Positions 1 to 41,106 of a DNA stretch of 41,106 nucleotides are shown here, piece after piece (the first letter of the stretch is position 1; each line of letters begins with the position of its first letter). Where the stretch lies: assembly GCA_022749935.1 (NCBI GenBank), contig JAKIWQ010000002.1:66480-107585 (forward strand), given 5' to 3'. The notes beneath the pieces were generated by a model. It ran no database searches, was not told the DNA's origin, and worked only from the letters and a program-made list of their open reading frames with translations. The position numbers and the translations under genes are program-made. This DNA comes from Thermoplasmata archaeon. GTDB lineage: Archaea; Thermoplasmatota; Thermoplasmata; Lutacidiplasmatales; UBA184.

Positions 1-3000
1 AAGGCGCTTCGGGCGGAGCGGCTCACGCACCTGTTCTTCAACGGCGGGTCGTCCAAGAAGGCGGCGACGGAGTGCGAGGTGTCCCTCGTGTTCGACAATT
101 CGGACAAGCTCCTTCCCGTCGAATCGGCCGAAGTCGAGGTGACCCGGTACGTCAAGCTGGCCCCGAACGACCCGGACGGCTACTACTCCTACTTCTACGT
201 CAACGGGAAGCGGACGACCCAAGGAGAGATCGACTCGATCCTCTCGCACGGCCGATTGAGCGGGGACGGCTACAACCTGGTGCAACAAGGCGACGTCAAC
301 AAGGTCGTGACCATGGGGCCGGTCCCGCGGCGGGGCCTTCTCGAGCGTCTCGCCGGCATCAGCCAATACGACGAGGAGCTCGACAAGGCGACCGCGAAGC
401 GGACGGACCTGGACGCCAACCTCGAGCGGATCCAGACGCTGCTCGGCGAGATCAAGAGCAATCTGGGGAAGTTGGAGGCGCAGCGCCTCCAGGCGATCCA
501 GTACAAGGAGTACCAGCAGGACAGGCGGCGCACCGAGGCCCGCCTTGCTCGCGCGGGCCACCGGCTGGCCGAACAGGAACTTGCGACGTGCCAGAAGCAA
601 GTCGAGTCGGCGCACACGGAGATCGGGCGTCTCCAGTCCGAGCGGACGAAGCTGGCCGCGCGAGAGGCCGAACTCGCAGCCGCGCTCGAAGGCGTGGACC
701 GCGAGGTCGCCGAGGCCGGGGGCGCGGCGGCGGTGAAATTCAAGGAGGAGCTGGACGCGAAGAAGATCGCCTACGCCCGCCTCGAGCAGAACCTCGGCCA
801 CCTCACGGAGGATTGCGAGGCGCTGGACCAGCAGGTCGCTGAATTGACGGCCGCCATGTCCGGGGACGGAACCGCGCGGAAGACCCTCGAGGCCAAGGAG
901 AAGGAACTCACCGCAAAGCTTGCGGGACTTTCGGAAGAGGCAGAGTCCAACTCCAAGGAGATCCAGGGCGCGACCCTTCCCGGTGGAAAGTCTCGGGACC
1001 GGCTCGCGGCCGCACGGAAATCTCAACTCGAGCTCCAGCGAGAGGCCGATGCGAATCAGAAAAGCTGGGAGGACGCGGTCCGCCGACGAGAGGCCGCCCA
1101 CGCCTCCTTGCAGGCCGCCGAACACCTCCAGGCACAGACCGAGGACGACCTCCGGGAACGTGAGGTCGAGGTCAAGGACCTGGAGCTCCGCCTGAAGGAG
1201 GCCGGTGGTGGGAGGGGCGCGGGCGAGGCCTCGACCGGCGACCTCCAGAAGGAACTTCACACGGTCAAGGCGCGGGAACAATCGCTCCGGGCGGAGGCCG
1301 ACCGTCTCGCTCGCGAGGTCAGCGAGCTGAACCGCCGGTATCTCACCCTGGACGCGCGACTGAAGGCCCGAACCGAGACCGGCGGACGGCCCAATCAACT
1401 CGCCGCGGTCGATTTCCTGCTCTCTCAACGCAACCTAGGCAAGATCGCCGGGATCCGTGGAACGGTCGAAGAGCTCGCCGAATTCGACCCGAAGTACAAG
1501 ACGGCCCTGCAGACGGCAGGCGGCAACCGATTCCAGGCGCTGGTCGTGGAGACCGACCAGGTCGCCGAACAGTGCATCCAGCTCCTCCGCCAGGAGAAGC
1601 GTGGACGCGCCACCTTCCTCCCCCTCAACAAGATGCTGCCCGGACGGCCCCATGGTCGGTCACTTCTGGTCGCCAAGGCGACCGGGGCCCAAGGTTTCGC
1701 GGTCGACCTCGTGCAGTTCGACGAATCCCTACGGGCCGCGTTCGGATACGTATTCGGGGAAACGGTCGTCATGGACGACCTCGCGAAGGCGCGTACCCAC
1801 ATGGGCGGGGTCCGTCTCGTCACCCTCACGGGCGACCTGATCGAAGCGACCGGGGCCATCTCCGGGGGATACGTGGACCCGTCCGCCCAGGGACGGGGGG
1901 CCGACAGCGCGGTCGAGCTGAAGCGACTCGGTAACGAGCTCCGGGAGAAGAGCGAGGCCGAGGCGGCGGCCCGCACGGAGTTGACGTCCGCGGAGAGAAG
2001 GATCCGGGGGCTCGCCGAGGAACTCTCCAAGCGGTCGATCCAGGACCAAGCGCATCAATCGTCTCGGAAGGGGCTCGAGTCGGACTTGGCGGCCGCGCGG
2101 GAGCGTCTCGCGGCGACGCGGAGTCGGATCGCCTCCGCCGAGGCGGAGGCCAAGAAGGTCACAGGCGCGCTGGCCACCGCGGAAGATTCGGTAGGAAAGC
2201 TCGCGGCCACCCTCGTACAGATCAAGGAACGGATCGCCAAAGCGCAGGAGGAGTATCTCGGCCAACTTCCCGAGGCGATCTCGACCCGTCTCCGGACCCT
2301 CCAGGAAGCCGGCCAGAAGACCGCCGACGAGCGGATTCAAGTCAACGGGGAACTCGAAGCGGCGCGGGCCTCGCTGGCCGCGCTGGTCGCCAACGTCGCC
2401 GCACGGCAGGAGGAGCTCGACAAGTCCGAAGCCTCCCTCGGCACCCGGAAGAAGGAGATCGCGAAGACCGAAAAAGAGGTCAAGGAGGCCCGGGCCGCGC
2501 TCGACGCCCTCAAGACGGTCGAGTCGAAACAAGGGGAGTCCCAGAAGGCCCTCGGAGAAAAGAAGCGGGTTCTCGAGGTAGAACGGCTCCAGGTCACCGG
2601 AAAGCTGGGCGAGGTCCAGGCGAATTTCACGACTCGCCAAGGGCTGGTCGTCCAAGAGGAGACCCGCCTCGCCCAGGCCGAGGCACGGTTCCACGAGCTC
2701 GAAGAGGCGCTCCGGGAATTCCCCGAGCCGGAACCGGACGAGAAGCCCGTCGCGGTCGAGGAGCTCAAGCGAAAGATCGCTACGCTGACGGAGCAACTCG
2801 AGTCGATGGGGGCGGTGAATCTCCGGGCGCTGGAGGAGTACGACGCCGAGAAGTCCCGATTGGACGAGTTCGGTACCGAAGCGTCCCGCCTTACCACCGA
2901 GAAGACCGAGCTGGTCTCGCTCGTCGGTGAGATCGAACGACGCAAGCGCGAGAAGATCTCCGAGGTCGTCATCCAGGTCAACACGAATTTCCACGCGATC

Positions 3001-3477
3001 TATGGGGAACTGAGCGCCGGCGGGGAGGGCGAGATCGCCCTCGAGAACCCGGCCGACCCGCTCGCCGGCGGCCTCCTGATCAAGGCCCGGCCTGTCGGGA
3101 AGACCGTGGCCCGACTCGAGCAGCTCTCGGGCGGGGAAAAATCGCTCGCGAGCCTGGCTTTCATCTTCGCTCTCCAGCGGTACGACCCGAGCCCGCTCTA
3201 CGTCTTCGACGAGGTGGACATGTCGCTGGACGGCCTCAACGCCGAGTACGTCGGTCGTCTCCTCCGCCACAACGCCGAGCGCGCGCAGTTCATCGTCATC
3301 TCGCTCCGCAAGGTGACGCTCAAGTTCGCCCACCACCTCTTCGGTGTGACCATGCGGGGGGACGGATGCTCCCGCGTCGTAGGGATCCAACTCGAGGACA
3401 TTCACGATGTGGAGGCCCGGGATGGGGCGCGAGCGCCCGACGCCGCGGCGCTCCTCCCGCCCCTGGAGGCCCGATGA
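1..3477 (+). CDS. smc: Chromosome segregation protein SMC, 5'-truncated by the window edge
   Basis: Frame 1 is open from base 1 (KALRAERLTHLFFNGGSSKKAATECEVSLVF...), so the tracked GTG at 79 is internal. SMC hinge (KIAGIRGTVEELAEFDPKYKTALQTAGGNRFQALVVE), long coiled coils, ABC signature LSGGEKSLASLAFIFALQRY, Walker B LYVFDEVD. Confidence 0.96.
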   Translation, partial: KALRAERLTHLFFNGGSSKKAATECEVSLVFDNSDKLLPVESAEVEVTRYVKLAPNDPDGYYSYFYVNGKRTTQGEIDSILSHGRLSGDGYNLVQQGDVNKVVTMGPVPRRGLLERLAGISQYDEELDKATAKRTDLDANLERIQTLLGEIKSNLGKLEAQRLQAIQYKEYQQDRRRTEARLARAGHRLAEQELATCQKQVESAHTEIGRLQSERTKLAAREAELAAALEGVDREVAEAGGAAAVKFKEELDAKKIAYARLEQNLGHLTEDCEALDQQVAELTAAMSGDGTARKTLEAKEKELTAKLAGLSEEAESNSKEIQGATLPGGKSRDRLAAARKSQLELQREADANQKSWEDAVRRREAAHASLQAAEHLQAQTEDDLREREVEVKDLELRLKEAGGGRGAGEASTGDLQKELHTVKAREQSLRAEADRLAREVSELNRRYLTLDARLKARTETGGRPNQLAAVDFLLSQRNLGKIAGIRGTVEELAEFDPKYKTALQTAGGNRFQALVVETDQVAEQCIQLLRQEKRGRATFLPLNKMLPGRPHGRSLLVAKATGAQGFAVDLVQFDESLRAAFGYVFGETVVMDDLAKARTHMGGVRLVTLTGDLIEATGAISGGYVDPSAQGRGADSAVELKRLGNELREKSEAEAAARTELTSAERRIRGLAEELSKRSIQDQAHQSSRKGLESDLAAARERLAATRSRIASAEAEAKKVTGALATAEDSVGKLAATLVQIKERIAKAQEEYLGQLPEAISTRLRTLQEAGQKTADERIQVNGELEAARASLAALVANVAARQEELDKSEASLGTRKKEIAKTEKEVKEARAALDALKTVESKQGESQKALGEKKRVLEVERLQVTGKLGEVQANFTTRQGLVVQEETRLAQAEARFHELEEALREFPEPEPDEKPVAVEELKRKIATLTEQLESMGAVNLRALEEYDAEKSRLDEFGTEASRLTTEKTELVSLVGEIERRKREKISEVVIQVNTNFHAIYGELSAGGEGEIALENPADPLAGGLLIKARPVGKTVARLEQLSGGEKSLASLAFIFALQRYDPSPLYVFDEVDMSLDGLNAEYVGRLLRHNAERAQFIVISLRKVTLKFAHHLFGVTMRGDGCSRVVGIQLEDIHDVEARDGARAPDAAALLPPLEAR

Positions 3478-4436
3478 GCCTCGCGGCCACGGAAAATCCG
3501 ACCATCCTCGCGCCGACCACCGTCCCGCGGGACGCGGCCGAGAAGGTCCTCCGGTACCTCGTGTTCCATCGCTCTCTCCTCGGGGAGGCCGAGGACACGA
3601 CGGCGCTCCTCGAGCGCTATCTCCACCTGGTCGAGAACCTGAAGGACGGGGTCCACCTCGTCATCCCGGACCCCTTCCAGAAGGCGACCGCCCTCCTCTT
3701 CGAACTGGTGATGGAGGAGGAGTTCGACCCGTGGGAGATCGACCTCGTACGGTTCACCCAGGCCTACCTCGACCGGGTCCGGGAGGACGGGGGTGTCAAT
3801 TTCGCGATCGCCGGACGTCTCGTCTACATGGCGTGGAGCATCCTCTACCTGCAGTCGGAGGTCCTCCTTCGGTCCCGGGACACTCCGGTAGACGTCGCCG
3901 CCGGGGTGAACGGCGACCCCAGTGACGGACCGACGGACGAGGGGTACTTGCCACTGATGGAGACCCCGGAGGCGGTCGACGTCACGAGTGCGGTCCTCGG
4001 GTCGAGCGCGCCCCCTCCCCTCTTGGAAATGGTCCGACATCCGGAGACCCGCCCGGTTTCCCTCCTCGAGCTGGTCCGAGCGTTCGGAGAGGCGGAGGCC
4101 GACGCCCGGCGCACCTTGCGGGTCCAGGAACTCCGCGAGCGGCTCCGGGAAGAACAACGGGCCCCTCCCGAGGTGTTGGTCCACGGGGACGTCCCCGAGA
4201 CCGACCTCGAGGACACCTGGGAGGCGACCCGGCGGCATCCGGTGGGAGAGGAGTTCCCCCTTCTCGACCTGTGGAGCCCGCTCACCGGACGCGACCGGCT
4301 GGTCGCGATCTTCCTCGCCCTCCTCTTCCTCGCGCGGGAGCGGTCGGTCGAGCTGCGCCAGGAGGTCCTCGGCGAGTCACCGGTCGTCGTCGTCCGTACG
4401 ACGGAGACGCGAAGCCGGATCGCGGAGAAGGAGTGA
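3474..4436 (+). CDS. scpA: Segregation and condensation protein ScpA
   Basis: ATGA overlap with the smc stop; ScpA-like N-terminus (LLERYLHLVENLKDGVHLVIPDPFQKATALLFELVMEEEFDPWEIDLVRFTQAYL); lies between smc and scpB. Confidence 0.85.
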   Translation: MSLAATENPTILAPTTVPRDAAEKVLRYLVFHRSLLGEAEDTTALLERYLHLVENLKDGVHLVIPDPFQKATALLFELVMEEEFDPWEIDLVRFTQAYLDRVREDGGVNFAIAGRLVYMAWSILYLQSEVLLRSRDTPVDVAAGVNGDPSDGPTDEGYLPLMETPEAVDVTSAVLGSSAPPPLLEMVRHPETRPVSLLELVRAFGEAEADARRTLRVQELRERLREEQRAPPEVLVHGDVPETDLEDTWEATRRHPVGEEFPLLDLWSPLTGRDRLVAIFLALLFLARERSVELRQEVLGESPVVVVRTTETRSRIAEKE

Positions 4437-4439
4437 ATC

Positions 4440-5084
4440 ATGCCCTCCAAGTTGGACGAGTTGGTGTTCCAGGTCGAGGCCGTACTGTTCGCGAGCGGCA
4501 AGCCGCTCAGCGTGAAGGAATTGACCGAGGCACTCGGCCTCGAGGATTTCCGCCCCGTCCAGAAGGCGGTCCGTACGCTGGAGCAGACCTACGAGAATCG
4601 GCAATCCTCACTCGAGGTTCGTCGCGTCGGCGATCGATTCGCGCTCCAGCTCAAGGAGAATTACGTCGCGACGGTCCACGCCGTGACGCCCGTGGAGATG
4701 GGGGCGCGGACGGTCAAGGCCCTCACCCTCATTGCCTACCATCAACCGATGCTCCAGAGTCACCTCGTCCGGATGCTGGGGGAGGTCACATACGAGGAGG
4801 TCCAACACCTCCGTGGGATGGGTCTCGTCCGCACCGAACCGAAGGCTTCCACCCTCGAACTCACGACGACCCGGCGGTTCGCCGAGTACTTCGGGATCGC
4901 CTCGACGCGACCGGAGGAGATCCGCCGCTTCCTTGAAGGAAAGCTGGGAGTCGCCCCTCCCTCCCCGATTCCGGCGGCGGTCGACACCCCGGCCGACGCG
5001 ACGGGGCCCGCACCGGAACCCGTCCCGACGGCCGAGCCGGCGGACCTGACGCCGCCGGTCGAGGAAGAACCCCCTACCCCGTGA
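4440..5084 (+). CDS. scpB: Segregation and condensation protein ScpB
   Basis: VFQVEAVLFASGKPLSVKELTEALGL...VRTLEQTY winged-helix pattern typical of ScpB; directly downstream of scpA. Confidence 0.87.
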   Translation: MPSKLDELVFQVEAVLFASGKPLSVKELTEALGLEDFRPVQKAVRTLEQTYENRQSSLEVRRVGDRFALQLKENYVATVHAVTPVEMGARTVKALTLIAYHQPMLQSHLVRMLGEVTYEEVQHLRGMGLVRTEPKASTLELTTTRRFAEYFGIASTRPEEIRRFLEGKLGVAPPSPIPAAVDTPADATGPAPEPVPTAEPADLTPPVEEEPPTP

Positions 5085-5111
5085 ACCGGCGCGAATGCCG
5101 CGCCGCGGGCC

Positions 5112-6098
5112 TTATCCTGGGATTCCGAAGACACCGGCGAGACGGGCGACCGCAAACCCCACGACGATCCCCGAAACCGGCCCCACTCCCCAACCTACCA
5201 AGATCCCACGAACCATCGGCCAGTGGACGGTCCGCGTGTGTCGGGCCAGACCGGCGCCGACCATGGCCCCCACGAGCGCCTGGTTGAGCGACGTGAACAG
5301 GCCGAAGACCGTCGCCCCGAGCACGACCCCGGCCTGGGAAAGTTGGGCGCCCGTCGCGAGCCGCGGGTCGAGGTCGACGATATCGAACGCCACCCGTTCG
5401 AGGAGCGGTCGTCCCCAGAGGAGCACGCCGAGCGCGAGTCCGACCCCGCCCAGGGCGGCCGCCGTCACCGGGTCGAACAGTCCGGTCATGATGAACCCGC
5501 CCGTCGCGTTCGACACGTCGTTCGCTCCCATTACGAACGAGGCCGCGGCGCCCACCCCGACGAGGCCGACGACGGCGGATCGACCGAGCTGGGTTCCCCG
5601 AGTCACGTTCCGCGTCGGCTGGGGCGGCCGAAGGGTGTCGGCCGATCGAACCAGAACGAACGCTACGGCGAGACACAATATCGGGGCGGTAGCCCAGAGG
5701 ACCAGGAGCGACTCGACGGTCGCCCAGTGGACCACGAGACCCGTACCGAGGCCGACCCCGACCACCGAGAATACCAGGATCTGGATGGTCGAGGTGGGTA
5801 GTCGAAGGTAGTTGTACGCGGAAACGAGCCCGAAGGCGACCGCAATGATCTCGGTCGCGAGCAGGATACCCCCCGCCGGGACGGCGAGGAGTCCGTGACC
5901 GACCGTCCCCTCGACGGTCTCGCTGGCCACGATCGCCCCGACGAAGGATAAGGGGGCCATGACGAGGAGGGCCGTCCGGCCACGGATGGCCCCCGCGGCG
6001 TACGGCAGGCCCATGCACGCTCCCGTGTAGTGGGCGCCGATGCTGAGCGCAAACCCGATCGCGAGCCCGATCAGCACGAGGTCCGCGAGGTCAACCAA
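5112..6098 (-). CDS. PiT-family inorganic phosphate transporter
   Basis: Multi-TM protein; second-half signature VMGANDVSNATGGF; first-half signature degenerate (SIGAHYTGACMGLPYAAGA). Confidence 0.8.
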   Translation of the reverse strand: MVDLADLVLIGLAIGFALSIGAHYTGACMGLPYAAGAIRGRTALLVMAPLSFVGAIVASETVEGTVGHGLLAVPAGGILLATEIIAVAFGLVSAYNYLRLPTSTIQILVFSVVGVGLGTGLVVHWATVESLLVLWATAPILCLAVAFVLVRSADTLRPPQPTRNVTRGTQLGRSAVVGLVGVGAAASFVMGANDVSNATGGFIMTGLFDPVTAAALGGVGLALGVLLWGRPLLERVAFDIVDLDPRLATGAQLSQAGVVLGATVFGLFTSLNQALVGAMVGAGLARHTRTVHWPMVRGILVGWGVGPVSGIVVGFAVARLAGVFGIPG

Positions 6099-6138
6099 CG
6101 CCGGTCCTCGACTCCCTCACGGCTCGACCGGTGTTAGC

Positions 6139-8487
6139 TCACAGAGCGCCACACCGAGGACATCGGACCGGCTCGGCCGGCCGGATCGAGCCGCAGAACG
6201 GGCAGAGGTACGTCGCGGGACTCGGGTCGAGCGTCTCCGGCGCCGGAGGCGGAAGCCCGTAGGCGCTCGGGGGAACCGGTGGAGCGACCCCGTAGGTCGT
6301 TCCGAGGGGGCCGTAATCCGGCGCTACCGGCGGAGGTCCCCGTCGACGGGAGGGCCCCACGAAGACGAGGACGAGGAGCACGGCCAACACGACTCCGAGG
6401 CCCAGGATCACGGCGATGGCCACGGCGGGGATGGGCGCGTTAGACGTGGCCGGGAGACCGGGGGTGGGCCCGGCGTAGTGGTAGGCCCGCACCGCCACGT
6501 TCTCGTCGGCTTGAAGGAAGCGCGGCGCCGATAGTCCTCCCCAACCCGTCGCCGCATCCCAGCCGGCCACGGCGCTGAACACGTAGTTGCTGCCAGAGGT
6601 GATGTCCAAGAACGGCGAATCCTGTCCGGGATTCGCGGCGAAGTAGGACGCCATCGAGTAGAGTTCCGGATCAACGAATCCGAACCCGAGGGGCAGCCCC
6701 GAGCGATTCTCAACTGCGATGACATCGGCCAAGAGACCGGCGAACACCGGCGCCGCGACGCTCGTGCCCTCCAAGATCGTGAAGTAGATGTTCTCGGACG
6801 CGTCCGCGTACACGTAGGCGATCGTGGAGTTGGCCGGAAACGCAAGGTCCGGCCCGGCTCTCCCCAGCGACGACACTCCCTGGGTCCCCGCGGCCTCGGC
6901 AATCGGGGGTTGCGCGGCCGAGTGGACCTCCCAGTACGGTTCCGGGTACACCGAGCTGAGCCCGCCCTCGGTACCGGCGCAGGCATGAGGGCACCCACCG
7001 GAGTCCCACCAGGCCGACATGCCACTGAACCCGGTGGAGTTCGAATCGAACGACAAGTTGAGGGACGTCCCATTCCACACGGTGGTGGGGACTCCACTGA
7101 GAGTAACGGAGGCTCCCCCGACCGAAACGGAGCCGCTCGTGTTGAACCCCACGGAGGCGGGCCACACGGGCCAAGGGCCGTCGCCTCTCCCCGTCAGGGT
7201 ATCCGGCGCGTTTCCCTGATCCCCGCTCGCCATCACGACCGTGACTCCGGTGGAGGCGGCGATGGTGAGGTCCGAGTTCCATGCCGAGTCGTTGAGGTCG
7301 GGGAGGCCAAACGACCCGCTCACCACTCCGAGACGGGCCGGTGAGTAGTTTTCCGCCAATGCGGCGCTCAGGTCGGCCGCAAACGCGTCCGCCAAGTTCA
7401 TCGCCGGCGTGCTTCCGGCCAGGACGCTGCCGGCGAAGTAGAAATTGTAGAGCGCGACCCCGGGAGCGAGGCTACCGGCCATTTCGAGGTCGAGGGAGTT
7501 CTCGTACTCGTCCAGACTGGAGTCGTTCAGCGTTCCGAACGAGGCGGGGGGCGGAGCGGGGATCCCGTCGACCGCGACCGGGACACCGACGGCCACGGGT
7601 TGCGGCCACGTGGACGGAAACGTGTCGTTGAAGTACTGTCGAACGACCGCGGGGTCCCACCCCGGAAGGTTCTGATTCGTGGACTCGTTGTACCCGCTCG
7701 CCAAGAGCGTGGCCACCGCGACGTGCGAAGGAAACGTGTCGTTGCTCCCGAACAAGCCGCCGGGGAACAGGGACGAGGCCCCGTACGCCTGGGTGAAGTC
7801 CGAGCCGACAAACCACTCGCCGCTCGTGTTGGAAAGCACGAACGACGAACTCCGACCTGAGGCTCGCGTCCCGACCGGCCCGTGGTGGGCCCCGATCAAA
7901 AGGTACGGGTTGCCCTCGTCGCTGAGGCCGCCAATCCCGACCACATGGCCCAGGAGGGACGGGGGGAGGGAGACCGTTCCGACCGCGGTGTAGAGAGGAA
8001 CTCCGCGATCCATCCCGGTGGTGCAGAGCCGGACCCCGAGGAGGCTCTCCACCGCTCCCGCTGAGAGAACAGCCGAGACGGTGTTGCGAGCGCCGGAGAC
8101 AGAGAGGTCCGTTCCGCCCGCCGACCGGAGGGTCTCAGCGACCGAGGCCACCTGGGCGGGCGACGGGCTGAACCGCGCCACAAACTCCGGTTCGGTGAGG
8201 AAGTGGCGGTACTGGGTCGAGGTCGGGTCCTCCACCGCGCCGAGCCAGCGGGCCAATCCCCCTGAATTCGAGTAGGGTAGGGTGAACGTAAGGGACAGCA
8301 GGGTGGCGGGCGGGAGGGGCCGAACGGGGGCCTGGGCCGGAAGGCGGATTTCGTCGGTGACGAGGCGCGGTGGCGCAGCCGCTCCCGGAGGTACCGGGGC
8401 CTCCGCACCCAGCGCCACGGGCGTCATGCTCACCACGAGCACGAGCGCCAGGAACCCGACGAATCCACCCGCGACGAGCCGCATCAC
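6139..8487 (-). CDS. S53 (sedolisin/kumamolisin-type) serine-carboxyl peptidase with C-terminal TM and zinc ribbon
   Basis: Signal peptide, activation-domain-like prosegment (YRHFLTEPEFVARFSPSPAQVASV), Glu/Asp motif ENSLDLEMAGSLAPGV, catalytic Ser in EGTSVAAPVFAGLLADV, C-terminal TM (AIAVILGLGVVLAVLLVLVFV) and YLCPFCGSIRPAEPVRCPRCGAL. Confidence 0.88.
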   Translation of the reverse strand: MMRLVAGGFVGFLALVLVVSMTPVALGAEAPVPPGAAAPPRLVTDEIRLPAQAPVRPLPPATLLSLTFTLPYSNSGGLARWLGAVEDPTSTQYRHFLTEPEFVARFSPSPAQVASVAETLRSAGGTDLSVSGARNTVSAVLSAGAVESLLGVRLCTTGMDRGVPLYTAVGTVSLPPSLLGHVVGIGGLSDEGNPYLLIGAHHGPVGTRASGRSSSFVLSNTSGEWFVGSDFTQAYGASSLFPGGLFGSNDTFPSHVAVATLLASGYNESTNQNLPGWDPAVVRQYFNDTFPSTWPQPVAVGVPVAVDGIPAPPPASFGTLNDSSLDEYENSLDLEMAGSLAPGVALYNFYFAGSVLAGSTPAMNLADAFAADLSAALAENYSPARLGVVSGSFGLPDLNDSAWNSDLTIAASTGVTVVMASGDQGNAPDTLTGRGDGPWPVWPASVGFNTSGSVSVGGASVTLSGVPTTVWNGTSLNLSFDSNSTGFSGMSAWWDSGGCPHACAGTEGGLSSVYPEPYWEVHSAAQPPIAEAAGTQGVSSLGRAGPDLAFPANSTIAYVYADASENIYFTILEGTSVAAPVFAGLLADVIAVENRSGLPLGFGFVDPELYSMASYFAANPGQDSPFLDITSGSNYVFSAVAGWDAATGWGGLSAPRFLQADENVAVRAYHYAGPTPGLPATSNAPIPAVAIAVILGLGVVLAVLLVLVFVGPSRRRGPPPVAPDYGPLGTTYGVAPPVPPSAYGLPPPAPETLDPSPATYLCPFCGSIRPAEPVRCPRCGAL

Positions 8488-8553
8488 CCCAACTCAGCCG
8501 GCCTCTCCTAATGAACCCGACCCCGTTCGAGACTCTCTCGAGGCAATCCTTTA

Positions 8554-8576
8554 GGGCCGCGGACGCTCCGCGGTCC
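8554..8576. promoter_or_regulatory. Near-perfect inverted repeat directly 5' of the HIT-protein start
   Basis: GGGCCGCGGA-CGC-TCCGCGGTCC (10-bp arms, one G.T) ending 1 nt before ATG 8578, just downstream of a TATA-like CCTTTAGG. Confidence 0.55.
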
Positions 8577-8577
8577 G

Positions 8578-9000
8578 ATGGTCCCGTCGCCCGACCCGTC
8601 GGCCTCGTGCGTCTTCTGCGAGATCATCGCGGGTCGCGCTCCCGCCTTCGTCGTCTACGACGACGCGTCGACCGTAGCCTTCCTCGACCTCTTTCCGTTT
8701 ACCCGGGGACACCTTCTCGTCGTCCCGAAGCATCACGGCGAGCGGATCACCGACCTACGGCCCGAAGACCAGGACTCCCTGGTTCGGACGCTCGACCGGA
8801 TGTGCCGAAAGGCCGAGTGCTTGGCCCCCGACTACAATGTGGCCCTCAACGCCGGTGCCGCTGCAGGTCAGATCATCTTCCACGTTCATTTTCATGTCAT
8901 CCCCCGGTACGGAGAGGCCAACCCCTTCCACCCGTCCACGCGGGCCCGGATCTCGGAGAAGGACGCGCAGCAGTTGATCTCCGAGCTGACGACCCCCTGA
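8578..9000 (+). CDS. HIT-family protein
   Basis: CVFCEIIAGRAPAFVVYDD...FTRGHLLVVPKHH; histidine triad HVHFHVIPRY. Confidence 0.93.
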   Translation: MVPSPDPSASCVFCEIIAGRAPAFVVYDDASTVAFLDLFPFTRGHLLVVPKHHGERITDLRPEDQDSLVRTLDRMCRKAECLAPDYNVALNAGAAAGQIIFHVHFHVIPRYGEANPFHPSTRARISEKDAQQLISELTTP

Positions 9001-9007
9001 GAGAACG

Positions 9008-9871
9008 ATGGGATCGGAACCGCGTCCGCCGGCGGTCGCGGGCCAGTTCTATGCCGCCACCGGCGCCGCTCTGGCGCATCAGGTCGAGGAATGTTTCCTC
9101 TCCGCCCGAGGGCCGGAGTCGCTTCCTCTACGACACCGTTCAGCGACGCGAGGGATCCGGGCCGCGGTCGTTCCCCACGCCGGGTACGAGTACTCGGGGC
9201 CGATCGCGGCGCTCGCGTATGCCGAGATCGCCGTCCAACGGCCCCCGGAGTCGGTCCTGGTGCTCGGGGTGGATCATCACGGGGCGGGACGAGGCCCTGC
9301 GCTTTCCGACGTTGCCTGGACGACCCCGCTCGGTCCGACCGCGATCGATACCGATCTTCGCCGCGCTCTCACGCGCGCTCCGCTCGAAATCGACGAGCCG
9401 GCGCATGCGCTGGAACACTCGATCGAGGTCCAGTTGCCGTTCCTGGAGTACGTCCTGCCGCGCCCCCGGTTCGTCCCCTTGCAGGTCCCTTATGATTCGT
9501 TCGCCGCCCTGGAGCAGGTGGCCCTCATCGTTCGGGAGGCGGTGCGCGGACGCGACACACTCCTCCTCGCGTCCACCGACCTCTCCCACTACGTGAGTCC
9601 CGCGACCGCGAAGCGACTCGACCGCCTCGCGATCGAATGCATCCTCGCGCGGGATGCGCGAGGGCTGTACGAGACCGTGGCCACGAATCGGATATCGATG
9701 TGCGGGATCGCGCCCACGACCGTCCTCTTGGCCGCGCTGGCCGAGGAACCTCTGTCGGCCCGCCTCCTGGGCTGGGGCCACTCCGGAGAGGCCCGTCCGA
9801 TGGAGGATGTGGTCGGGTATGCGGCCCTCCTTCTCGAAACATCGCCCGGGGCTTCGTCCCCCGTTAAATAG
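9008..9871 (+). CDS. MEMO1 family protein (AmmeMemoRadiSam system protein B family)
   Basis: RPPAVAGQFYAAT...AAVVPHAGYEYSGPIAALAYAEI...HALEHSIEVQLPFLEY...LLLASTDLSHY. Confidence 0.92.
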   Translation: MGSEPRPPAVAGQFYAATGAALAHQVEECFLSARGPESLPLRHRSATRGIRAAVVPHAGYEYSGPIAALAYAEIAVQRPPESVLVLGVDHHGAGRGPALSDVAWTTPLGPTAIDTDLRRALTRAPLEIDEPAHALEHSIEVQLPFLEYVLPRPRFVPLQVPYDSFAALEQVALIVREAVRGRDTLLLASTDLSHYVSPATAKRLDRLAIECILARDARGLYETVATNRISMCGIAPTTVLLAALAEEPLSARLLGWGHSGEARPMEDVVGYAALLLETSPGASSPVK

Positions 9872-9899
9872 CGGGGCCGGCTCGACACGCCCGGCCTGC

Positions 9900-10475
9900 A
9901 TGATCCTCTCGGATGCGAAGATCCGCGCGGAGATGGCTCGGGGCCGCATCATCATCCGACCGTACCGCGCGGATTGTCTCGGGACGAACTCGTACGACGT
10001 GCATCTGGGGCCGTTCCTCTCGGTGTATCGGGCCGGCGCACTGGATGCGCGGCGCTTGAACACGGTTCGAGAATTCCGGATTCCACCCAGCGGGTTCGTC
10101 CTCGTCCCCGGCCAGCTGTACCTCGGAGTCACCGAGGAGTACACCGAGACCCATGGGTTCGTTCCCTTCCTGGAGGGCAAGTCGAGCCTGGGGCGACTGG
10201 GAGTGGACATCCACTCCACGGCCGGGAAGGGCGACGAAGGGTTTTGCAACTACTGGACCCTCGAGATGAGCGTCAAGCTACCGGTGCGGATCTATGCCGG
10301 GATGCCGGTGGGGCAACTGATCTACTTCGAGATCTCAGGGCGGGTCGACCGGAGTTATTCCCACAAGCGGTCCGCCAAGTATCGACAGGTATCGGCCCAT
10401 CCGATGCCGTCCCGCATGCACCTCAATTTCCGCGGCCGCCGGCGAACCACCCGAACCCCCAAGCCTCCGGGCTAA
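9900..10475 (+). CDS. dcd: dCTP deaminase family protein
   Basis: ATG at 9900; MILSDAKIRAEMARGRIIIRPYRADCLGTNSYDVHLG...FLEGKSSLGRLGVDIHSTAGKGDEGF. Confidence 0.9.
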   Translation: MILSDAKIRAEMARGRIIIRPYRADCLGTNSYDVHLGPFLSVYRAGALDARRLNTVREFRIPPSGFVLVPGQLYLGVTEEYTETHGFVPFLEGKSSLGRLGVDIHSTAGKGDEGFCNYWTLEMSVKLPVRIYAGMPVGQLIYFEISGRVDRSYSHKRSAKYRQVSAHPMPSRMHLNFRGRRRTTRTPKPPG

Positions 10476-10490
10476 ACGGACCCCGTGTTC

Positions 10491-13388
10491 TCAGGGGCCC
10501 GGCGAGGGCCGCCCGACGAGGTAGAATGCCGGTCGCCCCGGCCGGGCCCGGTCCCGTCGACCCTTGGGGTCGTGAGGCGCGGCCTCCGATTCGGGGTAGA
10601 CCGCGACCGACCCGAATCCAAACCTCCGGACCAGGTACGCCTCTGCCGCCCGGAGGGTCGCCGCCTCGTCGATCCGCGGTCCTTCCGGCACCGGCTCGGC
10701 CCGTACCAGCGGACCGACGCGCTCGACATACTTCGGAATTTCCGCGCGGTGGGCCGATAGCTCCGGATGGTCCTTGACCCGGGCCATAACGTCCCGGACC
10801 GTCGGGGTCTCCTTCCGGTCGACCGACTCCCGCAGCCAGGTCTCGAGCGTCCTCTTCCAGGGGTCGGCCACGTAGAAGATCGCCTCCCCCGGGGCCCAGT
10901 CTCCCCGTCCTTCGGACGCCCGGAGCACGGAGCGCAGATCGTCTTCCACCCGATCGAGGAATTCTTCACGGGCCTCGGCGTCCGGTGAGAGACGATACTC
11001 CTCGGGGGCCGGCAATCGGGATTGGGCGACCAGACCCTCGAACCGCCCCTCCCCGAGCTCTTCGGCCAGGTGCGGCGTGATCGGACTCAGGAACAAGGTC
11101 CACGCGCGGGCGAGCCGGTCGGTCACGTGACCCGGCAGGCCGCCTCGGGCGTAGTACCGGCGCAGGAGACGGGGCACCTCGACATAGACGATCTCGGCCG
11201 CCGTGCGAAGGTCGGTCGCGTCGAACGCCCCACGAGCCCGTTTCACCCAGGTGTGGGTCGCCGACTCGAGCCACGCGTCGAGCTCCGGCGGTCCCTCTCC
11301 CGTGCCTGCGGCCTCCCGGACCAGCCGCTCGATGTCTCCCAATCGGGTGAGCGCGGCTTCGACTCCGGTGGGATCGAACTCGAAATCCTGCGAGGGGGAC
11401 GCCACGGTGACGTAGTAGAGTCGGAGCGCATCGGGGCCCCATTCCTCCATCGCCTGGTCGGTCGGTCGAATCCGCCCGGCCTTGGTCGAGGTCTCTTTTT
11501 TTGAGATCTTGGACCCTCCAGGGCCAGTGACCCAACCGTGGACGTAGATCCCGCGGGGCTGGAGTTCCGGCGGAAGGAGCCGGGCATGCGTGTAGAGGAA
11601 GACCGGGAAGTGGACCCGCTTGTGCTCCTTCCCCCCGACGTTGAAATCCAGCGGGTACCAATAGAGGAATTCCGCCCGAACCTCCTCCAACAGGGCTCGA
11701 TCGACCCGTGGCTCCCCCGGCTCGCGGCCCCGAAACACGAACTCGAAGAACGCGTCGGTCAGGTCCTCGAGGCGGAGGCGACCCTCGGAGACGAATCGCC
11801 GCACTACGAAGTAGGCGGGGTAGAAGGTCGAATCCGCGATGGGCTCGATGATCCATTCCGGGTCGAGAGGAAATCGGGTCCCCAGCCAGACCCCCCGCCG
11901 GGTGCACGGCCGGTCCCCAAACCAATCCAAGATGGAGGGGAGCTCCCGACCGTACTCGACCGGCCACGTCGTCACGCGGGCTGCCAAGCTCTTCGTCTCC
12001 GCCTTCCACGCCGGGTCGCTGTAATGGAGGAACCATTGGTCGGGAACCCGCCGGATGACCACTGCATGTCCATTCCGACAGATGACCGGTTTCGTGAATT
12101 CCTGCAGCTCGAAGCACGGACCCTCCCCCCGAAGCTGGTCGACGACGCGCTCCCGGGCTAGCCGGACGGGCACACCCGAAAGGGAGGGCACGGTCATGCG
12201 CCCGCGGACGAACTCGAGCCGGTACAGGCGCTCGGTCGCTTCCTGCAGCGCCGCAGCGTCCGCCAGGTCGTGGACTCCGACCGCACGAAGCGCCCGCTGC
12301 GCCGGCGACCCTTCTCCCACGTTCAGTTCCTCTTCCGAGGCGGTCCAAGCCTCTCGGGGTCCCACGTCGATGAGTACCGGCGGATCCCCCACTTTCTCCC
12401 GGTCGGCCGGGGGAAGCGCGTCGAGAGCGGCCGCGTCCATGGGGGCGTGGGCGGGCACCGACATCACGACTCCGGTGCCGATCGACAGGTCGACCACGGG
12501 GGTTTCGAGGATCGGCACCTTTGTCCCCCGGAACGGTACGGTCACCTCGCGTCCGACCAGGTCGTGGGCAGGCACCTCGTGGCCGATCCGACCCCCGTGT
12601 TGTTCGACGAGCCGCTCGGCCCCCGGACGCGCCGCGAGGTAGTTTCCGGACTCGTGATGCCAGACCACGAGGGTCTCGCCGGGCGCCACCCAGAGATTCG
12701 TCACGCCATAGACCGTCTCGGGGCGGAGGGTGGCGGCGAGTAGGACCCGGCCGTCCTCCAGCGGAAACGGGATGGTCGAAAAACGGACGACGTCGGCGTC
12801 CCCCCCCGATTGCAGGTCGGTCTCGGAGGCGTCGACCGCGACCGGCCCGCAGACCGGGCAGACCGGAGAGTAGTGGGTGCCCTTCACGAGGGCCCCCGCT
12901 TCATTCAACGCGCGGAACTGCCACCGGATGAACGCCCGGTAGTCGTCGTCCACGGTCGTCACGAACGTGGACTCGTCGATGAGCGCCCCGAATCGACGGA
13001 ACACTCGGAGGTACTCGCGACCCAGAAAGCGCGCCGCCTCCTCGGGGTCCTCTAGGCGGGCCCGAGTCGACGCGTCGACCCCGCGCTCCTCGAGTCCCTG
13101 GAGAATGGCGGGGTCCCCGTCGCGGAGCCGTCGCGACCAGGTGACCGCGGGAAGTCCGGAAGCGTGCACCCCCATCGGGAAGAGGACCTCCTCCCCCAGC
13201 ATCCGATGGTACCGGTGGAGCGGGTCCGTGTAGGCGAACCCACGGAGATGGCCGACGTGGAGGAACCCGCTCGGACCCGGATAGGCGACGAGCGCGTAGA
13301 ATTTCCGATGTCCGGCCACCCGCCGGCCGTGGGCGAGGCCGGCCGCCGCCCAGGCCTCCTGCCAATGCCCGGCACGAGAGGCGTCCAT
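10491..13388 (-). CDS. leuS: Leucyl-tRNA synthetase (archaeal type)
   Basis: HIGH motif in YPGPSGFLHVGHLRGF, CP1 editing motif GTGVVMSVPAHAPMDAAAL, KMSKS-loop equivalent GGSKISKKETSTKAG, DALRLYYVTVASPSQDFEFD. Confidence 0.9.
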   Translation of the reverse strand: MDASRAGHWQEAWAAAGLAHGRRVAGHRKFYALVAYPGPSGFLHVGHLRGFAYTDPLHRYHRMLGEEVLFPMGVHASGLPAVTWSRRLRDGDPAILQGLEERGVDASTRARLEDPEEAARFLGREYLRVFRRFGALIDESTFVTTVDDDYRAFIRWQFRALNEAGALVKGTHYSPVCPVCGPVAVDASETDLQSGGDADVVRFSTIPFPLEDGRVLLAATLRPETVYGVTNLWVAPGETLVVWHHESGNYLAARPGAERLVEQHGGRIGHEVPAHDLVGREVTVPFRGTKVPILETPVVDLSIGTGVVMSVPAHAPMDAAALDALPPADREKVGDPPVLIDVGPREAWTASEEELNVGEGSPAQRALRAVGVHDLADAAALQEATERLYRLEFVRGRMTVPSLSGVPVRLARERVVDQLRGEGPCFELQEFTKPVICRNGHAVVIRRVPDQWFLHYSDPAWKAETKSLAARVTTWPVEYGRELPSILDWFGDRPCTRRGVWLGTRFPLDPEWIIEPIADSTFYPAYFVVRRFVSEGRLRLEDLTDAFFEFVFRGREPGEPRVDRALLEEVRAEFLYWYPLDFNVGGKEHKRVHFPVFLYTHARLLPPELQPRGIYVHGWVTGPGGSKISKKETSTKAGRIRPTDQAMEEWGPDALRLYYVTVASPSQDFEFDPTGVEAALTRLGDIERLVREAAGTGEGPPELDAWLESATHTWVKRARGAFDATDLRTAAEIVYVEVPRLLRRYYARGGLPGHVTDRLARAWTLFLSPITPHLAEELGEGRFEGLVAQSRLPAPEEYRLSPDAEAREEFLDRVEDDLRSVLRASEGRGDWAPGEAIFYVADPWKRTLETWLRESVDRKETPTVRDVMARVKDHPELSAHRAEIPKYVERVGPLVRAEPVPEGPRIDEAATLRAAEAYLVRRFGFGSVAVYPESEAAPHDPKGRRDRARPGRPAFYLVGRPSPGP

Positions 13389-13488
13389 GACGGGCCTTCG
13401 ACACCGGCACGCTATTTAGTTCAATCCCGGGAGCGGTGGGCCCCCCCGGAAGGAAGGCGATTTAGCGCCGGGGTCGCGTAGAGGGACG

Positions 13489-14118
13489 ATGCGGATCATC
13501 GAGGTCTTTCACTCCGTGCAGGGGGAGGGGCCGCTCACGGGCGTGCGGACGACCTTCATCCGGACCGCGCGGTGCAACTTGCGATGCACCTGGTGCGATA
13601 CGACCTACTCGTTCGGTCCGGGCCGGGAACGGTCGATCCCGAGTCTGCTGGGGGAGGTGACCCGACACCGGACCCGGTACGTGTGCCTGACCGGAGGCGA
13701 GCCCCTCCTGCAGCGGGAGTCGGTCGACCTCGTCCGACGACTCTCGGAGCGAGGGATCGTCACCGTGATCGAAACCGGCGGCTCGCTCGACGTAAGCCCG
13801 TACCTTCCCATACCGCACGTCGTCCTGAGCGTCGATGTGAAGTGCCCGAGTTCCCACATGCAGGACCGGAATCGCTGGGCCAACTTGCCCCTTCTGCGGG
13901 CGGCGGATGTGTTGAAGTTCGTGGTGGGCGACCGACCGGACTACCTCTACGCCAAGAAGGTGCTCGGGACGTACGAAGGACCCGCTTCGGTCGTGTTCCA
14001 GCCGGTCTGGGGGACCGACGCGGGACGGTTGGCCGATTGGGTCCTGCACGACCGGCTCGACGTCCGGACCATGCTCCAAGAGCACAAGGTCCTCTGGGGC
14101 GACACGCCCGGCCGATAG
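13489..14118 (+). CDS. queE: 7-carboxy-7-deazaguanine synthase (radical SAM)
   Basis: EVFHSVQGEGPLTGVRTTFIRTARCNLRCTWCDTTYSF with CxxxCxxC; VCLTGGEPLLQ. Confidence 0.93.
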   Translation: MRIIEVFHSVQGEGPLTGVRTTFIRTARCNLRCTWCDTTYSFGPGRERSIPSLLGEVTRHRTRYVCLTGGEPLLQRESVDLVRRLSERGIVTVIETGGSLDVSPYLPIPHVVLSVDVKCPSSHMQDRNRWANLPLLRAADVLKFVVGDRPDYLYAKKVLGTYEGPASVVFQPVWGTDAGRLADWVLHDRLDVRTMLQEHKVLWGDTPGR

Positions 14119-14190
14119 CCCGGGGCGGGCCGGGAACGAGGCGCTCGCGATAGGCTAAAGAGGGCCCTCCCCCCGTCCGCCCTTTCGGCG

Positions 14191-15300
14191 ATGTCGGGAG
14201 ATTCGACGCGTGCTCGCAACCTGGGGTCCGTGCAGGACCTCCCGTTCGGCAAAGCCCGCGGGATGGTGTTCCCGCGGGTCGTGCTCGTGGGTCACGGCGT
14301 GCTCTCCGACCTCGGAACGACCTGTATCCAATTCGGGTTCCTCAAGCGGGGGGTCGTGATCACCGGCCCTCGGACGGCGATCCTCGCGGGGAACCGAGCG
14401 TCGGAGATCCTCGGGGAGTCGGGGTTCGACGCGTCCACGCTCATCGCCCGGGACGCGACCGAAGTCGAGGTCGACCGTGTCGAGAGGGAGAGCCGCTCGC
14501 TCGGAGCCCAATTTCTGGTCGGGGTCGGTGGCGGGAGCAAGATCGACATTACGAAGGTGGTCGCCGCCCGGCTCAAGATCCCGTTCGTCAGCCTACCCAC
14601 CTCCGCCGCCCACGATGGGATCTCCTCCCCTCGGGCCTCGATCCACACCGTCGAACGGACGACCAGCACCGACGCGGCGGTGCCGGTGGGAGTCATCGCC
14701 GACACGGAACTGATCGTGAAGGCCCCGTTCCGGCTCCTGGCTTCTGGGTGTGCCGACGTGATCTCGAACGTCACCGCGGTGCTCGACTGGCGCCTCGCGG
14801 TCCGTCTTCGGAACGAGGAGTACTCCAGCACCGCCGCCACGCTGAGCGAGTATGCGGCCGGCGAGATCATCGACCATGCGTCGGCCATCAAGCCGAACCT
14901 CGAGGAATCCGTCTGGATCGCGATCCGGCCGATCCTCGTAGCCGGGATCTCCATGAGCGTCGCCGGCTCGTCCCGTCCCTGTTCGGGGAGCGAGCATCTG
15001 TTCAGCCATGCGCTCGACCGGGTCAGCGACCACCCTAGCCTCCACGGGGAGCAATGCGGGGTGGGTGCGATCATGATGATGTACCTTCACGGGGGCGATT
15101 GGCACCGCCTCAAGAACGCCCTCCACACGATCGGAGCCCCCACCACCGCGCGGGAGCTCGGAGTCCGTCCGGAGGAGATCGTGAACGCGCTCGTGATGGC
15201 GCATTCGATCCGACCGGAGCGGTACACGATTCTCGGAGACAACGGCCTGAGCCGAGAGGCAGCCGAACGGCTGGCCAATGTGACCGGGGTGTTGGGTTAG
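14191..15300 (+). CDS. egsA: sn-glycerol-1-phosphate dehydrogenase (archaeal lipid backbone)
   Basis: FLVGVGGGSKIDITKVVAARLKIPFVSLPTSAAHDGISSPRASI...SGSEHLFSHALD...HGEQCGVGAIMMMYLHGGDW. Confidence 0.95.
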   Translation: MSGDSTRARNLGSVQDLPFGKARGMVFPRVVLVGHGVLSDLGTTCIQFGFLKRGVVITGPRTAILAGNRASEILGESGFDASTLIARDATEVEVDRVERESRSLGAQFLVGVGGGSKIDITKVVAARLKIPFVSLPTSAAHDGISSPRASIHTVERTTSTDAAVPVGVIADTELIVKAPFRLLASGCADVISNVTAVLDWRLAVRLRNEEYSSTAATLSEYAAGEIIDHASAIKPNLEESVWIAIRPILVAGISMSVAGSSRPCSGSEHLFSHALDRVSDHPSLHGEQCGVGAIMMMYLHGGDWHRLKNALHTIGAPTTARELGVRPEEIVNALVMAHSIRPERYTILGDNGLSREAAERLANVTGVLG

Positions 15301-15729
15301 ATGGCAGAGATCACGCTGCTCGCAGTCGCCGAGGCGCACGAGGGGTTCGAATTTATCTACGAGGGCGGCGCCCCGATCTGCCGCACCTGTCCCTATCGCC
15401 ACGCCTGCTTGACGCTCGACCCGGGGCGGCGGTACGTCGTCACGAAGGTCCGGACGGTCAAGCACCCGTGCGCGCTCCAAGAGAGTGCCGCGAGTGTCGT
15501 CGAGGTCAAGGGCGTCGCCCGGCCCCTGGTCGTCGAGGCCCGCAGCGCAATCGTCGGGAGCTCGATAGAGACCGGACGATTTGCCTGCGGTCGACTCGAC
15601 TGTCCCAACTGGTGGGTCTGCGCCGGACCTTCGTTGCCAGCCAAACAACGGTACCGCATCGAGAAGGTCGACCCGGGCCCGGCCGAATGCCGGATCGGAC
15701 GAACGTTGAAACGGGTAGACGCGATCTAG
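15301..15729 (+). CDS. UPF0179 family cysteine-rich protein
   Basis: Starts at the base after the egsA stop; CRTCPYRHACLTLDPGRRYVVTKVR...HPCALQE...FACGRLDCPNWWVCAGPSL. Confidence 0.85.
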   Translation: MAEITLLAVAEAHEGFEFIYEGGAPICRTCPYRHACLTLDPGRRYVVTKVRTVKHPCALQESAASVVEVKGVARPLVVEARSAIVGSSIETGRFACGRLDCPNWWVCAGPSLPAKQRYRIEKVDPGPAECRIGRTLKRVDAI

Positions 15730-15739
15730 GCGTCGATGC

Positions 15740-15848
15740 GGGGCTGTGGGGTAGCTACGGACGCGAGGCAACCACCTCCGTCCGCTCTACTGGTCCATCC
15801 TTCGGGCTTTGGGAGCCCGGGACCCCGATTCAAATTCGGGCAGCCCCA
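15740..15848 (+). tRNA. tRNA-Pro (anticodon TGG) interrupted by a 34-nt D-loop intron at 15757-15790
   Basis: Acceptor GGGGCTG (15740-15746)/CAGCCCC (15841-15847)+A; anticodon arm CGGGC-TTTGGGA-GCCCG; T-arm CCCGA-TTCAAAT-TCGGG. Removing 15757-15790 restores GTAGCT/TGGTCCATCC, the usual archaeal tRNA-Pro D-arm layout. Confidence 0.9.
15757..15790 (+). other. Predicted noncanonical tRNA intron (position 17/17a)
   Basis: ACGGACGCGAGGCAACCACCTCCGTCCGCTCTAC; hairpin CGGACG(C)GAGG-CAACCA-CCTCCGTCCG; 5' bulge CU|A and 3' bulge AC|U place cleavage sites at the boundaries inferred from the tRNA fold. Confidence 0.82.
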
Positions 15849-15995
15849 TGGGGAACGACGGCCTGAGTGGGGGCATCGCGCGACGCGACGACCCCCTCCC
15901 GCCCGGTGGCGACGGTTCCTACCCGCGGAGACCGGGCCGACCACCGCGAGCAGGGTGGGAACGGCCTCCGTTCCGGGCCCCCGAGGTCCCCCGAC

Positions 15996-16976
15996 ATGAC
16001 CGGGGTGACGGTCACCGCCGTGGTGACCGCCCATGACCGGCGAGAGTTCCTGCCGGCTGCGGTTCGCTCCGCCCTCGAGGGGGGAGCGGACGAGGTGGTC
16101 GTGGTCCGAAATTTCGGGGGCCCGATCGAGGGCTGCGAAGGGCGGTACCAGGACATCCTCTGCCCCACCCCCGACACCAACGAGAAGGAGGGGCGAGGAC
16201 TCGAAGCGTCGCACGGCGAGGTGGTAGGGTTTCTAGACGACGACGACCTTTGGGCGGCGGAGAAGGTGAGCCGACTCCGAACGTTGTTCGCGAACGATCC
16301 CGACCTCGTCTACTACTGCCATCCCCAGCGCGCCGTAGATTCCCGCGGAGTCCCCGTCACGGCGACCCACCGGGAGCTCGCATCGAAGCGACCGGAATTG
16401 TTTCCCGAGTGGGACGGCTCGGACTTCGAGCGGCTCGTCCGCACGATCTGGCCCGGCAACAACTCGTCCACGGTCGTTCGGAGGTCGTGGGCGGTCGAGT
16501 GGCTGCCGGCGTTCCGCGAGGCGGGCTGGTCGGCCGACCTGTTCTGGCTCGTCGCGTCCCTGCTCAGCCATCGGCATGTGCAGATTGGAGCGGACCCGCT
16601 CACCCTCCTCCGCCTGCACGATGCCAATATGTCGCAGACCCGGGGCTCCACCCGCGAGGAGTTCCGCGCCCGACACCGGACCACCTGTGAACGGTTCGCC
16701 CGGTCCAACGGCGTCCTCGCCCGGATCGCCCGCGAACGACTCGGTTCCTACTCCCCGATGGCCACCTACCTCTCCGAGACCGCGGAGGGATTCCGGTTCT
16801 TCGCCGACCTGGAAGCCGGCCGCCGTCCCCGCCGGGCGGGAGTGCGGGCGGTCCGCCATGGCGCCGGTCGGCGAGACCGCGGCGTGTTCCTGACCGCCCT
16901 CGTCACGCTCGTCTCCCCCGAGCTGGCGCGGCGCCTTCTGTTCCGGTCGAGCGTGCGACGATGGAACCTCAGTTAG
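15996..16976 (+). CDS. Glycosyltransferase family 2-like protein
   Basis: VTAVVTAHDRREFLPAAVRSAL...EASHGEVVGFLDDDDLWAAEKVSRL (DDDD nucleotide-sugar motif). Confidence 0.85.
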   Translation: MTGVTVTAVVTAHDRREFLPAAVRSALEGGADEVVVVRNFGGPIEGCEGRYQDILCPTPDTNEKEGRGLEASHGEVVGFLDDDDLWAAEKVSRLRTLFANDPDLVYYCHPQRAVDSRGVPVTATHRELASKRPELFPEWDGSDFERLVRTIWPGNNSSTVVRRSWAVEWLPAFREAGWSADLFWLVASLLSHRHVQIGADPLTLLRLHDANMSQTRGSTREEFRARHRTTCERFARSNGVLARIARERLGSYSPMATYLSETAEGFRFFADLEAGRRPRRAGVRAVRHGAGRRDRGVFLTALVTLVSPELARRLLFRSSVRRWNLS

Positions 16977-17021
16977 CCCCGACCCACGAGGGCTTTAACA
17001 GGTGCCCTGATGCGCCCGACC

Positions 17022-17984
17022 ATGGCGAAGGTCGGTGTCACCGGGGCCTCCGGGTTCATCGGAGGGGCCCTCGTCCCGCGGCTGGCCGCGGAGGGGCACG
17101 ACCTCGTCCTGATTGACGACCACACCGGCCCGCTGCGCGTTGAGCATGCGACCTGGCCGGTCGAGGAGCTCGATTTCTCCAGCTCCGAATCGCTCGCTCT
17201 GCTCGCGGACTGCGACGTGGTCCTCCATCTCGGAGCGGTCTCGGGGGTGATGACCTGTGCGGAGGACCCGGTCGGCAGCGCCCGCATCAACCTCGGCGGC
17301 ACGCAGAAACTGGTCGACTCCTCTCGCGCGCGCCACGTTCCGGTGGTGTTCGCGAGCAGCTTTGCGGTGGTCGGACACCCCGAACGGCTTCCGGTGACCG
17401 AGGACACACCCGCCCGACCGACGCATGAGTACGCCCGGCAGAAGGCGGAGGGCGAACAGATCGTCTACGGACCGGAGGCGGGACGCACGGCGCCCTGCTC
17501 CGTCATCCGAATGAGCAATGTCTACGGATCCTACCAAGCGAACGGAACGACGATCGGCAAGGGGAACGTCGTCAACTTGTTCTCGCAGCAGGCGGCCACG
17601 GGCCGGCTGGCCGTGAACGCTCCGGGGACCCAACGGCGCAACTTTGTCCACATCCAGGACGTGCTAGCCCACTGGCTCGCTGCGGTCCGTTTCGTACGCG
17701 ACCACCCCCAGCCGGCGACCTACCTGTTCAACTGCGCAGGGGATGAGGCGTTCTCCGTCCTCGAGATCGCCGACAAGTTCGTGCGCCTCTGGGCCGAAGT
17801 CCGGCCGGGGACCCCGCCTCTGCGCGTCGAGGTCGTCCCGAACCCCCGGGCGGCGATCGAGCTGGTCGACCCCGAGTTCTCGGTCTCGCGGGACCGAACG
17901 GCTCGACTCCTGGGACTCACGAACCAACACCGGGTCGACGACACGATCCGGGAGCTTCTGCGACTCTCCGGCACCGGAAGGTGA
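17022..17984 (+). CDS. NAD-dependent sugar epimerase/dehydratase (extended SDR)
   Basis: KVGVTGASGFIGGALVPRL, YARQKAEGEQI (YxxxK), VYGSYQ. Start 17022 chosen over 17010 because a TATA-like CTTTAACA lies ~27 nt upstream. Confidence 0.88.
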   Translation: MAKVGVTGASGFIGGALVPRLAAEGHDLVLIDDHTGPLRVEHATWPVEELDFSSSESLALLADCDVVLHLGAVSGVMTCAEDPVGSARINLGGTQKLVDSSRARHVPVVFASSFAVVGHPERLPVTEDTPARPTHEYARQKAEGEQIVYGPEAGRTAPCSVIRMSNVYGSYQANGTTIGKGNVVNLFSQQAATGRLAVNAPGTQRRNFVHIQDVLAHWLAAVRFVRDHPQPATYLFNCAGDEAFSVLEIADKFVRLWAEVRPGTPPLRVEVVPNPRAAIELVDPEFSVSRDRTARLLGLTNQHRVDDTIRELLRLSGTGR

Positions 17985-18000
17985 GGTCGTTCCTCGGGCC

Positions 18001-18822
18001 ATGAAGGCAGACCCGGACCCGGAAGTGAGGGGCGACGCATCGACCGGGGTCCACATCGCATCCGCCCAGATCTACTGCGAGAGCTGCCGCCGCACGACGC
18101 CCCACCGGATCCTCCGGGCGGTCCCGGGCCGCGCCGGGACCGGAGCCCTCCGCGGCATCGCTCGCTGCAAAGAGTGCCGACTGACGCATCCGTTCGATTC
18201 GGCTCCCGATCCCGTGGTCGAGGTGAAGCTGGTCGTCTCAGAGCACGACCAATCCACGCGGTCGGTCGTGACCCTCCCCCGGCGCCGTCGACTGTTGGTC
18301 GGGTCTGGCCTCCCCTCGATGGACCCGTCGCTCCGCGTCCGCCGCATCGACCTTCTCAACGGCCGACGAGGCACGGACGCGCGGACCGAGGAGATCGGCA
18401 CGATCTGGGCCACCCGGGAAGCCCCACCGTCCGTGAAGGTGTCGATCGTGATCGGGCGATTGACCCGCACCACTCGGCTCCCCTACAGCCCGGGAGCTCG
18501 CTTCGAGGTGGGTGGCTCGGTCATCATCGAGGGGCGTCCGCTCTGGATCTCCGCGGTGCGCGCTCGAGCGCATACTTGGCGCCTGTGGGGCGAGGGGTTC
18601 CCGGCGGAGGAGGTCGAGCGGATCTATGTACGCAAGACCGAGATGCCGCCGGCCGGCAACAGGGATTGGAGCAGGGAACGGGACACGCCCAGCGACGTGG
18701 CGAGGGAGCGTTCCACCGCCGGACGGTCGCGTTCCTCCCCCGGTCGAAGGACCGCACGGACCTCCCCGCGGGATCGAACGGCGGGTTCCGGAGCTCCGCT
18801 CCAGCGTTCCCGACCCTCGTAA
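18001..18822 (+). CDS. HVO_0476-like zinc-ribbon protein with Arg/Ser-rich C-terminal tail
   Basis: IYCESCRRTTPHRIL...ARCKECRLTHPF; conserved-looking core ends near VERIYVRKTEM, followed by a tail antisense to the neighbouring gene. Confidence 0.68.
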   Translation: MKADPDPEVRGDASTGVHIASAQIYCESCRRTTPHRILRAVPGRAGTGALRGIARCKECRLTHPFDSAPDPVVEVKLVVSEHDQSTRSVVTLPRRRRLLVGSGLPSMDPSLRVRRIDLLNGRRGTDARTEEIGTIWATREAPPSVKVSIVIGRLTRTTRLPYSPGARFEVGGSVIIEGRPLWISAVRARAHTWRLWGEGFPAEEVERIYVRKTEMPPAGNRDWSRERDTPSDVARERSTAGRSRSSPGRRTARTSPRDRTAGSGAPLQRSRPS

Positions 18823-20564
18823 CGGATGACGCCGAGCGCGATCTCCAAGGGCACGTCCCGCACGAAATTCTTCGTCCCGTGGATGACCCAGGCGCCCCGC
18901 GGAACGAATTCTCCGGTCGCGGCGGACTTCGAGACCTGGTCGGGGGTGACCCAGAACGCCGTAGCGGAGGCCAACCCCGCCCGCCAGGCCTTCGAAAAGG
19001 AGACCGCCCACTGGGCCGCTTCCCGAAGGGTAAGTTCCCCGACCACCGTCGGCGGCGTCGGCCGCTTCACGATGACGCTCGCCGCCCCGTGGAGGTCAGC
19101 GTGAAGGTAGTAATCCCCGTCCTTGAGGTTCCGGCGCACGACCAGGTCGTTGGACGGAGCGTCCCGCCCGGCGATGACGATCGCGCCCTCCGAACTGATG
19201 AACCAGCGAAATTTCTCGAACCAGAACGGCTTCTTGGCTCCGGTAAGGACCTCCGGCGCGCCGGGGGAACCGGCCTGCGGGGGCGGGAGGGGGGCGACCG
19301 CCCGGGCCGTCGTCTCAGAGAGGGCCGCTCGCGCTCCGGCCAGTTTCGTCGACCGCCGCTTGGCCTCCCGGAATAGCTTTTGGGCCGCCTCCCTCGGGGA
19401 ATCGGTGAATTCGAGCTCGACCGTGCGGCCTCCGAGTTCAACCCGGACCTGGCGCTCCTCCCCACCGGTGGCCCGCGCCTTCTCGACGGCCGCCTCGGCG
19501 TCCTGATAGTGGGCCAGGATCGCCTCGGCTCCGGCCTGGAGACTCGCGATCTCGGCGGTGAGTTCTTCGATCGCTCGGGTCTGACGCTCGAGGAGGCGCT
19601 CGACCTCCTTCCGTTCCGAGGACGCCGCGACCTCGCGGGGGCTCGGGGGGACGGGCACGACCGCCCGGAAGTACTCCCGTGCCGCCTCCGAGAAGGTGGT
19701 CCGTCGCTCCTCCGTCACGCCCGGAACGCCCTCCCATCGGTGCGAATGGTAGGGGGTCGCGTCGACGACCGCCCCCTCTCGAAAACTCAGGAACCCCGAG
19801 GGACGGTCCCCGAGCTCTCCGCGGAGCTCGGCGAGCGCCGCGTGCAGCGAGCGGGCCCGCTCCGGCGGGGCCGCCGTGGACGGTTCGGCTCCGTCGACGT
19901 GCATCCGTGCGACCGTCTCCTCGGCGAGCGGGCCCCCGAGGCCGAGCCGTGCCGCGAGCGTGCTCGTGAGGGAAGTACGGGATCGGGTGAGGACCTCCTC
20001 GATCCCGGCTTCCGGGAGCGTCCAGGGGTCGGTCCGTACCGGCGGTCGAAGGTACTCAGCGCCGACCCGGACCGACCGATGAGCCCATCGTCGACTCGAC
20101 GCCACGGCGACGATCTTCCGGTCCAGGGCCACCGTCACGTTCCCGGTCCCGAACATCTCGAGCGCGACCAGGAGCTCGGAAGGTGTGTCCCCCCGAGTGA
20201 ATCCGATCTCGAGGAACCGCTCTCCGGACGGCTCGGCGACCCGGGCGAGCGTCGCGCCCGTCAGAATCCGGCGCAGCTCCCGGGCAAACGGGGAAAGTTC
20301 CTCCGAACGCTCCGAACCGAACGGAATCAAGGCCGTGTACCGGCCCGGAACCAAGAGGAGTTCGCGCCGGCCCTCACTCCGCGAACGAAGCGCTAACGAC
20401 CAGCCGCCCTCCGCCAGGTCGAACGCCTTGTCCACGTGGGCCCGGTCGAGGCCCCGGATCTCCCGGGTCACGGCGAGCGTATCGAGGGCGGTGAAGCGGT
20501 CCTTCGTGCTCGGCCCGACCGCCATCGTGCGCCGCCTCGGCCGGGCCGAGCGACTCGCCGCCAC
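18624..20564 (-). CDS. NFACT family protein (archaeal Rqc2/NEMF/FbpA homologue)
   Basis: FTALDTLAVTREIRGL N-terminus, coiled coil, C-terminal NFACT-R KPFWFEKFRWFISSEGAIVIAGRDAPSNDLVVRRNLKDGDYYLHADLHGAASVIVK. Confidence 0.93.
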   Translation of the reverse strand: MAASRSARPRRRTMAVGPSTKDRFTALDTLAVTREIRGLDRAHVDKAFDLAEGGWSLALRSRSEGRRELLLVPGRYTALIPFGSERSEELSPFARELRRILTGATLARVAEPSGERFLEIGFTRGDTPSELLVALEMFGTGNVTVALDRKIVAVASSRRWAHRSVRVGAEYLRPPVRTDPWTLPEAGIEEVLTRSRTSLTSTLAARLGLGGPLAEETVARMHVDGAEPSTAAPPERARSLHAALAELRGELGDRPSGFLSFREGAVVDATPYHSHRWEGVPGVTEERRTTFSEAAREYFRAVVPVPPSPREVAASSERKEVERLLERQTRAIEELTAEIASLQAGAEAILAHYQDAEAAVEKARATGGEERQVRVELGGRTVELEFTDSPREAAQKLFREAKRRSTKLAGARAALSETTARAVAPLPPPQAGSPGAPEVLTGAKKPFWFEKFRWFISSEGAIVIAGRDAPSNDLVVRRNLKDGDYYLHADLHGAASVIVKRPTPPTVVGELTLREAAQWAVSFSKAWRAGLASATAFWVTPDQVSKSAATGEFVPRGAWVIHGTKNFVRDVPLEIALGVIRYEGRERWSGAPEPAVRSRGEVRAVLRPGEERDRPAVERSLATSLGVSRSLLQSLLPAGGISVLRT

Positions 20565-20583
20565 GCATTAAGAGTATGTCGTG

Positions 20584-21732
20584 ATGGGCCGCGTCGTGCC
20601 CACGGCCGAAGGGACGACCCCGAAGGAATGGCGCGCGCGGGCACGCGCGTTCGCCGCCGCCGAGGTCCGGCCTCACGCGGTCACGATCGATCGCACGGAC
20701 CGGATTCCCCCCGGGATTATTCACGGACTCGCGGGGCAGCGGTTCACCGCGCTCGGGCTGCCTCCGAAGTGGGGAGGCGAGGACGCCGACACCGAGGCCG
20801 TCTGCGGGGTCCTGGAGGAGCTCGCGGGGGTCAGCGCCGCGGTCGCCGTCACCTTGGCGGTCCACCTCTCGGTGTGCGCCGTACCGATCGCCCAGTGGGG
20901 CACCCCCGAGCAACAGGAGGAGTGGCTCCCCGCTCTCGCGTGTGGAGAACGGATGGGCGCGTTCGGGCTCACCGAACCCGGCGCCGGCTCGGATACGGCG
21001 TCGCTCCGGAGCAAGTACGAGCGAACTCCCGAGGGATTCGTCCTCCACGGCTCGAAGACGTTCATTTCAAACGCGGCGTCCGCCGGCCTTCTCCTCATCT
21101 TTGCGACCAAGGACCCCGGACTCGGGTCCCACGGGATCTCCGGATTTCTCGTCCCGGGAGGAACGGCCGGGTTCTCGGTGACCCAGCGGTTCGACAAGCT
21201 CGGACTGCGGGGAAGCGAGACGACCGAGCTCCGGCTCGAAAATGTTCGACTCCCCCTCGGCGCCCTCCTCGGACCGGAGGGCTCGGGACTCAAGGTGGCG
21301 TTGAGCGCCCTCGCCGGAGGACGCGTGGGGATCGCCAGCTGTGCGCTCGGGGTAGCACAGGCCGCCTTCGAGGAGATGCAGCGGGCCGTTCGAGAAGCGG
21401 ACGCGGATTGGAAGCGAACGCTCCTCGCGCGCGCGTTCGTCGAGCTCGCCTCGGCCCGAGCCCTGGTCCAGGAAGCCGTACGAGCGCGCGACCAGGGGCG
21501 ACCCTTCGCGACCGAGGCGTCCGCGGCTAAGCTTGTAGCCTCCCGAGCGGCCGTCTCGATCGCCTCGGCGGGAGTCGATGTGGCCGGCCCCGCCGGGGCC
21601 CGGGCCGGTGCGGAGGCCGAGCGTCTCTGGCGGGATGCACGGGTCTTTCCGATCGTCGAGGGGACCACGGAAATTCAGGAACTGATCCTCGCACGAAGCC
21701 TCCTCGAAGGGGAACTCCGGCCAACCGCTTAG
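20584..21732 (+). CDS. Acyl-CoA dehydrogenase
   Basis: GAFGLTEPGAGSDTASLRSKYE...LHGSKTFISNA...FDKLGLRGSETTELRLENVRLP...VFPIVEGTTEIQELILAR. Confidence 0.95.
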   Translation: MGRVVPTAEGTTPKEWRARARAFAAAEVRPHAVTIDRTDRIPPGIIHGLAGQRFTALGLPPKWGGEDADTEAVCGVLEELAGVSAAVAVTLAVHLSVCAVPIAQWGTPEQQEEWLPALACGERMGAFGLTEPGAGSDTASLRSKYERTPEGFVLHGSKTFISNAASAGLLLIFATKDPGLGSHGISGFLVPGGTAGFSVTQRFDKLGLRGSETTELRLENVRLPLGALLGPEGSGLKVALSALAGGRVGIASCALGVAQAAFEEMQRAVREADADWKRTLLARAFVELASARALVQEAVRARDQGRPFATEASAAKLVASRAAVSIASAGVDVAGPAGARAGAEAERLWRDARVFPIVEGTTEIQELILARSLLEGELRPTA

Positions 21733-21755
21733 TACGACACCCAACTCGGGACGAC

Positions 21756-24059
21756 GTGCCGGGCCGCTCCCGTTCATCGCCTCCTCCCAAGGGGGCCGTT
21801 CGTGCTCCCACTTCGATCGTCCCGTTGGCGGACCTCCCCATCGACGCCGACCTCCGCCGCGTGCTGGAGGCCGACGGGATCCGGGCGCTCTACCCGCCCC
21901 AAGCGGCGGCCCTCGGCCCGGTGATGGCCGGGGAGAGCCTCCTCCTCGCGTGCCCCACGGCGAGCGGAAAGTCCCTGGTCGCTTACCTCGCGCTCCTGCG
22001 GGCGACCCGGGCCCACCGGACCGGGCTCTATCTCGTGCCGCTCCGGGCGCTGGCCCAGGAGAAGGCGGAGGAACTCGAGCGGTTCGCCGAGCTCGGCCTC
22101 AAGGTGGGTCTTTCGACCGGGGATTTCGACCTCTCGGCGGAGAAGCTCGACCGGCTGGACGTCCTGGTCGCGACGAGCGAGAAAGCCGACGGGTTGTTGC
22201 GCAGAGGCAGCCCGTGGCTCGACCGTCTCGGGGTCGTGGTTGCCGACGAGGTGCACCTGCTTCGCGACCCGGAACGGGGACCGACCCTCGAGGTGAGCCT
22301 CACCCGACTTCGGCGGAAGTACCCGGACCTTCAGGTGGTCGCACTCTCGGCCACCGTCGGCAACTCGACCGAGGTGGCCGATTGGCTCGGGGCCCGCCAC
22401 ATCGCCAGCGATTTCCGGCCGGTGCCCCTCCAGCTCGGAGTCTACTCGGACGGCCGGATCCTCTTCACCGACCTTTCGCATCGGGAGATCGCCCCTCCGG
22501 GAGAGGCGATCCCCCGGCTCGTTCGCACCGTCATCGAGGACGGCGGACAGGCGCTCGTCTTTGTGAACAGCCGACGCGCCAGCGAGCAGGTCGCGGAGGC
22601 CCTCGTTCCCACGGTGCGATCCCTGCTGACCCCGGCCGAGCGGGTCCGCGCGAAGGAATGGACGGTCGAACTGGGAGGGGCGTCCGACGAGGACACTCAG
22701 GGGATGCGGAGGTTGACGGGGCTGATCCCCTACGGCGTCGCGTTCCACAACGCGTCCCTCACGAACCCCGAACGCAGGATCGTGGAGAAGGCGTTCCGGG
22801 AGCGGACGCTCAAGGTATTGGTGGCGACCCCGACCCTGGCCGCCGGCATCAACCTCCCCGCGCGTCGCGTCATCGTGCGGGACACGAGCCGGTACGAGGG
22901 GCGGATCGGAATGCAGGCCCCCATCCCCGCCGGCGAGATCCACCAGATGCTAGGCCGGGCCGGGCGACCGCGGTTCGACGTCTCGGGTGAGGCACTCCTC
23001 CTGGCCCGCTCCGCGGAAGAGGAGGAACGGCTCCTCGACGACTACCTCTCCGCTCCCCCCGAGGACGTCGTCAGCCGGCTCGCCGCCGAACCGGCCCTGC
23101 GAATGCACGTCCTCGCGCTGGTGGCGAGCGGTGCGGTCCGATCCGAGGCCGAACTGACCTCCTTCTTTGCCGCCACCTTCTACGGGAGGACCCTCCCGCT
23201 CATCGAGCTCGAGACCAAGGTACGGAACGTTCGACGATTCTTGGAGGAGAACGACTTCCTCACTCCGGGAGCCCGACTCGAGGCCACCCGGTTCGGGCGG
23301 CTGACGAGCGACCTGTATCTCGACCCCCTGACCGCGGTCGTGCTTCGCCAGGTTCTCGAACGGGCCCCGATCGGGGTGAAGCCGTTCGCGCTCCTCGCGG
23401 CCGTCGCGACCACTCCCGACCTGCCTCCGCTCTACCTGCGACGGGATGACGAGGCCGACCTGATGGTCCGCTTCACCGACGAGCTCGAAGAGATTCTCGT
23501 CAAGCCTGATGAGGCCCCGCTCCACCTCGACCTCGACGGGATTCTGGCCTCCCTCAAGACCGCGAGCGTGCTGGAAGCGTGGATCGATGAGGTCCCGATC
23601 GTCGAACTGACCGAACGCTGGGGGATCGGAGCGGGCGACCTGCGCACGAAGGTCGAGGACGCCGAATGGCTGCTGTATGCGGCGGGGCGACTCGCTGCGA
23701 CGTTCCAGCGCCGCCTCGGCCGGGCGATCGACGACCTCGCGACCCGCGTCCGGTATGGAGCTCGGGAGGAACTCCTCGACCTGGTCCGGATGCGCGGGAT
23801 CGGCCGGGTCCGTTCGCGGATGCTCTACCGAGCGGGGTTTGCCGACCGGGAGGCGCTCCGACGGGCCCCGGCCGACCGGATCGCGGTCGCGCTCCACTCC
23901 CGGACGCTCGCGGACCTGGTCCTCAGTCAACTCGGTCGGAAGGGAGAGGTGGGTGCGACGGGGGAGAGTACCCTTGCGTCCCCGGTCCCGGCGGCTCCCA
24001 AGGGGAGGAAACCGAAGGTCCGGCGGCTCGACGAGTATCCGGCGGAAGGGCCGTCGTGA
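21756..24059 (+). CDS. hel308: Hel308/Ski2-type ATP-dependent DNA helicase
   Basis: LACPTASGKSLVAYLALL, VVADEVHLL (DEVH), VVALSATVGN, VATPTLAAGINLPARRVIVRD, HQMLGRAGRPRFD; C-terminal HhH-like LVRMRGIGRVRSRMLYRAGF. Confidence 0.93.
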   Translation: MPGRSRSSPPPKGAVRAPTSIVPLADLPIDADLRRVLEADGIRALYPPQAAALGPVMAGESLLLACPTASGKSLVAYLALLRATRAHRTGLYLVPLRALAQEKAEELERFAELGLKVGLSTGDFDLSAEKLDRLDVLVATSEKADGLLRRGSPWLDRLGVVVADEVHLLRDPERGPTLEVSLTRLRRKYPDLQVVALSATVGNSTEVADWLGARHIASDFRPVPLQLGVYSDGRILFTDLSHREIAPPGEAIPRLVRTVIEDGGQALVFVNSRRASEQVAEALVPTVRSLLTPAERVRAKEWTVELGGASDEDTQGMRRLTGLIPYGVAFHNASLTNPERRIVEKAFRERTLKVLVATPTLAAGINLPARRVIVRDTSRYEGRIGMQAPIPAGEIHQMLGRAGRPRFDVSGEALLLARSAEEEERLLDDYLSAPPEDVVSRLAAEPALRMHVLALVASGAVRSEAELTSFFAATFYGRTLPLIELETKVRNVRRFLEENDFLTPGARLEATRFGRLTSDLYLDPLTAVVLRQVLERAPIGVKPFALLAAVATTPDLPPLYLRRDDEADLMVRFTDELEEILVKPDEAPLHLDLDGILASLKTASVLEAWIDEVPIVELTERWGIGAGDLRTKVEDAEWLLYAAGRLAATFQRRLGRAIDDLATRVRYGAREELLDLVRMRGIGRVRSRMLYRAGFADREALRRAPADRIAVALHSRTLADLVLSQLGRKGEVGATGESTLASPVPAAPKGRKPKVRRLDEYPAEGPS

Positions 24060-25137
24060 CCCATTCGTCCACGGGCGTGAGCACGCGGACGATCGAGCGA
24101 GTGCCCCCCATCCCTCCGGGGCGGATCTCGCGTCGCAGATAGCCGGCCTGCTCCAACCGCACGATCCGACGCCAGAGGGTCGTCGCAGGGAGCGGGCGAT
24201 TCCCTTCTTCCTCGGCAAACTGGGCCTCCCACCGCCGTACCTCACCGACCCCGGCCTCCCGGTCGCGGACCGCGGACTCGATGGCTCGGACGACGTGGGG
24301 TTCCACGGTGACCGGAGCGGATCGGAGTCCAAAGGGAACCTCCCCTCGGACCGCGCGCATCCCGCCGATCAATTCGCGCCGGAGCAGGTCGAGGGCAAGG
24401 GACGCATTCGCACCCTCCTCGACGGCCCGGGTCACGACTCGGACGACGAGCGCCGGTGGGACGGGCCGACCGAGAGACCGCTCCGCGCGGTCTCGAACGA
24501 TGGAGGCCAGGATTCGGTCGGAGTATGGGACCAGAGGCACCGCGGGGCCGAGCGTGAACCGGCCGTCGAGCGAGGCCTCGGCCGACTGGACTCCCTCCGG
24601 AGTTCCCGCGACCAGGGTCCAGGTGGGCGGTAGCCCGTTCTCGCCCTCCGGAAGGAATCGATCCGGATCCCCGAGGGCTCGAAGGATCGGACCGAGGTCC
24701 GGACCTCCCACACTGACGTCGTCCAAGACCAGGACGGAGGCGCGCCCCTCCCGACGGAGACGACGGAGAACTCCCGCGATCACCTCGGAGAGCGGGAAAC
24801 CGCGCCCGTCGAACCCGGGGTCGAGATGGCGAAGCATCGCGCTCGCCACGCCATGGGCTCCCCGAAGACCCGGGGTCCGAGTCACCAGCACCCGGGGCGA
24901 CGCCGACAGTCCCCCGGCGCGGAGGGAGTCCGCTACGGTCCGCGCCGCTCTCCGGGCCACCGTGCTCGTACCACTCCCCCGGGGTCCGTGGACCGCCACG
25001 AACCAAGGAGGGGGTGCGCGAGGGTGCGGCGGGTCGAGTCTCCGGACGGTTTCGGCGACCTCCCGCTCCCTTCCCGTGGCGACGGGAGGCAACCAATCTC
25101 GAGCCAAGACTTCCGGGTGCCGGGCTTCGAACATCAT
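23923..25137 (-). CDS. Orc1/Cdc6-like AAA+ protein with degenerate Walker A
   Basis: GREREVAETVRRL, FVAVHGPRGSGTSTVARRA (Walker A K replaced by T), VLVLDDV, EEGANASLALDLLRRELI, C-terminal winged-helix-like segment TTLWRRIVRLEQAGYLRREI. Confidence 0.72.
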   Translation of the reverse strand: MMFEARHPEVLARDWLPPVATGREREVAETVRRLDPPHPRAPPPWFVAVHGPRGSGTSTVARRAARTVADSLRAGGLSASPRVLVTRTPGLRGAHGVASAMLRHLDPGFDGRGFPLSEVIAGVLRRLRREGRASVLVLDDVSVGGPDLGPILRALGDPDRFLPEGENGLPPTWTLVAGTPEGVQSAEASLDGRFTLGPAVPLVPYSDRILASIVRDRAERSLGRPVPPALVVRVVTRAVEEGANASLALDLLRRELIGGMRAVRGEVPFGLRSAPVTVEPHVVRAIESAVRDREAGVGEVRRWEAQFAEEEGNRPLPATTLWRRIVRLEQAGYLRREIRPGGMGGTRSIVRVLTPVDEWVTTALPPDTRRAAGPSVSSPWEPPGPGTQGYSPPSHPPLPSDRVD

Positions 25138-25140
25138 TCG

Positions 25141-25175
25141 TTACATTACTATCGTGTATAAGAATACTGATGTGA
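25141..25175 (-). promoter_or_regulatory. AT-rich promoter with imperfect dyad upstream of the Orc1/Cdc6-like gene
   Basis: TTACATTACTAT-cgtgtataaga-ATACTGATGTGA (9/12 arm matches) around a minus-strand TATA-like TTATACAC ~27 nt before ATG at 25137. Confidence 0.55.
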
Positions 25176-25313
25176 CGTATCCTGGCCGTATGAACGCTGC
25201 GAGAAGGGACGAACCAGGCGACCTAGACTGGAAGCCGCCGAGGGGTGTCCCGGATTTCACGAGCCATTCGGGCCGAGCATGGTCCCTCACGTTCCGGTGG
25301 GTTTGCTCTCGGC

Positions 25314-25337
25314 GGAGGGGCCGTTACGGCCGCCTCC
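25314..25337. promoter_or_regulatory. Inverted repeat upstream of the TATA-like box of the isocitrate/isopropylmalate dehydrogenase gene
   Basis: GGAGGGGCCGT-T-ACGGCC(G)CCTCC (11 pairs, one bulged G), followed by CCTTAAAT and ATG 25377. Confidence 0.5.
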
Positions 25338-25376
25338 TTAAATCCGCCCAACGCTCCGCCGACCCCGGAAGGCCCG

Positions 25377-26486
25377 ATGGGACACCGCGTCACGCTCATT
25401 CCCGGAGACGGAATCGGACCGGAAGTTACCTCGGCCGCTCGGCTGGTGGCCGAAGCCACGGGGATCTCCTTCGATTGGGACGTCGTGGAAGCCGGGGAGG
25501 CGGCAATCAAGGCTTCCGGGACTCCCCTACCGGAGGCGGTGCTCGATTCCGTCCGGCGGAATCGGATCGCCCTCAAGGGTCCGATCACGACTCCGATCGG
25601 CGGTGGATTCCGATCGGTGAACGTATCGCTCCGACAGACACTTGACCTGTATGCTTCCGTACGTCCGTCCCGGTCCATCGCGGGAGAGGGTACTCGATTC
25701 CCGGAGACCGACCTCGTCGTTGTCCGAGAGGCCACGGAGGGCCTCTACTCCGGAGTGGAGCATTGGGTCGACCGGGACCATTCTGCGGCCGAGACGGTGA
25801 ACGTGATCACCCGCAAGGCCTCCGACCGGATTTGCCGATTCGCGTTCGAACTCGCTCGGCGGGACCACCGCCGAAAAGTCACCGCCGTCCACAAGGCCAA
25901 CATCATGAAAACGACCGGAGCGCTCTTCCAGACCGCGTTCCGGGAGGTGGCGGCCAAGTATCCGGACATTCCGGCCGACGAGCGGCTGATCGACAACATG
26001 TGCATGCAGCTCGTGAAGCGGCCGTCGGAGTACGACGTCATCGTGACGACCAATCTGTTCGGCGACATCCTTTCTGACCTGTGCGCGGGACTCGCGGGAG
26101 GGCTCGGCGTCGCACCGGGCGCCTTGTACGGTGATTCGCTCGCGGTGTTCGAACCGGTGCACGGGTCGGCCCCGAAGTACGCCGGTCAGGACCGGGCCGA
26201 CCCGGTCGCCGAGATCCTCTGCGTGGAGTTGATGCTCCGGCACCTCGGGGAGACGAAGGCGGCCGACCGGGTCTTCCGGGCCGTCTGGGAAACCATCGCC
26301 GAGAAAAAGGTCGTGACGTACGACCTCGCGCTCCCCGGGTACACGAGCCGGCCCGTCGCGCCTTCCACCTGCTCTGCCATGGCAAAAGAGATCGCTCGGA
26401 AAGTTCCGATCGTGGACCCCAATCTCCCCCTACCCGCTCCCAAGGCTCCCGGGGCGCCGAGCGCGGACCCGGCACTCGAGACCTGA
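25377..26486 (+). CDS. Isocitrate/isopropylmalate dehydrogenase family protein (probably isocitrate dehydrogenase)
   Basis: VTLIPGDGIGPEV, VNVSLRQTLDLYASVRP, DLVVVREATEGLYSGVEH, VHKANIMKTTGALF, NLFGDILSDLCAGLAGGLGVAPGALYGD. Confidence 0.92.
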   Translation: MGHRVTLIPGDGIGPEVTSAARLVAEATGISFDWDVVEAGEAAIKASGTPLPEAVLDSVRRNRIALKGPITTPIGGGFRSVNVSLRQTLDLYASVRPSRSIAGEGTRFPETDLVVVREATEGLYSGVEHWVDRDHSAAETVNVITRKASDRICRFAFELARRDHRRKVTAVHKANIMKTTGALFQTAFREVAAKYPDIPADERLIDNMCMQLVKRPSEYDVIVTTNLFGDILSDLCAGLAGGLGVAPGALYGDSLAVFEPVHGSAPKYAGQDRADPVAEILCVELMLRHLGETKAADRVFRAVWETIAEKKVVTYDLALPGYTSRPVAPSTCSAMAKEIARKVPIVDPNLPLPAPKAPGAPSADPALET

Positions 26487-26624
26487 GCCCAGGTCAGTTT
26501 CCGGTCGGCTGCCCCGCATGGGAGTACCTCGGAGGGCCGGCGACCTCGGTCGATTCGTCCTGCCGGCACGCCGATCATTCCTGCCGCGGCACCTTAGGTA
26601 CTCCGGACGAGAAACTCGGAGGCC

Positions 26625-27035
26625 TTAGTCGCCCAGCACCTTTACGACCACCCGTTTCCGCCGTTGACCATCGAACTCCGCGTAGAACACCTGCTCCCAG
26701 GGTCCGAGGTCGAGGTCGCCCCCCGTCACGGGAACGATCACTTGGTGTCCGAGGAGCAGGTTCTTCAGGTGAGCGTCCCCGTTCGATTCCCCCGTGTGGT
26801 GATGCTCGTACTCTCCCGGCGGAGCGAGTCGGTCGGCCCAGGCCGCGATGTCCCGAAGGAGCCCGGATTCGTTGTCATTCACGTACACGGCCGACGTGAT
26901 GTGCATGGAGGAGACGAGGACCATTCCGTCACGGACACCGCTCGCCTTCACGACGGCCCGGACCCGCTCGGTGATGTTGAGGAACTCCCGTGGGGCGCGG
27001 GTCTCGAAGACCAGATACTCGGTCCAGTGTGCCAT
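26625..27035 (-). CDS. YjbQ/UPF0047 family protein (secondary thiamine-phosphate synthase-like)
   Basis: SSMHITSAVYVNDNESGLLRDI, GDAHLKNLLLGHQVIVPVTGGDLDLGPWEQVFYAEFDGQRRKRVVVKV. Confidence 0.93.
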   Translation of the reverse strand: MAHWTEYLVFETRAPREFLNITERVRAVVKASGVRDGMVLVSSMHITSAVYVNDNESGLLRDIAAWADRLAPPGEYEHHHTGESNGDAHLKNLLLGHQVIVPVTGGDLDLGPWEQVFYAEFDGQRRKRVVVKVLGD

Positions 27036-27099
27036 GGCGCCACGTTCCGACGGGTAGGTTTAAGGTCGCGGGAAACGCCTCGCAGAGGGGAGGACCCTG

Positions 27100-27627
27100 G
27101 TGGCAGCCCCCCGTCCGGTGCGGATACCCCGTGCGAGCCCGACCCCCCGCGCCGCGATGACCGCCGGCGACCTTGTCGAGCACCGCCCGAATGAGGCGGG
27201 CACCCAGCGGGCGTTCCGGTTCGCGGTGTTCTACGTCCTCGCGCTGGTCGTGCTCGACGCGACGCTCGTCCTGTTCGACCTTTCCTCCCCCGTGGGGCGG
27301 GAGCCGGGCTCAGAAAGCGGCCTGGGTCTGTTCACCGCCTTCGCGCTCGTCCTCGCGGTCGGGAGCGTCCTCTTCGCCCTGTCACCGGCTCCTCGGCACG
27401 TCGATTTCCGGACGGACGGCGTGGTCGTGGTCGGTCGCTGGGGTCACCGACGCTGGTTCCCGGTGGCGGGAGACCTCAACCCCAAGGTGGTGCGCCATTA
27501 TCCGGCGGGGTTGCTGTCGAGCCGTCCGGTCGACATTGTCGAGTTGGTCGATCGTACGGGCCACCGGCGAAACTACCAGGTCGACGCGGGGCTGTTCGCT
27601 CCCCCGACGGGCACGAATCCCCCCTAA
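27100..27627 (+). CDS. Hypothetical membrane protein (two predicted TM segments); start could be 27157
   Basis: Hydrophobic segments FRFAVFYVLALVVLDATLVLF and GLFTAFALVLAVGSVLFAL; GTG 27100 preceded by GGGGAGGA, alternative ATG at 27157. Confidence 0.6.
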   Translation: MAAPRPVRIPRASPTPRAAMTAGDLVEHRPNEAGTQRAFRFAVFYVLALVVLDATLVLFDLSSPVGREPGSESGLGLFTAFALVLAVGSVLFALSPAPRHVDFRTDGVVVVGRWGHRRWFPVAGDLNPKVVRHYPAGLLSSRPVDIVELVDRTGHRRNYQVDAGLFAPPTGTNPP

Positions 27628-27644
27628 GGGGGTTCCGGACCGGA

Positions 27645-28049
27645 TCACTCGAGAAGGTCCTCGAGTTCCCCGGCGACGAGCGTCAGGAGCTGGTCGAGCG
27701 CCCGGTTCTTGAGCTCCGTGATGTGGCCCGTGTCGGTCTCGAGCCGGGCGAGGAACTCGTCTCCGTCGCGGACGAACGACAGGGAGAGCAGGTGCCGACG
27801 TCCGTCCGACCGGCGGGGTTCGGGGACGGGCAGCGGGGGTTCCGGCTTGGGCGCGGATTTCTTGGGAGGGGCGGCCTTGGTCGGGGTCGAGGGCTTGTGC
27901 GGCGCCGCCTTCGGCTTCGCCTTGACCGCCGACTTGGAGGCGGGTCTCGCACGGGACTTAACCGAAATCTTCCCGGCGGGCTTCGACCCCTTTTTCGGAG
28001 AGGGCTTCGGCCGGTGAGCCGCCGATTTGGAGGTGCGAGACGAGGGCAT
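27645..28049 (-). CDS. Hypothetical protein with Lys/Pro/Ala/Ser-rich histone-H1-like N-terminal tail
   Basis: MPSSRTSKSAAHRPKPSPKKGSKPAGKISVKSRARPASKSAVKAKPKAAPHKPSTPTKAAPPKKSAPKPEPP followed by a compact C-terminal domain; TATA-like box on the minus strand near 28085. Confidence 0.65.
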   Translation of the reverse strand: MPSSRTSKSAAHRPKPSPKKGSKPAGKISVKSRARPASKSAVKAKPKAAPHKPSTPTKAAPPKKSAPKPEPPLPVPEPRRSDGRRHLLSLSFVRDGDEFLARLETDTGHITELKNRALDQLLTLVAGELEDLLE

Positions 28050-28143
28050 GAGGTGCTGCCTTGAGTCGGCCGCACTTAGCCCCCCTATTTATGGATATGG
28101 CGCTGCACCACACACTACCGAGCCCGATTCCCCGCGACGGGCA

Positions 28144-28163
28144 CGTCTTTAGACGGTACCGTC
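28144..28163. promoter_or_regulatory. Two overlapping dyads at the promoter of the 618-aa membrane protein gene
   Basis: CGTCT-TT-AGACG (28144-28155) overlapping the perfect palindrome GACGGTACCGTC (28152-28163), covering the TATA-like TCTTTAGA ~30 nt before ATG 28179. Confidence 0.45.
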
Positions 28164-28178
28164 CTCCCCGCCGCTGGA

Positions 28179-30035
28179 ATGAGCTCCGTCGCCGTGCCGA
28201 CGCCGCCCTCCGCCGAGCAGGCCGCCGGCGCCGTGCGGCCTCCCCTCACCTCCGCGACGGTGGTCCTCCTCGCCGGGCTAGCGCTCGTCCTCGTCTTCCT
28301 TGCGCTCGAACCTTTCCTCTCGTACGCGCTCTTCGGTTCGGACACGGGTGAGTACTACGCCCTCACCTCGGCGTTGATCTCCTCGGGGCATCTCCCCCAC
28401 GGCACCGCCTACGGGGGTTGGGGGGCCGCTTATCCCGATTTTCCTGGGACATTCCTCCTCGCGGGATCCGCTGCCGGGGCTCTCGGCCTCGACCCCTTCT
28501 CCGCGCTGTCCATCGTGATCCCGGTCGTCGCCGTCCTCTCCGTCCTCCCGCTCTTCCTGCTCTTCCGCCGGCTCTATTCCAACGACACGGTCGCCCTCTT
28601 GGGAGCCGCCGTCGCGTCGGTCGCGATGCCGCGACTCTTCTCCCTCGCCCACCCGGCGCCCCTCGCACTCGGCGACTTCCTGTGCGTAGCCGCGCTGTGG
28701 ATGTTGGTCGAGAGCCGGCAGGATCGTCGGTGGTACCTGCCCCTCGGGCTCCTCGGCGGCGCCCTCATCCTTACGCACCATCTCTCGTCCTACTTCTTCG
28801 TCATCAGCGCCCTCGGGGGACTCCTCTTCCTCGAACTCTGGCGGCCGCACCTGTGGAGTCGGCGCTTCCCGACCCGGGAACTCGTCTTCCTCGGGACCTT
28901 TGTCACCACGACGTTCGTCTACTGGTTCTATGGGACGACGGCGTTCGTGACCAAGGTCATCCTCTACAGCCTGCCCTACCCCTCGTACGTAGGGTTCGCC
29001 GCGTTCGAGGCGACCGCCCTCCTCGGCGTGGTCGTGGTCGGCCTCCTGATCCGGTGGCGACGCGGGATCCCATCGACGCGGCGGGTTTGGGTCCGACTCC
29101 CGTCGGACCGGAGTGTCTGGCGCGACTGCGCCCTCATCGTCACGATCGTCTTTGGATTGGTGTCGGTCCTGCTGTTCGTCCCCATCCCGGGGACGGGTCA
29201 GAGCACCGTCCCCGGCGCCGTCCTGTGGTTCTCCCCCCTCCTCGCCCTCGGCCTGTTCGGGTCGGGAAGCCGGCGGAGCCCCTCCCTCGCCCGACTCGGC
29301 CCGTTCGGCCTCTCCTGGCTCGGCGCCCTCGGTCTCTCCGCCGGAGCGTTGCTGGCCGTCGCCGCGGTCGCCTCGACCAGTCCTCGGTACACCGTCGCGG
29401 CGAGCGTCGCCGCAACGATTTCTCCGGACCGACACGTGGAGTACCTGTTCCTTCCGCTCGGCCTGCTGCTGGCGATCGGAATCGCTCGGGCGGTGGCCCG
29501 TGCCGGAGATGCCGGCGGTCGCCGCGCCCTGTGGGCCGCCTCGCTCGGGGTGGTCGTCCTGCTTGGGGCCAACGCGGGGATCGTCTACCCCCCTCCCTCC
29601 GATTTTGGGGGATTTCAGGAAGGGCTCACTCACGGGGACGCGGCGCTGTGGATGTGGGTGGGGATCGCGGTCCCCTCGACCTGGACGGTCGCGAGCGACC
29701 ATCGCTTGAGTTCGATGGTCTTCGGGTTCGACGGGAATCCGGCGACGTGGGTGACCACGCCCGCGTTGTTCAACGGTCATCACCCCTCGACCGCGGCGGC
29801 CGACGAATTACGTAGCGTGGGTACGCCGAACCCGGCCCATCCGCATCCGGTCGACGTGGTCGCGGTCGATTCCGTCATGTTCACGGGGGTCGCTCTCGAC
29901 CCCGCCCAATTGGCCCTACCGCTCAGCGCGTCGGCGATCGCCTGGTTCCAGCAGCTCCCCTTCGTTCCTCTCTACGAGGACGGCGCGAGCGTGGTCTACC
30001 TGGTCGACGGCGCGTCCCTTCCGGCATCGCTGTAA
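28179..30035 (+). CDS. Large polytopic membrane protein, possibly glycosyltransferase-like; function unassigned
   Basis: Numerous hydrophobic segments across 618 aa; SDTGEYYALTSALISSGHLPHG extracytoplasmic loop; soluble C-terminal region. Confidence 0.7.
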   Translation: MSSVAVPTPPSAEQAAGAVRPPLTSATVVLLAGLALVLVFLALEPFLSYALFGSDTGEYYALTSALISSGHLPHGTAYGGWGAAYPDFPGTFLLAGSAAGALGLDPFSALSIVIPVVAVLSVLPLFLLFRRLYSNDTVALLGAAVASVAMPRLFSLAHPAPLALGDFLCVAALWMLVESRQDRRWYLPLGLLGGALILTHHLSSYFFVISALGGLLFLELWRPHLWSRRFPTRELVFLGTFVTTTFVYWFYGTTAFVTKVILYSLPYPSYVGFAAFEATALLGVVVVGLLIRWRRGIPSTRRVWVRLPSDRSVWRDCALIVTIVFGLVSVLLFVPIPGTGQSTVPGAVLWFSPLLALGLFGSGSRRSPSLARLGPFGLSWLGALGLSAGALLAVAAVASTSPRYTVAASVAATISPDRHVEYLFLPLGLLLAIGIARAVARAGDAGGRRALWAASLGVVVLLGANAGIVYPPPSDFGGFQEGLTHGDAALWMWVGIAVPSTWTVASDHRLSSMVFGFDGNPATWVTTPALFNGHHPSTAAADELRSVGTPNPAHPHPVDVVAVDSVMFTGVALDPAQLALPLSASAIAWFQQLPFVPLYEDGASVVYLVDGASLPASL

Positions 30036-30742
30036 GGCACGAGGGTCCCGTCCCGACGCCACACCAGCAGCGGCGTCCGGCTTCCGGAGGAGAGCTCGCT
30101 CAGGGCCCTTCGAGCCCAGGCGAGTTTCGAGCGCTTTCGGGCCGCGAGCTCGGGGGTGGGTTCCTCGACATGGTCAAAATCGAATCCCCAGAGGAGGATC
30201 CGAGCCGCGCCGGCCGTCTCGGCAAGGAACGCCGAGCGGTCCCCGTCGGTGAACCCTCCGACGTCGAGGAGACCGTTCCCGGGGGGTCCCGCCCACGAGC
30301 CCGCCAACTCGCCCGGGAACTGGGGCACCCACTCCTCGAGCGCCTCCCGGTTGTCCCCGTGCGCGTGGACGACGACGAGGCTCCCCCGACGGTTCGCGTT
30401 CACCTCGGAGGCGACCGGCCCGTCCAGGTCGCTCACCACGACATCCGGAACGATCCCGGCCTCGAGGCACGTCGCGGCCGCCCCGTCGGCCGCGACGGTA
30501 CCGATCCCCGCCCCCGTGAAGGGACGGCGCCAGAGCGGCGGCGGGCCGGCCCGCGGTGCGAGGCCGACCACGACCACCTCTTTCCCTCGCAAGCGCGACG
30601 TCACGCGCTCGAGGGGATGCTCGAGGGCCGCGAGGGGCAGGAGCTCCCGCAATCGTGCGGCACTTGCCTCTTCCCGGTCCATGGCAAAGCCGAGCTCCCG
30701 TCGGAGCTTCTCGTAGAAGGGGGCCCAGTCCGCGTACTCCAA
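29996..30742 (-). CDS. MptE-like 6-hydroxymethylpterin diphosphokinase (DUF115) family protein
   Basis: VAADGAAATCLEAGIVPDVVVSDLDG, VVHAHGDNREAL, FTDGDRSAFLAE. Start placed at TTG (30742) giving EYADWAPFYEKLRREL..., ~29 nt from the TATA; the tracked start at 30820 overlaps ftsZ. Confidence 0.78.
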   Translation of the reverse strand: MEYADWAPFYEKLRRELGFAMDREEASAARLRELLPLAALEHPLERVTSRLRGKEVVVVGLAPRAGPPPLWRRPFTGAGIGTVAADGAAATCLEAGIVPDVVVSDLDGPVASEVNANRRGSLVVVHAHGDNREALEEWVPQFPGELAGSWAGPPGNGLLDVGGFTDGDRSAFLAETAGAARILLWGFDFDHVEEPTPELAARKRSKLAWARRALSELSSGSRTPLLVWRRDGTLVPYSDAGRDAPSTR

Positions 30743-30766
30743 CGGGCCGCCGACTCCCCGCGAGTG

Positions 30767-30774
30767 CTTTATAG
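30767..30774. promoter_or_regulatory. Single TATA box shared by divergent mptE-like and ftsZ genes
   Basis: GTGCTTTATAGTG is the only AT-rich stretch between the genes; ~29 nt from the TTG on the minus strand, ~40 nt from ATG 30811 on the plus strand. Confidence 0.5.
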
Positions 30775-30810
30775 TGAGGACCCTGCTCCCGCCGCCGGGT
30801 ACTCCCCTTG

Positions 30811-31935
30811 ATGCGACCACTCGCCCAGGAAATCCTCTCCCATCTTCCGGGAGAGGCGAAGCGTGGAACCGAACCGCTCCCGCCGACGAACGACGACGCC
30901 GAACTCGAAGCGGTCTTGGCCTCGCTCAAGACGAACATCAAGGTCGTAGGATGCGGCGGAGGCGGCTGCAACACAATCAACCGTCTCGCGGAAGAGGGAC
31001 TCGCCGGCTCCGACATGATCGCCTGCAACACGGACGCCCAGCACCTCCTCGCGATCCACGCCCCGAAGAAGATCCTGCTCGGACGTCGGCTCACCCGCGG
31101 GCTCGGCGCCGGCGCCCTCCCTCAGGTCGGCGAGCAGGCGGCCCGTGAGGCCGAGGACGAGCTCAAGAAGGCGCTCGCCGGCTCGGACATGGTGTTCATC
31201 ACGCTGGGGCTCGGCGGAGGTACCGGGACCGGTTCCGCGTCGGTCGTGGCCCAGGTCGCGAAGGACGCGAACGGTGGTCAGCCGCTCACGATCGCGGTCT
31301 GTACGCTCCCGTTCGCCTCCGAGGGCCTCGTCCGAACCGAGAACGCGATGTGGGGGCTCGAACGGCTCCGCTCGGTCATCGACACCGTCATCACGATCCC
31401 GAACGACCGGCTGCTCGAGCTCGTCCCCCGTCTTCCGATCCAGACGGCGTTCAAGGTCGCCGACTCGGTCCTCGCCCGCGCGATCCGGGGGATCACCGAG
31501 ATCATCACGCGTCCGGGCCTCGTCAATCTCGACTTCAACGACCTGCGGACGATCATGAAGGGCGGCGGGGTCGCCCTCATCGGCATCGGCGAATCCGAAA
31601 GCGAGAACCGGGCCGAGGACGCGGTCCTCGAGGCGATCCACTCCCCCCTCCTCCACGTCGACATCGCCGGCGCCACGGGGGCGCTCATCAACGTGACCGG
31701 TGGTCCGGACATGACCGTCAGCGAGGCCCAGAAGGCGGCCGAGGTCGTCCAGAAGGCCATCAGCCCGACCGCCCGGATTATCTGGGGTGCGGCGGTCGAC
31801 CCTACGATGCAGAGCACCATCCGCGTCATGCTGGTGGTAACCGGAGTTAAATCCCCCCAGATTTTCGGTGGGGCGCCGACCACGGGGGCCGGACCGGGGC
31901 GCAAGCCCGGACCGGACATCGACGTCGTGCGCTAG
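30811..31935 (+). CDS. ftsZ: Cell division protein FtsZ
   Basis: IKVVGCGGGGCNTINRL, GLGGGTGTGSASVVAQVAK tubulin signature, NLDFNDLRTIMKGGGVALIGIGES. Confidence 0.97.
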   Translation: MRPLAQEILSHLPGEAKRGTEPLPPTNDDAELEAVLASLKTNIKVVGCGGGGCNTINRLAEEGLAGSDMIACNTDAQHLLAIHAPKKILLGRRLTRGLGAGALPQVGEQAAREAEDELKKALAGSDMVFITLGLGGGTGTGSASVVAQVAKDANGGQPLTIAVCTLPFASEGLVRTENAMWGLERLRSVIDTVITIPNDRLLELVPRLPIQTAFKVADSVLARAIRGITEIITRPGLVNLDFNDLRTIMKGGGVALIGIGESESENRAEDAVLEAIHSPLLHVDIAGATGALINVTGGPDMTVSEAQKAAEVVQKAISPTARIIWGAAVDPTMQSTIRVMLVVTGVKSPQIFGGAPTTGAGPGRKPGPDIDVVR

Positions 31936-31941
31936 GGTACC

Positions 31942-32187
31942 ATGGCTTTCCTTGACCGCGCCCGCCGCGCCCAGGAGGAGTTCGACGGCCGGCTCCGCAC
32001 GTTTGGCCACGGAAAGTACGGCCGGATCCTGCGGATGGCGCGCCGACCGACCTCCGAAGAGTACGTCAAGGTCCTCGAGGTCACGTGGCTCGGCGCGGTC
32101 ATCATCGGTTCCACGGGCTTCCTGCTCTACATCTTCTTCTCCCAGGTCGGACCCTGGTTCTGGGCCAACGTGCTGACGGGGCTCTAG
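31942..32187 (+). CDS. secE: Protein translocase subunit SecE/Sec61 gamma
   Basis: Short amphipathic N-terminus RRPTSEEYVKVLEVTWLGAVIIGSTGFLLYIFF plus single TM; in the ftsZ-secE-spt5-rpl11 order. Confidence 0.88.
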   Translation: MAFLDRARRAQEEFDGRLRTFGHGKYGRILRMARRPTSEEYVKVLEVTWLGAVIIGSTGFLLYIFFSQVGPWFWANVLTGL

Positions 32188-32200
32188 GGCGGTCGGGGCC

Positions 32201-33196
32201 ATGTCCGGGAACGAGGACGAGATCGGGCTGCTGTCGGGCACCCCGACGGCCCCGACCGGGCCGAAGCCCACGGCGGCCACGGCCGCGACCCCGGTCCATC
32301 TGACCGAGGACGCGGCGCATGTCGCGACCCCGAAGCTCGACAGCCGCATGTTCCTCTCGCTCCAGGCCGCGGACGACACGGCCCGGAACTTGACCGCGGG
32401 GACGATCACGACCCTCTCCGCCGTCCTCACGAGCAAGGCGCCGGGTCCGGCGAGCGCGAAACTCACGATCGAGGTCGGTTACACCTCGACCTACCCCGGC
32501 GAGGGAGCCGAGTGGCCGGTCCGCTGGACGCCCCCGGGCAAGCGCCAGATGCTCGACCTCTTCCCGCGCAAGGAGTCCCACAAGATCGCGCTGCAACCGG
32601 GAGCGGGTGTACCCCTCTCGTTCGAGGTCACGGCCCCGGTCGGGGTCCGGTACGGGGACCGGGTCGAGGTCCGCCTGGCCGCCGAACTCGAGGAGGACGG
32701 CAACCCCGTCAAATTGACCCTCGCCTGCGTCGCCCGCCAGGCGGTCCTCGCGATCAAGACCTCGCGGGGATACGAGCGGGAGGTCGCCGACACGCTGCTC
32801 GCCCGGGCCGAGGAGAAACCCGATGTGGTCTTCTCGCTCCTCGTCCCGAGCTCGCTCCGAGGGTACGTCTTTGCCGAGGGGATGAGCTTCGAGGGCGTTC
32901 GCGAGATGTTGAAAGGGATCCGCAAGGCCCGCGGCCTCGTGGAAGGCGAGACGACCCTCAAGGAGGTCGAGCCGCTCCTCGTCCCCAAGATCACGGTCGA
33001 AGGGTTCGTCGAGGGCGCGATCGTCGAGCTCATCTCGGGACCGTTCAAGGGCGAGAAGGCCCGCGTGAAGAAGATCGACCAGGCCAAGGAAGAGATCACG
33101 GTCGAGCTCATTGAGGCGGTCGTGCCCATCCCGGTCACCGTCCGGGGGGACCACGTCCGCATGCTGGAACGGGGAGGTTCGAAGGGTGGCAGTTGA
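32201..33196 (+). CDS. spt5: Transcription elongation factor Spt5/NusG with long N-terminal extension
   Basis: C-terminal NGN-KOW (LAIKTSRGYEREVADTLLARAEEK...GYVFAEGM...EGAIVELISGPFKGEKARVKKIDQAKEEITVELIEAVVPIPVTV) preceded by ~180 extra residues. Confidence 0.88.
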   Translation: MSGNEDEIGLLSGTPTAPTGPKPTAATAATPVHLTEDAAHVATPKLDSRMFLSLQAADDTARNLTAGTITTLSAVLTSKAPGPASAKLTIEVGYTSTYPGEGAEWPVRWTPPGKRQMLDLFPRKESHKIALQPGAGVPLSFEVTAPVGVRYGDRVEVRLAAELEEDGNPVKLTLACVARQAVLAIKTSRGYEREVADTLLARAEEKPDVVFSLLVPSSLRGYVFAEGMSFEGVREMLKGIRKARGLVEGETTLKEVEPLLVPKITVEGFVEGAIVELISGPFKGEKARVKKIDQAKEEITVELIEAVVPIPVTVRGDHVRMLERGGSKGGS

Positions 33197-33653
33197 GGTC
33201 AGTGTCCTCGTAGAGGGCGGAAAGGCGGCGGCCGGTGCGACGCTCGGCTCGGCGCTCGGACCGCTCGGCGTCAACGTCGGTCAGGTCGTCACGAAGATCA
33301 ACGAAGAGACGAAGCAGTTCGCCGGGATGCGGGTGCCCGTCATTATCCGGGTCGACCCCAACACCCGGTCGTTCACGCTCGTGGTCGGTCGTCCTCCCGT
33401 GGCCGCCCTCCTCCTGAAAGAGGCGAAGAAGGAGAAGGGGTCGGGCAAGCCGAAGACCGAGACCATCGGGGACGTCTCGCTGGACGCCGTCCGCCGGATC
33501 GCGGAGGCGAAGGGCGAGGACCTCCACGGCCGTACGAAGGAAGAGCAGGCGAACCAGGTCATCGGAACCTGCGTTTCCCTCGGCCTCACCGTCGACGGCC
33601 AGGACCCCCGCTTGCTCTTGAAGGAACGCGTGGCCGCCCGAGGCGCGCGATGA
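33186..33653 (+). CDS. rpl11: 50S ribosomal protein L11
   Basis: GTG start overlapping the spt5 end; GKAAAGATLGSALGPLGVNVGQVVTKINEETKQFAGMRVPVII...GTCVSLGLTVDG. Confidence 0.95.
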   Translation: MAVEVSVLVEGGKAAAGATLGSALGPLGVNVGQVVTKINEETKQFAGMRVPVIIRVDPNTRSFTLVVGRPPVAALLLKEAKKEKGSGKPKTETIGDVSLDAVRRIAEAKGEDLHGRTKEEQANQVIGTCVSLGLTVDGQDPRLLLKERVAARGAR

Positions 33654-33946
33654 TGGGGGGACCGGGCGGTCCTCCGCCCGACCTCGCGAACGCCGAGATC
33701 GTCGACTACCAGACGATCGAGGGCGACGGAAAGGTCCGTCTCAAGTTGAAGGACGGCTCCGTCGTCGAGATCCGCCTCGAGATCATGAACATCCTCCGGG
33801 CCGGCAACGACCCGAACACCGGCCTACCCGCCTACATCGTGCAGTCGGCACCGCTCGTGCGGCTGGTGGAGTGCCCGAAGGAACTCCGCAAGGCTCCGCT
33901 CCGGCCCGGCGGCCGGGACCCCAAGGCGGTCACCGGGTTCGGCTGA
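33650..33946 (+). CDS. Small conserved-looking hypothetical protein, translationally coupled to rpl11
   Basis: ATGATG overlaps the rpl11 TGA; 98 aa (NAEIVDYQTIEGDGKVRLKLKDGSVVEIRLEIMNILRAGNDPNTGLPAYIVQSAPLVRLVECPKELRK). Confidence 0.75.
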   Translation: MMGGPGGPPPDLANAEIVDYQTIEGDGKVRLKLKDGSVVEIRLEIMNILRAGNDPNTGLPAYIVQSAPLVRLVECPKELRKAPLRPGGRDPKAVTGFG

Positions 33947-34015
33947 GCGCGACGCCCCCGCGGGTTCGTTCCCGGTCGCCGTAAGTCCTATACCCGCGGC
34001 CCGGGTCGGCCCTCC

Positions 34016-34333
34016 GTGGTCGACCTGCAGGAGACCCCGGCCACCCCACCCTTCGATCCCGGGGGGGACGAGCGGATCGGATACTTCGTCTCCGGCGCGA
34101 CCCTCCTCTTCCTCGGATGGGTCCTCGGCGTGGCCCTCAACCTGCTCCTCCACTGGGAGGCGCGGATGGGTCCGTTCCAGCTCTGGGGGGTCCATTTCGG
34201 ACCGAGCCTCGGACCGTTCGCCTGGGCCGTCTTCGGACTCGGTCTCGTGACCGGAGCGCTGGGGGCGGCGATCCTCGCCGTCGGACGCTCGGCGACGAAA
34301 GGCCCGTTCGTCCTTCCGGGTGCCGACTACTGA
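34016..34333 (+). CDS. Small hypothetical membrane protein (two predicted TM segments)
   Basis: FVSGATLLFLGWVLGVALNLLLHW and FAWAVFGLGLVTGALGAAILAV. Confidence 0.6.
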   Translation: MVDLQETPATPPFDPGGDERIGYFVSGATLLFLGWVLGVALNLLLHWEARMGPFQLWGVHFGPSLGPFAWAVFGLGLVTGALGAAILAVGRSATKGPFVLPGADY

Positions 34334-34542
34334 ATCCGACCGGTCAACGGTCCGCCCCGAGTCACTCGGCGCGACGGGGGGCTTCGAGCTTCCACCGGAT
34401 TCTTCGTCCGGCGCTGGGCGCTCGCGCAGTCCGAGCACACCCGCTCATCCGCGTCGAGGCACCCCCGGCAGAACGTCCGGCCGCAGACGGTGCACCCGAG
34501 CGTGGCGGGGATTCCGCACCGTGCACATTGGCCGACGAACAT
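34327..34542 (-). CDS. Small zinc-finger protein (B-box-like cysteine pattern)
   Basis: QCARCGIPATLGCTVCGRTFCRGCLDADERVCSDCASAQ: four CxxC-type knuckles. Confidence 0.65.
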   Translation of the reverse strand: MFVGQCARCGIPATLGCTVCGRTFCRGCLDADERVCSDCASAQRRTKNPVEARSPPSRRVTRGGPLTGRIQ

Positions 34543-34548
34543 CGTGGG

Positions 34549-35310
34549 TCACTCCAGGATCGACCCGGTCCGTCCGAGAACTCGGCTCGCCTTAAGACCT
34601 TCGACGAACCCGAGGGAGTACGACCCCTTCGTGACGTAATCGGCGGCCGCCCGGGCGCGGGGACTCCCGGACGGGAAGCTGACCCCGAACCCTGCGGCCC
34701 GGAGCATCTGGACATCGTTGTCGCCATCGCCGAGGACGACCGCGTCGGCGAGCGACCAGCCGAGCGGGGCGAGGGCGCGGACGAGGGCCGGCGCCTTTCC
34801 GGCGCCCCGTTCCATGAGATGGATGGCGTATCCGGTCGACTCGACGGCGATCGGGTGGGAGCGGACGCACGCGCGGACCGCCGCCACGGAAACGTTGGGT
34901 TCGAGGGCGACCTCGCTCTCCCGCCAGCGGTCGGTGAACAACCGACGCACCGGTAGGCCGGCCCGACGGAGCACCCGGTACGCAACGAGCGCGGGCCGCC
35001 GGTCGGCGAGCCGTCGGACCCGGTCGCGACCGTCCGCTCCCTTCCACCACAGCATCCCGCCGTTCTCCGCGACGATCGGACCCGTGAGACCGAGCGACCG
35101 ATGGAGGGCGAGCGCGATGGGGAGGACGTTTCCGGTCGCGAGGACCACCGGGATCTGGCGATCTTCCAGGGCGCGTACGCACCGGAGCGCTTCCGGGTCG
35201 AGGCGGCGCGAGGCGTCCGTGAGGGTTCCATCGACATCCGTGACGACGAGGGCGTACTGTCGTCGCGTGATGTCGGATCCTTTCGGTGGCGCGCGTCCCC
35301 CTCGGCCCAT
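34549..35310 (-). CDS. HAD-family phosphatase, archaeal phosphoglycolate phosphatase-like
   Basis: VVTDVDGTLTD, VVLATGNVLP, IVAENGGMLWW, VVLGDGDNDVQML. Start at ATG 35310; the longer tracked ORF overlaps gatE. Confidence 0.9.
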   Translation of the reverse strand: MGRGGRAPPKGSDITRRQYALVVTDVDGTLTDASRRLDPEALRCVRALEDRQIPVVLATGNVLPIALALHRSLGLTGPIVAENGGMLWWKGADGRDRVRRLADRRPALVAYRVLRRAGLPVRRLFTDRWRESEVALEPNVSVAAVRACVRSHPIAVESTGYAIHLMERGAGKAPALVRALAPLGWSLADAVVLGDGDNDVQMLRAAGFGVSFPSGSPRARAAADYVTKGSYSLGFVEGLKASRVLGRTGSILE

Positions 35311-35324
35311 CTTCGTCCTCCCGT

Positions 35325-37196
35325 TCAGGGTGGGGGGCGGGCGTGGAACCGGGCGAGGGCACGGTGGAGCGCTTCCGCGACGTCCTTCCCGTCTCGGCGA
35401 CCCCGGACCTCGCGCATCATGTCGCCCATGAGCGGGGAGAACGCGGCCGCTCCGCGGTCGCGCACCATGCCCGCGTTCGCAGCGACCACGCGGTCGGCGA
35501 TCGAATCGAGATCCTCCAGCACCGGCCCGGCGAGGCCGGCCCGCTCGACCGCCGCATCCAGGGTCGGGGCGCCCGCCATCCACGCCGCGAGCACTCCGGG
35601 GATCCCCTCTTTGGAGAATTGACCCGACTCCGCGCCCCGGAGCAGCGCGTCCAACTGATCGAGAGAGAGTTCGACGTCCGACCCGCGGGGAGCGGCCGCG
35701 ACCGCCGCCGCGAGTTCCTGCGTGAGGAGCCGCGACACCGGGCCCGGCGATCGGCCCCGTCGGACCAGTTCCTCCAGAGTGCTCGCATCGCCGGCGGCCA
35801 CAAGCTGACGGACGAGATCGGGTGGAAGTTGGAACGTGGAGGCGAGTCGGTGGCGGAGGGTGGCCGGTCGTTCGGGTAGATGCGAGGACAGGTCCCGTAA
35901 ACGCTCCTCCGGCACGGCGACCGGAGGCACGTCGGTCTCCGGATACATGCGGTCCTTCCCGGCGAGCGGGCGCGAGTATCGGGTCCGTCCGTCCGGCAGC
36001 GGGTCCCGCGTCTCTCCGGGAATCCCCTCGAGGGCCGACCGGGCGCGCTCGGCCACACGTACCAGCGCGGCTTCGGCCCGTTCTCGCGTTGGGGCGACCA
36101 CGAGAACGAACGCGTCGGGCTCGTCCAGGCCGAGCGCCTCCCGAAGTCGGACCACCTCCGTCGTTCCGAGTCCGTGTCCGGGCAGTTCGTCCGAGTGAAG
36201 GAGGCCCCCGAGCCCCACCGCTCGAGCTTGGTCGGCGAGCTCCCGACCGAGCCGCTCCTCCGAAGCGTCGGACCCCCGAAGCATCCCGGCGAAGCCTCGA
36301 AGCGAAAGGGCCAGGATGACGCCCCGTTTCCCTGGGGCGCCCGCCAACGGCCCGGAAACCACGTCCGCGAGAAATTCGCCCACGTCCCGGATCTCGGCCG
36401 TCCGGGCGGTTACGCCCCGGCGGAGCAGCCGGTCGCGCAGGCGCAGAAGGGCCTCCTGGCGGGCGACCTCCCGGTCGGTGTACTCCCCGATCATGCGCAG
36501 CTCCTGGACTCCCTTGATCTCGATACGACGGCCCCCCTCGGTCGAGACATTCAGGTCCTCCCGAATCGTCCCGATCCCGCGGCGGACCCGTCCGGTGGAC
36601 CGGAGGAGGGCCCCGATCTCCTCGGCGACCTCGCGGGCCTCGAGGCCGCTGTGGATATCCGGGCCGGTGGCGATCTCGACCAACGGGATCCCGAGGCGGT
36701 CCAGCCGGTACGTGATCCCGTCCTTCGAGTCGGAGACCTTGCGCGCGGCGTCTTCCTCGAGGCAGATCGTATCGATGGCGTGACGACGCCCGCCGACATC
36801 GAGATGTCCGTCGGTTGCGATGAGCGCCGTGCGCTGAAATCCGGTGGTGTTCGACCCGTCGACGACGATCTTCCGCATGACCTCGACTTCGTCCACGGGC
36901 CGTGCCTCCAGCAAGAGCGCGAGCTGGAGGGCGGTGTCGAGCGCTTCCGGATTCAGGGCGTGCGGCGGTTCCTCGTCCATCTCGACGAGGCAGTTGGACG
37001 GACCCGATTCGTATCGGTACAGGAGTTCTCGCGACGCCTGAAGGGCCGCCGCGGGGTCGATGGCCCGGTTCTCGCCGCCCGACGCGCGCAGCCGCCGGGA
37101 GAAGGTCTGTCCGACCTCTTCGGAGAGTTCGGCCGGGCAGTCGCAGAAGAGCTTACTCATCGCGAGCTGCTGGTGGACCTCGAGGCCGACCTTCAC
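35325..37196 (-). CDS. gatE: Archaeal Glu-tRNA(Gln) amidotransferase subunit E
   Basis: VKVGLEVHQQLAMSKLFCDCPAELSEE, DGSNTTGFQRTALIATDG, PLVEIATGPDI, GTIREDLNVS, RYSRPLAGKDRMYPETDVPP. GTG start at 37196. Confidence 0.95.
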   Translation of the reverse strand: MKVGLEVHQQLAMSKLFCDCPAELSEEVGQTFSRRLRASGGENRAIDPAAALQASRELLYRYESGPSNCLVEMDEEPPHALNPEALDTALQLALLLEARPVDEVEVMRKIVVDGSNTTGFQRTALIATDGHLDVGGRRHAIDTICLEEDAARKVSDSKDGITYRLDRLGIPLVEIATGPDIHSGLEAREVAEEIGALLRSTGRVRRGIGTIREDLNVSTEGGRRIEIKGVQELRMIGEYTDREVARQEALLRLRDRLLRRGVTARTAEIRDVGEFLADVVSGPLAGAPGKRGVILALSLRGFAGMLRGSDASEERLGRELADQARAVGLGGLLHSDELPGHGLGTTEVVRLREALGLDEPDAFVLVVAPTRERAEAALVRVAERARSALEGIPGETRDPLPDGRTRYSRPLAGKDRMYPETDVPPVAVPEERLRDLSSHLPERPATLRHRLASTFQLPPDLVRQLVAAGDASTLEELVRRGRSPGPVSRLLTQELAAAVAAAPRGSDVELSLDQLDALLRGAESGQFSKEGIPGVLAAWMAGAPTLDAAVERAGLAGPVLEDLDSIADRVVAANAGMVRDRGAAAFSPLMGDMMREVRGRRDGKDVAEALHRALARFHARPPP

Positions 37197-38509
37197 GGGG
37201 ACGCTTCCCCGGTGTGTCGGTCGAGAAACTCCTCGGCCCGTGGCGCCCGGAGGAGTTCGGTGACCCCGTCGGGCGTGACAGCGTGCCCGAGCGCCCACAC
37301 CATCTTCGCGTACGCGGTCTCGGGAAGGAGGTCGTCCAGGAAGACGACTCCGGCGTGGAGGAGCTCGCGCCCGGTGGCGTACACGTACGGGTCGGCGCGA
37401 CCCCCGAGGCATTGCGTCGTCATCGCGACCACGACGCCGCGACCGATTGCCTCTCGGATCCAGGGTAGGTGCGTCGAGCTGACGTGCCCGAGGCCCGTCC
37501 CCGCCAGGACGACGCCTCGGAGGTCCTGGACGAACCCCGCCGCGCGCTCGGGCTGGAGGCCCGGATAGAACCAGAGCAATCCGGCGTGCGTGTCGAGCGG
37601 TCCGTCGCAGCGAGCCGGGCCGACGGCCGGAGGGCGCACACTGGATCCGAGCGTAAAGACTTCCCCCTCCAACCAGCCGATCGGCGGACCATTCCGGCTC
37701 TCGAACGCGTCGCGTCGGCTCGAGTGCATCTTGCGGACCCAGTTTCCCCGGTGGACGGCGAACCGAGTGTCGGACAGACCGGCATGCATGAGCACGACCA
37801 CTTCGCCGATCCCGCCGTTCCGTGCGACCTGGACGGCCGCATCGAGATTCGAGGGTCCGTCCGAGGAGGGCCGGTCCGGCGATCGCTGGGCCCCCACGAG
37901 GACGACGGGTCCGGGGAGGTTGACGAGGAGAAAGCTGAGCGCGGCCGCGGTGAACCCGAGGGTATCCGTCCCGTGCGCGATCACGACGCCGACGGCCCCA
38001 GCGTGAAACGATTCCACCACCTTCTCTCCGAGCTCCGCCCAATCCTCGGGACGGAACTCTTCGCTCAGCCGGTCGAACACCGGCACGATGCGGACCGGCC
38101 CGCGGTGCTGCAGCTCCGGGTAGAAGGCAAGGATTTCCGCCTCGCCCTTGACGGGGCGGACCCCTCCGGTTTCGTAGTCGACCCGGGAGGCGATCGTTCC
38201 GCCCGTCGTTAGCAGGGCGACCCAAGCTCCGGAAGGCGCCGTGGGAAGGGGAACGGTTCCATCGACGTTCGACAACCGGGTCGGCGCGGCTTCTTCGACG
38301 ATCCGGAAGGCAAAATCGCGACCGATCTTCAACCCGACGTTGTATCCGCTCGCGAGCTTCAGCTGGAGAACGCGGGCCCCGGAGAAGTCGTGGTGCGGGA
38401 CGATGGTCCCGCGCCACGTGGAGCCTCCCGCGTCGGAAATTTCCACGCGCCGGCCCATCGGGAGCACGGCGAGTTCGGGCCACGGGTCCCGTCGATCCGG
38501 ATCGAGCAT
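37193..38509 (-). CDS. gatD: Archaeal Glu-tRNA(Gln) amidotransferase subunit D (asparaginase-like)
   Basis: VALLTTGGTIASRVDYETGGVRP, VIAHGTDTLGFTAAALSFLL, VLVGAQRSPDRPSSDGPSNL, GTGLGHVSSTHLPWI; 4-nt overlap with gatE. Confidence 0.95.
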   Translation of the reverse strand: MLDPDRRDPWPELAVLPMGRRVEISDAGGSTWRGTIVPHHDFSGARVLQLKLASGYNVGLKIGRDFAFRIVEEAAPTRLSNVDGTVPLPTAPSGAWVALLTTGGTIASRVDYETGGVRPVKGEAEILAFYPELQHRGPVRIVPVFDRLSEEFRPEDWAELGEKVVESFHAGAVGVVIAHGTDTLGFTAAALSFLLVNLPGPVVLVGAQRSPDRPSSDGPSNLDAAVQVARNGGIGEVVVLMHAGLSDTRFAVHRGNWVRKMHSSRRDAFESRNGPPIGWLEGEVFTLGSSVRPPAVGPARCDGPLDTHAGLLWFYPGLQPERAAGFVQDLRGVVLAGTGLGHVSSTHLPWIREAIGRGVVVAMTTQCLGGRADPYVYATGRELLHAGVVFLDDLLPETAYAKMVWALGHAVTPDGVTELLRAPRAEEFLDRHTGEASP

Positions 38510-38594
38510 CGAGCCGGTTCCGCCGTCCCCCGGCGCTCGGGAGCGCGCCGCGTAATAAAGTGTGGCGCGGACCGTCCCGTTTCAGACCCCGCGG

Positions 38595-38602
38595 CTTTTA
38601 TA
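38595..38602 (+). promoter_or_regulatory. TATA-like box for tRNA-Arg
   Basis: GCTTTTATAGAG in GC-rich context ~55 nt before the tRNA 5' end. Confidence 0.55.
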
Positions 38603-38651
38603 GAGAACCCCGCTCGCCGCTGACGGGAAACCACCGAGAGACCGGATGGAT

Positions 38652-38760
38652 GCCCGTGTGGGGTAGCTACGGACGCGGGGCACACACCCCGGCCCGCTGC
38701 AATGGATTATCCTAGAGGCCTGCGGAGCCTCAGACCTGGGTTCGAATCCCAGCACGGGCG
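38652..38760 (+). tRNA. tRNA-Arg (anticodon GCG) interrupted by a 34-nt D-loop intron at 38669-38702
   Basis: Acceptor GCCCGTG (38652-38658)/CACGGGC (38753-38759)+G; anticodon arm GAGGC-CTGCGGA-GCCTC; T-arm CTGGG-TTCGAAT-CCCAG. Removing 38669-38702 gives GTAGCT/TGGATTATCC with A20, C35 and G73. Confidence 0.9.
38669..38702 (+). other. Predicted noncanonical tRNA intron (position 17/17a), related to the tRNA-Pro intron
   Basis: ACGGACGCGGGGCACACACCCCGGCCCGCTGCAA; 25/34 identical to the tRNA-Pro intron. Exon G12-U13-A14-G15 pairs with intron CUGC; bulges CU|A and AA|U. Confidence 0.82.
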
Positions 38761-38813
38761 TTACCCTCCCCCTAACGAATACCATTATTAAGTCGTCGAC
38801 GCTGTCCTCGTTT

Positions 38814-40193
38814 GTGTCCGCCCGCGAAGCGACTCGTAAGGAGCCCCGTAGAGCCCATCGGCCCGAGAAGAAACCGTCTGCAAAGGTCGGACGTGAACGA
38901 CACCGGCATCTGCTCGACGACCCTCGGGTGAAGGGCTGGTACGACGAGAGGGCGCTCCGTTCGCGTCTTTCGGCGGACACTTACCTTCGCCAGCTTGGCG
39001 GATTATGCGAGCGTCTGAAGCTTGATCCCGAGGAACTTTCGAAGCTCGCAACGAAAGACCCGGACAGGCTCCACGACCTTCTCGTAAAGTTCGCTGCGGA
39101 CCTCAAGTCGGAGGAGCGGCTCGATTCGTACATCGCGAAGGTCTTTGATGGCCTGCGGTCCTGGCTCCGCGCGCGGCGGGTGGAGTTCGACCAGTTCCCC
39201 CGGTTGAGCCCGGTGCGCGGCGTCTCGCTTGAGAACGAAGTCGTTCCGTCCCCGGACGAGCTTCGCGCTGTCCTCTACAACTCCGGGATGTCTTTCCGGG
39301 GGCGCTCGAGCGCGTTGTTCATGGCTCATGCCGGTCTCCGTCCCGGCGTCCTTGGAACTTACCAGGCACTGGATGGCCTGCGGCTCGGCGATATCCCGGA
39401 CCTCAAGCTTGGGAAGGTTCCGGCGTTTTCAGAGCTACCTTTCTCGATCCGAGTGCCCGCTCGACTCTCGAAGACTCGAAAGCTCTACACCACCTTCGGG
39501 ACAACCGAGCTGGGGGAGACGTTCTTGGCATACCTTCGGGAGAGGGTTGAGCGAGGAGAGAAGCTCGGAGCCGACTCCCCAGTAATCGCAGCCAATCCGC
39601 TTGGCATGGCCCGCGGGTACGCGAAGGACACGGGTTTCCTCACAACGAAGGGGATCGTCATGGAGTTGCGTGAAACCCTGAAGGGCCGCGCACCGGAGGG
39701 GAAGCGTCTACGTCCGTACGTCCTTCGGTGCTACGCATCAACCCGCCTCCTCCTGGCGGAGGCATCGAGTAAGATTCCACGAGACTTGCGAGAGAGCATC
39801 CTCGGGCACGACACCGGCGGCGCTGCAGCCCGTTACCACGTCGGAAAGACCTGGGGGCCCGAGCTGCTGAAGGAGGCGCGCGCATCGTTCAAACGTGCGG
39901 AGACATTCCTCACTACGAACGCGGTGATCGAGTCCAACGAAGGCGGCAACCGTGTCCTCCGCGCCCTGATGGTCGTGAAGGGGATGGCTCCAACCGACGC
40001 GGACAAGGTTGACCTCGGGTCTATGACCGACCCGGAAATCCAAGAGCTGTTCCGGAAACTCGGGATCGGGGCTACGACTTCGAAGCGGTCCGAGAGGGCG
40101 TTCCCCGTCGACGATGTACCGAAGATGCTTGACGCCGGGTGGGAGTTCGTGGCACCCCTGAACGGGTCGATGGCGGTGCTTCGAAGCCCCTAA
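38814..40193 (+). CDS. Tyrosine recombinase/integrase of an integrative element
   Basis: Catalytic Arg in MAHAGLRPGVLGTYQAL, RPYVLRCYASTRLLLAEAS, LGHDTGGAAARYHVGK (H...Y). GTG start with ATTATTAA ~27 nt upstream; 54 nt from the tRNA-Arg 3' end. Confidence 0.8.
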   Translation: MSAREATRKEPRRAHRPEKKPSAKVGRERHRHLLDDPRVKGWYDERALRSRLSADTYLRQLGGLCERLKLDPEELSKLATKDPDRLHDLLVKFAADLKSEERLDSYIAKVFDGLRSWLRARRVEFDQFPRLSPVRGVSLENEVVPSPDELRAVLYNSGMSFRGRSSALFMAHAGLRPGVLGTYQALDGLRLGDIPDLKLGKVPAFSELPFSIRVPARLSKTRKLYTTFGTTELGETFLAYLRERVERGEKLGADSPVIAANPLGMARGYAKDTGFLTTKGIVMELRETLKGRAPEGKRLRPYVLRCYASTRLLLAEASSKIPRDLRESILGHDTGGAAARYHVGKTWGPELLKEARASFKRAETFLTTNAVIESNEGGNRVLRALMVVKGMAPTDADKVDLGSMTDPEIQELFRKLGIGATTSKRSERAFPVDDVPKMLDAGWEFVAPLNGSMAVLRSP

Positions 40194-40254
40194 CCCCCAT
40201 CGCTGATTTCTACCTCGCCGGGCGCTGATAAGGGACCAGTGGCTTGGCCGACGG

Positions 40255-41106
40255 GTGGCGAACCCCAGCGTATCCTTCGATAGCGCGTTGCGCCGGGGGA
40301 AAGCGCTATTCAATCGGCTCCACGGCCGGAGGTGGGACTACTCGCTCATCGGGTCTATGGTTGATGACCTCGACTGGGTATCGGCCGAATCTTCCGGTGA
40401 CCTTCAATGGCACTTCATGGTCACCGGCGGGTCGGTGGACAAAGAGACATCATTTGTCCGTGCCCCCGGGGGGAACGATCTCGCAGGCGACCTCTTGGAG
40501 GCGTGGTCGATAGCCTACCTGTGCGGCGGCGCGCTCGAGGGGGAGGCGAGGGCCGGACATGACATCTCACCTTACCGGACCGCCTGGACGCACTTGGTCG
40601 TCCTTCAAGATTGGGTGCTTGAATCGGTGAGAGCCGATCCCGATGTGGCGCACATTCCGATCCTTCGGAAGACCCGATTTCTTCGGGTCTCGCTCGACCG
40701 CATCAAGGTTGAATTCGGGTACGACTTTCGGTCAATTCCTTCGGTTGATTTCGAACACCCCCGCGAGGGTTGGCTCAGGGCGGGAATGATGCTCGGGGGC
40801 ATACCGCACCTCGCAGACGTTACGGGCTACATCCGGGACCAAGTCCTCCCGGGGAAGAGTCTATTGGCGAGCGTTTCGCTCGTCGACGAAAAGGGTAGGT
40901 CGGTCCCTTCAGTCCCTCGATCACGACCGTCCCCGTGTGGGCTGTGCTGGGTTGATAGTTCGTTAGGCAGGGAGCAAAAGTGCCCCTCGAACTGCATTTA
41001 CGGAGACTCGGGATCTCACAGCGGCCCTCAGGATTTCCGGTACACCTCCGAACGTCCTGACACACCCGCTACACGCGGGCCCGATGTAGCCCATTGGCTC
41101 TACGGC
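40255..41106 (+). CDS. Hypothetical element-encoded protein, open to the window end (missed by the ORF track for lack of a stop)
   Basis: 284 in-frame codons without stop from GTG 40255: VANPSVSFDSALRRGKALFNRLHGRRWDYSLIGSMVDDLDWVSAESSGDLQWHFMVTGG...PCGLCWVDSSLGREQKCPSNCIYGD...; CxxC...CxxxC possible zinc knuckle. Confidence 0.6.
   Translation, partial: MANPSVSFDSALRRGKALFNRLHGRRWDYSLIGSMVDDLDWVSAESSGDLQWHFMVTGGSVDKETSFVRAPGGNDLAGDLLEAWSIAYLCGGALEGEARAGHDISPYRTAWTHLVVLQDWVLESVRADPDVAHIPILRKTRFLRVSLDRIKVEFGYDFRSIPSVDFEHPREGWLRAGMMLGGIPHLADVTGYIRDQVLPGKSLLASVSLVDEKGRSVPSVPRSRPSPCGLCWVDSSLGREQKCPSNCIYGDSGSHSGPQDFRYTSERPDTPATRGPDVAHWLYG

Follow-up and report, generated by a model that had tools for sequence, protein, structure and literature searches.

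Two tRNA genes interrupted in the D-loop

The window analysed here, a stretch of 41,106 nt, belongs to a 1.79-Mb MAG from a soil-type archaeon (G000; 97 contigs, 95% complete) and contains a tRNA-Arg(GCG) and a tRNA-Pro(UGG) gene, each interrupted at position 17/17a (Table 1). When the tRNA-Arg insert is left out, direct reading gives a regular cloverleaf with anticodon GCG, in which the 38652-38668 exon pairs 7/7 with 38753-38759 to form the acceptor stem. Both ARAGORN and Rfam instead call a 69-nt tRNA at 38692-38760, which would correspond to an intronless tRNA-Arg beginning at 38692. This reading can practically be dismissed: despite the agreement of the two programs, the call scores only 32.7 bits, its acceptor and D arm are irregular, and the 5' strand it uses falls within the insert, which is variable among relatives, whereas 38652-38668 is invariant and forms all seven acceptor pairs. 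The tRNA-Pro gene was missed by both ARAGORN and Rfam. Its predicted spliced layout is that of a 75-nt intronless orthologue (L096), and the precise empty site AGCT/TGG is found in intronless tRNA-Pro of the sister family (L096), of genus g24 and of other orders. An Rfam search of this 95%-complete genome found no other gene with an Arg-GCG or Pro-UGG anticodon, so both genes are probably needed by the host.

Table 1 Features of the window and T-loop intron loci of the host genome. A slash within a motif marks the predicted cut site.
Feature	Position	Strand	Remarks
tRNA-Arg(GCG) gene, 109 nt, one D-loop intron	38652..38760	+	hardly any exon variation across 30 genomes of the genus
tRNA-Arg 5' exon, positions 1-17, GCCCGTGTGGGGTAGCT	38652..38668	+	mean pairwise identity in genus 99.6%
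tRNA-Arg exon strand of central BHB helix, GTAG (12-15)	38663..38666	+	pairs with CTGC
tRNA-Arg predicted 5' splice bulge, C16 U17/A(+1)	38667..38669	+	from BHB pattern
tRNA-Arg intron, 34 nt, ACGGACGCGGGGCACACACCCCGGCCCGCTGCAA, at 17/17a	38669..38702	+	sequence and length vary in relatives, flanks constant
tRNA-Arg intron inner hairpin	38670..38696	+	fold; covariation across relatives
tRNA-Arg intron strand of central helix, CTGC	38697..38700	+	column counts
tRNA-Arg 3' splice bulge, A A/U17a	38701..38703	+	predicted cut site
tRNA-Arg 3' exon, anticodon GCG	38703..38760	+	anticodon and T arm recovered by ARAGORN/Rfam
tRNA-Pro(UGG) gene, 109 nt, sister D-loop intron	15740..15848	+	found in 32 genomes of the genus
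tRNA-Pro intron, 34 nt, at 17/17a	15757..15790	+	empty site in relatives
gatE	35325..37211	-	adjoins tRNA-Arg
gatE open frame, 1052 aa	35325..38483	-	GatE match limited to residues 428-1045
T-loop introns of the host genome	loci L029, L030, L120, L126, L127, L221-L225, L389		

The likeness that the first-pass annotation had described between the two inserts was borne out on direct reading. Both are 34 nt long and lie at the same position, and they are identical at 25/34 positions (9/34 differ). Pro has an A-U pair at 10/21 where Arg has G-C, and in the predicted folds the hairpin bulge shifts from C8 to G7. The 25/34 value represents the upper end of the range, as the 0.74 of the window genome ties for the highest among 27 genomes (mean 0.62).

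Many genomes of the family preserve the neighbourhood of tRNA-Arg and the adjoining gatE. The long N-terminal part of the gatE open frame, upstream of the GatE match, is probably non-coding or another feature. A gatE homologue in a g28 genome (L331, G078:C67:11502-13379) is broken by one TAG, which may reflect an error, a pseudogene or recoding.

Conservation and covariation of the inserts

Records with a matching tRNA-Pro are mostly named Thermoplasmata archaeon and include Candidatus Lutacidiplasma silvani and UBA184, which places the host within or close to the Lutacidiplasmatales (PMC9287336). Insert-bearing loci were found in 32 (Pro) and 30 (Arg) genomes of the genus. Mean pairwise identity within the genus is 97-99.6% for the 5' exons and 92-99% for the 3' exons, the Arg 3'-exon value being lowered partly by the ragged alignment of one species whose D-loop is one base shorter. 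The inserts themselves share a mean of 72% (Pro) and 68% (Arg) identity, with lengths of 31-36 nt overall and 31-35 nt for Arg.

The predicted inner helix, comprising pairs +2/-7 to +7/-12, was scored in 53 Pro and 29 Arg sequences, all distinct (82 in total). These pairs are formed in 90% (Pro) and 89% (Arg) of cases, compared with 72-73% when the sequences were shuffled and 36-51% when one strand was slid by one or two bases. Covariation of the inner helix was 0.48 vs 0.16 for Pro, 0.55 vs 0.24 for Arg and 0.52 vs 0.19 overall. An alignment of 20 sequences had 95.7% of cells paired, against 77.8% when shuffled (reached in 0/500 shuffles), and 9/10 of its inner-helix pairs have changes on both sides. 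As the alignments hold related sequences, the shuffle counts are not probabilities, and it is the slid controls that answer the question of kinship. Folding gave z = -1.9 for the Arg pre-tRNA and z = -0.95 for the Arg intron alone. Covariation between just two sequences, on which the proposal of a selected RNA structure had originally been based, is unconvincing, while the 82-sequence set is convincing; with a covarying hairpin in the relatives' introns between near invariant exons, the proposal stands. The inserts are a structured, conserved intron family.

A relaxed BHB motif and a homodimer-type endonuclease

The 3' end of the Arg intron is kept as CTRYAN/T in 29/30 genomes, giving a 4-bp central helix with exon GTAG, flanked by the predicted 3-nt bulges CU/A and AN/U. 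Within this helix, G12 U13 A14 G15 pairs with C(-6) U(-5) R(-4) Y(-3) in 29/30 introns: position -4, which pairs with U13, is only ever G or A, and position -3, which pairs with G12, is C or T in 29/30. Position -2 is an invariant A, position -1 can be any base, and +1 is A or T in 30/30. Most Pro introns of the genus end in GCTCTAY. In the Arg-type register this leaves a U13xC mismatch and 3/4 pairs, as expected from the first-pass view that the central helix is better in Arg; however, in a register shifted by two bases GTAG pairs 4/4 with CTAY, the GTAG:CTAC helix of the window's Pro gene being perfect two bases downstream. The supposed superiority of the Arg helix thus depends on the register chosen, and either register may set the cut geometry in Pro. 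The 5' bulge fits in both Arg and Pro. On the 3' side the sequence opens into a loop, as there is no outer helix; that element of the strict hBHBh' motif cannot form in Arg, where G10 G11 find no pairing partner in G18 G19, the bases after the 3' bulge. Judged from sequence, the D-loop introns are of the relaxed BHB type (HBh', also BHL-like).

The host genome encodes a single EndA (L226:718-1782), a protein of 354 aa in which two N-terminal domains are combined with two of catalytic type. Its best full-length matches are 5x89 and the A. fulgidus alpha'2 enzyme 1r0v, and candidate catalytic Tyr, His and Lys residues occupy conserved places. The spacing YGSRVGDRLELSL is that of a loop-free enzyme and differs from that of the CSL chimera 3p1y (12 genomes of the genus plus outgroups). 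One EndA gene with two PF01974 domains was found in the 26 genomes searched in the class. No features of a broad-specificity EndA, be it an (alpha-beta)2 beta subunit, an epsilon2 three-unit protomer or a CSL/ASL loop, were found. By these sequence features the enzyme is assigned to the alpha'2 type without the broad-specificity loop.

We propose that the pre-tRNA brings exon bases 12-15 (GTAG) together with CTRY close to the 3' end of the intron to form the central helix, that the intron folds into a hairpin next to this helix, and that the 3-nt bulges hold the predicted cut sites. The single homodimer-type (alpha'2) EndA would make both cuts, after which an RNA ligase would seal the exons into AGCU-UGG. 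RtcB is the archaeal RNA ligase for this joining step. According to one review only (alpha-beta)2 and epsilon2 enzymes efficiently remove relaxed motifs (PMC6379350), and under that rule the combination of a relaxed motif with an alpha'2 EndA lacking the CSL loop argues against splicing. Another paper nevertheless reports that homodimeric EndA can cut BHL-like motifs (PMC8707768), a class that would include the D-loop introns. Alternatively, the inserts could be retained, both tRNAs keeping an enlarged D-loop hairpin that is stable by itself (-16.8 and -13.8 kcal/mol). We consider retention very improbable, as the exon-intron pairing is conserved while the base at the cut is free, relatives have exact empty sites, and the genome encodes EndA and holds many other BHB introns. 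Both inserts are very probably BHB introns removed by splicing, with that of tRNA-Arg being the older.

Further non-canonical introns

The tRNA inventory of the host genome combines Rfam and model searches and is possibly incomplete, and counts are minimum values. Fifteen genes contain at least 16 non-canonical introns, of which 12 lie in T-loops; some 37/38 introns are present as well. Ten T-loop introns, located at 59/60, were read in detail (Glu-CTC, Asn, Arg-TCT, Arg-TCG, Gln-CTG, Ser-GCT, Ser-CGA, Ala-GGC, Gly-TCC and Asp); Leu-TAG and His carry further ones. All ten can form a full BHB: the T stem supplies the outer helix, and U54-R57 pair with positions -6 to -3. The central helix has four pairs in 4/10, three in 5/10 and two in Ser-CGA.

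Other D-loop introns were also observed. An initiator-type tRNA-Met (L021, G000:C1:16273-16375), called Trp by ARAGORN, has one near 20/21 with a CAGG:CCTG helix and AAA bulges. The tRNA-Leu(UAG) gene (L127, ~437-590; G000:C26 near 7786-7930) apparently has two introns, in the D-loop and the T-loop, and the former has a strict-looking BHB with a GGCC:GGCT helix.

A T-loop model (R2) detected 9-12 T-loop introns per genome in g1, g27, g28 and g29, 4-7 in g24, g25 and g26, and 0-3 outside the family, these counts being approximate since R2 was built on an imperfect alignment. Two of the matches outside the family, in G041 of another order of the same class, were read and look real, suggesting that T-loop introns extend beyond the order. 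In that genome, tRNA-Arg(CCG) and tRNA-Arg(TCT) (L376, L390) each seem to have an anticodon-loop and a T-loop intron.

Distribution and age of the two D-loop introns

With a covariance model (R1) built from the tRNA-Arg and tRNA-Pro genes we searched 106 genomes of the order and, in a second run, the 28 genomes outside the genus, after which matches were read individually. Among the matches listed and read above ~90 bits in the order, all were Pro or Arg, and no further members of the intron family appeared. The Arg intron occurs in every sampled genus of the family (g1, g24-g29) and in sister family f3. In the f3 genome G038 it is a different 21-nt sequence, GUAG UUA UAACA GAAA UGUUA CUAC AAU, which has the position, the +1 A and CTACAA in common with the introns of family f1 (identity 0.37). 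In family f2 (L115, L116; G037, G039), tRNA-Arg(GCG) has an anticodon-loop intron and no D-loop intron.

The Pro intron is present in g1, g26, g28, g29 and one g27 genome; it is absent from three g24 genomes, G038 and intronless named records of other groups and orders. The order-wide model search did not find a Pro-UGG gene in several g24, g25 and g27 genomes. In the early-branching g26 and g27, the Pro intron ends in GCTACA[AT]/T, the Arg form. In a gatE protein tree, g24 and g25 branch apart from the clade carrying the Pro intron, and f2 and f3 fall outside the family; support near the base of the family is weak to moderate (80-87%), and the sister family sits on a long branch. Given the genomes in which no Pro-UGG gene appeared, and the tRNA-Arg copies of G073 (7% contamination) and G061 that are identical to those of other genera, statements on single genomes in this part of the family are weak.

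Given that the Arg intron is found in all sampled genera of the family and in f3, while the Pro intron is missing from g24 and the outgroups, we infer that the Arg intron is the older. It would have arisen in or before the common ancestor of the family and its sister family; the Pro intron would have been gained later, within the family, with the two diverging independently afterwards. The relatives' loci and R1 matches agree with the idea, raised in the first-pass annotation, of a lineage-specific intron family: it is shared across genomes of the genus and family, is absent from outgroups, and its gain could be dated by phylogeny, as had been suggested, from the distribution and the gatE tree.

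Origin of the tRNA-Pro intron

We compared the two D-loop introns using unrelated introns within the same genome as the null for likeness. Core identity is 0.636 for Pro-Arg, 0.541 for Pro vs T-loop introns and 0.552 for T-loop introns among themselves; the two D-loop introns score 0.54 and 0.53 against the T-loop introns of the host genome. The two agree in position and structure, as well as in the 3' motif and in most of their opening four bases. The common origin suggested for the pair is plausible, as their likeness exceeds the T-loop null, but unproven, since the 3' motif is partly dictated by the exon.

An alternative is that both are real introns gained independently at the same favourable site, their likeness stemming from the exon, the BHB rules and high G+C. 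This differs from our preferred explanation solely in the origin of the Pro intron. Exon GTAG dictates CTAC and thereby forces the 3' motif, which the T-loop introns of the genome share for the same reason, and the Arg introns of the sister family and f1 are alike in little beyond position, +1 A and CTACAA (0.37). The core likeness, which is only moderate (0.64 vs 0.54), likewise counts against a copy, as does the fact that the exon common to both genes imposes one strand of the central helix. On the other hand, independent gains would have to account for a Pro-Arg core identity above both Pro-T and T-T, and for the start (A/T)CGG in most introns of both kinds, when CGG is found there in 1/10 T-loop introns. 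Furthermore, the shared GGGGTAGCT context, to which the first-pass annotation had pointed, is insufficient: Pro-CGG, Pro-GGG and His of the same genome carry GGGGTAGCTTGG, and these three tRNAs with identical context remain without a D-loop intron. We regard independent gain as possible but rather doubtful, and favour, with some reservation, the Pro intron being one old copy of the Arg intron, with both the copying and its direction deduced from the comparisons above. Such a copy may have been made by DNA transposition, conversion or reverse splicing.

Ongoing gene conversion, in contrast, is hardly credible as the process keeping the Arg and Pro loci alike, even though only 23 kb separates them and several genomes show them linked. 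Within-genome identity (0.621) equals that between genomes (0.623; permutation p = 0.57, 27 genomes), and the Pro and Arg 3' motifs are distinct genus-wide. As likeness within genomes does not exceed that between genomes, the loci have evolved apart, and recent conversion, too, finds no support as a form of the gene conversion that had been among the initial suggestions.

Comparison with known systems

The prior rule links narrow alpha4/alpha'2 enzymes to 37/38 introns and broad (alpha-beta)2/epsilon2 enzymes to introns elsewhere. Reviews associate non-canonical introns with (alpha-beta)2 and epsilon2 enzymes (PMC4090602, PMC6379350), and Euryarchaeota with enzymes of the alpha'2 type were described in a 2014 review as carrying canonical-position introns only. 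The clade studied here has an alpha'2 enzyme and carries many introns elsewhere, a known kind of intron in an unexpected clade. Its T-loop (59/60) introns conform to the rule structurally, since the T stem provides their outer helix; the D-loop introns do not, so that a single enzyme and a handful of transcripts could put the rule to the test. A literature search, with most subscription journals outside its coverage, returned nothing on point regarding tRNA introns in Thermoplasmata.

In its widest form, our interpretation is that a Thermoplasmatota family independently filled its tRNAs with non-canonical introns (about ten T-loop introns plus D-loop introns each) using only a loop-less homodimeric alpha'2 EndA, that relaxed splicing would not need an (alpha-beta)2 or epsilon2 enzyme, and that one D-loop intron moved once, from Arg to Pro; for this combination we see the chances as evenly balanced. 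With ~100 genomes of relatives and a gain that is polarised, the Arg/Pro pair lends itself well to studying the spread of tRNA introns, and it illustrates that standard tools misplace or miss such intron-bearing genes.

The closest parallel is found in the Thermoproteales, which, according to the summary of Fujishima 2010 given in PMC4090602, also have short BHB introns outside 37/38, with alike introns across tRNAs of one genome read as large-scale transposition. The present case concerns a different phylum and endonuclease type, and D-loop introns of this kind in only two tRNAs, whose moderate likeness is consistent with one old event. Viewed by the standards of Thermoproteales-type transposition, the later Pro gain is backed by empty sites, and similarity is above the null but moderate. 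Caldiarchaeum subterraneum has D-, V- and T-arm introns (PMC3293823), and there too the gain of a D-arm intron was recognised by comparing occupied with empty loci; in that case the gain was linked to an integrating element, and the site is 24/25, as opposed to 17/17a here. In Euryarchaeota, 37/38 introns are cut by alpha4/alpha'2 EndA, and the host genome likewise combines an alpha'2-type EndA with some 37/38 introns, but adds T-loop introns and introns at 17/17a that have no outer helix. The Asgard Atabeyarchaeia and Freyarchaeia resemble it in having many non-canonical introns per genome, although they belong to another phylum and have a far higher share of intron-bearing tRNAs (PMC11291895).
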